Below, piece by piece: positions 1 to 46,078 of a stretch of DNA of 46,078 bases; the stretch's first letter is position 1; every line of letters starts with the position of its first letter. The position numbers and the translations under genes were made by a program. The notes under the pieces were generated by a model. It had not been told where the DNA came from and did no database searches. It was given only the letters and a program-made list of their open reading frames with translations. The stretch covers positions 15,684-61,761 of the forward strand of contig JAUNGS010000006.1 of assembly GCA_030524435.1 (NCBI GenBank), given 5' to 3'. The DNA comes from Eubacterium sp. GTDB lineage: Bacteria; Bacillota; Clostridia; Eubacteriales; Eubacteriaceae.

Positions 1-258
1 GCCCTTGACCATGTGTTCAGACACCAGCTCTGCCACGTCGCTGGCTTCCACACGGCTGTAGAAGGTCCCCTCGGGATAGACGATGACCACAGGACCCAGC
101 TCGCACAGACCGAAGCAGCCGGTGACGACGATTTCAACCTCGTCCATGAGATCGTGCTTGAGCAATTCTTTTTTGAATTCCTTCACCAGCGTTGCAGAAC
201 CGGAGGATGTACAGCCTGTACCTCCACAGAGCAAAATTTGCGAACGTTTAAATGCCAT
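1..258 (-). CDS. hydB: NADH-binding subunit of electron-bifurcating [FeFe] hydrogenase, HydB/NuoF-like (N-terminal part)
   Basis: Only the first 86 residues lie in the window; the gene runs off the left edge. They form the thioredoxin-like [2Fe-2S] domain that begins HydB/NuoF-type flavoproteins, with ligand cysteines at C11 and C16 (CGGTGC) and C48 and C52 (GCFGLC). In the family the missing remainder carries the FMN/NADH site and a C-terminal ferredoxin part, and the complex couples NADH and ferredoxin to H2. A GGAGG lies 8 bases before the ATG at 258, and the gene follows hydD by 12 bases, so it is cotranscribed with hydC-hydE-hydD. By analogy with the Acetobacterium woodii order, hydA is expected just beyond the edge. 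Confidence 0.9.
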   Translation of the reverse strand, partial: MAFKRSQILLCGGTGCTSSGSATLVKEFKKELLKHDLMDEVEIVVTGCFGLCELGPVVIVYPEGTFYSRVEASDVAELVSEHMVKG

Positions 259-270
259 AGAACTGCCTCC

Positions 271-669
271 TTACGCTTTCTTAACCGGATCGATAATCTT
301 GTCATCGACGACGGTCATGGTGTACTCTTCAACGATCTTGCCGCCGGTCAGGTGCTCCTCTACGATTCTGGTCACCTTTTCGGGGTCCATTTTAACGTAG
401 GTCACCTTTTCGCCGTTGGGCGGATATACCTCGACGATGGGCTCCAGCCTGCAGACGCCGATGCAGCCCGTCTGGGCGACGGTGACATCCTTGAGTCCCT
501 TGGCTTCAACCTCTTCCATCAGCTTAACCATGACCGGGCGGGCGCCGGCAGCAATGCCGCAGGTCGCCATCCCCACAACGACACGATAGCCATCCTTACC
601 CTTGCGTAAGTTGATCTCTTCTAATTTCTTGTTTCTTATAGCTCTCAGCTCTTCAAGCGATTTTTTCAT
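271..669 (-). CDS. hydD: Thioredoxin-like ferredoxin-fold hydrogenase subunit, HydD-like
   Basis: This 132-residue protein has the thioredoxin-like [2Fe-2S] fold seen in the N-terminal domain of HydB, but only three candidate ligand cysteines: C37 (ATCGIAAGA), C69 and C73 (GCIGVC). The usual second cysteine of the first pair is absent, so a complete [2Fe-2S] cluster is doubtful. Its place between the HydE ATPase and hydB matches hydD of the Acetobacterium woodii hydCEDBA operon, and the symbol is given on that positional basis. It starts two bases after the HydE stop codon, which implies translational coupling. The role in the complex is inferred, not visible in the sequence. Confidence 0.8.
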   Translation of the reverse strand: MKKSLEELRAIRNKKLEEINLRKGKDGYRVVVGMATCGIAAGARPVMVKLMEEVEAKGLKDVTVAQTGCIGVCRLEPIVEVYPPNGEKVTYVKMDPEKVTRIVEEHLTGGKIVEEYTMTVVDDKIIDPVKKA

Positions 670-671
670 GA

Positions 672-1220
672 TTACTCCTCCATAATTTCCCCTAAGCCCT
701 CTTCCACATAGCCGCGTATCCAGTTCAGAATGTCGGGATCTCCCAGAAGGCTGTCCTCCTGAAGGATCTCCTTGATCTCACGGCTGTCAAAGGCGAAGGT
801 CTTTTGATTATAACGATGCAGGTACACCAGCTCCGCCTCACCAAAGGACATCAGCATGGTGATTACCGTATCCGGCATGTTGCCCAGGGGCATCCGGTCG
901 ATGTTGTCGTACTCGAAGGACGCGCTGACCCGCGTTCCCACACCGACCTCCGATTGAATGTCGAAGCTGCCGCCGCAGCCCTCGGCCGCCGATTTAAACA
1001 AAGGCAGCCCCAGCCCCACCCTTCTGGTGGTTCGGCTGGTGACGAAGGGATTGGTGATCTCCGGCAATATTTCCGGCGGAATACCGCTGCCGTCATCCTC
1101 CACGGTGATGGTCAGACGATTTTCCAAAACAGCCTCGTCGATGGTCAGACGAATGACCCGGGCGCCTGCCCGCACAGAATTCTGGGTAATGTCCAGAATA
1201 TGCAGCGCCAGCTCTTTCAT
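672..1220 (-). CDS. hydE: GHKL-type ATPase of the hydrogenase operon, HydE-like
   Basis: A stand-alone histidine-kinase-like ATPase domain of 182 residues. The N box is at about residues 10-20 (DITQNSVRAGA, N14), the G1 box at 41-47 (EDDGSGIP) and the glycine-rich lid at 68-73 (VGLGLPL). There is no dimerisation/phosphotransfer histidine domain, so it is not an ordinary sensor kinase. It sits between hydC and hydD, the position of hydE in A. woodii, where the product is thought to be accessory rather than a catalytic subunit. A regulatory or assembly role is inferred. It could be named an ATP-binding protein if the operon context is ignored. Confidence 0.8.
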   Translation of the reverse strand: MKELALHILDITQNSVRAGARVIRLTIDEAVLENRLTITVEDDGSGIPPEILPEITNPFVTSRTTRRVGLGLPLFKSAAEGCGGSFDIQSEVGVGTRVSASFEYDNIDRMPLGNMPDTVITMLMSFGEAELVYLHRYNQKTFAFDSREIKEILQEDSLLGDPDILNWIRGYVEEGLGEIMEE

Positions 1221-1228
1221 CGTTTACA

Positions 1229-1699
1229 TCAATAATTTTCAAGAATTCCAGGAACCTCTGCCGGCGTCAGACGTCCGTACACGTCCTCGTTGATGCTCAT
1301 AACCGGCGCGAGACCGCAGGCGCCCACACAGCGGGTGGCGTCCACAGAAAATTTGCCATCCTCGGTGGTATCGCCAACGGCGGTGCCCAGCACCTCATTG
1401 ACCTTATCTAAAATCCCCTGGGATCCCTTGACGTAGCAGGCCGTCCCCAGGCATACCCCAATTTTGTATTTTCCCTTGGGTTTCAGGGTGAACTGGGAAT
1501 AAAAGGTTGCCACACCGTAGACCTCCGTCAATGGAATGTCCAGCTCGTCGGCAATCGTTTCCTGAAGCTCAATGGGCAGGTAACCGTATTTTTCCTGGGT
1601 TTCCTGAAGAATCTGCATCAGGCAGCCAGGAACATCGCGGTGCTTTAAAACGATTTCTTTAACCACATCTAAATTGTCGATTGATACTAATTCAGCCAA
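1229..1699 (-). CDS. hydC: NuoE-like [2Fe-2S] subunit of electron-bifurcating hydrogenase, HydC
   Basis: A 156-residue NuoE/HydC protein that carries the [2Fe-2S] cluster next to the HydB flavin. The cluster ligands are visible as C83 and C88 (CLGTAC) and C124 and C128 (CVGAC). The helical NuoE domain comes first and includes the family motif YGVATFYSQF. The start is TTG at 1699: a strong GGAGGAG lies about 5 bases upstream and no ATG fits the family N-terminus. It is the first gene of the hyd operon, with its own promoter in the gap to the PHP gene, and the next gene follows after 8 bases. Confidence 0.92.
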   Translation of the reverse strand: MAELVSIDNLDVVKEIVLKHRDVPGCLMQILQETQEKYGYLPIELQETIADELDIPLTEVYGVATFYSQFTLKPKGKYKIGVCLGTACYVKGSQGILDKVNEVLGTAVGDTTEDGKFSVDATRCVGACGLAPVMSINEDVYGRLTPAEVPGILENY

Positions 1700-1757
1700 C
1701 TTTACTCCTCCTCATCCATTCGAGTTTTTTTAGAATTTACTCAAACTTTCTAAAAAT

Positions 1758-1766
1758 ATTATAGCA
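1758..1766 (-). promoter_or_regulatory. Extended -10 promoter of the hydC operon
   Basis: On the minus strand the gap holds TGCTATAAT, a TGn extended -10 element with a consensus TATAAT. No good -35 hexamer is seen 16-18 bases upstream. The start point would be near 1750, giving a 50-base untranslated leader that ends in the GGAGGAG site of hydC. Confidence 0.65.
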
Positions 1767-1883
1767 TAATCCCCCCTGGCTCATCTTGTTTTTCGAATGT
1801 AAACTTTTACCATAAATTTCCGATTTGACAGGAAAACACCTGTATATACTGGCAAATTTTTACTCTTTCTGCCAGAAAACATC

Positions 1884-1932
1884 AAAAAAGAAGTGAAAAT
1901 TTTCATTTTGAAGGCGATTTCCACTTCTTTCC
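1884..1932 (-). terminator. Intrinsic terminator after the sensory-hydrogenase cluster
   Basis: Minus-strand stem AAGAAGTGGAAAT pairs with ATTTTCACTTCTT (13 pairs including one G-U) and is followed by a run of T. It separates the upstream PHP/sensory cluster from the hydC promoter. The rest of the 250-base gap shows nothing else I can identify. Confidence 0.75.
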
Positions 1933-1950
1933 TGACAATTTATTACTTTT

Positions 1951-2670
1951 TTACTGCAGATGCCGCAGCAATGTCGTTTTTTGCAGGTCCTCCAGCTCCA
2001 AAAAGTACTCCCGCTCGGCAATGTCCTCCAGCTGATGGGCGTCGGAGCCGTGGATCATTTTGTAGGGCTTAAAAAAGCGAAAGCTTTTTTTCGCCGTCTC
2101 GAAATCCATGGCCTTGGAGATCTCCACGGTGCCCACCGGCAGCTCCGGCGGCACAAAGCCCAGGGAGGCCACGATGCTGTAGGTCTTTCGGTCGATGTGG
2201 GCGGGCACAATGATCCCCCCCAAGGCCGTCACCTCCCAGGCCAGGTCGTCCACGCTGAGATCCGTGGCGGAAATCAAAAGCTTATCCACCTCCCCCACAA
2301 TCTCGTCCTCAGCATCCATGATGTACTGGGGACCAAAAAAATCCACCCGATTGGGAATGTCCGGCAGGTGCTCGTAGAGCAGGGCGTCCAGGGCCATGGC
2401 CTGACTGAGGTCTGCGAAGTAGGCCAGCACGTGGGCCTCCTCTTTGGTTGTCACCTCGATGCCCGGCAGCACACAGAGGCCTGCACCCTTGGCGGCCTCC
2501 ACCACCGCCGGCAGATTCTTGGCGGTATTGTGGTCCGTCACTGCGATGTAGTCCAGCTCCTTGATCAGGGCCATGTTGACAATGTTGTTGGGGGTCATAT
2601 CCTCGCCGCCGCAGGGGGACAGCACCGAGTGAATGTGAAGATCCACCGCGGTTTTGTTCCCGGAGGCCAT
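1951..2670 (-). CDS. PHP-domain phosphoesterase-like protein of the hydrogenase cluster
   Basis: A 239-residue PHP-superfamily protein. The metal-binding signature DLHIHS is near the N-terminus (H12, H14), followed by VTDHN around residue 50 and a C-terminal HGSDAH motif. PHP proteins bind two or three metals and hydrolyse phosphate esters; the substrate is unknown. The ATG at 2670 is preferred because it follows the upstream stop by one base. A GTG at 2682 is also possible but has AGAAGG directly against it. It is the last gene of the cluster starting at 5132. Such PHP genes commonly accompany putative sensory [FeFe] hydrogenases, which suggests a signalling role. Confidence 0.82.
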   Translation of the reverse strand: MASGNKTAVDLHIHSVLSPCGGEDMTPNNIVNMALIKELDYIAVTDHNTAKNLPAVVEAAKGAGLCVLPGIEVTTKEEAHVLAYFADLSQAMALDALLYEHLPDIPNRVDFFGPQYIMDAEDEIVGEVDKLLISATDLSVDDLAWEVTALGGIIVPAHIDRKTYSIVASLGFVPPELPVGTVEISKAMDFETAKKSFRFFKPYKMIHGSDAHQLEDIAEREYFLELEDLQKTTLLRHLQ

Positions 2671-2671
2671 C

Positions 2672-3007
2672 TCAGCCGACACCCTTCTGGCTCAGCAGAC
2701 AGCAGACCTGGTAAGCCGTCATCTCGGTGGTGAGCAGCGGAATGCCCTCCTCGGTGGCCTTGGCCAAGGTATCCCCTTCGATCTCAGCCCCCTCGGTGAC
2801 GATGATGCAGGCCATTTCCAAAAGGGTGGCCACGGCGACGATGTTTAAATGGGTCTGGATGGTCACCCAGGCGCAGCCCTCTCCGGCATTGGCCATGACC
2901 CAGCTCAGCAGATCCCCCACGTAGCCGCTTTGAATTTCCGCCTCCAGAGCCACCTCTGGGTTGGCGCATTGAAACCGTTCGTCCGATAATAAATCCTTTA
3001 CCTTCAT
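2672..3007 (-). CDS. Small DRTGG-like regulatory domain protein
   Basis: A 111-residue single-domain protein starting MKVKDLLSD. It resembles the DRTGG domain protein at 4773-5132 in length and in its alternating helix/strand pattern (for example VTEGAEIEGDTLAKATEEGIPLLTTEMTAYQV). It starts 3 bases after the hydrogenase-like gene, with the SD sequence inside that gene's end. DRTGG domains occur in proteins with CBS or phosphotransacetylase domains and are thought to be ligand-binding or regulatory; the ligand is unknown. It is probably a partner of the sensory hydrogenase rather than an enzyme. Confidence 0.72.
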   Translation of the reverse strand: MKVKDLLSDERFQCANPEVALEAEIQSGYVGDLLSWVMANAGEGCAWVTIQTHLNIVAVATLLEMACIIVTEGAEIEGDTLAKATEEGIPLLTTEMTAYQVCCLLSQKGVG

Positions 3008-3010
3008 TCC

Positions 3011-4354
3011 TTAATCCTCACCTTTCTCACTATTTTCCATGGGATGCCCCACCTGTAAAAGCTCACTGGTCAGGTTGGACAGCTCCAGCACCCGATCCTT
3101 GAGCACAAACACACAGTCGATTTCCCGGGCCTCCCCCATGACGATATCCTCGGCCAAAGCTCTGCAGCCCGGGGCGCCGCAGGAGCCGCAGTCTAAACCC
3201 GGCAGCTTGTGCTCCAGGGCCTCGATGGCCTGCATCTTCTCGATGGCTCGGTTCATATCCTCATCAAGAGGCCTTCTCTCCCTGGGGAAGAGCTTCTCCT
3301 TCTGGTGCATCATCCCCGAGTTGTACATGTTCTTGACGTAGGCCTCGTCCAGATGGCGGTTGGAGTCCATCCGCTCCTTTTCTGCCCGCTCGTGGAGGTA
3401 CATCTTGGCCACAAAATTATTTTCCACCGTCAGGCAGCCGCCGACGCAGCCCCCCAAACAGGCCAGCCCCTCGAAAAAGTCGATGTTTTCCAGCTTGCCG
3501 CATTCGATTTCCTCCAGCACCTTGATGACGTTGGAGATGCCGTCCACGTGGAGCACCTTCTTGTTTTTGATATAGCTGCTCTCCCCGCCGGAGATGGCCC
3601 AGCTAAAGCCGTCGGCCGTGGAGTTGTGGATCATCGGATCCTCCTCCACCGTCTTCATGGCCGAAAGCAGTCTGGTGTAAATATCCTTGATGCCGATGGC
3701 CCCGTTGATGGTGGCCATGATATCGTCGCTGGGCAGGGGGTTACTGACCTCCGTGGCCTTGGCGGCGCAGGGGGTAATAAAGAAAATACCGATGTCCTCA
3801 TTTTTGAGGCCCTGCATTTCCATCAGCCGTTTTCTGGTGATTCTGGCCGTCAGACCCATGGGGGCCTTGAGGCGGCTGATGCTTCCCGTCAGCTCCGGAA
3901 AGCGGAATTGAATCAGCTTGGACACCGCCGGACAGGCCGAGGAGATCATGGGCTTGGGATAATGCTTGGCCTTGAACTCGTACTTGATGGCCCGGCCGAT
4001 GATCTCGGCGCCGTAGGCCACCTCCACCACCTCGTCAAAGCCCAGGCTTTTTAGCCCTGACAGAATCCGCTCGATGCTGTACTTGGGCTTAAACTGCCCC
4101 AGCAGAGAGGGTGCGGGGATGGCCACATTGTATTTAAAGTTTTCAAGCTTATCCAGGGCGTCCGTCCGCGCCATCTTGGCGTGGTGGGGGCAGACCCGGA
4201 TACACTCACCGCAGTCGATACACTTGGACTCGATGATTCTGGCCTTGCCCTCCCGCACCCGGATGGCCCCTGTGGGACAGGATCTCAGGCAGGTGGTGCA
4301 GCCCAGACATTTATCCCTGTCTAAATAGACAGAGTGCAATAATTTATCCATCAT
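3011..4354 (-). CDS. Putative sensory [FeFe] hydrogenase (HydS-like) with C-terminal 4Fe-4S domain
   Basis: A 447-residue protein. Residues 16-55 form a two-[4Fe-4S] ferredoxin (C16, C19, C22, C26 and C45, C48, C51, C55). Residues 75-310 are an [FeFe]-hydrogenase H-cluster domain whose three cysteine motifs are present but altered: SSACP at 138-142 (C141 kept, the preceding proton-relay Cys replaced by A140), TPCAAKATE at 194-202 (C196), and ACLGGC at 298-303 (C299, C303). A C-terminal RnfB/CODH-type 4Fe-4S domain uses C389, C392, C397 and C414. The Cys-to-Ala change is a hallmark of putative sensory hydrogenases with low turnover. With its ATPase, DRTGG and PHP neighbours it probably senses H2 or redox state rather than producing H2. 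Confidence 0.85.
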   Translation of the reverse strand: MMDKLLHSVYLDRDKCLGCTTCLRSCPTGAIRVREGKARIIESKCIDCGECIRVCPHHAKMARTDALDKLENFKYNVAIPAPSLLGQFKPKYSIERILSGLKSLGFDEVVEVAYGAEIIGRAIKYEFKAKHYPKPMISSACPAVSKLIQFRFPELTGSISRLKAPMGLTARITRKRLMEMQGLKNEDIGIFFITPCAAKATEVSNPLPSDDIMATINGAIGIKDIYTRLLSAMKTVEEDPMIHNSTADGFSWAISGGESSYIKNKKVLHVDGISNVIKVLEEIECGKLENIDFFEGLACLGGCVGGCLTVENNFVAKMYLHERAEKERMDSNRHLDEAYVKNMYNSGMMHQKEKLFPRERRPLDEDMNRAIEKMQAIEALEHKLPGLDCGSCGAPGCRALAEDIVMGEAREIDCVFVLKDRVLELSNLTSELLQVGHPMENSEKGED

Positions 4355-4366
4355 ATCACCTCAGGC

Positions 4367-4783
4367 TCACAGCTTGAAAACCATTTTGATTTTTGTGCCC
4401 TCGCCGACCACCGAGTGGATTTCAAAGCCGTCTGCATTCTTTTCCATATTCGGCAGCCCCATACCGGCGCCGAAGCCCATCTCCCGGGCCTCGCTGCTGG
4501 CGGTGGAGTAGCCCTCAGTCATGGCAAGATCCAAATTAGGAATCCCCGGGCCCACGTCCTCAAGCCTTAGGACAACGTTTTCATTATCGACCTCAAGGAT
4601 AATCCTGCCGCCATCGGAATGGATGGCCAGATTGATTTCCCCCTCGTAGCCGGCAATGGCGATTCTTCGGATGGTCTTGCTGCCGATGCCCAGCTGCTGT
4701 AAGCTTCTCTTTATTTTCCGGGAGGCTTCCCCGGCCTTCTCAAAATCTCCCCGGGCCACGTCAAATTCTAATTTATAGCTCAT
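4367..4783 (-). CDS. Anti-sigma-factor-like GHKL ATP-binding protein
   Basis: A 138-residue stand-alone HATPase_c protein of the SpoIIAB/RsbW type. The N box is AGYEGEINLAIH (about residues 44-55), the G1 box DVGPGIP (about 97-103) and the lid GFGAGMGLPN (about 123-132). It overlaps the upstream DRTGG gene by 11 bases and lies 12 bases before the sensory hydrogenase gene. Such proteins act as protein kinases or partner-switching factors. Here it is likely the output module of the sensory hydrogenase, which is inference from context. No anti-anti-sigma partner is seen. Confidence 0.8.
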   Translation of the reverse strand: MSYKLEFDVARGDFEKAGEASRKIKRSLQQLGIGSKTIRRIAIAGYEGEINLAIHSDGGRIILEVDNENVVLRLEDVGPGIPNLDLAMTEGYSTASSEAREMGFGAGMGLPNMEKNADGFEIHSVVGEGTKIKMVFKL

Positions 4784-5132
4784 CTTTCGGCTCTGCCCCC
4801 TTTAACCCATTGTGATAGAGGATACCACAGGCCTCAAACAGCGGATAATCCGTCGTCATGATCAGCATGTCGATCTCCTTTGCCATGTCCAGAAGCTCCT
4901 GGTTTGGCAGCTTATTTCTCACAAAAACGATGCTGTTCATACAGGCCATGTCCGCCGTGTTGATCACCTGCTTGTTGACCAGCCCGGTCAAAAGCAGCCC
5001 GTCCTCCTTGGCGTAGCGCAGCACATCACTCATGAGATCACAGCCGCAGGCCACGTAGACCTCATCCTCCAGGTGTCCCTCTCCCGTAAGCACCCTGGCG
5101 TTCAGCAATTCTCTAATGTCTTTTAGTTTCAT
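4773..5132 (-). CDS. DRTGG domain protein, first gene of the sensory hydrogenase cluster
   Basis: A 119-residue protein made of one DRTGG-type domain: N-terminal MKLKDIRELLNARVLTGEG, then a core VYVACGCDLMSDVLRYA and the turn TGLVNKQVINTADMA. It is followed by the ATPase with an 11-base overlap. GGGGAG lies 5 bases before the ATG at 5132. This is the first gene of the five-gene cluster. No clear promoter was found in the 127-base gap, which also holds the terminator of the upstream unit. The function is regulatory by family and unknown in detail. Confidence 0.8.
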   Translation of the reverse strand: MKLKDIRELLNARVLTGEGHLEDEVYVACGCDLMSDVLRYAKEDGLLLTGLVNKQVINTADMACMNSIVFVRNKLPNQELLDMAKEIDMLIMTTDYPLFEACGILYHNGLKGAEPKDEL

Positions 5133-5171
5133 ATATACTCCCCAGATTTTTTAGCGGTCGCCCGCCCTTTT

Positions 5172-5234
5172 ATAAAAAAGTCAGGCAGACATGAAATCTC
5201 CGGACTGTGCCGTTTTTTCACCGTCATGCCTGAC
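5172..5234 (-). terminator. Intrinsic terminator of the yhaO-yhaN-like unit
   Basis: On the minus strand GTCAGGCATGA pairs with TCAT...GCCTGAC across a 4-base bulge and a long loop, followed at once by TTTTTTATAAAA. It ends the nuclease/ATPase operon before the DRTGG gene. Confidence 0.65.
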
Positions 5235-5259
5235 AATTTGCACTATATTACCTCTGTTT

Positions 5260-7689
5260 TTATAAAAGAATGCCGCTGTAGCTCAGCCCGGTGCTGTCGA
5301 GAATCCGCTTTTCGTCGCCGCCCTCGGTAAAGAGCAGCACCTGACGGTCTGCGCTGAGCTTCCAGAGGGATCCCAGAACCGCTTTTTTGCGTTCAAGACC
5401 GTAATTCACGAAGGGATCGTCCAGAACCAGGGGCAGGGCTGCCTCCTGGCGGGATCCGTCCTCCAGGCCAAAGCGCAGTGCAAAATAGATCTGATCGATG
5501 ACCTTGCCGTCCAGCTGGCTGATGGGCACATACCGTCCGGTTTCAGGCAGCTGAACCTCGATGTTGAAATGCTCGTCGATGACCACGGTATCGTAGTGTC
5601 CGGTGATCTGCTTAAGGAGTGCGCCGATGCGCTGCTCCAGGGCAGACATGTCCACAGTTTTCATGCCGCCCTCCAGGCGCGCGATGACCGCCGCAGCCTT
5701 GTCGCAGGCCTGGACATCCTGGTCACAGAAAGCCATGGCATTTTTTAGGGTCTCGATCTGTTCGCGAATCGACGCCGGGCTTACGGCCATGCCGCTGAGG
5801 TGATCCCTTTCCATTCTGAGGCGCTTGATCTCCTCGTTGAAGGCATAGATGGCCTCCCGGGCCCGGATCTCCTCGCCCTTGGAGGAAATCATGAGGACGG
5901 GGTTGTCGTCGGTGATTTCCACCGGCAGCTCCGGAATATCCCCCAGCGCCGCCAGACTTTTGCGGTTGTCCTCCAGCAGATCCTGGAGCTTTTCGTACTC
6001 GCCGCGCTTTTCACAGGCATCGCCGTAGGCTTCCACATCCTCGACGCCGGCGGCCTGAAGCTCATCGGCAAAATCCATTTTGAAGCTTTCCATATCCCGC
6101 TCGACCTTGGTCAGCTCCGCCCGTTTGTTTTCCAGCTGTGTCACAAAGAGGCTTTCCTCCATGGTCAGCTTTTCAAGGCGGGTAAAGATTCTTTCGACCT
6201 TCTGAACAAAGCGCTCGAACTCCTCGCCGTTGGCTCTGCCGTATTTTTTCAGGATGGCCGCCGCCGTCAGCGGCGCCTCGGGAGCCTCGGGCATCTCCTT
6301 CTCGATTTCCTCATCCTCAAAAATTTCATCCACCGCAGACAGGGCCTCGTCGTTGGCCGTTCTGTTCTGATACCAGAGCATGACGCCGCCGCCGAGAATC
6401 AGAACCCAGCCCACAAAGGCCACCGCAAACCAGGCAGCCCCCGAAAAGACCTCGCCCGGGTTGATTAAAGCCATGCCCACCACAAAGAGGCCGATGACCA
6501 TGGCCGCGATGACCACGGGGAAGGACAGGGTTCGCCCGCTGGGCGCCACCAGCTCCCCGGAGGCCTGGGGCTTGTCGACCCAGAATTCCTCCTCGGTCAT
6601 GGGGCTCTCCAGGGACGCCTTGTACTGCTTGTAATCCCGCTGAACATCGTAGCGGCTGAGGCCCTTGAGGCTCCTTCGGATCTGATCGCAGCGCCCGGTG
6701 ATTTCCTCGCACTTGCCCTCCAGCTCCGAAATCTCCTGCTTGAGGCTTTCACTGCGCTCTTTGGCCCCGGCCAGGTTGCTCTCGAGAATTTTTACCCGGC
6801 CGTACATCCTGGGATCGATCTGGGCACAGGGCCGCAGGGCCTCCAGGCGCTCTTCCAAAAACCGGCCCTCTTCCTCTAGGGCCGCGGCCTTATTGCGTAT
6901 CTCCTGGGCCGCCTTAAAGGCCTCGCTGTGCTGCTTTTGCCCCGCCGTCTGGATGCGCTCCCTGGCCATGGCAATTTTCTTTTTATACTGCTGTATCTTC
7001 ATCTGATTCGTCTGAATTCTGTCGAAGATCCGCTGGCTCTCCGTCAGGGCCTCCTGGAGCTCTGTCAGCTTCGCCTCAGCCTTTTCCCTGGGAACATCCG
7101 AGGGATTCATTTGGCCCAGGGCTTTTTTCTTGTCCTTGAGATAGGCCCGCACCCTGCCCAGGGCAAGACTCTCGTTTTCCTCCGCCGCCAGCTCCACAAG
7201 GCGCACATTGGCCTCCTGGGCCATATCCGCATCGGTTTTTCCGGCCATCTGGCGAATATTCACCGTGTTGTTGTAGATGGACGGTGTGATCTTCATTTCT
7301 CCCAGGGGCAGATTCTGATGGGTGACGCTGTCGTAGGGATAGAAGGCTGTGATGTCCTCGCCGCTTTCGTTATCGTAGATGGCTACGCCATCCTCGGCCT
7401 TTAAAAAATCGCGTTCGATGCGGATTTCCCGGCCAGAATCGTCCTCTAAAACGATGGCCCCGCAGTAGTGCGCACTATTCTGGGGTCTGTATTTTTCATA
7501 GGCTTCGGCGTAGGAGCCCTGCTTTCTGTAGGGTCTGTAGAAGCCGAAGAACATACCCTCGATGAAATGCTGCACCGTGGATTTGCCCGCCGCACTGGGG
7601 GCGTAGATTAAATTGAAGCCGTCGCTCAGCTCGATGGTTCTGTCTTGAAATTTGCCAAAGGACTGAAGCATTAACCTTTTGATTTTCAT
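5260..7689 (-). CDS. SbcC/YhaN-like AAA coiled-coil ATPase with a central membrane hairpin
   Basis: An 809-residue SMC/Rad50-class ATPase. The Walker A motif APSAAGKST is at residues 30-38, long coiled coils lie on both sides of the centre, and a C-terminal Walker B/D-loop LVLDDPFVNYG is at about 754-764. Residues ~385-440 contain two strongly hydrophobic segments (from FPVVIAAMVIGLFVVGMAL to WVLILGGGVMLWY) where a Rad50-type hinge would be, so the coil is predicted to be anchored in the membrane. The start ATG overlaps the stop of the upstream phosphoesterase by 4 bases. The pair resembles Bacillus YhaO-YhaN and the SbcD-SbcC nuclease, and a role in DNA end processing is inferred. Confidence 0.8.
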   Translation of the reverse strand: MKIKRLMLQSFGKFQDRTIELSDGFNLIYAPSAAGKSTVQHFIEGMFFGFYRPYRKQGSYAEAYEKYRPQNSAHYCGAIVLEDDSGREIRIERDFLKAEDGVAIYDNESGEDITAFYPYDSVTHQNLPLGEMKITPSIYNNTVNIRQMAGKTDADMAQEANVRLVELAAEENESLALGRVRAYLKDKKKALGQMNPSDVPREKAEAKLTELQEALTESQRIFDRIQTNQMKIQQYKKKIAMARERIQTAGQKQHSEAFKAAQEIRNKAAALEEEGRFLEERLEALRPCAQIDPRMYGRVKILESNLAGAKERSESLKQEISELEGKCEEITGRCDQIRRSLKGLSRYDVQRDYKQYKASLESPMTEEEFWVDKPQASGELVAPSGRTLSFPVVIAAMVIGLFVVGMALINPGEVFSGAAWFAVAFVGWVLILGGGVMLWYQNRTANDEALSAVDEIFEDEEIEKEMPEAPEAPLTAAAILKKYGRANGEEFERFVQKVERIFTRLEKLTMEESLFVTQLENKRAELTKVERDMESFKMDFADELQAAGVEDVEAYGDACEKRGEYEKLQDLLEDNRKSLAALGDIPELPVEITDDNPVLMISSKGEEIRAREAIYAFNEEIKRLRMERDHLSGMAVSPASIREQIETLKNAMAFCDQDVQACDKAAAVIARLEGGMKTVDMSALEQRIGALLKQITGHYDTVVIDEHFNIEVQLPETGRYVPISQLDGKVIDQIYFALRFGLEDGSRQEAALPLVLDDPFVNYGLERKKAVLGSLWKLSADRQVLLFTEGGDEKRILDSTGLSYSGILL

Positions 7690-8777
7690 AGAACCACCTT
7701 CTCCCTTAAAATTCCCTCTAGTCCGTACTCCAGGGCGCGCTCTGCCAGGGCATCATCCCCCTCCAGGCGCATCTCCTGAATAAACTTGCCGACGATGTTG
7801 CCGCGGTTTTCCTTGAGCAGAAGCTCCACGTCCAGATCGAGGACAAGGCCGCTGTCGTCAATCTCCAGATAATAAAAGGCTGGATAAAGGGCGCTCTTGA
7901 TCTTCTCCAGAGAAACTGCCGGATCCCTGTAGCCCTTGAGGATAAAGCGGTGGTAATTGTGCTTCCGCTGTTCCTCTGGCACACGCTCCAAAAGCAGCGC
8001 TTCAATCTGCTTTTCCCCCATGGCGGGCGTGATCTCAAAGCTTTCCTCGAAAAAGCGGCGCTTCTGAATGGGCACAAACTGGCTCTGGCAGCGGTGATCC
8101 TCCAGCTGTCCGACGACCACCCCGTGATCCCCGGCCTCGTCAAAGCCCAAAGGCTCCGGCGTGCCGCAGTAGGCCGTCTGCGCGTTGATGTAAAAATGGT
8201 TGTGCAGATGTCCCAGGGCCATGTAGTCAAACTGATCCAGCCTTTCTACGGGGATGGGCATGTACTCCGAGTTCATATTGCAGGCGTCGCCGTGAAGCAT
8301 CAGAATATTGTTGTGCTCCGGATTTACCTCAAAATCCGGTGAAAAGGGCATGGACGCGTAGGTGCGCTTCGTCCAGGAGAGGCTGTAGACTTCCGTGTTG
8401 ATGTCTGGAAAATAGACAGACTCCAGCCGTCCCGTTTTGAACAGAGTCACATTGTCCGGCCATTCCACAAGGCCGTAGATCGACAGGCTGCTGTAATAGT
8501 CGTGATTTCCGGCACAGATGACCACGTGGGTTCTGGTCAGCCGGCTGAAGCGCTCCGCCGCCCGCTCGATATCCAGAAGATCCATCTCGTCCTTGTCAAA
8601 AAGATTCCCCGAAATCAGCAAAAGGTCGATGTGATTCTTTTCCGCCGTGTTCAGGATACGCTCGAAACTCTCCCAGAGATCCATCCGTCGGTTTCTGCCG
8701 TACACATCGCCCATACGCGCGAAATGAAACTGCCGGCCTATATGCAGATCACCCGTGTGGATGAATGATACTTTCAT
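7686..8777 (-). CDS. SbcD/YhaO-like metallophosphoesterase (DNA repair exonuclease family)
   Basis: A 363-residue calcineurin-type phosphoesterase with GDLHIG (D10, H12), GNHD (N91, H92, D93), HGD near residue 160 and GHLHNH. Motif II reads GNLFD at 57-61 instead of the usual GDxxD, so the bridging aspartate is Asn58; this could weaken metal binding. The length matches YhaO/SbcD proteins including the capping domain. It is translationally coupled to the YhaN-like ATPase (ATGA overlap), the normal nuclease-ATPase pairing. The start at 8777 has GGAGG upstream and an extended -10 promoter about 40 bases away. Confidence 0.83.
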   Translation of the reverse strand: MKVSFIHTGDLHIGRQFHFARMGDVYGRNRRMDLWESFERILNTAEKNHIDLLLISGNLFDKDEMDLLDIERAAERFSRLTRTHVVICAGNHDYYSSLSIYGLVEWPDNVTLFKTGRLESVYFPDINTEVYSLSWTKRTYASMPFSPDFEVNPEHNNILMLHGDACNMNSEYMPIPVERLDQFDYMALGHLHNHFYINAQTAYCGTPEPLGFDEAGDHGVVVGQLEDHRCQSQFVPIQKRRFFEESFEITPAMGEKQIEALLLERVPEEQRKHNYHRFILKGYRDPAVSLEKIKSALYPAFYYLEIDDSGLVLDLDVELLLKENRGNIVGKFIQEMRLEGDDALAERALEYGLEGILREKVVL

Positions 8778-8811
8778 AAAATTGCCTCCAAACGCGAATA
8801 TTTATCTTTAA

Positions 8812-8820
8812 ATTATACCA
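8812..8820 (-). promoter_or_regulatory. Extended -10 promoter of the yhaO-yhaN-like operon
   Basis: Minus-strand TGGTATAAT gives a TGn extended -10 with perfect TATAAT, 35 bases before the phosphoesterase ATG. No strong -35 is visible. Confidence 0.55.
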
Positions 8821-8903
8821 TGGCAGGCATTAATTTAAAATGGCAAAGTCGAATTTTGTCGGGAAATTCCGCATTCTTGCTGAAAAACAGCCCTTTTCCA
8901 CGT

Positions 8904-8933
8904 AAAAAAGCGCCCCTCGAAAGGCGCTTTTTT
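8904..8933. terminator. Bidirectional intrinsic terminator after pdxA
   Basis: Perfect stem AAAAAAGCGCC / GGCGCTTTTTT with an 8-base loop and T runs on both strands. It terminates pdxA on the minus strand before the yhaO promoter. Confidence 0.9.
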
Positions 8934-8964
8934 GTTAAGCCTTACTCCCTGTCTGCGAAAAGGC

Positions 8965-9966
8965 TTATCCCCTTTTGAATTTTGGCGCGTACTCCGCCGC
9001 CAGACGGATGGCCTCCACCATGCTGACCGGACTTGCAATCCCCTGGCCCGCAATGTCCAGGGCGGTACCGTGGTCCACCGAGGTTCTGAGAATCGGCATC
9101 CCGCAGGTGATGGAGATGGTGCGCTCAAAATCCACCATCTTCGTGGCGATATGTCCCTGGTCGTGGTACAGAGACAGCACCGCATCGTAGCGCCCGTTTA
9201 AGGCCTGGTGGAACACCGAGTCGGCGCCGATGGGGCCTTCGATATCTACACCCCGGGCCTTCGCCGCCTCCACCGCAGGAATGACGTGATCGACCTCCTC
9301 GCTGCCGAACAGACCGTGCTCTCCGCTGTGGGGATTGAGCCCCGCCACCGCAATTTTGGGGGCATCCAGGCCTAAAACCTTTAGGGCCTGAATACAATCG
9401 TCAATAAAGACATCCAGGCGATCCTTGGTCACCAGGTCGCAGGCCTGCCTCAGGGAGACGTGGCGGGTCAGGAAAAAGACCCTGAGGCTTCTGACCTGAA
9501 ACATGGTCAACGGATTTTTGGTGCCCGTCAGGGCCCCCACCATCTCGGTGTGGCCAATATAAGGCACCTCTGCCAGCTTCAGAGATTCCTTGTTGATGGC
9601 CGTGGTGGCCAGCACGTCCGCCTTGTTTTCCAGACAAAGCTTTGTGGCCTTCTCGATGTATTCGTAGGCCGCCCTGCCAGTCATGGCCTGAATCTCGCCT
9701 ATTTTGAGGCTGTCCATGTCGATATTGTCTAAGTCTATCAGATTTAACACACCTGCTGTAAAATCACCCTCAGCGGGCTTTTCAATACAATTGATTTTTA
9801 AGCTGACCCCGCTGAACTCAGCCGCCTGGGCCAAAACCTTTTTATCTCCGACGACGACGCAGCGGGCCTGGTTTAAAACCTCCGGGTCGGCCAGGGCCTT
9901 AACCGTGATCTCTGGGCCAATGCCCGCCGCATCTCCCATGGGGATGGCTACAATGGGTTTCATCAT
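8965..9966 (-). CDS. pdxA: 4-hydroxythreonine-4-phosphate dehydrogenase family protein, PdxA
   Basis: A 333-residue PdxA-family NAD-dependent dehydrogenase, full length. Visible motifs are [12 protein letters not shown] at the N-terminus, [22 protein letters not shown] and [10 protein letters not shown], which hold the conserved metal-binding histidines. AAGGAGA lies 4 bases before tandem ATG codons at 9966 and 9963. It stands between two terminators and no other pyridoxal-synthesis gene is nearby. In Firmicutes without the DXP-dependent B6 route, PdxA relatives often act on four-carbon acid sugar phosphates, so the substrate may not be 4-hydroxythreonine phosphate. Confidence 0.87.
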
Positions 9967-9985
9967 CTGCTCTCCTTTAATTAAG

Positions 9986-10012
9986 AAATCCCGGACTCAA
10001 ACTGCCCGGGAT
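9986..10012 (-). terminator. Terminator between hisS and pdxA
   Basis: Minus-strand stem ATCCCGG / CCGGGAT with an 11-base loop followed by TTCTTAATT. The T tract is imperfect, so some readthrough into pdxA is possible. Confidence 0.6.
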
Positions 10013-10034
10013 CAATAACACATCTATATCGGCC

Positions 10035-11273
10035 TTAATCGAAGCTTTTGATCGCCTCGTCCCGACCAAAGACCATGAAGCCGTCGTAGTCCTTGTCGGC
10101 GTAGTAGCCAATCTGCTTGCCAAATTTTTTCTTCATGGCGGTGAGGTTCACCGTCTTTCCCTGGTCCCTTAAAGTGTCGGCAAAGCGGATGACCTGGGCC
10201 ATATCGTCCCCAGCGGCATCGTAAAAGAGCACAATGCTCTCCGAGCTGGCCTTCTTGCCCGCCTGTTCCTCCATGAGGATGGTGACAATGCGCTCGAAGC
10301 CGATGGAGAAGCCCACCGCCGGCACCGAGGTCTTGGCGTATTTGCCGATCATGTTGTCGTAGCGGCCGCCGCCGGCGATGGAAAAGCCGTAGGGGCCGTA
10401 GCTGACCTCGAAGATCTGACCGGTATAATAGCCCATGCCGCGGATGAGGCTGAAGTCGAAGACGACCTTATAGCGCCCCTCGGCCAGGGTCTGGCTGGTC
10501 TCAATGACCCGCTTCAGATCGGCCACCGCCTCGGGCTCGTCCACCTTGTCGCCGATGTTGTCCAGGGAAATATCCTCGGCCTCCCTGACGAAGGCCGCCA
10601 CCATGGCTTCGTCGTAGCCCTTGTCCACCAGCTCCTTGGCAACGCCCTCGGGGCCGATTTTATCCGCCTTGTCCAGAGAGATACAGATGGAGGGAATATC
10701 CGCCTCGGCAAAGCCCGCCTTTTTAATGAAGGCGTTGAGGAGCTTTCTGTCGTTGACCTTGATGGTAAAATCCTCAAAGCCGATGGCTAAAAGGGCCTTG
10801 GCGGTGGTGCTTATGAGCTCCATCTCCGCCGAAACCGTGGGGTCGCCGATGATGTCGATGTCGCACTGCTTAAAGGAGCGGAAGCGTCCCTTCTGGGGGC
10901 GCTCAGCCCGAAACACGTTGCCGATCTGGATGGCCTTAAAGGGCAGCTCCAGGGTCTGGGCGTTGTTGGCGTAAAAACGGCTCAGGGGCAGGGTCAAGTC
11001 GAAGCGCAGGCCCATGTCGCAGAGGTCCTTGGTGGTGCTGTCCTCGCTGATTTTAAGCTTGTCGCCGCGTTTTAAAATGGTAAAGAGCATTTTGAGGTTT
11101 TCACCGCCCTCGCTGCCCAAAAGCAGGTCGATGTTCTCCAAGGCCGGCGTCTCGATTCTCGAGAAGCCGTGCTGTCTGTAAATGCTCAGAATTTTTTGTT
11201 CCAGGGTGTCGCGGATCAGCATCTCCCCGGGGAGAATATCTCTGGCGCCGCGAACAGGATTTGAACTTATCAT
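10035..11273 (-). CDS. hisS: Histidine--tRNA ligase, short form
   Basis: A 412-residue class II synthetase. Visible are RGARDILPGE at 8-17, motif 2 FRAERPQKGRFRSFKQ at 121-136, the histidine-site motif RGMGYYTG at 278-285 and motif 3 GGGRYDNMI at 301-309. The insertion domain reads LDKADKIGPEGVAKEL (200-215), reminiscent of archaeal/eukaryotic HisRS rather than the E. coli type. The C-terminal anticodon domain (from about 346) is only ~67 residues and stops after YDGFMVFGRDEAIKSFD, some 30 residues short of the E. coli form. It follows tyrS after 14 bases and is presumably cotranscribed with it. Confidence 0.9.
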   Translation of the reverse strand: MISSNPVRGARDILPGEMLIRDTLEQKILSIYRQHGFSRIETPALENIDLLLGSEGGENLKMLFTILKRGDKLKISEDSTTKDLCDMGLRFDLTLPLSRFYANNAQTLELPFKAIQIGNVFRAERPQKGRFRSFKQCDIDIIGDPTVSAEMELISTTAKALLAIGFEDFTIKVNDRKLLNAFIKKAGFAEADIPSICISLDKADKIGPEGVAKELVDKGYDEAMVAAFVREAEDISLDNIGDKVDEPEAVADLKRVIETSQTLAEGRYKVVFDFSLIRGMGYYTGQIFEVSYGPYGFSIAGGGRYDNMIGKYAKTSVPAVGFSIGFERIVTILMEEQAGKKASSESIVLFYDAAGDDMAQVIRFADTLRDQGKTVNLTAMKKKFGKQIGYYADKDYDGFMVFGRDEAIKSFD

Positions 11274-11287
11274 GACATCGTCACTCC

Positions 11288-12514
11288 TTATACTAATTTC
11301 AGCTGCTTATAAGTCTTTTTGCCCTTCTTGATGATGACGGCGCCGTCCTTGAAGTCGGCCTCGGTGAACACCGTTTTGATATCGGTGACCTTGACGCCAT
11401 CCACCTCAATACCGCCTTGCTGCACGAGGCGGCGTCCCTCGCTGCGGGTGGGAATTAAGCCAGCCTTGTCCAAAAGGGTCAGAATTTCCAAGCCCTCACC
11501 CAGCTCTGCCCGGGGCAGATCGACGCTGGGGATCTCTGCATCCTGGCTGCCGCCGGCAAACAGGGCTCTGGAGGCCTCCTGGGCCTTTTTCGCTTCTTCT
11601 TCGCCGTGGATCATGGCGGTAACCTCGTAGGCTAAAACTTCCTTGGCCTTGTTGATTTCGGCGCCTTCTAAAGCACCTAGACGGCGCACCTCTTCCATGG
11701 GCAGGAAGGTCAACAGCGCCAGACATTTTTCGACGTCGGCGTCGCCCACGTTTCTCCAGTACTGGTAGAATTCGTAGGGAGAGGTTTTTTCCGGATCGAG
11801 CCACAAAGCGCCCTTGGCGGTTTTGCCCATCTTGATGCCCTCGCTGGTGGTCAGCAGGGAGAAGGTCATGCCGTAAACCGTATCGCCGTCCTTTCTGCGG
11901 ACCAGTTCTGCGCCGGCGATGATGTTGGACCACTGGTCGTTGCCGCCAAATTCCATTTTACAGCCGTATTTTTTGTGGAGGGTGTAGAAGTCGTAGGCCT
12001 GAAGCAGCATGTAGTTGAATTCCAGGAAGGTCAGTCCCTTTTCCATTCTGGATTTGTAGCACTCTGCGGTGAGCATTCTGTTGACGGAGAAGTGGGCCCC
12101 CACATCCCTCAGGAAGTTGATGTAATTCAGGGGCAGCAGCCACTCGGCGTTGTCCACCATAATGGCCTTGTCGTCCTCGAAGGTTAAAAACTTCTCGAAG
12201 ATCTTCTTGAACTTTTCGCCATTTTCAGCGATGCGCTCCCTGGTCATGACCTGACGCATGTCTGTGCGGCCCGAGGGGTCGCCGATCATGGTTGTGCCGC
12301 CGCCGATTAAGGCGATGGGACGGTGGCCGTGTCTCTGCATGTGGGCCATAACCATAATCTGGATAAAATGGCCGATGTGCAGACTGTCGGCGGTGGGGTC
12401 GAAGCCGATATAAAAGGTGACGGATTCGTCAGCCAATAGCTTTTTAATTTCTTCCTCATGGGTGCACTGCTCGATAAAGCCGCGCTCCTTCAGCACGTCA
12501 AATACGTTTTCCAT
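11288..12514 (-). CDS. tyrS: Tyrosine--tRNA ligase
   Basis: A 408-residue class I synthetase of the bacterial TyrRS type that charges tRNA-Tyr. HIGH is at residues 46-49 ([14 protein letters not shown]), the KMSKS loop reads KMGKT, and a C-terminal S4 RNA-binding domain ends the protein ([13 protein letters not shown]). The ATG at 12514 is chosen because GGAGGAAA lies just upstream; a longer reading frame to 12589 would include leader sequence. It heads a tyrS-hisS operon behind a ~240-base GC-rich structured leader without a canonical T-box. Confidence 0.95.
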
Positions 12515-12745
12515 TGATTTATTTCCTCCTGCATGTATATGCTGCCACGGCAGACCAGCTGCCCTGGCCGTCGCTCTTTTTAGATTCAATTAAGCCCTGT
12601 GTCCTCCGGGGCTTTGTGTGAAATTCTTCAGGCTGCGCTGCAGTGCCGAAGGGCGCCGCAGCCCTTGTCTGGGGGCCTGAATGGCCTCGGGGCCAAAACA
12701 AATTGATACTCACCATCTTACCACTTTCATCGCAAAAAAAAAACA
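12515..12745 (-). promoter_or_regulatory. Structured 5' leader of tyrS-hisS
   Basis: The minus-strand leader holds several hairpins: GGCTGCG / CGCAGCC enclosing GCGCCCTTCGGC (about 12630-12665), AAGCCC / GGGCTT (about 12592-12614), and next to the SD a three-part set GGCAG - CTGCC - GGCAG (12542-12563) in which the middle segment can pair with either neighbour. No AGGGTGGNACCGCG T-box sequence is present. Control by attenuation or SD masking is inferred. Confidence 0.4.
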
Positions 12746-12762
12746 TTTTTTCCAATAAATCT

Positions 12763-12791
12763 TTGAAAAATAAAGATTTATCATGTATACT
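12763..12791 (+). promoter_or_regulatory. Promoter of lspA
   Basis: TTGAAA at 12763-12768, a 17-base spacer and TATACT at 12786-12791, placing the start point near 12798. A perfect 10-bp inverted repeat, ATAAATCTTT / AAAGATTTAT (12755-12764 and 12772-12781), overlaps the -35 box and spacer and could be an operator. Confidence 0.75.
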
Positions 12792-12822
12792 TGTACAATA
12801 CCATTTATAAGGAGCTTTCCCT

Positions 12823-13524
12823 ATGTTGTTTTATATTCTGCTGATCCTCGGGGGAATTGCCGTGGACCAGTTTAGCAAATACCTGGCAGTGGTCTTCCTG
12901 TCCCCCGTCAGCACCGTCCCCATCGTCCCCCACGTCTTTCATCTCACCTACGTCGAAAACAACGGCGCGGCCTTCAGCATGCTCTCCGGCAAGCAGACCT
13001 TTTTGATTATCATCACCGCCGCCTTTATCCTGGCCTTAATCTACATCCTCTGGGTGATGCCCAAAAAGCGGAGGTACTACGACATCAACTTTGCCCTATC
13101 TTTGATCATCAGCGGCGCCATCGGCAACCTCATCGACCGCATCCGTCTGAACTACGTCATTGACTTCTTCGACGTCAGACTCATCGGCTTTGCCATCTTC
13201 AACATCGCCGATATCTTCGTGGTGGCTGGCTGCCTGCTGGCCGTCATCGCATTGTTTAGAAACAAGGAGCTTTTAAACGATCCGCCCATCGGCCATAAAA
13301 AAAAAGATAAATCCTCCGCCCAAAAAGCGTCCCCAAAGGATGACGGCGCCAAGGGCCCAAAGGAGGGCGCCGCTAAAAAGAAAAAGCGCCGCCGCTCCCT
13401 GGAGGAGCTGACCCCCGAGGTCAAGACAAAGATCGAGGATTTGCCGGAGCATCTGGGCTCCGTCACCTTTAACCCCGGCCCGCCCCCAGAAGCCCTCCAC
13501 GACAAAGACAACACGGAAAAATAA
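12823..13524 (+). CDS. lspA: Lipoprotein signal peptidase (signal peptidase II) with long basic C-terminal tail
   Basis: The first ~150 residues are a standard LspA: four hydrophobic helices, N-terminal DQFSKY (D15), and the conserved aspartates in GNLIDR (D105), VIDFFDV (D114) and FNIADIF (D130). It cleaves the signal peptide of prolipoproteins in the membrane. The protein then continues ~80 residues in a highly charged, low-complexity tail with KKKKRRRSLEEL, predicted cytoplasmic and absent from typical LspA (about 150-165 residues). AAGGAGC lies 9 bases before the ATG. It appears monocistronic, with its own promoter and terminator. Confidence 0.93.
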   Translation: MLFYILLILGGIAVDQFSKYLAVVFLSPVSTVPIVPHVFHLTYVENNGAAFSMLSGKQTFLIIITAAFILALIYILWVMPKKRRYYDINFALSLIISGAIGNLIDRIRLNYVIDFFDVRLIGFAIFNIADIFVVAGCLLAVIALFRNKELLNDPPIGHKKKDKSSAQKASPKDDGAKGPKEGAAKKKKRRRSLEELTPEVKTKIEDLPEHLGSVTFNPGPPPEALHDKDNTEK

Positions 13525-13526
13525 AG

Positions 13527-13568
13527 AAATCCCCGAGGCCTGCAGGTCCCGGGGATTTATCATTTTTT
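13527..13568. terminator. Terminator shared by lspA and the GntR-ispE unit
   Basis: Stem AAATCCCCG / CGGGGATTT with a 14-base loop, followed by ATCATTTTTT on the plus strand and TTTCTTTATTTTT on the minus strand. Confidence 0.85.
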
Positions 13569-13609
13569 GTGTTCTGTTCAGTTGGGCTCTGGCTTTTGTA
13601 TGCGCCGGC

Positions 13610-14293
13610 CTATTCGTCCTTTTCCAGAACCGCGACCATATCCAGCTCCGCCAGGTGAATATGCTCCGCCGCCGCCGCCGAGGCCTCCGCCGGAAGATGC
13701 TTTTCAATATTGTCGATAATTCTCTGGTGCTGTCCCGTGAGGCTGCGCTTATCCTCCACGTGGTGAACGTACTCTACCCGCACCCGCTGCATCTGCTCCC
13801 TGAGGGAATTGATCATCTGGCAGAGGCGCTTGTTGCCCGTGGCCTCGTAGATGGTTTCGTGGAAGGCAATGTCGTGGTTGATGATGCCCGTCTCGTCGTT
13901 GGCGCAGGCCGCCTCCTCAAAATCCTTATTGCTTTCCCGCAGCTTCTTCACATCTGCGTCGTTGGCGTTCTTGGCCGCCAGCTCCGCCGCCAGGGCTTCC
14001 AGGGCCCGGCGAATTTCCATCATATCCTTGAGATCCTCGATGGACATGGGGGTGACGTAGGCGCCCTTTCTCGGCACCATCTTGACCAGTCCCTCCAGCT
14101 CAAGCTTGCGAATGGACTCTCTGACCGGCGTGCGGCTGACCCCCAGCTGTTCCGCCAGCTGAACCTCCATGAGGCGCTGACCCGGCTTCAGGTCTCCGTT
14201 GATAATGGCGTTGCGGATGGTTTCAAAGACAATTTCGCGCAGGGGCTTACAGCTGCTCATATCCAGCGATAATTCCACTTTTTCATTTTCCAT
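13610..14293 (-). CDS. GntR-family transcriptional regulator, FadR/FCD subfamily
   Basis: A 227-residue regulator. An N-terminal winged helix (about residues 12-78) has the GntR signature around LAEQLGVSRTPVRESIRKLELEGLV, and the helical FCD ligand domain (about 85-220) has histidines consistent with the usual metal/carboxylate site (HDIAFHETIYEATGN, H at about 195). FCD regulators respond to small organic acids; the effector here is unknown. GAGG lies 9 bases before the ATG. It follows ispE by 12 bases on the same strand, so the two are likely cotranscribed although functionally unrelated. Confidence 0.88.
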   Translation of the reverse strand: MENEKVELSLDMSSCKPLREIVFETIRNAIINGDLKPGQRLMEVQLAEQLGVSRTPVRESIRKLELEGLVKMVPRKGAYVTPMSIEDLKDMMEIRRALEALAAELAAKNANDADVKKLRESNKDFEEAACANDETGIINHDIAFHETIYEATGNKRLCQMINSLREQMQRVRVEYVHHVEDKRSLTGQHQRIIDNIEKHLPAEASAAAAEHIHLAELDMVAVLEKDE

Positions 14294-14305
14294 GTGATAA
14301 AACCT

Positions 14306-15163
14306 CTATTCTATTTCTGTTAAAAATGTATGGGGGAAGCTTTGCTTAAAGGTTGTGCAGGCCCTGCGGGCCGCTGCCTCCGCCTCAAAATAACCGATGA
14401 CCGTGGAGCCGCTGCCGCTCATCACCGAGAACACGGCGCCGCAGTCATACATTTTTTCCTTGATGTCCCTGATCTCCGGATAGATCTCAAAGACCGCCGT
14501 CTCGAAGGCGTTGCCCGAACAGACCCTGAGGGCGTCGTAATCCTCCAGCTCTATGGCTGAAATCACGCCGTCGATATCGGGATGCCGGGTGTTCTTGCCC
14601 GCGTCCAGCTGTCTGAAGGCCCAGGGGGTGGCGATGTCGATGTCCGGCTTGACCAAGACCACCGACAGGCGATTTAAAGGCTTCAAGGGCGTGATGATCT
14701 CGCCGATGCCCGTGACCAGCGCCGTTCCCTTAAAGCAGCAATAGGGGATATCCGCGCCGATCTTTGCACCGATGGCACAGAGCTCCCTGAGAGAAAGCCC
14801 CAGCCCCCAGAGGCGATTGAGACCCAAAAGGGCGGCGGCGCCGTCGGCGCTGCCCCCGGCCAGCCCCGCCTCGCTGGGAATATGCTTATCGATGGCGATG
14901 GCCACCCCCGCCTCAACGCCAAACTGCGTTTTGAGGCATTCTGCCACCCGCCAGACGATATTCCCCGCATCCACAGGGATCTTGGGATCGCTGCAGCTCA
15001 GGACAATGCCGGTATCCTCCAGAGAAAAATGCAGCTCGTCGGCCAGGGCCACGGTATGGTTGATCATCCGCATTTCGTGGTAGCCGTCTTCTCTGACGCC
15101 GAGTACATCCAGGGCAATATTGACCTTGGCCGGCGCTTTGATTTTTATTTCCTTTTTCATCAT
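14306..15163 (-). CDS. ispE: 4-diphosphocytidyl-2-C-methyl-D-erythritol kinase
   Basis: A 285-residue GHMP kinase of the MEP isoprenoid pathway that phosphorylates CDP-methylerythritol. The N-terminal KAPAKVNIALDVLGVREDGYHEM motif region, the ATP loop PSEAGLAGGSADGAAAL (about 91-107) and the C-terminal MSGSGSTVIGYF are all visible. It starts with tandem ATG codons at 15163/15160 behind GGGGACTGA. Transcription begins at a promoter 40 bases upstream and probably continues into the GntR gene. Confidence 0.94.
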   Translation of the reverse strand: MMKKEIKIKAPAKVNIALDVLGVREDGYHEMRMINHTVALADELHFSLEDTGIVLSCSDPKIPVDAGNIVWRVAECLKTQFGVEAGVAIAIDKHIPSEAGLAGGSADGAAALLGLNRLWGLGLSLRELCAIGAKIGADIPYCCFKGTALVTGIGEIITPLKPLNRLSVVLVKPDIDIATPWAFRQLDAGKNTRHPDIDGVISAIELEDYDALRVCSGNAFETAVFEIYPEIRDIKEKMYDCGAVFSVMSGSGSTVIGYFEAEAAARRACTTFKQSFPHTFLTEIE

Positions 15164-15199
15164 TCAGTCCCCATTGTTCTTTACTGGCACATTGTATAC

Positions 15200-15227
15200 A
15201 TTATAGCATACCCGATTTAAAATTCAA
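15200..15227 (-). promoter_or_regulatory. Promoter of ispE-gntR
   Basis: Minus-strand TTGAAT, a 16-base spacer ending in TGC, then TATAAT (plus coordinates 15200-15205 for the -10 and 15222-15227 for the -35). The TGn makes it an extended -10 promoter. Confidence 0.75.
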
Positions 15228-15392
15228 CCAAAATTTGCACTTCTTTTGGGGGATATTTGGAAGAAAATAAAAGCCTTATTTTCCGCAAAACTCTGCATAC
15301 CATTACATCCTTGAAAATCCCATTTCTCTCGAAAAACAGCGGCCTTGATGGCCCCCGGGCCCCAGGATTGCAAAAAATTTTTAAGTAAACTG

Positions 15393-15401
15393 TGCTATAA
15401 T
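15393..15401 (+). promoter_or_regulatory. Extended -10 promoter of the HAD-ung-PAP2-GH25 run
   Basis: TGTGCTATAAT with consensus TATAAT at 15396-15401 preceded by TGC. There is no suitable -35 at 16-18 bases. The start point would be about 15408, giving a ~125-base leader. Confidence 0.6.
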
Positions 15402-15411
15402 ATAATTTATA

Positions 15412-15492
15412 GTGCCAATCGTTGCCTTCGGGCCTTAAAATCTTTGAAGCCCAGGCCGCTTTGGCACCCGAAGCTCTTATTTTTGACTTCGG
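15412..15492 (+). promoter_or_regulatory. Structured leader upstream of the HAD phosphatase
   Basis: GTGCCAA (15412-15418) pairs with TTGGCAC (15461-15467). Inside lie a UUCG tetraloop hairpin GCC-TTCG-GGC (15424-15433) and the alternative GGGCCTT / AAGCCC. It is followed by CCGAAG / CTTCGG (15468-15492). No known riboswitch is recognised. The remainder of the 15164-15532 gap, apart from the two promoters, shows nothing identifiable. Confidence 0.35.
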
Positions 15493-15532
15493 CAGAACAC
15501 CAGAATTCCAATAGCCATTTCAGGAGCAGCGC

Positions 15533-16183
15533 ATGATCAATTTTAATCAATACCAGGCCGCCATCTTCGATTTTGACGGCACCCTCGTGGATTCCATGGG
15601 GCTGTGGCACCAAATCGATATCCAGTACCTGGGCAAAAGAAATATCACCTGTCCTCCGGATCTCTCCAGGCATATCGCCGGCATGAGCTTTTCGGAAACC
15701 GCCCAATACGTCAAGAACCGTTTCCAGCTTCCCGAGGACATCGACGCCATCCAGAGGGAGTGGATCGCCATGTCCCACCACATCTATCTCAGCGATATCG
15801 CCTTTAAGCCCGGCGCCCTGGAATTTATCAAAAAATTAAAGGCCGCGGGGATGCCCCTGGCCATCGCCACCTCCAACAACCGCATGACCACCGAGGCCTA
15901 TCTAGATCAGCACCAGCTGCTCCAGGACTTCGGCGCCCTCTGCTTTACCGGTGAGGTGGGCGTCGGCAAGCCTGATCCTGCGGTTTTTCTGGCGGCTGCC
16001 CGCGCCCTGGGGGTATCCCCCGAGGCCTGCATCGTCTTCGAGGACACCTTTGAGGGCCTCACCGGCGCCAAGAACGCGGCCATGACCGCCGTGGCCGTGG
16101 CCGATTCCTTCCAGGATGCCCAACGGGTCAAAAGCATTGCCGATTTCTACACTGAAGATTTTATTTCCTTTGAAAGGTTGTGA
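15533..16183 (+). CDS. HAD-superfamily hydrolase, beta-phosphoglucomutase-like subfamily
   Basis: A 216-residue HAD phosphatase. Motif I is [10 protein letters not shown] at about 13-22 (nucleophile Asp), an alpha-helical cap follows, motif II is ATSNNR, motif [12 protein letters not shown] and motif [17 protein letters not shown]. This arrangement is typical of phosphatases and mutases acting on small sugar or nucleotide phosphates; the exact substrate cannot be read from the sequence. CAGGAG lies upstream of the ATG. It is the first gene of a four-gene plus-strand run and the next gene (ung) follows after 4 bases. Confidence 0.86.
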
Positions 16184-16187
16184 GCAT

Positions 16188-16871
16188 ATGTCCATCAATT
16201 TTAACAATGACTGGGAGGCCCCCCTCCAGGAAGAATTTCAAAAGGATTATTACCAGAATCTCCGGAAGTTTCTGATCAGAGAGTACAAGACCCGGGTCAT
16301 CTACCCCGACATGTACGATATTTTCAACGCCTTCCACTACACCTCCTATTCGGACACGAAGGTGTGCATCATCGGTCAGGATCCCTACCACGGGCCGGGC
16401 CAGGCCCACGGCCTCTCCTTCTCCGTCAAGCCCCAGGTCAGCACCCCGCCCTCGCTGGTCAACATCTACAAGGAGCTCCAGTCCGATCTGGGCTGCACCA
16501 TCCCCAGCCATGGCTATCTGAAAAAATGGACAGATCAGGGGGTGCTGCTACTCAACGCTGTGCTGACGGTGCGGGCGGGCCAGGCGGCCTCCCACCGCGG
16601 CATGGGCTGGGAGCAATTCACCGACCACGTCATCGAGCTTCTAAACGCCCGGCCGGATCCGGTGGTCTTTATCCTCTGGGGCGCCTTTGCCCAATCCAAG
16701 ATCCCCATGATCACCAATAAAATCCACCACATCATCAAGTCCCCCCATCCCAGTCCGCTGTCGGCCAACCGCGGCTTCTTTGGCAGCCGTCCCTTCTCCA
16801 AAACCAACGCCTTTCTGGAGAGCGCAGGCAAGACACCCATCGACTGGCAGATCGATCCCCTCACCCCATAG
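16188..16871 (+). CDS. ung: Uracil-DNA glycosylase, family 1
   Basis: A 227-residue family 1 enzyme that removes uracil from DNA in base-excision repair. The catalytic motif [18 protein letters not shown] is at 63-80 (D65), followed by [21 protein letters not shown] and the DNA-intercalating motif [21 protein letters not shown] near the C-terminus. The ATG at 16188 is used rather than the in-frame ATG at 16116, because the latter lies inside the HAD gene and the family N-terminus begins at MSINFNNDW. It is coupled to its neighbours by very short gaps. Confidence 0.95.
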
Positions 16872-16884
16872 AAAGAAGGCAGTT

Positions 16885-17421
16885 TTGGATTTAACAATAC
16901 TTTTATGGATACAGGAGCACCTTAGAAACGGGGTGCTCGACACCTTTTTTAAATTATTTACCCACCTCGGCGATTTTGGCGTCTTCTGGATTGTCCTGAC
17001 CGCCCTGCTGCTGCTCAGGCCCCAGACCCGCTACACCGGCATCGTCATGGCCCTCTCCCTGCTGGCTTCAGTCCTCCTCACCGAGGCCATCATCAAGCCC
17101 CTGGTGGACAGGCCCCGTCCCTTTGAAATCTTTCCCCTGGAGCTTTTGGTTTCGGCGCCCCAAAGCTCCTCTTTCCCCTCGGGACACAGCAGCGCCTCCT
17201 TTGCCTCTGCCACCGCCTTTTTCCTCACGCAAAAAAAAGGCTGCTGGCGCTGGCTTCTTCTGGTCACCGCCGCCCTCATCGCCCTGTCCCGGCTTTACCT
17301 CTTCGTCCACAACCCCACGGACGTTTTAGCCGGCACCCTCTTGGGCATCGCCGCCGGCTGGCTATGCAGCCTCATGCTGGGACGCACCTCCCTCAAGGAC
17401 AGGTGGGCCGCCCATGTCTAA
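16885..17421 (+). CDS. PAP2-family membrane phosphatase
   Basis: A 178-residue integral membrane phosphatase with about five hydrophobic helices. The three PAP2 signature motifs are present: KPLVDRPRPFE (KX6RP), PSGHSSAS (PSGH) and SRLYLFVHNPTDVLAG (SRX5HX3D). Such enzymes dephosphorylate lipid phosphates such as undecaprenyl pyrophosphate or phosphatidic acid. TTG at 16885 is chosen as the start because GAAGG lies 6 bases upstream and no ATG fits without running into ung. Its end overlaps the GH25 gene by 8 bases. Confidence 0.85.
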   Translation: MDLTILLWIQEHLRNGVLDTFFKLFTHLGDFGVFWIVLTALLLLRPQTRYTGIVMALSLLASVLLTEAIIKPLVDRPRPFEIFPLELLVSAPQSSSFPSGHSSASFASATAFFLTQKKGCWRWLLLVTAALIALSRLYLFVHNPTDVLAGTLLGIAAGWLCSLMLGRTSLKDRWAAHV

Positions 17422-18193
17422 GAAAAAGCTGAAGGGCTGTGGCTGCGGCTGTCTGGCCGCCGTTTTTGTCCTGTGCATCCTCGCAGCCATCACCGTCGCC
17501 CTGGGCAATATGCTCCGCACCGGCATCCGGGAAATCGGCGCCGCCGGCGAGCTTCCAGGCTCCGATAACTACGTTATCCAGGGCATCGACGTCTCCGCCT
17601 ACCAGGGGGATATCGACTGGGAGGTGCTGTCGGACAACAATATCTACTTCGCCTTTATCAAGGCCACCGAGGGCAGTGATTTTGTGGACGAGACCTTAGA
17701 CTACAACCTTGAGGCGGCCCTGAACACCGATCTCAAGGTGGGGGCCTACCACTTTTTTAACTTTGACGAGACCGGCAGCTCCCAGGCCGAAAATTTCATC
17801 GCCCACGTTCCCAAAAACGACGCCATGCTGCCGCCGGTGGTGGACATTGAGTTTTACGCGCCCTACAACCGCTTTCTGCCGCCCTCCACGGACTCCGTCA
17901 TCGCAGAGCTTAAGGTGCTCCTGGACACCCTGGAGGCCTACTACGGCAAAAAGCCCATTATCTACACCTCCAAGTATCCCTACTCGGTGTACATCGCCGG
18001 CAATTTTGAGGACTACAAGCTGTGGATCGCCAACTACGATGAAAACCCCACCCTGGCCGACGGCAGGGCCTGGACCTTCTGGCAGTACAGCGAGCACGGC
18101 GTGCTGCCGGGCTACTCCGGCGCCGTGGAGCACATCGATCTCAACGTGTACCGGGGCAGCTACGCTGAATTTATCACGGAATTTGGGCTGTAA
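17414..18193 (+). CDS. Glycoside hydrolase family 25 lysozyme, membrane anchored
   Basis: A 259-residue GH25 muramidase. Residues 1-12 are basic and Cys/Gly-rich (KKKLKGCGCGC), followed by one hydrophobic segment (13-31) that should act as an uncleaved anchor, and the catalytic domain follows from ~55. Characteristic motifs are GIDVSAYQGDIDW (D59), FIKATEG, GAYHFF, VVDIEFY (D144 and E146, catalytic acids), and FWQYSEHGVLPGY with HIDLNVY at the end. It cleaves peptidoglycan outside the membrane. It is last in the HAD-ung-PAP2 run, and a terminator lies ~120 bases downstream. Confidence 0.92.
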   Translation: MSKKKLKGCGCGCLAAVFVLCILAAITVALGNMLRTGIREIGAAGELPGSDNYVIQGIDVSAYQGDIDWEVLSDNNIYFAFIKATEGSDFVDETLDYNLEAALNTDLKVGAYHFFNFDETGSSQAENFIAHVPKNDAMLPPVVDIEFYAPYNRFLPPSTDSVIAELKVLLDTLEAYYGKKPIIYTSKYPYSVYIAGNFEDYKLWIANYDENPTLADGRAWTFWQYSEHGVLPGYSGAVEHIDLNVYRGSYAEFITEFGL

Positions 18194-18290
18194 AAAAAGA
18201 ATCAAACACTTACGGCAGCCAGCGCACACTTCATACAGCGCATGAAGAAATACATTTCAGGCATTTCTTGTAATTGAATATAGGTATTAG

Positions 18291-18316
18291 ATACTTCAAT
18301 GAGCTATAAGTATAAT
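18291..18316 (+). promoter_or_regulatory. Dyad overlapping a -10 sequence at the edge of the acquired segment
   Basis: ATACTT (18291-18296) and AAGTAT (18308-18313) form an inverted repeat with an 11-base spacer that runs into TATAAT (18311-18316). Dyads around the spacer/-10 are typical of MerR-type operators and a MerR-like scrap follows. No good -35 is seen, so promoter activity is uncertain. Confidence 0.35.
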
Positions 18317-18349
18317 ATAGGTGTCCGATAGGGGCACCTATATTTTTTT
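18316..18349 (+). terminator. Intrinsic terminator downstream of the GH25 lysozyme
   Basis: Perfect stem TATAGGTG / CACCTATA with an 11-base loop and seven T residues. It closes the HAD-ung-PAP2-GH25 transcript and would also stop transcripts starting at the TATAAT just before it. Confidence 0.85.
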
Positions 18350-18366
18350 AGCGAAGGTAAAGGAAT

Positions 18367-18507
18367 ATGACGAAGCAGGAAGCAAGCAGACGCTATAATA
18401 TTCCGATTAGGGAAGCACAGCTTGTAAGGCTGGATTATCTGCGACACAGCATCAATGCCTCGAAAAACGGTAAGCAAACAAAGGAGGATCTCTATGAACG
18501 AAATTGA
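18367..18507 (+). pseudogene. 46-codon scrap resembling the N-terminus of a MerR-type regulator
   Basis: A short open frame beginning MTKQEASRRYNIPIREAQ, the kind of N-terminal helix-turn-helix start seen in small MerR-like regulators next to aldo/keto reductases in gut Clostridia. It then runs into unrelated sequence and ends 14 bases inside the aldo/keto reductase gene. AAAGGA lies 3 bases before the ATG. It is most likely a truncated regulator remnant; a real small protein cannot be excluded. Confidence 0.4.
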
Positions 18508-19345
18508 ATTGAATAACGGAATCCGGATGCCGCAGCTTGGCTTTGGCGTATTCCAGATTACCGATCAGCAGATTTGCAAAAAAAGCGTAAAAGCCGCACT
18601 GGAAACAGGTTATCGGATGATTGACACTGCAGCCTGCTATGGGAATGAAGCGGCAGTGGGAGAAGCAATCTGGGAAAGCGGCATTGACAGAAAGGAAATT
18701 TTTCTCGTTTCCAAGGTTTGGATTCAGGATGCGGGATATGAGAAAACGATGGCGTCCTTTGAAAAGAGCCTTGTCAATCTGGGGACGGAGTATCTGGATT
18801 TGTATCTCATCCATATGCCCTATGGCGACTATCACGGAAGCTGGCGGGCCATGGAGGAACTCTTAAAGGCAGGCAGAGTAAAAGCTATCGGCGTCTGCAA
18901 CTTTCTTCCTGACAGACTGCTGGATTTAATTCTCAGCCATGAAGTCACACCGGCTGTCAATCAGATTGAACTGCATCCCTTCTGTCAGCAACAGGAGCTT
19001 CGTCACTTAATGGCGCAGTATCAGATACAGCCGATGGCATGGGCTCCTTTTGCAGAAGGGCAAAACGGGATTTTTCAGAATCCGAAATTAACAGCCATCG
19101 GACAGAAATATGGCAAGGCTCCCGCACAGGTGATTCTCCGCTGGCTGCGGCAGAGCAAGATCGCTGCGATTCCGAAATCTGTTCATGAGGAACGCATCCG
19201 CCAGAATTATGATATAGACGATTTTATTTTGACGGAGGAGGACATGCGTATAATCGAGGGTATGGATACGGACAGAAGCCTCATTCTGGATGTGCCAAGT
19301 CTGAATGAAGTGCGCCGCCTGCATGGGATTCGTTTTGAGCAGTAA
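18494..19345 (+). CDS. Aldo/keto reductase, 2,5-diketo-D-gluconate reductase-like
   Basis: A 283-residue NADPH-dependent reductase with the full catalytic tetrad: D44 and Y49 (IDTAACYGNE), K74 (VSKVW) and H107 (LIHMPYGD). The signature GVCNF follows at about residue 136 and the C-terminal cofactor motif IPKSVHEERIRQN is present. AAGGAGGA sits 5 bases upstream of the ATG at 18494. Codon choice is more mixed than in the flanking genes. Truncated flavodoxin sequence begins directly at its stop codon (TAATG). The substrate is unknown; carbonyl detoxification or sugar-keto reduction is plausible. Confidence 0.9.
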   Translation: MNEIELNNGIRMPQLGFGVFQITDQQICKKSVKAALETGYRMIDTAACYGNEAAVGEAIWESGIDRKEIFLVSKVWIQDAGYEKTMASFEKSLVNLGTEYLDLYLIHMPYGDYHGSWRAMEELLKAGRVKAIGVCNFLPDRLLDLILSHEVTPAVNQIELHPFCQQQELRHLMAQYQIQPMAWAPFAEGQNGIFQNPKLTAIGQKYGKAPAQVILRWLRQSKIAAIPKSVHEERIRQNYDIDDFILTEEDMRIIEGMDTDRSLILDVPSLNEVRRLHGIRFEQ

Positions 19346-19488
19346 TGCTGAATAAGAAACTGGCTGCTTATTTTTCTGCAAGTGGCACAACAAAAAAGGT
19401 TTCGCAGCATTTGGCAAGGGCAGTGGGTGTTGTATCCAAAAGGCTGCTGAGTAACGGGAGGAATCAGATATGGAATACACAAACTTAG
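19345..19488 (+). pseudogene. Flavodoxin N-terminal fragment
   Basis: Directly after the reductase stop (TAATG) a frame reads MLNKKLAAYFSASGTTKKV then SQHLARAVG. This is the first beta strand and the FMN phosphate-binding loop (SxSGTT) of a long-chain flavodoxin. After ~28 codons the similarity stops and the frame runs into the next reductase gene. The central part of flavodoxin is missing; a C-terminal fragment lies at 20476-20667 on the far side of that gene. Confidence 0.75.
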
Positions 19489-20474
19489 GAAATACGAACA
19501 TTCAAATCTCTAAATTATGCGTGGGCTGTATGAGTTTCGGCAAGGCCGGAACCATGCACGACTGGACACTGGATGAAAGCAATACGGAGCAGATCGTCAG
19601 GCACGCTCTGGATCTCGGCATCAATTTCTTTGATACGGCCAACGGCTACTCTGCCGGAACCAGCGAGGAATATCTGGGCCGGGCGCTGAAAAAGAATATT
19701 GCCCGTGATAAGGTTGTAATCGCTTCTAAGGTTTATTTCAACCCCGGCAGGCTGTCCGCAGCGGCCATTCACCGTGAGATTGACGGGACGCTGAAACGAC
19801 TGGGTACGGACTATCTGGATTTGTACATCATCCACCGTTTCGATTATGAAACTCCCATTGAGGAAACCATGGAGGCCCTGAACGAACTGGTGAAAGCCGG
19901 AAAGGTAAGGGCGCTGGGCGCTTCCGCCATGTACGGGTACCAGTTTTACAATATGCAGCTCACCGCCCGTGACCACGGATGGGCGCAGTTTGAGGCCATG
20001 GAGAACCATTATAATCTTCTCTACCGGGAGGATGAGCGGGAGCTGATTCCCATTTGCAGGCAGATGGGCGTTTCTCTGATGCCTTACAGTCCTTTAGCGG
20101 CAGGACACCTGACCCGGCCTGAGTGGAAGGCGGATACCCTGCGAAGCCGTACCGACCGGGTGGCCATGGGGAAATATGACCGTACCCAAGAACAGGATAT
20201 GCAGATTGTAAGCCGGGTTCACGAACTGGCAAAGCGGTATGGTGTCAAGATGTCACAGATTGCCATTGCGTGGCACTGGGCCAAAGGCGCTGCGTCTCCT
20301 ATCATCGGAGCGACAAAGGCTGCCTACTTTGACGATGCGGTGGGTGCGTTGGCAGTCAAGCTGACGGCAGAGGACATCGCATGGCTGGAAGAACCCTATC
20401 TTCCTCACCGGATTGTAGGCGCGATCGACCATAATCCCGCAGACGGCGTCATGCTGTTGGATGAAAAGAAATAG
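19470..20474 (+). CDS. Aldo/keto reductase, YajO/YeaE-like larger subfamily
   Basis: A 334-residue reductase with tetrad D55 and Y60 (FFDTANGYSAG), K87 (IASKVYF) and H122 (YIIHRFD), and a C-terminal NADPH-binding motif around AKGAASPIIGATK. It differs clearly from the first reductase (longer, other subfamily), so it is not a recent duplication. GGGAGG lies 8 bases before the ATG at 19470. Flavodoxin fragments flank it on both sides, which suggests that it replaced or was inserted into a flavodoxin gene in the acquired segment. Confidence 0.9.
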   Translation: MEYTNLGNTNIQISKLCVGCMSFGKAGTMHDWTLDESNTEQIVRHALDLGINFFDTANGYSAGTSEEYLGRALKKNIARDKVVIASKVYFNPGRLSAAAIHREIDGTLKRLGTDYLDLYIIHRFDYETPIEETMEALNELVKAGKVRALGASAMYGYQFYNMQLTARDHGWAQFEAMENHYNLLYREDERELIPICRQMGVSLMPYSPLAAGHLTRPEWKADTLRSRTDRVAMGKYDRTQEQDMQIVSRVHELAKRYGVKMSQIAIAWHWAKGAASPIIGATKAAYFDDAVGALAVKLTAEDIAWLEEPYLPHRIVGAIDHNPADGVMLLDEKK

Positions 20475-20475
20475 G

Positions 20476-20667
20476 ATGGAAAGCCACGATTTTTCCGACA
20501 AGACGCTTGTTCCCTTCTGTACCTCCGGGGGCAGCGGCATCGGCTCCAGCGCGTCCAATCTGGAGGAATTGACAAGCGGAGCCACATGGCTTGACGGTCA
20601 GAGGCTAAGTGGCAGCGATTCTCAGGATACCGTCATGGAATGGATAAACAGTCTTGGACTGAATTAA
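20476..20667 (+). pseudogene. Flavodoxin C-terminal fragment
   Basis: The frame reads FSDKTLVPFCTSGGSGIGSS followed by a segment with WLDGQRLSG and VMEWINSLGLN. This is the last third of a long-chain flavodoxin: strand-loop PFCTSGGSGIG around the isoalloxazine, then the C-terminal helix. The N-terminal two thirds are missing here; a matching N-terminal scrap lies at 19345. It ends 4 bases from the stop codon of the convergent whiA gene, so this marks the right edge of the acquired segment. Confidence 0.78.
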
Positions 20668-20671
20668 GGCC

Positions 20672-21637
20672 TCAGAGCTTATCGCCATTTTGGACCCTGA
20701 GCTCCGCCGCCATCTCATTGAGCTTTTTAAGTCTGTGGTACACCCCGGATTTTCCCACCGGCGGGTCCAGCTTTTGGCCCAGCTCCTTGATGGTGAGATC
20801 GGGGTAGCTGAGGCGCACCTCCGCCATCTGCCTGAGGTTTCTGGGCAGCTTGTGCAGTCCCACCCGCTCCTTGATGTAGCGGATATTGTCCAGCTGCTCA
20901 AAGGCCGCGGCGGCGGTTTTGTTCATATTGGCCGTCTCACAATTGACCTGGCGATTAACGTCGTTTCTCATCTCCTTGACGATGCGGATATTCTCAATCT
21001 CCAGCAGGGCCTTGTGGGCGCCGATAACCCCCAGAAAGCCCGTGATGCTCTCGCTCTCCTTGATGTAGAGGACGTAGCTGGCCTTGCGCTTGATCAGGCT
21101 GCCCTTGATGTCGTAGTGGGCAAAGAGCTCCGCCACGCTGGCCAGGTAATGCCGCTGTCTGCTCACCAGCTCTAAATGGTAGTTTCGCTCCGGGTTGGTG
21201 ATGGAGCCGCAGCCCAGAAACGCGCCCCGGAGGTAGCTTTTGATAAGCACCTGCTTGGAGGTAAAGAGCTTGGGCACCTCGCTTGCAAAAAAGCACTGAC
21301 CCTGGTCGTTGCGCCTGAGGATGCGGGTATCCTTGAGGATGCGCTCCGCCGCCTCAAAGTCCTCGATGGCCAGGTGGTAGGCCCGGTGATCCTTAAATTT
21401 TTTCGTCCGCAGAATGCTGACCTTGGCCGTCACGCCGTAGAGGCCCTTGATGGTCTTAAAGACCCGCCCCGCCACCGCGGGGTTTTCCGTCGTCAGGTGC
21501 AGCGTCATCTGCTCTTTTTCATCCACGGTGATCTTCGCCGACGAGGCGATGACAGCCGACAGCTCCGCCCGCCAGCCGCCCTTATCTTCGGTGACCAGCG
21601 CGCAGAGATCCTTTTTTATACTCGATGAAAAGCTCAT
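20672..21637 (-). CDS. whiA: DNA-binding protein WhiA
   Basis: A 321-residue WhiA: an N-terminal LAGLIDADG-homing-endonuclease-like domain (about 1-210) without the catalytic function, and a C-terminal helix-turn-helix (about 240-310, LTIKELGQKL to GVYHRLKKL). In Firmicutes it is a nucleoid-associated protein linked to cell division and chromosome segregation. AAAGGAA lies upstream of the ATG. It is the last gene of the murB-PHP-rapZ-yvcK-whiA operon. Its stop codon is only 4 bases from the convergent flavodoxin fragment and no terminator lies between them. Confidence 0.94.
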   Translation of the reverse strand: MSFSSSIKKDLCALVTEDKGGWRAELSAVIASSAKITVDEKEQMTLHLTTENPAVAGRVFKTIKGLYGVTAKVSILRTKKFKDHRAYHLAIEDFEAAERILKDTRILRRNDQGQCFFASEVPKLFTSKQVLIKSYLRGAFLGCGSITNPERNYHLELVSRQRHYLASVAELFAHYDIKGSLIKRKASYVLYIKESESITGFLGVIGAHKALLEIENIRIVKEMRNDVNRQVNCETANMNKTAAAAFEQLDNIRYIKERVGLHKLPRNLRQMAEVRLSYPDLTIKELGQKLDPPVGKSGVYHRLKKLNEMAAELRVQNGDKL

Positions 21638-21665
21638 GGGGTTCCTTTCAAAATTACATAAAGAA

Positions 21666-21708
21666 GGAACGGATCCCTCCGTTCCAAAGCCTTGCCGCAG
21701 ACTGCGGC
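21666..21708 (-). promoter_or_regulatory. Hairpins between yvcK and whiA
   Basis: Two short stems: GGAACGGA / TCCGTTCC (21666-21685) and GCCGCAG / CTGCGGC (21694-21708). The minus-strand tail after them is TTCTTTATGTAATTTT, a weak T tract, so they may attenuate or process the mRNA rather than stop it. Confidence 0.4.
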
Positions 21709-21712
21709 CCTT

Positions 21713-22723
21713 TTATTTCACGTAGGTTTCAAAAATCCGCCGGGCCAAAAGGTCGGCGTCATGGCGCACTCTGCCGTCCTCAACGATGATGAAATCGTCG
21801 AGGATGTAGTCGTAGCGGGGATCCAGATCTCCCAGGGGCACCTTGAGGGCGCCGTATTTTTTATAATTGGCGCTGACCTCCGGCGAAAGCTCACCGTTGT
21901 TTAAAACAGCGTAGTGGAACAGACGTCTGTCCTGCCGCTGCTGATGGCGCTCGATGGCCCGAATATGATCCGCCTGGGTCATGCCGCCGCTCTCACCGGG
22001 CTGGGTCATGATATTGCCGATGTAGAACTTCTTGCCCCGGTTGTCCTCGATGGCCTGCTCGATTCCCGTCACCAGAAGATTGGGGATGACGCTGGTGTAG
22101 ATGCTTCCCGGGCCGATGATGATGATGTCGGCCTCCTTGATGGCCTCCAGGGTCTCCTCCAGGGGCTTAATGCCTGCGGATTTGAGGTAAATGTACTTGA
22201 TGTGGGAGTCTTCCCTGCGGGCGGCCTCGGGGATGGCAGATTCGCCCTCGATGCGCTCGCCGTTTTCCAGCTCCGCCATGAGGACCATGTTGTCTAAGGT
22301 CACCGGCAGCACCCGCCCCTTGATCTGAAGGACGTCGGAGGTTCTGCGGACGGCGTCGTAGAAGTCGTGGCTGATGCCGTTCATGGCCGCCAGAAACAGA
22401 TTGCCAAAATTATGGCCCTCCAGGCCGCCGTCCTCAAAGCGATAATTGAACAGGGCCTGCATGACGTTCTCGTCGTCGGCCAGGGCCAGAATACAGTTTC
22501 TGATGTCCCCCGGCGGCAAAATCCCCAGATCCTCCCTGAGCATGCCGGAGCTGCCGCCGTCGTCGCCGACGGTGACCACCGCCGTCAAGCGTCTGGTGTA
22601 CTTCTTTAAGCCCCGGAGGATCACCGAAAGCCCGGTGCCACCGCCCAGGGCCACCACCTTGGGATTTCTGACGGACACCACGTCCGTCAGGGTAAACTCT
22701 CTGATGTATTCTTTCATTTCCAC
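21713..22723 (-). CDS. yvcK: Gluconeogenesis factor YvcK/CofD-like protein
   Basis: A 336-residue protein of the YvcK family, related to 2-phospho-L-lactate transferase CofD. It shows VVALGGGTGLSVILRGLK at ~23-40, DDGGSSGMLREDLG, GHNFGNLF and GPGSIYTSVIPNLLV. It binds UDP-sugars and is needed for growth on gluconeogenic carbon sources and for cell-wall homeostasis in Bacillus. The start is GTG at 22723 with AGGTGG upstream; ATG at 22717 is an alternative. It lies between rapZ (15 bases) and whiA, the universal order of this cluster. Confidence 0.94.
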   Translation of the reverse strand: MEMKEYIREFTLTDVVSVRNPKVVALGGGTGLSVILRGLKKYTRRLTAVVTVGDDGGSSGMLREDLGILPPGDIRNCILALADDENVMQALFNYRFEDGGLEGHNFGNLFLAAMNGISHDFYDAVRRTSDVLQIKGRVLPVTLDNMVLMAELENGERIEGESAIPEAARREDSHIKYIYLKSAGIKPLEETLEAIKEADIIIIGPGSIYTSVIPNLLVTGIEQAIEDNRGKKFYIGNIMTQPGESGGMTQADHIRAIERHQQRQDRRLFHYAVLNNGELSPEVSANYKKYGALKVPLGDLDPRYDYILDDFIIVEDGRVRHDADLLARRIFETYVK

Positions 22724-22738
22724 GATGCGCTCACCACC

Positions 22739-23611
22739 TTACTTGGCTTCCCGATCCTTGGTGATATCCCGATGGATGACCCGGGTGACATAGCCCTGCT
22801 TCCTGAAGGCCTCCTCCACGAGGTAGGCAAAGGTCACAGAGCGGTGCTGCCCGCCGGTGCAGCCGAAGGCGATCTCCAGGTGATCCTTCTCCACATTTTT
22901 AAACTGGGGAATCACAAAGGCCACCAGCTCCAGGATTTTTTTATAAAACTCCTGGGCCTCGGGGAAGGACATGACGTAGTCTCTGACCTCGGCGTCCTCG
23001 CCGGTTTTTCCCCGGAGCTCCTTCTTGTAAAAGGGATTGGGCAGAAAGCGCACGTCAAAGACGTAGTCTGCGCTGCGGGGCAGCCCGTATTTAAAACCGA
23101 AAGAGGAGATGTTGATCTGGGTCATGACCACCCCGTCCTTGGCGGATAAAATCTGTTTTAAAGTCGCTCGGAGCTCCTTGGTGCTGAGCCCCGTGGTGTC
23201 GATGACGTAGCTGGCCTCCTCTCTAAAGGCCGCCATCTTCTCACGCTCCAGCTTGATGGACTGGGACAGGCTCCCGGCCACGCCGGTTAAGGGGTGCTTT
23301 CTTCGGCTCTCCTGGTAGCGGGTCACGAGGGTTTCGTCGTCGGCCTCCAGAAAAAGCATCTCGATATCCCGATTCTCCTGTAAAAAGGAGATCAGGGAGG
23401 ACTGAAATTTTTCCGAGAAAATATCACTTCTGATGTCCGTCACCAGGGCCAGACGGTCGATTTCTGCGCCGGTATTCTGGCAGAGATCCACAAAGGTCCG
23501 GATGAGCTGAGGCGGAAGATTATCCACGCAAAAATAGCCGAGATCCTCGAGGATCTGGATGGCCTGGGATTTTCCCGCGCCGGACAGTCCTGTTACGATA
23601 ATGGTCTTCAT
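22739..23611 (-). CDS. rapZ: RNase adapter / nucleotide-binding protein RapZ (YvcJ)
   Basis: A 290-residue P-loop protein with Walker A GLSGAGKS at 8-15, Walker B-like FLEADDETLVTRYQESRRKHPL, and the C-terminal signature GCTGGQHRSV. The family hydrolyses ATP/GTP and in E. coli guides RNase E to glmZ. In Firmicutes YvcJ affects competence and phosphorylation, and its partner is less clear. It starts 22 bases after the PHP gene and is followed closely by yvcK. Confidence 0.95.
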   Translation of the reverse strand: MKTIIVTGLSGAGKSQAIQILEDLGYFCVDNLPPQLIRTFVDLCQNTGAEIDRLALVTDIRSDIFSEKFQSSLISFLQENRDIEMLFLEADDETLVTRYQESRRKHPLTGVAGSLSQSIKLEREKMAAFREEASYVIDTTGLSTKELRATLKQILSAKDGVVMTQINISSFGFKYGLPRSADYVFDVRFLPNPFYKKELRGKTGEDAEVRDYVMSFPEAQEFYKKILELVAFVIPQFKNVEKDHLEIAFGCTGGQHRSVTFAYLVEEAFRKQGYVTRVIHRDITKDREAK

Positions 23612-23633
23612 TTTCTCATCTCACTTTCTGTCT

Positions 23634-24362
23634 TTATCTGACATTGACGACCCTGGACAAGGGCAAGCCCGCCTCTTCAATGATTGGCCAGGCGGCCTCC
23701 ACCTGCCCCAGGGCCTCGGTGCTGTGGGCGTCGCTGTTCACGGCAAAGCGCCCGCCGTACTGCATTGCAATTTTTAATTCCTCGGCGCTTAGGTGGGCGT
23801 GTCTGGGATTGATCTCCAAAATCACGCCGCGCTCCGCCGCCTTTTTAGCCACGGCGTCGATGTCCACGGGCAGCTTATCCCCGGGATGGGTGATCATCTT
23901 GAGGGAATAGCGGTCCATCATTTTTAAATAAGCCTGGGTGTAGATCGCCTTGGTGCGCCTTCGCATAAAGGGAAGCACCCGGGCCAGGTAGCCCCGCAGG
24001 GCAAAGTGCAGGGCCTCTTTGAAATTCGGCGGCGTAAAGCCATAGTGGTAGCCTGCGTAAATCCAATCGCAGTACTTACGCTCCTCCGCGCCGATGTCGA
24101 TCTGACCCTGGCTGTCGATAATATTGGCCTCCACCGCCAAGTAAATCTGGATATCGTCGTATTTTTCATTGAGGGCGTCGATTTCCCGTCGCATCTTCAC
24201 AAAGTTTTCAGGCTTGACCCCAAACATGGGATGGCTTCGGCCGTGATCCGAGATGACGATGGCCTCCAGGCCCAGGGCTCTGGCCTGGTCCACCATCTCG
24301 GCAATGGTGTTTTTGCCGTGGCTGTAGGTGGTGTGGGTGTGGAGGTCTCGGATTAGTCGCAT
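23634..24362 (-). CDS. PHP-domain phosphoesterase, YcdX-like
   Basis: A 242-residue PHP protein with metal motifs DLHTHTTYSHG (7-17), ISDHGRS (about 37-43), EANI (about 82), HPGD, EINPRHAH and NSDAHS. The complete metal-ligand set suggests an active phosphatase of the YcdX/histidinol-phosphatase type; no His biosynthesis gene is nearby, so the substrate is open. It overlaps the end of murB by 10 bases. This gene is frequently found between murB and rapZ in Clostridia. Confidence 0.88.
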   Translation of the reverse strand: MRLIRDLHTHTTYSHGKNTIAEMVDQARALGLEAIVISDHGRSHPMFGVKPENFVKMRREIDALNEKYDDIQIYLAVEANIIDSQGQIDIGAEERKYCDWIYAGYHYGFTPPNFKEALHFALRGYLARVLPFMRRRTKAIYTQAYLKMMDRYSLKMITHPGDKLPVDIDAVAKKAAERGVILEINPRHAHLSAEELKIAMQYGGRFAVNSDAHSTEALGQVEAAWPIIEEAGLPLSRVVNVR

Positions 24363-25276
24363 GGCTCTCCGATGACGATGACCTCGGTGCGCATGTCCAC
24401 GCCGAAATCCGCCTTGACCTTGGCCTGAATTTCACCGATGAGCTTTAAAATATCCGCCGCCGTGGCGTTGTCCTTGTTGATGACAAAGCCGCTGTGCTTT
24501 TCGGAGACCTGGGCGCCGCCCACCGAGTAGCCCTTGAAGCCGCAGTCCTGAACCAGCTTGCCGGCAAAATAGCCCTCGGGGCGCCTAAAGGTGCTGCCGG
24601 CGCTGGGGTATTCCAGGGGCTGCTTCGTTTTTCTCTTAAGATTTAAATCGTCCATGGTGGCCTTGATGGCCGCGGCGTCGCCCCTGGCAAGCCTTAGGGT
24701 GATGCGGGTGACGTACCAGGGATTTTCCTGGACAATGCTCTTTCTGTAGCCCATGGCGCAGTCTTCAATGGGGAGCACCCGGATTTCTCCGGTTTCTGTG
24801 ATCACCTCGATCTCGGAAATAATGTCCTTCATCTCTCCGCCGTAGGCCCCGGCGTTCATGACCACGGCGCCGCCGATGGAGCCGGGAATCCCCGAGGCAA
24901 ACTCCATGCCCGTCAGGCTATAGGCCAGGGCCGCCTCGGCCACGTCCTTTAAGAGGGCGCCGGGCTCGGCGGTGATGACCTCACCGTCCACGCTGATTTT
25001 ATCCAGCTGGCGGGTTTTGATCATGACCCCGCGGTAGCCGCCGTCTCGAACCAGCAGATTGCTGCCGTTGCCCATGACGTAAAAGGGCAGCTCGTTTTCT
25101 CGGCAGCAGGCCAGCACCGCCGCAAGCTCGTCGCGGCTCTCGGGCAGCACCAGAAAGTCCGCCGGCCCCCCCACCTTAAAGGAGGTGTGGTTTTTCATAG
25201 GCTCATTATCCAAAATTCTATCTTTATCGATGACAGCGCCAAGGTGCGCTTTGATGTTTTCTTTGTTCATTTGCAT
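24353..25276 (-). CDS. murB: UDP-N-acetylenolpyruvoylglucosamine reductase
   Basis: A 307-residue type II MurB flavoprotein that reduces UDP-GlcNAc-enolpyruvate in peptidoglycan synthesis. FAD-binding motifs VMGNGSNLLVRDGG and SGIPGSIGGAVVMNAGAYGGEM are present, together with the catalytic serine region EYPSAGSTFRRPEG and the C-terminal SEKHSGFVINKDNATAADIL. The start at 25276 has AAAGGA upstream. It heads the operon murB-PHP-rapZ-yvcK-whiA. Confidence 0.95.
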   Translation of the reverse strand: MQMNKENIKAHLGAVIDKDRILDNEPMKNHTSFKVGGPADFLVLPESRDELAAVLACCRENELPFYVMGNGSNLLVRDGGYRGVMIKTRQLDKISVDGEVITAEPGALLKDVAEAALAYSLTGMEFASGIPGSIGGAVVMNAGAYGGEMKDIISEIEVITETGEIRVLPIEDCAMGYRKSIVQENPWYVTRITLRLARGDAAAIKATMDDLNLKRKTKQPLEYPSAGSTFRRPEGYFAGKLVQDCGFKGYSVGGAQVSEKHSGFVINKDNATAADILKLIGEIQAKVKADFGVDMRTEVIVIGEPCD

Positions 25277-25304
25277 ATCCTTTCCCAGGGTATTTCACAG
25301 TTAA

Positions 25305-25313
25305 ATTATAGCA
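25305..25313 (-). promoter_or_regulatory. Extended -10 promoter of the murB-whiA operon
   Basis: Minus-strand TATGCTATAAT with consensus -10 preceded by TGC, 29 bases before murB. The -35 region is weak. The same element precedes hydC and ispE. Confidence 0.6.
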
Positions 25314-25381
25314 TACAGACACTGAGAAATACATTAATTTTACCATAAAGCGCCTGAAATCCACGGTTTCAGGCGGGCGAT

Positions 25382-25407
25382 AAAAAAGCACACCCCCGGG
25401 AGTGTGC
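25382..25407 (-). terminator. Terminator of the CpsB-type phosphatase gene
   Basis: Minus-strand stem GCACAC / GTGTGC with an 8-base loop, followed by a T6 run (AAAAAA at 25382-25387 on plus). Confidence 0.85.
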
Positions 25408-25427
25408 CTTTGAAAAACGATTCGATT

Positions 25428-26219
25428 TTAAGCCATGGGGTTGCCGATGACCGTCAGCCCCGTCACCGGCGAAGGACTGTAGGCCCTGGGCGCCGGCACC
25501 AGCTGCCGCTCTCCCTTAAGCAGGATGTCAGGGTTGGTGCAGACGATCTGCTGCCATTTTTCCTGGCCGATCACCGAGATCCCCTCGGCCGCCGCATTGG
25601 GGTAGAGGGCGTAGCCCTCGACCTGGTGGGCGTCGCTGCCCAAGAGCTGAACCATGTCGTGCTCCAGCATGATCTTTAAGGTATCCTTGGCCCTGGGGCC
25701 GTAGTAGCCCGTGAGGCTTAGATAATTGCTCTGGATGAGACAGCTCTTTTTCATAAAATCGATGAGGACGTTGGGATCCTCCTGGACGAAGTCGTAGCGC
25801 TCGGGGTGGGCAAAGATGGCCTGGTAGCCCAGGGTCTGAAGCCTCTGGATGAAATTCATAAGCCCCGCCTCGGAGCCGCCGTGGCGGATGGTCTCCACCA
25901 GAAAATATTTTGTGTCGCCCAGGGGTTTAAAGGCCCCGGTATCAATGAGCTCGCCGAGCTTGTACTCGTAGAGCAGCTCGCTGCCCAGATAAATGTCCAT
26001 CTCAAGGCCGATCCGGCGCAAAACCTCCCGGAGCTGGGCGGTGCGTTTTTCATTTTCGGCCACCGGAGAGGTGAAATTCTGGTAGCACATATAATGCGGC
26101 GTCAGGACGACGCCGGTAAAGCCGACCTCCCTGGCCTTGTCCAGCATGGCGACGCTGTCCTCAAGGCTCTGGGCGCCGTCGTCGACGCCAAAGAGCACGT
26201 GGTTATGCATATCGATCAT
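25428..26219 (-). CDS. CpsB/CapC/YwqE-type PHP tyrosine phosphatase
   Basis: A 263-residue PHP-fold protein of the bacterial tyrosine phosphatase family. It begins MIDMHNHVLFGVDDGA (metal ligands H5, H7), then TPHYM near residue 40, E at ~80 (LGSELLYEY), FAHPERY and LGSDAH. These enzymes dephosphorylate BY-kinases that control polysaccharide synthesis, but no capsule or BY-kinase gene is in the window. It is monocistronic: its own promoter lies in the 63-base gap to comF and a terminator follows. Confidence 0.87.
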   Translation of the reverse strand: MIDMHNHVLFGVDDGAQSLEDSVAMLDKAREVGFTGVVLTPHYMCYQNFTSPVAENEKRTAQLREVLRRIGLEMDIYLGSELLYEYKLGELIDTGAFKPLGDTKYFLVETIRHGGSEAGLMNFIQRLQTLGYQAIFAHPERYDFVQEDPNVLIDFMKKSCLIQSNYLSLTGYYGPRAKDTLKIMLEHDMVQLLGSDAHQVEGYALYPNAAAEGISVIGQEKWQQIVCTNPDILLKGERQLVPAPRAYSPSPVTGLTVIGNPMA

Positions 26220-26247
26220 GGTTGTTACCCCCTGTTATCTGACTTCT

Positions 26248-26276
26248 ATTATAGACCAATTTCGGCTGCTCCACAA
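26248..26276 (-). promoter_or_regulatory. Promoter of the CpsB-type phosphatase
   Basis: Minus-strand TTGTGG, a 17-base spacer and TATAAT (plus coordinates 26271-26276 and 26248-26253). It begins just after the comF stop codon. Confidence 0.75.
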
Positions 26277-26282
26277 CTATTT

Positions 26283-27023
26283 TTAATCCCCCGGGGCAGC
26301 CGCAGCAGCGCAGACGTACACCGCCCGGGCCCCCGCCGCCAAAAGGGTTGCGGCGCACTCCCTGAGGGTGCTGCCGGTGGTGATGACGTCGTCGGTCAAA
26401 AGCAGCGTCTTTCCCTCCACAGCGGCCTCGTCCTTCACCGCAAAGGCGCCGGTCAGATTTTTCATGCGGGCGCTGCGGGAAAGCCCCAGCTGATGCGGGG
26501 TATCTGCATAGCGCACCAGGGCATCCTCCAGCACCGGAAGGTTTAAGGCATTGCCGATACCCCGGGCCAAAAAGGCGCTCTGGTTGTAGCCCCGCTCCAA
26601 GAAACGGTGGGGATGGAGGGGCACCGGCAGCACCGCCTCGACGGCTTCACACCAGTCCAGGGCGGCGATTTCCCCGGCCATCTGCGCCCCCATCCAAAGT
26701 CCCAGCACCGGGCGGCCGCCGAATTTCAGGGCTGCAATCATCCTCTGGGCACCCGCTCTGTAATGCAGCCACACAAAGCCGCCTGAAAACACCTGCACCA
26801 CCTCCGAGGCACAGTGGCCGCAGAGAAGCCCCTGCTCCGAGGCCAAAGGTCTGCCGCAGCACCTGCAGGCCCGCTGATTCATTTTAGGCAGGTCGCCTTG
26901 ACACCGGGCGCAGAGGTGCTCCGGCGTTCTGAACAAAACCCGGCCGCAGACAGGGCAGGCGCCGCCGGGCACGAACATCACCCGGCGCAAAGTATCCCTG
27001 AGGGCCATTTTGACGTCCATCAC
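26283..27023 (-). CDS. comFC: ComF-family phosphoribosyltransferase-like protein
   Basis: A 246-residue ComFC protein. The N-terminus has two zinc-knuckle pairs (CPVCGR, CARC, CRCCGR, CGHC, about residues 23-73), and the C-terminal type I phosphoribosyltransferase fold has the PRPP loop LLLTDDVITTGST and the helix VLPVPLHPHRFLERGYNQS. ComFC is needed for uptake of transforming DNA in competent Firmicutes, but the family is also widespread in non-competent species. The start overlaps the end of recD2 by 4 bases, so the two form a small DNA-processing operon. Confidence 0.9.
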   Translation of the reverse strand: MMDVKMALRDTLRRVMFVPGGACPVCGRVLFRTPEHLCARCQGDLPKMNQRACRCCGRPLASEQGLLCGHCASEVVQVFSGGFVWLHYRAGAQRMIAALKFGGRPVLGLWMGAQMAGEIAALDWCEAVEAVLPVPLHPHRFLERGYNQSAFLARGIGNALNLPVLEDALVRYADTPHQLGLSRSARMKNLTGAFAVKDEAAVEGKTLLLTDDVITTGSTLRECAATLLAAGARAVYVCAAAAAPGD

Positions 27024-29233
27024 ACCACCCCCAGCTCGCTGTACATCTTAATGCGCTGCTTCAGGGCCGTCCGCCGTTCATTGACGGCCCCGGACTTGAC
27101 CATGCGGTAAAAATAGTTCTGGGGCCCGATGAGCATCAGCATCTTCTTGGCCCGGGTGACGGCGGTGTACAGAAGCTTCCGGTTCAAAAACATAGGCGGC
27201 CCGCCCACCATGGGCATGATGACCACCGGGAACTCGCTGCCCTGGCTTTTGTGAACCGTCATGGCGTAGGCGTGGGTCAGCTCCTCCAGCTGCTCAAAGC
27301 TATAGACCACCTGCTTGTCGTCGGTGAAGCGCACCTCAAGGGTCCTTTCCTCGGCGTCGATGGCCGTGATCAAGCCGATGTCGCCGTTGTAGACCCCCTC
27401 GCCGCTCTCATAGCCGTGGACGTCCTCCCAGACCAGCTTGTAGTTGTTTTTAATCTGCATGACCTTGTCGCCCTCTCTGAACACCACGGTGCCAAAGGTC
27501 TTTTCTGCCTTGTGGCCAGCCGGCGGATTTAAAACCTCCTGGAGCTCCTTGTTCAGAGAGATCACCCCCAGCTTGCCCTTTTTAACCGGGGAGATGACCT
27601 GGATATCCTTCATGGCGTCAAAGCCCTTTTTCTCGGGAATCCGCCAGGACACCAGCTCCAAAATAGTCTGAAGCACCACCTCCGGATCCATTTTTCTGAC
27701 GAACATAAAGTCAGACTGGTTGTTAATCTCGGGCATCAGCCCCTCGTTGATGGCGTGGGCGTTGACGGAGATCATGCTGGTCTCGGACTGACGGTAGATT
27801 TTTTCCAGGCGCACCACCTTGACGACGCCGCTCTCGATGAGATCCTGGAGCACATTGCCGGGGCCCACCGAAGGCAGCTGGTCGGCGTCCCCCACCAAAA
27901 TCAGGCGGGTTCCCGGCTTGATGGCCTCCAGCATGCTGTTGAGGAGCACGATGTCAATCATGGAGGACTCGTCCACAATGATGGCGTCGGTTTCCAGGGG
28001 ATTTTCCTCGTCCCGGCTGAAGGAGGGAAAATCGTCGTCGCCGGAGTAGTCGTACTCCAGAAGCCTGTGGATGGTCTTGGCAGGCTCGCCGGTGGTCTCG
28101 GTGATCCTTTTGGCCGCCCGGCCCGTGGGGGCCGCCAGCACCGTCTTCATCCCCAGCCGCTTGAAAATATAGACGATGCCGTTGATGATGGTGGTTTTCC
28201 CGGTGCCGGGCCCCCCGGTGATGATGACGATGCCGTTTTCGATGGCGGTGGAGATGGCCTGGGCCTGGCGCTCGTCCAGGCTGATGTGCATGTCCTTTTC
28301 GTAGTCGGCGATCATGGCGGGAATATCCGCCTTTTTAAGCTCAAAGGTAGCCCGAGACAGCCGCACCATGGACAGGGCGGCGTTGTCCTCGGCCTCAAAG
28401 AGGACCGTGGGGTAGTAGGCCGGGGCGTCGTCGATGAATTCCAGCTTGATGTTTCCAGACAGGGCTAGTTCCTGGAGCTGGAAGGCGACCTCCTCGGCGG
28501 ACACCCCCAGCATGGCGGCGCTGCTCTCCACCAAATCGGCCTCGGTCATATAGGTGTTGCCCCGGGAATAGCAGTCCTGGAGGCAGTAGTCGATACCCGC
28601 CAGGATGCGCTTGGGATTCTCGGCGTCGAAGCCCAGCTGGCCGGCAATCTGGTCGGCGATTTTAAAGCCGATGCCCCGGACATCTTTAATGATCTGGTAG
28701 GGATTGTCCAAAAGCACCTGGACCGTGGCGCCCTGGTAGGTCTTGTAGAGCTTCATGGCGTAGGTGGAGGAAATACCGTACTCCTGAATTTTGATCATGA
28801 CGTCCCGGATTTCCTTCTGCTCGCTGTAAACCTCCTTGATCTTGGCCAAGGTCTTCTTGCCGATGCCCTTGACCTCCCCCAGGCGATCCGGAGTCTGATC
28901 CAAAATGTCTAGGGTGTCCTTGCCGAAGCGGGCGACGATCTCGATGGCTGTCTTCTCGCCGATGCCCGGCAGGAGGCCGGAGCTTAAATAGCGGATAATG
29001 CCCTCCTCGGAGGTGGGCAGATCCAGGGCGTAGCTCTCCACCTGAAACTGCTCCCCGTAGCTCTGATGCTCTTTAAAGAAGCCGGTGAGCTTTAGAAATT
29101 CGCCCTCCTGGAGCTCGTCGAAGGTCCCTACCGCCGTGACCAGCTGACCGTCAATGTCAAAGTCTGCCACCGTGTAGCCATTTTTGTCGTTGTGGAAAAT
29201 AACATGCGCCACCGTTCCCTTTAAAGTTTCCAT
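27020..29233 (-). CDS. recD2: RecD2 ATP-dependent DNA helicase
   Basis: A 737-residue RecD2-type superfamily 1 helicase. An N-terminal OB-fold (1-80) and helix-hairpin-helix repeats (GLLPGIGEKTA, VKGIGKKTL) precede the motor with Walker A GGPGTGKTT (about 340), VDESSMID, GDADQLPSVGPG and AMTVHKSQGSEF. It unwinds DNA 5'-3' and is linked to mismatch repair and replication-fork maintenance in Bacillus and Deinococcus; it acts without RecB/C. GGAGG lies 7 bases before the ATG and the promoter is 30 bases upstream. Confidence 0.95.
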   Translation of the reverse strand: METLKGTVAHVIFHNDKNGYTVADFDIDGQLVTAVGTFDELQEGEFLKLTGFFKEHQSYGEQFQVESYALDLPTSEEGIIRYLSSGLLPGIGEKTAIEIVARFGKDTLDILDQTPDRLGEVKGIGKKTLAKIKEVYSEQKEIRDVMIKIQEYGISSTYAMKLYKTYQGATVQVLLDNPYQIIKDVRGIGFKIADQIAGQLGFDAENPKRILAGIDYCLQDCYSRGNTYMTEADLVESSAAMLGVSAEEVAFQLQELALSGNIKLEFIDDAPAYYPTVLFEAEDNAALSMVRLSRATFELKKADIPAMIADYEKDMHISLDERQAQAISTAIENGIVIITGGPGTGKTTIINGIVYIFKRLGMKTVLAAPTGRAAKRITETTGEPAKTIHRLLEYDYSGDDDFPSFSRDEENPLETDAIIVDESSMIDIVLLNSMLEAIKPGTRLILVGDADQLPSVGPGNVLQDLIESGVVKVVRLEKIYRQSETSMISVNAHAINEGLMPEINNQSDFMFVRKMDPEVVLQTILELVSWRIPEKKGFDAMKDIQVISPVKKGKLGVISLNKELQEVLNPPAGHKAEKTFGTVVFREGDKVMQIKNNYKLVWEDVHGYESGEGVYNGDIGLITAIDAEERTLEVRFTDDKQVVYSFEQLEELTHAYAMTVHKSQGSEFPVVIMPMVGGPPMFLNRKLLYTAVTRAKKMLMLIGPQNYFYRMVKSGAVNERRTALKQRIKMYSELGVV

Positions 29234-29262
29234 CGTTTCCTCCAGCCTTGTGTAATAGAAAT

Positions 29263-29291
29263 ATTATACACCATCGTACACCCGTTCGCAA
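29263..29291 (-). promoter_or_regulatory. Promoter of recD2-comFC
   Basis: Minus-strand TTGCGA, a 17-base spacer and TATAAT (plus 29286-29291 and 29263-29268). Confidence 0.75.
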
Positions 29292-29355
29292 TTCTGGGGG
29301 CGAAAATATGACATCGGTTTACACGCAAAAATCCCCTTAAAAGCCCCCTTTTAGC

Positions 29356-29384
29356 TTGACAGTTGTCTTAAAAACTCTTATACT
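29356..29384 (+). promoter_or_regulatory. Strong promoter of guaB
   Basis: Consensus TTGACA (29356-29361), a 17-base spacer and TATACT (29379-29384). The start point is about 29391, so the leader to the ATG is ~125 bases. Confidence 0.85.
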
Positions 29385-29428
29385 ATTTTGTACAATCAAT
29401 TACATTTATAGGATACTCTGTTTACAGC

Positions 29429-29473
29429 AAGCAATAGCCCCTGCACAACGCATTCCCGGTTATTGCTTTTCTT
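29429..29473 (+). promoter_or_regulatory. Terminator-like hairpin in the guaB leader
   Basis: AAGCAATA (29429-29436) pairs with TATTGCTT (29461-29468) and is followed by TTCTT. This resembles an attenuator between the promoter and the coding region. No purine riboswitch consensus was seen. Confidence 0.45.
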
Positions 29474-29516
29474 GTAAGTGGATTTCAATTTATCAATGGT
29501 AAAGGAGATTTTTTAC

Positions 29517-31025
29517 ATGGCTCATTATTTTGAAGAACCCTCACGTACATTCAGCGAGTACCTCCTGGTTCCCGGCTATTCCTCTTCCCAGTGCATCCCC
29601 GCCAATGTGGATTTGAAAACCCCTGTGGTCAAATTCAAAAAAGGTGAGGCGCCTGCCCTCACCATGAACATCCCTCTGACCTCGGCCATCATGCAGTCTG
29701 TTTCCGGTGAAAAAATGGCCATCGCCCTGGCCACCGAAGGCGGGATCTCCTTTATCTACGGTTCCCAGACCATCGAGGATGAAGCGGCCATGATCGCCCG
29801 GGTTAAGGCCTACAAGGCCGGCTTCGTCCCCAGCGACTCCAACATCACCCCCGACAGCACCTTAACCGACATCCTGGCCCTCAAGGAACGCACCGGTCAC
29901 TCCACCGTGGCCGTCACCTCCGACGGCACCGCCAACGGCAAGTTCCTGGGCATCGTCACCAGCCGTGACTACCGCGTGAGCCGCATGGACCCCGACACCA
30001 AGGTTTCCGAGTTCATGACTCCCCTGGAAAAAATCATCTCCGCCCCCGAGGGCACCAGCCTCAAAGAAGCCAACAATATCATCTGGGATCACAAGCTGAA
30101 CTCCCTGCCCATCGTCGCCGACGACGGCCGTCTGCTCTACTTCGTCTTCCGCAAGGACTACTCCTCCCACAAGGAAAATCCCTTGGAGCTTCTGGACGCC
30201 CAGAAGCGCTACATCGTCGGCGCAGGCATCAACACCAGAGACTACGCTGAGCGCGTGCCGGCCCTGGTTGAAGCCGGTGCAGACGTGCTCTGCATCGACT
30301 CCTCTGAAGGCTTCTCCGAATGGCAGAAGCTGACCATCGACTGGATTCGCGAGCACTACGGCGACACCGTCAAGGTTGGCGCCGGCAACGTCGTCGACAG
30401 AGAGGGCTTCCGCTTCCTGGCCGAGGCCGGCGCGGACTTCATCAAAATCGGTATCGGCGGCGGCTCCATCTGCATCACCCGTGAACAGAAGGGCATCGGC
30501 CGCGGCCAGGCCACCGCAGTCATCGAGGTCGCCAAGGCCCGAGACGAGTACTTCGAGGAAACCGGCGTCTACATCCCCATCTGCTCCGACGGCGGCATCG
30601 TCTACGACCACCACATCACCCTGGCTTTGGCCATGGGCTCCGACTTCGTCATGCTGGGCCGCTACTTCTCCCGCTTCGACGAAAGCCCCACCAACAAGGT
30701 CAACATCAACGGCAACTACATGAAGGAATACTGGGGCGAGGGCTCCAGCCGTGCCCGAAACTGGCAGCGCTACGACATGGGCGGCGACAAGAAGCTCTCC
30801 TTCGAGGAAGGGGTTGACTCCTACGTTCCCTACGCCGGTCCCCTAAGAGACAACGTCCGTCTCACCTTAAGCAAGGTGCGCTCCACCATGTGCAACTGCG
30901 GCGCCTTAAATATCCCCGAATTCCAGGAAAAGGCCAAGCTGACCCTGGTGTCCTCCACCAGCATCGTCGAGGGCGGCGCCCACGACGTCGTCCTGAAGGA
31001 TCAGGGGTATCAGGCGGTTAAGTAA
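29517..31025 (+). CDS. guaB: IMP dehydrogenase, Tritrichomonas-type
   Basis: A 502-residue IMPDH that oxidises IMP to XMP in guanine nucleotide synthesis. The catalytic domain is interrupted by a CBS pair (about 105-220). The active-site loop is [20 protein letters not shown] with Cys319, and the mobile flap is ARNWQRYD with R418 and Y419. These fall at the same residue numbers as in the Tritrichomonas foetus enzyme, and long stretches match my memory of that protein. The C-terminal [11 protein letters not shown] to VEGGAHDV is also of that type. The ATG at 29517 follows AAAGGAG; a longer frame from 29478 has no support. Confidence 0.95.
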
Positions 31026-31038
31026 ATCATCGCATTAT

Positions 31039-31098
31039 AAAAGGCAGTCCCCTAAAGCTCAAGCTAAATGCTTGAAGCTTCATCGGACTGCCTTTTTT
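31039..31098. terminator. Bidirectional terminator between guaB and the zinc operon
   Basis: AAAAGGCAGTCC pairs with GGACTGCCTTTTTT. An inner stem AAGCTCAAGC / GCTTGAAGCTT fills much of the long loop. A/T runs on both sides allow termination of guaB and of the convergent lipoprotein gene. Confidence 0.9.
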
Positions 31099-31103
31099 CG
31101 TAG

Positions 31104-31664
31104 TTATTCTAAAAACGCCGCATCCACAAGCTGAATATAGGTATAATCATCCTCCACATAGCTTTGGAACACACCCTGCACCGTTATTTCTTCGCCGCTG
31201 GGCGGGTAATCCTCGGGATAGCTGTGATCCCCCGAGAGCACAAACTCTATGCCCTGGGCACAGCAGGCGGTTGCATCCATGATCACACAGGCAAAATACT
31301 GCTTGCCCTTGGCTGTATCCTCGTACACGGCAAATTGTCCCCGCATCTTCACGGTTTTGCCGACGTAATCCTCCGGTCTGACGGTCATGTTGAATACCTC
31401 AGAATAAACCATCGTGCTGTTCAAAGTCGTCAAATCGACATCCGGCGCAGCGGTGCTCACACCTGTATCTGGCGTTGGCGCACTGGCCTCCGACGCATTT
31501 TGATTTTCTTCTGTCTTAGCATCACTGCTCACCGTCGTCGGTTCCTCACTGACCTTCGTCTGCGTCCCCGCATCCTCCGCCGCCTTTTCCTGCTCTTGCA
31601 TATCGCAGGCGGAAGCGGACAGAAGCATCAGCACTGCCAATAACATGCCTATTAGTTTTTTCAT
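31104..31664 (-). CDS. OB-fold-like lipoprotein at the end of the zinc operon
   Basis: A 186-residue lipoprotein: signal peptide MKKLIGMLLAVLMLLSASAC with lipidation at C20, then a Ser/Thr/Glu-rich linker (21-75), then a compact domain of alternating strands (78-186) resembling an OB fold, with the pair C134-C135 in MDATACCAQGIEF and several acidic residues. GGAGG lies 9 bases before the ATG at 31664, which overlaps the permease stop codon by 3 bases, so it is the last gene of the zinc operon. A role in extracellular zinc handling is inferred from context and the Cys pair; no family name is claimed. Confidence 0.75.
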   Translation of the reverse strand: MKKLIGMLLAVLMLLSASACDMQEQEKAAEDAGTQTKVSEEPTTVSSDAKTEENQNASEASAPTPDTGVSTAAPDVDLTTLNSTMVYSEVFNMTVRPEDYVGKTVKMRGQFAVYEDTAKGKQYFACVIMDATACCAQGIEFVLSGDHSYPEDYPPSGEEITVQGVFQSYVEDDYTYIQLVDAAFLE

Positions 31665-32515
31665 CTTTTTTTGCCTCCTAAAATTGAACCCACCAGACAG
31701 GCGCCGCCAAAGCCTGCAATTTGGATGGCGACAATCGTCGAGCCCACCGGGGTTCCGCCCAAGACGGCTGTCAATATCCCCAGCAGCGCACACACCACCG
31801 ACAGAATCGCCGAACACAGGGTTACCCCAAAAAAGCTTTTGAATATTCGCATGGCTGAAAGTGCCGGAAAGATGACCAGAGCCGAGATCAAAAGCGAACC
31901 CACAAGATTCATGGCAAGGACAATAATCACTGCGATCACCACCGCGATCAGCAGATTGTAAAATTTAACCTTGACGCCGATGGCTTTGGCAAAGGCCTCA
32001 TCAAAGATCACAGAAAACAATTTATTATAGAATAAAATAAAAATTGCCACCACCAGCACCGCCATGATCACACAGAACCACACGTCCGCCTGGGACAGGG
32101 TCAAAATCGAGGTGGAGCCAAAAAGCGTACTGCAGACATCCCCCGACAAATTTGAGGATGCAGAAAAAATATTCATCAGCAGGTATCCAATGGCCAGGGC
32201 GCCTACAGAAATCATCGCCGTTGCAGCGTCGCCTTTGATCTTAGTGTTTTGTCCGGTGCGCAAAAGCAATATCGCGCTGATGATGGTGATCACCATAATC
32301 AAAGGCATTCTGTTGGTGAATTTTAATACCGCCGCAATGGCCATGGCCCCGAAGGCAACGTGGGAAAGCCCGTCTCCGATAAAGGAAAAGCGCTTGAGCA
32401 CCAGGGTTACCCCAAGCAGTGAGGAGCAGAGGGCGATCAAAACACCGACGACCACGGCGTAGCGCACAAAGGGATATTGCCAATAGGCTATTAATTTATC
32501 AATGGCTGCAATCAT
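31661..32515 (-). CDS. znuB: Zinc ABC transporter permease
   Basis: A 284-residue integral membrane protein of the ABC-3 (ZnuB/AdcB/MntB) family with eight or so hydrophobic helices and the family loop LKRFSFIGDGLSHVAFGAMAI near the N-terminus, which contacts the ATPase. The ATG at 32515 has GGAG 8 bases upstream and overlaps the ATPase gene by 17 bases; a longer frame to 32647 lies inside that gene. Metal specificity for zinc is inferred from the Zur regulator and the ZinT-containing binding protein in the same operon. Confidence 0.9.
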   Translation of the reverse strand: MIAAIDKLIAYWQYPFVRYAVVVGVLIALCSSLLGVTLVLKRFSFIGDGLSHVAFGAMAIAAVLKFTNRMPLIMVITIISAILLLRTGQNTKIKGDAATAMISVGALAIGYLLMNIFSASSNLSGDVCSTLFGSTSILTLSQADVWFCVIMAVLVVAIFILFYNKLFSVIFDEAFAKAIGVKVKFYNLLIAVVIAVIIVLAMNLVGSLLISALVIFPALSAMRIFKSFFGVTLCSAILSVVCALLGILTAVLGGTPVGSTIVAIQIAGFGGACLVGSILGGKKR

Positions 32516-33221
32516 GTCGTATCTCCGCTCTGTTGATAAAGCTTCTTCCCTGGGCACTTCGCACAAAGGCATCCCGGGTTCCGAAAAACACCGTTGGTCC
32601 AAGGTACAGAATATGGCTGGCATATTGCAGGGCTGCCCCGATGTCATGGGAAATCATGATCATTGCAATCCCATTTTTTTGATTTAGTCTTTCAATCAAT
32701 CGATACATGTCAGCGCTCACCTTAGGGTCCAGTCCTGACACCGGTTCGTCCAGCAGCAGCATTTTTCGTGTCGCGCACAGTGCCCGCGCCAGCAGCACCC
32801 TCTGCTTCTGGCCGCCTGAGAGCTCTCTGTAGCACGTATTTTCCAGTTTTTTGACGCGCATGAGCTGCATCGCCGCCCGGGCAATGCCCTTTTCCCTTTT
32901 GGTATAAAAGGGGCGCAGACCGCATCTGCCCTGGCATCCAGACAGAACAATTTCCCTCACCGAAGCGGGAAAATCCTTCTGCAGCTCCATCTGCTGCGGC
33001 AGATAGCCAATGCCACTCTGCTTCATGCCCTTCCCCAGCCTTACAGAACCGCTAATCGGCGGCTGCAGGCCAAGGATTGTCTTCATCAGCGTACTTTTTC
33101 CTGCACCGTTTTCTCCTACGATACAAAGGTACTCCCCTGGATTAACCCTAAAATTAAGGTTTTCCAGCACCGCCTTTCCGCCGTAGCCCACGGTTAAATC
33201 TTTACATGTAATACAGGCCAT
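32499..33221 (-). CDS. znuC: Zinc ABC transporter ATP-binding protein
   Basis: A 240-residue ABC ATPase with Walker A GENGAGKST at 36-44, Q-loop YLPQQ, signature RELSGGQKQRV, Walker B MLLLDEPVSGLDP and the H-loop ISHD. The ATG at 33221 is chosen over one at 33269 because AGGAG lies 8 bases upstream and the protein then begins at the usual family position (MACITCKDLTVGYGG). It follows the binding-protein gene after a 120-base gap that contains a 9-bp hairpin, and precedes the permease. Confidence 0.92.
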   Translation of the reverse strand: MACITCKDLTVGYGGKAVLENLNFRVNPGEYLCIVGENGAGKSTLMKTILGLQPPISGSVRLGKGMKQSGIGYLPQQMELQKDFPASVREIVLSGCQGRCGLRPFYTKREKGIARAAMQLMRVKKLENTCYRELSGGQKQRVLLARALCATRKMLLLDEPVSGLDPKVSADMYRLIERLNQKNGIAMIMISHDIGAALQYASHILYLGPTVFFGTRDAFVRSAQGRSFINRAEIRHDCSH

Positions 33222-33292
33222 CCTCGGACTCCTTTCAGCTTGTCTCTCAGCTGTGATTTTTTCTTGCATCTCAACCTCATAAAAGCATTGCC

Positions 33293-33323
33293 CTGGCAGT
33301 CTCTTGCTTTGATCGACTGCCAG
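33293..33323 (-). promoter_or_regulatory. Intercistronic hairpin between adcA and znuC
   Basis: Perfect 9-bp stem CTGGCAGTC / GACTGCCAG with a 13-base loop. The minus-strand tail GGCAATGCTTTTATG has no strong T run, so it is more likely an mRNA-stability or partial-attenuation element that favours the binding-protein mRNA. Confidence 0.5.
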
Positions 33324-33341
33324 AGCACCAAAAGCTATCTC

Positions 33342-34847
33342 TTATTCACCCAAGGCCTGCTTTAAAACCTTCAGGTTATTCTGCATAGCCGTGAGGTAGC
33401 TTGCGCCATTTTTCACGTCATCTGCGGTGGTTGACTGCATGGAGTCCATCGTTAAAATCTGCTGATCCTTGTTCTTTGTATTTTCAATAATTGTCTTTGC
33501 AATTTTCTGATCCGATTTTTCAATCGTTAAGATGTTTTTAAGGCCCAGCTCATCTGTCTTTTCTGCCAAAAACTTGATGGTTTCAAAGCTCGCCTCGGAT
33601 TCGGCAGAGCAGCCGGCAAAGGCAGCATAATAGGACAGGCCATAGTCGTCAACCATATACCGGAAGGGGAAGCGATCGCCGAATAATAGGGTTTTAACCT
33701 TGGCCTTGCTGGCGGCATCCTGATATTCTGCGTCAAGGGCCTTAAGCTTATCTGCATATGCCTGGCAATTTGCCTGATAAGTTTCTGCACTTGCAGGATC
33801 CAGCTCCGCCAACGTATTGGTAATGCTGTCACACAGGGTCACTGCATTCTTCAGGGAAAGCCAGACATGTTCATCGTATTCCTTTTGATCATGCTCAATC
33901 ATTTCATCGGCAATTTCCTGGGCGCTCATATCCACCGGATAGTAGGTGGGCCAATTGTCCATTTCACTCGACAGGGCGTCAAAGCTGTCGCTGCCAAAGT
34001 ACAGATGGAAATGCTCTGCCTGGGCCGGCGCAATGCAATGGTCGCTGAACTCGATATATTTGGGCGCCGCCGCATCGCCGGAGACCGCCTCGAACAGGAA
34101 TCGGGCGCCGCGGTTTCCAGATTCGTAATCAAAAATTTTATAGCCCTTATAGGCATAGGTTGCCCTTGCGGTCTGCCCATTTCTGGTAAACTCAATCGTA
34201 TTTTCTTCACCGTTGATATTTATTTTTTCAACGTCCGTCTGATATCCCTTTTCGTAGTAGGCCTTGTATTCCTCCGCGGTTTTATCCTTATTCACCTCAG
34301 CCTTGTTCTGCATAACGCCGTCCAGTGAACCATCCTGAAGGTAGGGATAAACCGACTGCCACGAGCCGCTCCAATCCGATAAGGTTCTGTCCCGAACATC
34401 GCTGTCCGCAAAGGTCGTCACCCCGTGGTTATGGCCCTCCTCGGGCTGCATCCCCGGCGCTGCCTCCTCGGCTTCAACCTTGTCCCCCAAAACCTCCAAT
34501 AGATTAATAACCTTCATGTCCTTATTGTCGGCATTTTTTAGCACATCCTCAACCCAGACGTCGGACTCACCGCCAACGTAGATAAACATGTCGCAATTTG
34601 ATATCTTCTTGATATCGTCGGCCGTCGGCTGATAGCTGTGCAAATCCACGCCATCGTCCAGCAGCATTGTAATTTCCGCATTTTCAGCCTTATCGCCAAG
34701 AATTTCCCGAACCCAGTCGTATTCTGGGAAAATTGTTGTGACCACCTGAAGCTTGCCTTCATCATTTTCATTGTTCGTCTGTGCGCCGCAGCCAGTTACG
34801 ATCGCCATGATCATCAGGGCTGCCAGCACAATCGCTATTTTTTTCAT
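33342..34847 (-). CDS. adcA: AdcA/ZnuA-like zinc-binding lipoprotein with internal ZinT domain
   Basis: A 501-residue fusion. Signal peptide and lipobox end at C20 (VTGC). The N-terminal ZnuA lobe (30-125) has the first zinc ligand H70 (DLHSYQP), followed by a short His linker GHNHG (138-142). A complete ZinT domain occupies ~150-310 (LSDWSGSWQSVYPYL; FSDHCIAPAQAEHFHLYFG with H270, H279, H281). The second ZnuA lobe resumes at ~315 with EHVWLS (H327), GDRFPFRYM where the usual third His is Asp, and IEKSDQ. In streptococcal AdcA the ZinT domain is at the C-terminus, so the insertion position here is unusual. It is predicted to capture zinc outside the cell for ZnuBC. Confidence 0.9.
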   Translation of the reverse strand: MKKIAIVLAALMIMAIVTGCGAQTNNENDEGKLQVVTTIFPEYDWVREILGDKAENAEITMLLDDGVDLHSYQPTADDIKKISNCDMFIYVGGESDVWVEDVLKNADNKDMKVINLLEVLGDKVEAEEAAPGMQPEEGHNHGVTTFADSDVRDRTLSDWSGSWQSVYPYLQDGSLDGVMQNKAEVNKDKTAEEYKAYYEKGYQTDVEKININGEENTIEFTRNGQTARATYAYKGYKIFDYESGNRGARFLFEAVSGDAAAPKYIEFSDHCIAPAQAEHFHLYFGSDSFDALSSEMDNWPTYYPVDMSAQEIADEMIEHDQKEYDEHVWLSLKNAVTLCDSITNTLAELDPASAETYQANCQAYADKLKALDAEYQDAASKAKVKTLLFGDRFPFRYMVDDYGLSYYAAFAGCSAESEASFETIKFLAEKTDELGLKNILTIEKSDQKIAKTIIENTKNKDQQILTMDSMQSTTADDVKNGASYLTAMQNNLKVLKQALGE

Positions 34848-34891
34848 GTTAAAACCTCCAAATATTGTAATAAAAGCTCAAAAAAGGGCGC

Positions 34892-34954
34892 AAAAAACAA
34901 GGGCTCCACTCTATTCTGAAATTCAGTCTGAAATCAGAGTAAATTTCACCCTTG
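34892..34954 (-). terminator. Internal terminator before adcA
   Basis: Minus-strand CAAGGG / CCCTTG encloses ACTCT / AGAGT and CTGAA / TTCAG stems and is followed by TTTTTT. A further outer pair AATAAAAGC / GCTTTTATT (34869-34877, 34959-34967) could compete. It lies between the small membrane gene and adcA, so adcA needs readthrough or a weak promoter of its own. Confidence 0.65.
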
Positions 34955-34966
34955 CCAGGCTTTTAT

Positions 34967-35263
34967 TCAATTTGAAAGCTTCACCTTCAAAGAAACCAGG
35001 GTAGCTGCCGGCAGCACGGCGCCCACAAATAGAAGGGCATCGCCGCATTCATTGATAAAAGCGACGAGATTACCGGTATCCCCCGTGCTGGAAAGCACGT
35101 TTTTAAGCGCAGCCTTACACAGACTAATCTGCTGACAAACCGTACAGTCGTCTCCGGAACAATCGTGATTTGCCTCTGCGGTAATAAAAAAGGAGAACCA
35201 CAGCAAAATGAAAAAAGCTGCTGCAGACAAAATAAGTGCCGCTGTTCTTCTTTTTTTCATCAT
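34967..35263 (-). CDS. Small membrane protein with Cys/His cluster, zinc operon
   Basis: A 98-residue protein I cannot place in a named family. It has a basic N-terminus (MMKKRR), a hydrophobic segment 8-28, then an extracellular-looking NHDCSGDDCTVCQQISLC motif (H33, C35, C40, C43, C49) and a second hydrophobic segment near the C-terminus (about 74-92). The ATG at 35263 sits 6 bases after AAAGGAG; the ATG at 35269 abuts that site and is less likely. It lies 17 bases downstream of the Zur gene under the same operators, so a zinc-related role (sensing, chaperoning or transport) is inferred. Confidence 0.7.
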   Translation of the reverse strand: MMKKRRTAALILSAAAFFILLWFSFFITAEANHDCSGDDCTVCQQISLCKAALKNVLSSTGDTGNLVAFINECGDALLFVGAVLPAATLVSLKVKLSN

Positions 35264-35280
35264 GCTCATCTCCTTTTCTG

Positions 35281-35673
35281 CTACTTACTGCAATTTTCGC
35301 ACACGCCGTACAACACGGAGTCTGTTTTATCTATTCTAAAACCATTTTTTTCTCTGACGCTCTGGATCAATGCCGCCGTGTCCTCTGCATTCATATGAAA
35401 GTAATTTCCGCAGATACGACAGGCCAGGTGTATGCTGTCCCTGCAGCTTTCAGAATCGATGTACTGATAGGACACCTCTCTTGCGCTATTGCCAATGTAT
35501 TTTTTAAGCTTCCCCGCTTTTTCCAAAGCCGAAAGATTACGGTAAATTGCACTGAGGCTTATCTTGCTATCCTTCAGCGCAGCTTCAATCTGGGGTACGG
35601 ATATTTTTTCATCCGCATGCTCCGACAAATAGGCGATCAGCAGCTCCCGCTGCCTTGTATTGTACTTTGGCAA
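35281..35673 (-). CDS. zur: Fur-family zinc-responsive repressor, Zur-like
   Basis: A 130-residue Fur-family regulator. The winged helix (about 5-62, SLSAIYRNLSALEKAGKLKKY) binds DNA; the dimerisation domain has two CxxC pairs, C85/C88 (CRIC) and C125/C128 (CENC), for the structural zinc, plus H82 and H93 as candidate sensory ligands. TTG at 35673 is the likely start: GGAGG is 8 bases upstream and the usual family start MPKYNTRQRELL follows, whereas a frame extending to 35733 would cross the promoter and operator. Two identical palindromes flank its promoter, so it should be autoregulated. Confidence 0.88.
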   Translation of the reverse strand: MPKYNTRQRELLIAYLSEHADEKISVPQIEAALKDSKISLSAIYRNLSALEKAGKLKKYIGNSAREVSYQYIDSESCRDSIHLACRICGNYFHMNAEDTAALIQSVREKNGFRIDKTDSVLYGVCENCSK

Positions 35674-35686
35674 TGCCTTCACCTCC

Positions 35687-35709
35687 AATATGCGAATCAT
35701 TCGCATATT
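35687..35709. promoter_or_regulatory. Zur operator 1
   Basis: A 23-bp palindrome with arm AATATGCGAAT, a central C and the perfect reverse-complement arm. It lies directly downstream of the -10 box, over the start point and just upstream of the zur SD. Confidence 0.85.
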
Positions 35710-35712
35710 CAT

Positions 35713-35740
35713 ATTATACCACTGGCGCTTCAAATGTCAA
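35713..35740 (-). promoter_or_regulatory. Promoter of the zur/zinc operon
   Basis: Minus-strand TTGACA (plus 35735-35740), a 16-base spacer ending in TGG and TATAAT (plus 35713-35718). The -35 overlaps operator 2 by two bases and the start point falls in operator 1. Confidence 0.85.
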
Positions 35741-35761
35741 TATGCGAATCATTCGCATATT
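35739..35761. promoter_or_regulatory. Zur operator 2
   Basis: A second copy of the same 23-bp palindrome, identical to operator 1 at every base and offset by 52 bp, about five helical turns, so two repressor dimers could sit on the same face of the DNA around the promoter. Confidence 0.85.
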
Positions 35762-35769
35762 TTATTCTT

Positions 35770-35818
35770 AAAAAAAGCTTTGGCCGCCAGCGAGCTGATG
35801 ACCAAAGCGTCTTTTGAA
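35770..35818 (-). terminator. Terminator of cdaA-cdaR
   Basis: Minus-strand stem GCTTTGG / CCAAAGC followed by TTTTTTT, placed between the cdaR stop codon and Zur operator 2. Confidence 0.8.
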
Positions 35819-35857
35819 TGCAAGCAATCGATCATATTTTATTTTGAACTAAACTTT

Positions 35858-37075
35858 TTACTCTATAGTCACCGTGGTCTTGCTGGGCGAGATGGCCTGC
35901 ACCGTCGTCCCCGAGGGCGCATCCACCTTGATGTCCACCTCGACCTGGCCGGTGTTCTGGCCGCTTAAGTCGATATAGGCGCTAATGTCCTCGTTTTTCA
36001 ATTGGTTGAGCTCCGAGGAGATCCCCGATAGCTTGACCACCACAGAGCTGTCCTGAACCTTGGTAACCCGAAGGCCGTTTCCTAAATTTCTGATATCAAT
36101 CTTGTCCACCGTAAAGCTGCGCTCCACCACAGGCTCGATATCCACGGTGACCGTCACCTTGCTGTTGCCGTCTAAGAAGCTGGCGCCCTCGGGCAGCTTC
36201 AGATTGACCTCCTTGGTGACTGTTTTACTGGCGCCGCTGATATCCACGGCGTCCACCGAAATACTGGCGATGCTGGAGAGCAGCGATGCCTTGGCCCCCA
36301 CTAGCTTTTCCGAGGGGCTCACCGAAATTTTAGTGGCCTTGTAGCCCTCCGCCGCATTCCCCACAATCTGGGGCGTGCTGATGGGGATCTCCTTGGTTTT
36401 CCCGATGGTGATATCCACCGCCACCACGTTGGGGGTGAATACCAGATCCTCGATGATATTGCCGTCGGCGTCGTAGGCCACCACCGGCTGGTACTGGGTG
36501 CCGTCCTCGCTCATGCCGCTGACGTCAGCGGTGGCGATGAGCTTGTCGATTCTGGCCAGGGCCGCACTGGCGCCGGTGACCTGAACCTTGGCCTCTGAAG
36601 CCGCCGACACCACCACGTTATCCCCTGCAGGCTTGCCCTCGGTGACCACCGAGACCTCCCGCTCGGAGTCGACGATGCTGTCCACCTCCAGGCGGATGGT
36701 CTGGGGATTGACTTCCTCTAAAATCACCGAGTTGGAGAGCCCCTTCACCACGATTTCCTGGTCGTAGCTGCCGGCGCTGGTGATATTGCTGAGATCTACC
36801 TCGGCGGTGATCTCCTTGCGGTCGATGGCCGTCAGGCTCCTGTCGGTGCCCTTGACCCTGAGGTTGACATAGTAGCCCCGGTTGTCCGACAGCACCAGAT
36901 TGTTCTCCTTGAGCACCTCGGTGTTGGTCAGGGTGACGGGAATGCTGTTGATGTCCTGGACAATGATGTCGTTGGAGCTGCCGTTGATGTAGGCCCAGAG
37001 CAAAATGGCCAGCACAATGGCGAAGATCAGGCGCACGACCTTCTCATTCATGGGTATTTTCTTGTTTCTTTCCAT
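35858..37075 (-). CDS. cdaR: YbbR-domain regulator of diadenylate cyclase, CdaR-like
   Basis: A 405-residue protein with a single N-terminal membrane anchor (about 12-28, VVRLIFAIVLAILLWAYI) and an extracellular part made of repeated YbbR domains of about 80 residues each, recognisable by recurring VxLxGxxxxL patterns (for example VQVTGASAAL, VVKLSGISSELNQL). In Bacillus and Listeria CdaR binds CdaA and modulates c-di-AMP synthesis. Its start overlaps the end of cdaA by 32 bases, typical of the tightly coupled pair. There is no glmM immediately downstream; a terminator and the zinc operon follow instead. Confidence 0.9.
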   Translation of the reverse strand: MERNKKIPMNEKVVRLIFAIVLAILLWAYINGSSNDIIVQDINSIPVTLTNTEVLKENNLVLSDNRGYYVNLRVKGTDRSLTAIDRKEITAEVDLSNITSAGSYDQEIVVKGLSNSVILEEVNPQTIRLEVDSIVDSEREVSVVTEGKPAGDNVVVSAASEAKVQVTGASAALARIDKLIATADVSGMSEDGTQYQPVVAYDADGNIIEDLVFTPNVVAVDITIGKTKEIPISTPQIVGNAAEGYKATKISVSPSEKLVGAKASLLSSIASISVDAVDISGASKTVTKEVNLKLPEGASFLDGNSKVTVTVDIEPVVERSFTVDKIDIRNLGNGLRVTKVQDSSVVVKLSGISSELNQLKNEDISAYIDLSGQNTGQVEVDIKVDAPSGTTVQAISPSKTTVTIE

Positions 37076-37904
37076 CTTTCTTCCCCCAGAGTTTTAAAAA
37101 TCCCTTGTCATCGTCGCTTTCCTCCTGGGTGAAGCGATCCAATAGCAGCTCTTCGATATCACCGGCAGTCATGCCGCGGTTGAGAATCCCCTTCTCGGTG
37201 TAGGAGATTGTACCGGTCTCCTCGGAGACGATGATGGTGAAGGCGTCGGATTTCTCGGAGATGCCGAGGCCCGCCCGATGCCTAGTGCCCAGCTCGCTGC
37301 CCAGATACCGGTTGTCGGAAAGGGGCAGCAGGCAGCCGGCGGCACAGAGTCTGTTGGACCAGAGCTTCATGACCACGGCGCCGTCGTGGAGGGGTCTGTT
37401 GGGCGTAAAAATATTTTCGAGCAGCTCCCGGCTGATGTCGGAATCCAGCTGGATCCCCGTGTCCATAATATTTTTAAGGCCCGTGTCCCGCTCGCAGACG
37501 ATCAAGGCGCCGATGTGCTGCTTGGACAGGCTTTCCACTGCCTTGGTAATTTCCTTGACATCCCTGGCCACAGAGTTTTTATCAGCCCGCCAGTAAATTC
37601 GCCTGAAAAAGCGGTTGTTGCCCAGCTGTTCCAGGGCAGACCTGAGCTCCGGCTGAAATACCACCACAAAGATGATAAAGGCCCAGGTGAACAGCATCGT
37701 GATGATATAGTTGAGGGTTGTGAACTTCAGCCAGGAGCTTAAGGGCGCAAGGACCAGCAGAATGGCGATGCCCCGGACAACCTGTTCCGCCTGGGTGCCC
37801 CGCATCCATTTTAAAACCTTGTATATTAAAAAGGCGATAATAGCGATTTCAATGACACTGTTTATCGTGATCTTCGACTGTATGTACAGAATGAGTTCTT
37901 CCAT
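37044..37904 (-). CDS. cdaA: Diadenylate cyclase CdaA
   Basis: A 286-residue membrane diadenylate cyclase that makes c-di-AMP from two ATP. Three hydrophobic helices occupy residues ~14-85; the DAC domain (~100-260) has the signature LHDGAVV (DGA at 174-176) and GTRHRAGLG (RHR at 208-210). The C-terminal tail is charged (RFTQEESDDDKGFLKLWGKKDGKK). It is first in the cdaA-cdaR operon, with a TATAAT 30 bases upstream. On the other side of that promoter lie a structured leader and a CBS-domain gene in the opposite direction. Confidence 0.95.
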   Translation of the reverse strand: MEELILYIQSKITINSVIEIAIIAFLIYKVLKWMRGTQAEQVVRGIAILLVLAPLSSWLKFTTLNYIITMLFTWAFIIFVVVFQPELRSALEQLGNNRFFRRIYWRADKNSVARDVKEITKAVESLSKQHIGALIVCERDTGLKNIMDTGIQLDSDISRELLENIFTPNRPLHDGAVVMKLWSNRLCAAGCLLPLSDNRYLGSELGTRHRAGLGISEKSDAFTIIVSEETGTISYTEKGILNRGMTAGDIEELLLDRFTQEESDDDKGFLKLWGKKDGKKQENTHE

Positions 37905-37933
37905 GCTCTTTTATCCTTTAGTGTAATGATTTT

Positions 37934-37962
37934 ATTATACACTATTTTTTTCTCTGTGATAA
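37934..37962 (-). promoter_or_regulatory. Promoter of cdaA-cdaR
   Basis: Minus-strand TATAAT (plus 37934-37939) directly preceded by GTG, with a weak -35 TTATCA 17 bases upstream. The 37905-38377 gap otherwise holds the divergent promoter and leader described separately. Confidence 0.5.
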
Positions 37963-38024
37963 CCGGCTCTCCCCCAGTTTTTTATCAATTTACAAAATGG
38001 ATACACTTCTTTACAAAAACAACG

Positions 38025-38052
38025 TTTACAAATATTTAAAACCTGATATAAT
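38025..38052 (+). promoter_or_regulatory. Promoter of the structured leader and CBS-domain gene
   Basis: TTTACA (38025-38030), a 16-base spacer ending in TGA and TATAAT (38047-38052), an extended -10 promoter. The start point would be near 38059, about 320 bases before the CBS coding region. Confidence 0.75.
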
Positions 38053-38059
38053 ATAAGCA

Positions 38060-38264
38060 TAATCAAGTTACCAAAGAAGATTACTTTAAGTCTTTCTTCA
38101 GAAAGAAAGATGTGACGTAAGGAATGATTTACCACAATCCCTGCGGGGGTCCACTGGAACATTCAAGCGGACTTACCTCACCAAAAGAATCTATCCGAAG
38201 CCTTTGATTAAATCCAACCAGAAAGGACTGAGACCACCAGAAATGCAAACTGAACCCAAAAATT
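38060..38264 (+). ncRNA. Structured leader RNA, candidate riboswitch upstream of the CBS-domain gene
   Basis: Predicted by hand pairing. The closing stem is TAATCAA (38060-38066) with TTGATTA (38204-38210), then AGATT (38078-38082) with AATCT (38188-38192). One branch is TCTTTCTT-CAGA-AAGAAAGA (38091-38110). The other is GTGA-C-GTAAG (38112-38121) with CTTAC-C-TCAC (38172-38181), enclosing GAATG / CATTC (38122-38126, 38160-38164), CCA / TGG and a CCC-TGC-GGG hairpin. This is a three-way junction followed by an intrinsic terminator. It is not a clear match to any riboswitch consensus I know. Some pieces (CC..AATCCC, GGGGGTCCA, CTATCCGAAGCC) loosely recall the ydaO c-di-AMP class. Confidence 0.5.
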
Positions 38265-38319
38265 AAAGCCGGTTCCATCGAGATAACACTTATCCCTATG
38301 GAGCCGGTTTTACTTTTTT
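38265..38319 (+). terminator. Intrinsic terminator in the leader of the CBS-domain gene
   Basis: A 14-pair stem, AAAGCCGGTTCCAT with ATGGAGCCGGTTTT (two G-U pairs), a 19-base loop, then a T-rich tail with T6. GAACC at 38252-38256 can instead pair with GGTTC at 38271-38275 inside the stem, a possible antiterminator. No promoter is seen between this and the CBS gene 58 bases downstream. Confidence 0.85.
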
Positions 38320-38377
38320 GATTCAGAGGCTTACCCCGGCTGCCACGGCGCCGCCGCATTTCCAGAAAGGACCCATC

Positions 38378-38803
38378 ATGAAAAATCATCTCTTTTATCT
38401 GATCCCCAAGGCGGATCTCACCTACGTCCACGAGGAGGACAGCTTTCAGTCGGTGCTGGACATCTTTCTCACCAGCACCTACACCGCTCTGCCGGTCATC
38501 GACGACAAGGGCCACTATCTATTCACCGTCGGCGAGGGGGATCTTTTGCGGACCCTGTACATGAGCTGCAAGCACCCCGACATCAGTCTGGACAATTTTA
38601 CCATCGGCGACATCGAGCCCAAAATCAAAGTGGAGGCCGCCCCCATCGCCACGGAATTCAAGGAGGTGGTGCGGATGGCCATGCACCAGAACTTTGTGCC
38701 CCTGGTGGACGACCAGAGGGTACTCATCGGTATTTTAAGGCGCCAGGAGCTCATCTCCGAGCTGATGGCCGGGCTGGACGGCGACGATTTAAAAAAGCTT
38801 TAG
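38378..38803 (+). CDS. CBS-domain protein resembling c-di-AMP receptor DarB/CbpB
   Basis: A 141-residue protein made of two CBS motifs and nothing else. CBS1 has TALPVIDDKGHYLFTVGEGDLL (36-57) and CBS2 has NFVPLVDDQRVLIGILRRQE (105-124). Length and layout match DarB (YkuL) of Bacillus and CbpB of Listeria, which bind c-di-AMP and regulate Rel and pyruvate carboxylase; the C-terminal pattern NxFVxxxxDxxxxxGIxxR is shared. AAAGGA lies 9 bases before the ATG at 38378. It lies next to cdaA-cdaR and converges on the pyruvate carboxylase gene, which strengthens a c-di-AMP receptor role. Binding itself is inferred. Confidence 0.75.
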   Translation: MKNHLFYLIPKADLTYVHEEDSFQSVLDIFLTSTYTALPVIDDKGHYLFTVGEGDLLRTLYMSCKHPDISLDNFTIGDIEPKIKVEAAPIATEFKEVVRMAMHQNFVPLVDDQRVLIGILRRQELISELMAGLDGDDLKKL

Positions 38804-38807
38804 GTAT

Positions 38808-38842
38808 AAAAAAATCCGACGAAATTTCGTCGGATTTTTTTA
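38808..38842. terminator. Bidirectional terminator between the CBS gene and pyc
   Basis: Perfect 11-bp stem ATCCGACGAAA / TTTCGTCGGAT with A7/T7 runs on both sides, serving both convergent genes. Confidence 0.95.
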
Positions 38843-38857
38843 TTTTAAAGGCCTCGG

Positions 38858-41800
38858 CTAGTCTAATTTGATAATCAGCTCGCCGGACTGGACGTTCTGT
38901 CCCTCGGTGACGTAGATTTCGCTGATCACACCGGCGGTGTGGGCCACGATCTCCGTCTCCATCTTCATGGCCTCGACGATGACCAGGGGCTGGTTTTCCT
39001 CCACCTTGTCCCCCTCGTTGACCAGTACCTTTAAGACCGTCCCCGGGATGCCGGAGCCGATTTCCTTGGGATTGTCGGGATCTGCCTTGAGCATGGTATT
39101 CTTTTCCTTGGCAAAGAGGCTGCGCTTGTCTTCGATGTAGATTTCCCGGCGGAATCCGTCCACCTCAAAGAGCACCGAGCGATAGCCCTCGTCGTTGGGC
39201 TGACCGACCTTAACCAGGCGGATGATCACCCGGCGTCCCTTGTCGATCTCAACCTCGGCGATTTCACCCTCTTTCAGGCCGTAGAAGAAGGCGTGGCTGT
39301 CCATGCGCATGAAGTCGCCGTTTTCCTGATAGAAGGTGACGTATTCCTTAAATACCTTGGGGTACAGGGCTGCACTGATGACCTCTCTCTCCGCCAGCTC
39401 GATGCCAAATTCCTGGCGATATTCCTCCTTGATGGCCTCAAAGTCCTCGTCGGGAAGCAAGAGCCCCGGACGGACGGTGATGGGCTCTAAGCCCTTGAGG
39501 ACAATCTCCTGAAGCTTGGGATCAAAGCCGCCCTCGGGCTGGCCGATCATGCCGCGGAAGTAGTCCACCACGGAGTTGGGGTAGGCCAAATCCTTGCCCT
39601 TGTCGTAGATATTGTCGCGGTCGAGGCCGTTCTGAACCATGAAGATAGCCATGTCCCCCACAACCTTGGAGGAGGGAGTTACCTTGACAATGTCTCCCAA
39701 CAGCAGATTGGCCTCCATGTATTTTTCCTTGACCTCTTTGAACTTGTGGCCCAGACCAAAGCTTTCCACCTGGCTTTTCAGATTGGAGTACTGGCCCCCG
39801 GGGATTTCCAGCTTATAGATCTCGGCGCTGCCGGATTTCAAGCCCGATTCAAACTGGGCATAGACCTGACGGGTGGTGCCCCAGTAATCGGAGATCAGCT
39901 GGAGATCGTCCTCGTTGAGACCGGTATCCCTGGGGGTGTTGGCCAGGGCCGCCACGATGGAGTTTAAGGCCGGCTGGCTGGTTAAGCCGCTCATGCCGTT
40001 GAAGGCCGCATCGGCGATGTCCAGCCCCGCCATGGCTCCCATGAGCACCGAAGCCACGCCGTTGCCCGCCGTGTCGTGGGTGTGGAAGCGAATGGGCATA
40101 TCGACCTCTTCCTTGAGGGTTGAGATCAGCTTGTGGGCCGCCGCCGGCTTCACCAGGGCCGACATGTCCTTGATGGCCAGGATATGGGCGCCGGTGGCCT
40201 CGATTTCCTTGGCCAGACGCACGTAGTAGTCTAAATCGTATTTCGTCTTTTTAGGATCTAAAATATCCCCGGTGTAGCAGATGGCCACCTCGGCCACCTT
40301 GCCGCTCTTTAAGACCTCCTCGATGGACAGCTTCATGCCCTCCATCCAGTTCAGGGAGTCGAAGATTCTGAAGACGTCGATGCCGCCCTCGGCCGCCGTC
40401 TGGATAAACTTCTTAACCACGTTGTCGGGGTAGTTTTTGTAGCCCACGGCGTTGGCGCCCCTTAAAAGCATCTGGAACAGGATGTTGGGGATACGCTTTC
40501 TCAGCTCGTCCAGACGCCGCCAGGGGGATTCTTTAAGGAAGTTGTAGGCCACGTCGAAGGTGGCGCCCCCCCACATTTCCAGGGCAAAGAGATCCTTGGC
40601 CAAATAGGCCGTCTCCCTGGCGATTTTAATCATATCGCGGCTTCTGACCCGGGTGGCCACCAGAGACTGGTGGGCATCCCTTAAAGTGGTGTCGCCGATG
40701 AGCAGCTTATCCTGGGCCTTGATCCAGGAAACCAGCCCCTCGGGGCCCTGCTCGTCGAGGATCTGCTTGGTGCCGCGAAGTTCTGCATCCCTGGGGATTT
40801 CCGGAATTTCCGGCTCGTCGAAGTCCGGCTTGTCGCCGAAGGTCTGGTTGACGGCAATGTCGCCAAAGTAGCGGATCACATTGTAGGCCGCGCTCTTTTC
40901 CTCGTGGATCTGGAAGAGCTCGGGGTGCTCGTCGATGAACTTGGTGTCGCAGTTCCCGGCCTTAAACTCGGGGTGCTCCAGGACGTTGATCAAAAAGTCC
41001 TTGTTGGTGGAAATGCCCTCGATTTTCATTTCCTTTAGGGCCCGCAGGGCCTTACGGCGGGCGTCCTCAAAGTTTCTGGAGTAGGCCGTGGACTTAACCA
41101 GCAGGCTGTCGTAGTAGGGGGTGATTTCCGCCCCGGTGAAGCCGTTGCCCCCGTCCAGACGGATGCCAGCGCCGCTGGCGGTACGGTAGACGTCCAGGCG
41201 GCCGGTGTCGGGCATAAAGTGGTTCTTGGGGTCCTCGGTGGTGATTCGGCACTGGATGGCACAGCCCCGGCTGGTGACGGCGTCCTGGCCCTTGATGCCC
41301 ACCTCGTCGGAATCCAGGGCGTAGCCCTCGGCGATCATGATCTGAGACTGAACCAGGTCGATGCCCGTGACCAGCTCGGTGACGGTGTGCTCCACCTGGA
41401 TTCTGGGGTTCATCTCGATGAAATAGTGGTCGCCGTGCTTGTCCACCAAAAATTCGATGGTACCGGCGTTTCTGTAGCTCACGGCCTTGGCCAGCTTGAT
41501 GGCGTCGGCACAGATGGCCTGGCGCTGGGCTTCGGTGATGCTTAAAGAGGGGGTGAACTCGATGATCTTCTGGTGACGTCTCTGGATGGAGCAGTCGCGC
41601 TCAAAGAGGTGGCAGATATTGCCGTAGTTGTCCCCCAAAATCTGAACCTCGATGTGCTTGGGCTCCTCGAGGTATTTTTCAATAAAGATGGTGCCGTCGC
41701 CAAAGGCCTTGGTGGCCTCGCTCATGGCGGAGTGGTATTCCTTTAAAAGATCCTTCTCGTCTCGAACGATACGCATCCCCCGGCCGCCGCCGCCGGCCGC

Positions 41801-42286
41801 CGCCTTTAAAATGATAGGATAGCCCGCAACCTTGGCGTACTCCAGGGCCTCCTCGTCACAGGTGATGGGCTTTTCCACCCCGGGAATGGTGGGCACGTTG
41901 ACGGATTTCGCCACGATTTTCGACTGAATCTTATCCCCCATCTGCTCCATCATGGTGTGGGTTGGGCCGATGAAGGCGATGCCCTCATCCTCACACTTTT
42001 TGGCAAAGACCGGATTTTCAGACAGGAAGCCGTAGCCGGGATGGATGGCGTCGACCTCCTTTTTCTTCGCCAGGGAGATGATTTTATCCATATCTAAATA
42101 GGCCTCTACAGGGCCGGTGGTGCCTGTGATCAGATAGGCCTCGTCGGCCTTGGTTCTAAACAGAGAAAGCCTGTCCTCCTGGGCGTAAATGGCCACCGTG
42201 CGGATGCCAAGCTCCTGGCAGGCACGGATAATGCGGATCGCAATTTCGCCGCGGTTGGCGATCAATACTTTATTGAATTTTTTCAT
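38858..42286 (-). CDS. pyc: Pyruvate carboxylase
   Basis: A 1142-residue single-chain biotin enzyme that makes oxaloacetate from pyruvate and bicarbonate with ATP. Domains in order: biotin carboxylase (1-450; KVLIANRGEIAIRI, the ATP loop GGGGRGMRIV, EMNPRIQVEHTVTE), carboxyltransferase TIM barrel (about 530-830; TLRDAHQSL, metal-site RFHTHDTAGN), PC tetramerisation/allosteric domain, and the C-terminal biotinyl domain with EAMKMETEI (biotin Lys1108). In an acetogen it feeds gluconeogenesis and C4 precursors. In other Firmicutes this enzyme is controlled by c-di-AMP directly or through DarB, notable because a DarB-like gene is its convergent neighbour. Confidence 0.97.
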   Translation of the reverse strand: MKKFNKVLIANRGEIAIRIIRACQELGIRTVAIYAQEDRLSLFRTKADEAYLITGTTGPVEAYLDMDKIISLAKKKEVDAIHPGYGFLSENPVFAKKCEDEGIAFIGPTHTMMEQMGDKIQSKIVAKSVNVPTIPGVEKPITCDEEALEYAKVAGYPIILKAAAGGGGRGMRIVRDEKDLLKEYHSAMSEATKAFGDGTIFIEKYLEEPKHIEVQILGDNYGNICHLFERDCSIQRRHQKIIEFTPSLSITEAQRQAICADAIKLAKAVSYRNAGTIEFLVDKHGDHYFIEMNPRIQVEHTVTELVTGIDLVQSQIMIAEGYALDSDEVGIKGQDAVTSRGCAIQCRITTEDPKNHFMPDTGRLDVYRTASGAGIRLDGGNGFTGAEITPYYDSLLVKSTAYSRNFEDARRKALRALKEMKIEGISTNKDFLINVLEHPEFKAGNCDTKFIDEHPELFQIHEEKSAAYNVIRYFGDIAVNQTFGDKPDFDEPEIPEIPRDAELRGTKQILDEQGPEGLVSWIKAQDKLLIGDTTLRDAHQSLVATRVRSRDMIKIARETAYLAKDLFALEMWGGATFDVAYNFLKESPWRRLDELRKRIPNILFQMLLRGANAVGYKNYPDNVVKKFIQTAAEGGIDVFRIFDSLNWMEGMKLSIEEVLKSGKVAEVAICYTGDILDPKKTKYDLDYYVRLAKEIEATGAHILAIKDMSALVKPAAAHKLISTLKEEVDMPIRFHTHDTAGNGVASVLMGAMAGLDIADAAFNGMSGLTSQPALNSIVAALANTPRDTGLNEDDLQLISDYWGTTRQVYAQFESGLKSGSAEIYKLEIPGGQYSNLKSQVESFGLGHKFKEVKEKYMEANLLLGDIVKVTPSSKVVGDMAIFMVQNGLDRDNIYDKGKDLAYPNSVVDYFRGMIGQPEGGFDPKLQEIVLKGLEPITVRPGLLLPDEDFEAIKEEYRQEFGIELAEREVISAALYPKVFKEYVTFYQENGDFMRMDSHAFFYGLKEGEIAEVEIDKGRRVIIRLVKVGQPNDEGYRSVLFEVDGFRREIYIEDKRSLFAKEKNTMLKADPDNPKEIGSGIPGTVLKVLVNEGDKVEENQPLVIVEAMKMETEIVAHTAGVISEIYVTEGQNVQSGELIIKLD

Positions 42287-42367
42287 CCTTCACCTCATCC
42301 ATTTCGTAATCAATTAAAAAATAATCCGCAAAAGCGCGGACGCAAGCTGCAGATACTCATTATTACT

Positions 42368-42396
42368 ATTATACTGGATACAATCTGCGATGGAAA
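42368..42396 (-). promoter_or_regulatory. Possible promoter of pyc
   Basis: Minus-strand TATAAT (plus 42368-42373) with a weak -35 TTTCCA at 17-base spacing, 80 bases before the pyc ATG. The rest of the 42287-42617 gap is AT-rich and shows only the divergent TetR promoter. Confidence 0.45.
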
Positions 42397-42555
42397 GCAA
42401 AATTTTAATGCATTAAGAAAAATTTTTTAGTACATTAAAGCGTTACAGAAGTCCATTATAATTACAATAATTAAAGGACAAACTATAAATTAAAGAAAAC
42501 AAAATAACTTTGCATTATTTCAAGACTGAACCTTAGCTTAACCGTAAAATAATTC

Positions 42556-42584
42556 TTGCAAATTCTACAAAAATTAAGTATGAT
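42556..42584 (+). promoter_or_regulatory. Promoter of the TetR-family gene
   Basis: TTGCAA (42556-42561), a 17-base spacer and TATGAT (42579-42584). No obvious palindromic TetR operator was found around it. Confidence 0.6.
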
Positions 42585-42617
42585 TAAAATTAACTTATTT
42601 TTGGAGCGTGTAATAAA

Positions 42618-43274
42618 ATGAAAAACTATAGCACCGGCCTTTCAACTAAAAAAAGGATACTAGAAACTGCGAAAACACTTTTTTATAGAAATGGTTATCT
42701 TTCAACAACCTTTGCTGAAATATGCAAAGTATCAAACGTAAATCCTGGAACTTTTACATATCACTTTGGATCAAAGAGAAAAATTGCACTTAATATAAAC
42801 AAGGAGATCCTCCTACATTTTACTGATATAAGTGAAACTTTGTTTCCAACGGAGGATGAACTTCAACAAGTTATGCTTTCATTTGCCCTCGATTTTAAAT
42901 TTCTATTCCAAGATAGCCCTTATCGACGTTTTTCTGCACAACTATCTTCTGAAGCTCTTTACGATGATCTCGTCGAAGATTACATTAAATTTGTACCAAA
43001 AGCCTATTCTATTACACGTAAAAATTTAAATGAAAAACAGTCAGATTTTTTCTTTGCCGCTTTTATGGGAATGGATAGCTATATAAAAACCTATATTGAT
43101 CGACACATCGACACATTAACCTTTGAAGAAACAATTACTTATTGTTTCGAATTATACTATTCGTTTATCAGTCATAAAGAATTAAAAAAAAGGATAGAAA
43201 AAACATTACAGCTTATTCAAAACACAAAAATTTCTTCAGATGGATTCGCTATATCTGTTGAAATAACGCATTAA
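42618..43274 (+). CDS. TetR-family transcriptional regulator
   Basis: A 218-residue regulator with a typical TetR N-terminus: helix 1 STKKRILETAKTLFYRNGYLSTTFAEI and the helix-turn-helix CKVSNVNPGTFTYHFGSKRKIALNI (about 10-60), then a helical ligand domain with no recognisable specificity. GGAG lies 11 bases upstream of the ATG. The gene is strongly AT-rich, unlike the pyc side. It converges on the URO-D-like gene and probably controls it and the MFS gene; this is inference from proximity. Confidence 0.87.
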   Translation: MKNYSTGLSTKKRILETAKTLFYRNGYLSTTFAEICKVSNVNPGTFTYHFGSKRKIALNINKEILLHFTDISETLFPTEDELQQVMLSFALDFKFLFQDSPYRRFSAQLSSEALYDDLVEDYIKFVPKAYSITRKNLNEKQSDFFFAAFMGMDSYIKTYIDRHIDTLTFEETITYCFELYYSFISHKELKKRIEKTLQLIQNTKISSDGFAISVEITH

Positions 43275-43360
43275 AGCTACAGAATCCAAATTAAATATTT
43301 ATGTTAGTAATTTTTTAAGCGCTACATTTTTATTAAACTTTTTCTTTTTATAAAATGAAC

Positions 43361-43396
43361 CTTCAAACCGATTGTGTTATACCAATCGGTTTGAAG
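43361..43396. terminator. Perfect 14-bp inverted repeat between convergent tetR and URO-D genes
   Basis: CTTCAAACCGATTG (43361-43374) pairs perfectly with CAATCGGTTTGAAG (43383-43396) around an 8-base loop. It sits between two convergent stop codons, as expected for a shared terminator, but neither side has an immediate T run. An alternative is a protein-binding site. Confidence 0.5.
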
Positions 43397-43444
43397 ATTC
43401 CATAAACATCAGAACATATTTTTTGCTTTACACACTTTTTAAAA

Positions 43445-44815
43445 TTATACCAATAAATTAAAAACAGAATCCACCATCATCATATCATATGTTTCAAGCT
43501 TATCTTTCATTGAATCCGGCGCAGTCGGATTATCTTTTTTATGTTCGTTCCAATCAAAACTATATTTTGATTTTGGTCTTGGTATCAAAGTTTCATCTAA
43601 TACGTAACCTTCACTATTAAGTGTTTGCCCAAAACTTTGACCTGCATTTTCATATTTTCCATATGTCTCAAGTGTTTCCAACATCGCTATATAATTTTCT
43701 AGATTTATATCACTTAACATAAGTGGCGGACGATCCAAATCAAAAATATATCCTCCTCCCGGTGCCAAAATATCGAGATGTTCTTTTACTTTATCAATGG
43801 TTTCTTGTTTGGTTCCATGTTTTACGACATCTACGGGAAATAACCCTGCAATAATATGTTTATTGCCTAATTTTTGTTTGATTTCTTTTGGATCTCCTTT
43901 TTCCATATACATAATCGTTCCTGCTGGAAAATCTTGTAAAACGTCATAATACCGTGTATAGTCATTACCTAATCCTAACCAACAACGCGCCCCCACTGCT
44001 GCATACTGCTGAACCATCTTCATAAAGGTTGGAAGCCATACCTCTTCAAAATCCTTGGGCCGCATGTATGTTGGCATATGAACGGGAACAAGAATCGAAC
44101 CTTCCGGATGTGGTTTTCTAGGCAAACCTCGATAAAACATATACGGCAGTATAGCTTCGCAAGCATCGATGATCTCTTTTTTATGCCGTCGAAGATCTGA
44201 AGAAAATCCAGCGAACCCTCGTAATTGATCTGCGATAAAATCAGCTGGTGCCGCTGTGGAAGAACTTGAACCAAGCGGCGGTCCCTCATAATACTCTCCA
44301 GACATAAATAGCTGCATCCAAGGATCCATTAATGAAGCTTCATCCTCCTTTAAAGCTTCATTTGCCATAAATATGGTCCTCCATAGTTTAACCGGATCAT
44401 TTAAATTTAAGTTTTTGTACTGTCTTGGAATAACCTTTTCCAACAAGAAAGCATACGGATCATTTGTTAATTCTTGATATTCCTCATCCATCATACCGGC
44501 TACTTCAGGATGCTGCATAAAACCCGTTTCACTCATTTCAAATGAACGTGCTCCTAATATTTGATAATATTTAGCCGGGCGCGGATCCATGTATGATATC
44601 GGAAAAAAAGGTACTGAATCTGTTTTTAGTTTTTTTGATATTTCTATCGCCTTGTCACCAAGAATTGAATAATCGCTGTGCATTTCAATAGGACTAATTT
44701 TTGCGTATTCAGCAATCATATAGTGTGTAAAATAACAACTGCTCGGAACTCTTTCTGGAATAATATTATTATAAAAGTCACTATAAATTTTATTTAAACT
44801 ATCTGCTCTCCTCAT
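43445..44815 (-). CDS. URO-D-fold protein, methyltransferase-like
   Basis: A 456-residue protein of the uroporphyrinogen decarboxylase/methylcobalamin methyltransferase superfamily, longer than true UroD (~345) or MtaA/MtbA (~340). Superfamily features are the glycine-rich strand ILAPGGGYIFDLDR and the preceding HIIAGLFPVDVVKHGTKQETIDKVKEHLD. The zinc motif HxCGN of MtaA/MtbA-type enzymes is not present; the corresponding stretch reads ARCWLGLGNDYTRY. In acetogens such genes usually act with a corrinoid protein in demethylation of methoxylated or methylated substrates, but no corrinoid-protein gene lies in this window. It is cotranscribed with the MFS gene upstream or downstream of it on the minus strand. 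Confidence 0.75.
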   Translation of the reverse strand: MRRADSLNKIYSDFYNNIIPERVPSSCYFTHYMIAEYAKISPIEMHSDYSILGDKAIEISKKLKTDSVPFFPISYMDPRPAKYYQILGARSFEMSETGFMQHPEVAGMMDEEYQELTNDPYAFLLEKVIPRQYKNLNLNDPVKLWRTIFMANEALKEDEASLMDPWMQLFMSGEYYEGPPLGSSSSTAAPADFIADQLRGFAGFSSDLRRHKKEIIDACEAILPYMFYRGLPRKPHPEGSILVPVHMPTYMRPKDFEEVWLPTFMKMVQQYAAVGARCWLGLGNDYTRYYDVLQDFPAGTIMYMEKGDPKEIKQKLGNKHIIAGLFPVDVVKHGTKQETIDKVKEHLDILAPGGGYIFDLDRPPLMLSDINLENYIAMLETLETYGKYENAGQSFGQTLNSEGYVLDETLIPRPKSKYSFDWNEHKKDNPTAPDSMKDKLETYDMMMVDSVFNLLV

Positions 44816-44907
44816 AAAAGCACCCCTCTCGCATGTAGAAAAATCATTATTCTATATCAGTTTTTATGCATTATACACAGTATTATCTTTTTATATTCTT
44901 TAAAATT

Positions 44908-46078
44908 TTACACCTCTTTATATTTTTTAGGGATTACCACTTCTACTATCAATAAAATAATAAATATTACTGTGATAACAGGAATTACTTTTGTAAAAGA
45001 ATCTGTATTCAAAAGATCCATACAAATCGTTACAAAATAAGTTCCAAAAAAGGTAGCAATTGAATATGCCGCTGTTGCGATTCCAATAGCTGACTCAACA
45101 CGATGTTCTGTAACAAGCGTTGGTGCATAAGCATACGCTGATGAAAATCCAAATCCATAACCAGCCAAAATCAGAAAATATGCAATAATCACTATGATAT
45201 TATTTGGAATGAACATTAACATTAGTGAACCTACTATTGGTAAAATATATGCCAAAGAAAGTACTTTTCTCTTTACCTTTACATAAACAAAACCAAATAT
45301 AGCATTCGTTAAAACACTGCCATAACCTATGATAGTTGTCACAAGACCAACATAAGCAACATCCCCCAAATTATGCTCGGCAATATAAACAGAGGTGAAA
45401 AATTGTAGAGCCATACACCCCAAAACTAGAAATGCAAATGAAATCATCACCACCCAAAATGGCGATCCTAATGACTCTTTTAAGTTCTCTGTTGTCCTTG
45501 TGCTGCTTACATCATCCCCTTGATTGTTACTGATATTTTTAGGAACAAATAGAATAATGAAGATAACCATTGGTACTGCCATCCAATAAACATTAAACAC
45601 ATTTTCCCAACCTTTAAGTGCAAGTACACCTGCAATTGCCGATAAAATACTTCCTGTAATTGGCATAATGGTGTTGTATAACCCAATCATTTTGGCACGT
45701 TTACCTTCATCGATAAAGGCATCGGTTAAAATTGCAACGGCTACAACATTTGTAACCCCCATCATAAATCCTCCGATACCACGCATTGCAGCAACATAAT
45801 AAACATTATCTATTGCAGCCCCCCAAATCGCAACAATACAGAAAATACATCCAGCCATTACAAGCAAATTCTTTTTGCCTATTTTTTTAGCATAAATGGT
45901 GTCAGTAAAGACGACAATGCCAAAATTAATGCAGGCCCAGAAACAATAAAATTAACAACGTTTACATTTTGGGGAAAAGCAGTGTACAAGTCATTTGTAA
46001 TAACATATATTGCTAAATCGGCCATAACAACAATATTTGTAAGCATTATTGCAATGATAAATAGCAATACCTTACTTT
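44908..46078 (-). pseudogene. MFS transporter, frameshifted and cut by the window edge
   Basis: Two adjacent frames encode one major facilitator protein. The N-terminal part (46078-45879) ends ...SLLTPFMLKK then stop. The rest (from about 45888 to 44908) continues in the -1 frame with IGKKNLLVMAGCIFC and ten or so membrane helices, including the loop RGIGGFMMGVTNVV and a C-terminal helix ending VVIPKKYKEV. The join is an A7 run (T7 at 45882-45888 on plus) in the context CTA AAA AAA TAG, so one missing A, or a -1 slip, restores the full protein. The N-terminus extends beyond the window. It probably imports the substrate of the URO-D-like protein. Confidence 0.75.

Follow-up and report, generated by a model that had tools for sequence, protein, structure and literature searches.

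In the window, the whole 46,078-nt stretch of DNA analysed here, cdaA, a gene for a CBS-domain (DarB-like) protein and the pyruvate carboxylase gene (pyc) adjoin one another (37044-42286), and a structured RNA appears to be encoded between the first two. Is this RNA a leader of the CBS gene, or a gene of its own? The first-pass annotation favoured a leader with a terminator that controls the CBS gene, possibly in response to c-di-AMP. Pfam confirmed cdaA (DAC domain) and pyc, and gave one CBS match for the gene at 38378-38803 (+), which is DarB-like by context. In B. subtilis, DarB is a CBS protein and c-di-AMP receptor that binds pyruvate carboxylase (PMC8822347), and the cluster therefore suggests a local c-di-AMP/pyc module. 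This neighbourhood is coherent, yet it leaves the RNA unexplained.

The basic parts of the element were reproduced. Its promoter (38025-38052, on the (+) strand like all features below) is of the extended -10 type, with TTTACA at 38025-38030, a 16-nt spacer, TG at 38044-38045 and TATAAT at 38047-38052. It has 11 of 12 matches and ranked first among five promoter-like sites in the region, where 1.6 were expected from shuffled sequences. A second TTTACA was observed upstream of the -35 box (38009-38030 in the window, and in homologues from several genera), and may be a regulator site. The RNA of about 260 nt would extend from 38058 to 38319, as judged from the -10 box and the T-run, respectively. 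The predicted fold contained the three-way junction described before, with a closing stem P1 (38060-38067 paired with 38203-38210; core TAATCAA 38060-38066 and TTGATTA 38204-38210), P2 (38076-38087 paired with 38184-38195), the CAGA-capped hairpin P3 (38090-38111) and a second branch with interrupted pairing, P4 (38112-38178). The intrinsic terminator (38264-38319) has a 15-bp stem (38264-38278 and 38298-38312), reported earlier as 14 bp, followed by T6 at 38314-38319. The folding energy of the whole transcript was well below that of shuffled sequences (z = -3.76), with most of the excess due to the terminator, and the upstream domain alone was weakly better than shuffles (z = -1.68; 13 of 200 shuffles were equally good).

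Four other Eubacterium genomes have a full-length DNA match of 71-73% identity at the same place, between cdaA and the CBS gene, and promoter, structured RNA, terminator and CBS gene are arranged in this order in all five. The three-way junction, including P3, is kept in the five-species alignment. P1 is mostly and P2 wholly unchanged, P4 shows compensatory changes, and 6 of the 74 predicted pairs are changed on both sides, mainly in this second branch. In the genus Eubacterium, some 25-60 nt separate the terminator from the CBS start codon, and a promoter scan of the region found no promoter-like site between the two. Readthrough is therefore a plausible and the simplest source of CBS mRNA in this genus, and to that extent the earlier proposal that expression of the CBS gene requires readthrough is retained.

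The adjoining cdaA, the gene order in five genomes and the compensatory changes in the branch would all suit a riboswitch-type CBS leader, in which c-di-AMP or another ligand is sensed through the three-way junction. The RNA resembles the ydaO/yuaA riboswitch (RF00379) in being clostridial and structured, in having a promoter and a terminator, and in lying near c-di-AMP genes in the window genome. However, nothing matched RF00379 at the gathering threshold and the family was absent from the hits even at E up to 10, so this identification was rejected. The part of the RNA that is conserved between genera is a motif beside the terminator, which looks like a ribosome-binding site, and not the sequence of the folded domain, in which a ligand would be bound. 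Moreover, the RNA occurs without c-di-AMP genes downstream, and a convergent gene rather than a co-directional one follows eleven copies. A ligand-sensing leader, including the c-di-AMP element suggested earlier, is thus very unlikely.

Comparison of the loci also spoke against a leader that serves the CBS gene alone. The RNA lies beside cdaA in E. barkeri/aggregans, Pseudoramibacter and a Eubacteriaceae MAG, with a convergent gene downstream, which is pyc in all but one case, and a protein search found no CBS homologue anywhere in these genomes. The search also found none in a fourth genus, where a different copy of the RNA is present. Conversely, in Acetobacterium cdaA is separated from a divergently oriented CBS gene by 175 nt in which this RNA is absent. 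Since genomes can carry either one without the other, the dedicated leader was rejected; the distribution points to an autonomous RNA gene.

Further copies were found with R1, a covariance model that describes the RNA's 3' part by sequence only. The unit of promoter, stem, motif and terminator is present in six of the nine Eubacteriaceae genera; most Eubacterium, Acetobacterium and E. barkeri-type genomes have two to five copies, and Pseudoramibacter has one. R1 found no copy in three small-genome Eubacteriaceae genera or in 27 genomes that represent the order's other families. Two sites recur, one beside cdaA and the other downstream of a radical-SAM/DUF2344 gene pair; the latter locus is syntenic in five genera, one of which has no cdaA copy. 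Paralogues adjoin unrelated genes, and where the downstream gene is not convergent it differs from copy to copy (CBS, TSCPD, ndk, galE). A promoter was recognisable in all 46 extracted copies (TTTACA or close to it, a spacer of 16-18 nt and a TATAAT-like box, mostly preceded by TG). The copies are about 250 to 1,100 nt long, and a 600-nt Acetobacterium RNA with the same kind of promoter, 3' motif and terminator matched the DNA of 17 of 19 genomes, frequently at several places in one genome. The larger copies have a common hairpin, read by eye as CUUA-UAGCAUAUAGAGACU-UAAG, with CCUG...CAGG in one genus. In three Acetobacterium copies (L096:1501-2650, L097:500-1641 and L098:1501-2649), about 590 extra bases within the variable domain give RNAs of about 1.1 kb, and a single RNA at L140:2422-2898 has two examples of the conserved hairpin CUUAUAGCAUAUAGAGACUUAAG, as if a module had been duplicated. 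E. barkeri and E. aggregans (L138:337-1103 and L139:2805-3573) have a tandem pair of complete RNA genes about 355 nt apart, each with its own promoter and terminator.

An exact pattern scan over 85,000 species led to two clostridial MAGs outside Eubacteriaceae, and about a dozen more genomes of their family bear the motif, mostly in short RNAs with promoter, motif and terminator. From these sequence features, relatives of the Eubacteriaceae RNA occur in at least one other family. A sample of 391 Clostridia genomes, searched with filters by which weak matches are lost, revealed no further groups. The weak class-wide matches (E about 1e-3) were rejected because they resemble coding sequence or ordinary ribosome-binding sites. 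Pattern matches in Avoscillospira (L033) and Comamonadaceae (L036) lack the promoter and terminator context and were regarded as chance, and one match in a tRNA-rich region (L137, G000 contig 74) was also discarded. A phage or plasmid element was rejected, since the RNA is syntenic in the hosts and DNA searches of phage and plasmid collections gave no match.

The short, the large and the second-family members were all compared with Rfam 15, and only tRNA, TPP and sub-threshold microRNA/sRNA noise was returned, in agreement with the initial description of the RNA as unrecognised. The RNA is similar in length to 6S RNA (RF00013) and also has a closing stem near its 5' end, but a separate above-threshold 6S was present elsewhere in 12 of 12 genomes tested, and 6S RNA was therefore rejected. 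OLE, ROOL, GOLLD and raiA/ModT share with it a length of hundreds of nucleotides, structure, an own promoter and conservation in Firmicutes. They differ from the present RNA, which has no Rfam match and combines a size range of about 100 to about 1100 nt with a single fixed 3' core. The RNA represents an unnamed multicopy family, missing from Rfam 15, in acetogens of industrial interest (Eubacterium, Acetobacterium).

The stem that closes the variable 5' domain is maintained by compensating changes. In nearly all clades the 5' end of the RNA pairs with bases about 10 nt before the motif. The strands of P1 from the same RNA mostly paired at -9 to -18 kcal/mol, whereas strands swapped between clades averaged -5 to -9.5. 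In 8 of 12 clade groups no more than 2.2% of the swaps matched the pairing of the own strands, and the value was 7% in two more. The own and swapped strands were not separated in two groups, and 16% of the swaps were as good in the window's own group. This test amounts to covariation evidence, and suggests that one stem closes the variable domain and leaves motif and terminator outside.

The conserved motif has the consensus AGAAAGGGGUGAGUCCACCAGAARUG, and its presence in the homologues is partly by construction because they were found with models containing this region. In the window it is AGAAAGGACTGAGACCA (38220-38236), a putative extended Shine-Dalgarno site with 13 pairs to the 3' tail of 16S rRNA. 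The 3' end of 16S rRNA is GGCUGGAUCACCUCCUUUCU in seven of these genomes, and the motif is complementary to nearly the whole tail. In all copies but one the pairing comprises 13-15 bp, interrupted by a small bulge or an internal loop. The pairing energies were -13 to -21.6 kcal/mol, mostly -17 to -21.6, and the divergent exception formed 10 bp at -10.9 kcal/mol. As controls, shuffled motifs gave -8.2 ± 2.8 kcal/mol, and the best candidate start of each of 71 ordinary long ORFs gave a mean of -11.1 kcal/mol, with only two reaching -17.5. The window copy is among the weakest pairers (-13.7 kcal/mol, 13 bp) and falls inside the range of ordinary genes.

The last paired base is located about 7 nt before AUG or GUG, and this distance is nearly constant. 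The spacing from the GG core to the AUG is 14 nt. For 91% of E. limosum genes the Shine-Dalgarno spacing is 5-10 nt (PMC5651825), so initiation may be weak here unless the extended pairing counts. Cryo-EM has shown that in S. aureus the ribosome makes use of extended pairing between Shine-Dalgarno and anti-Shine-Dalgarno sequences close to the start codon, which takes up such spacing (PMC13009471).

A long, nearly invariant motif that is moderately accessible in predicted folds, in a standalone gene, could also belong to a base-pairing regulatory sRNA, with the GUGAGUCCACCAGAAAUG stretch as a seed for mRNA targets and the short ORF behind it an accident. We regard this as unlikely, because the motif is complementary to almost all of the 16S tail, its variants retain that pairing, and the reading frame described below survives changes in length.

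In the window, the motif is followed by the micro-ORF ATG CAA ACT GAA CCC AAA AAT TAA (MQTEPKN; 38243-38266), whose UAA coincides exactly with bases 1-3 of the terminator stem. Among 54 distinct sequences, many of which are close relatives found with models containing the region, frame 0 from AUG or GUG reached a stop after 5-9 codons in 50, compared with 1 and 3 for the other frames. The short ORF was missing in the second-family seeds L169 and L170 and in two other sequences. The ORFs start with ATG or GTG, are 5, 6, 7, 8 or 9 codons long, thus differing by whole codons, and end in TAA (25), TGA (18) or TAG (7). Since the stop lies in the purine-rich arm of the terminator, and three of the four T-purine-purine triplets are stops, terminator pairing alone could partly explain the conservation of the stop.

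Substitutions in the micro-ORF are spread evenly over the codon positions with no excess of silent changes, suggesting that the frame is kept and the peptide is not. The alternative that the peptide of 5-9 residues (MxxE...) is the product, for example as a signal, draws on codon 4, which encodes Glu in most second-family ORFs and in each of the 23 distinct 7-codon ORFs found in the large copies. The peptides are otherwise unrelated (MQTEPKN, MVIEQHC, MISEDVSA, MQHEP), and together with the pattern of substitutions this makes a peptide gene highly improbable. The peptide itself is probably unimportant. Dual-function small RNAs of the RNAIII, SR1 and SgrS type are RNA genes that also carry a small ORF. 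The present RNA is likewise a standalone gene with a small ORF, but the ORF has only 5-9 codons and it is the ribosome-binding motif, not the peptide, that is conserved. Two studies of ribosome profiling in acetogens make no mention of such RNAs in their main text.

As read from the sequences, the architecture is a promoter, a variable domain closed by P1, a 16S-complementary motif, a start codon, an ORF of 5-9 codons and a stop at the foot of the terminator. We propose, with a probability of about one half, that the element in the window is an autonomous RNA gene and a short member of an undescribed multicopy Eubacteriaceae RNA family, which recruits ribosomes and in which translation of the micro-ORF competes with the RNA's own terminator. 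The motif would act as an extended Shine-Dalgarno site that captures ribosomes, and the captured ribosome would translate the micro-ORF and stop on the 5' arm of the terminator. Because the stopped ribosome would cover this arm, ribosome loading and hairpin formation would be mutually exclusive. Some transcripts with a loaded ribosome may continue past the terminator, which in Eubacterium would take them into the CBS gene; without loading, the short RNA would be released. The RNA would then sense ribosome loading, and readthrough would reach whichever gene is downstream. This architecture predicts a direct link between ribosome loading and transcription termination, and the CBS gene between cdaA and pyc would fall under readthrough control in Eubacterium.

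Leader-peptide attenuators (trp-type and antibiotic-resistance) similarly have a short ORF directly before an intrinsic terminator, where a ribosome would block the hairpin, and the short ORF that abuts or overlaps the terminator in the window and in the set above conforms to them. However, our RNA has no sensing codons, has extended 16S complementarity and up to about 1 kb of RNA upstream, and is not followed by a functionally matching gene. A candidate antiterminator pairing exists in the genus Eubacterium only: GAACC (38252-38256), pointed out earlier as a competitor for the terminator stem, can pair with GGTTC (38271-38275). The anti-terminator role then assigned to it is unsupported, since GAACC lies inside the micro-ORF and is not conserved beyond the genus.

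For many copies there is no gene downstream that readthrough could serve, which argues against such a role. The main rival is a trans-acting ribosome decoy, a multicopy RNA that binds free 30S subunits via the 16S tail, with a micro-ORF that lets the ribosome leave and a 5' domain that serves as scaffold or stabiliser. The copy number and strong promoters, the eleven copies that end at a convergent gene, a 16S-tail complementarity close to the maximum and the unconserved peptide all suit it. A decoy has no need of the overlap between stop codon and terminator stem seen in typical copies, and we consider it possible but doubtful. Returning to the proposed competition between translation and termination, its parts (16S-tail pairing over nearly the full length, a micro-ORF for which the peptide does not matter, and a stop codon shared with the terminator) may tentatively be seen as a new type of RNA, a ribosome trap that would measure or buffer ribosome availability and to which a variable domain of 0.1-1 kb is attached.

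Some terminators of the second-family RNAs have additional features. Those of L173, L176 and L183 have a common loop, GGAUGUAGU, so this hairpin may do more than terminate transcription. In L169, L170, L174 and L187, a long insertion with apparent structure of its own seems to lie within the terminator-like stem; it measures about 190 nt in L169 and L170.
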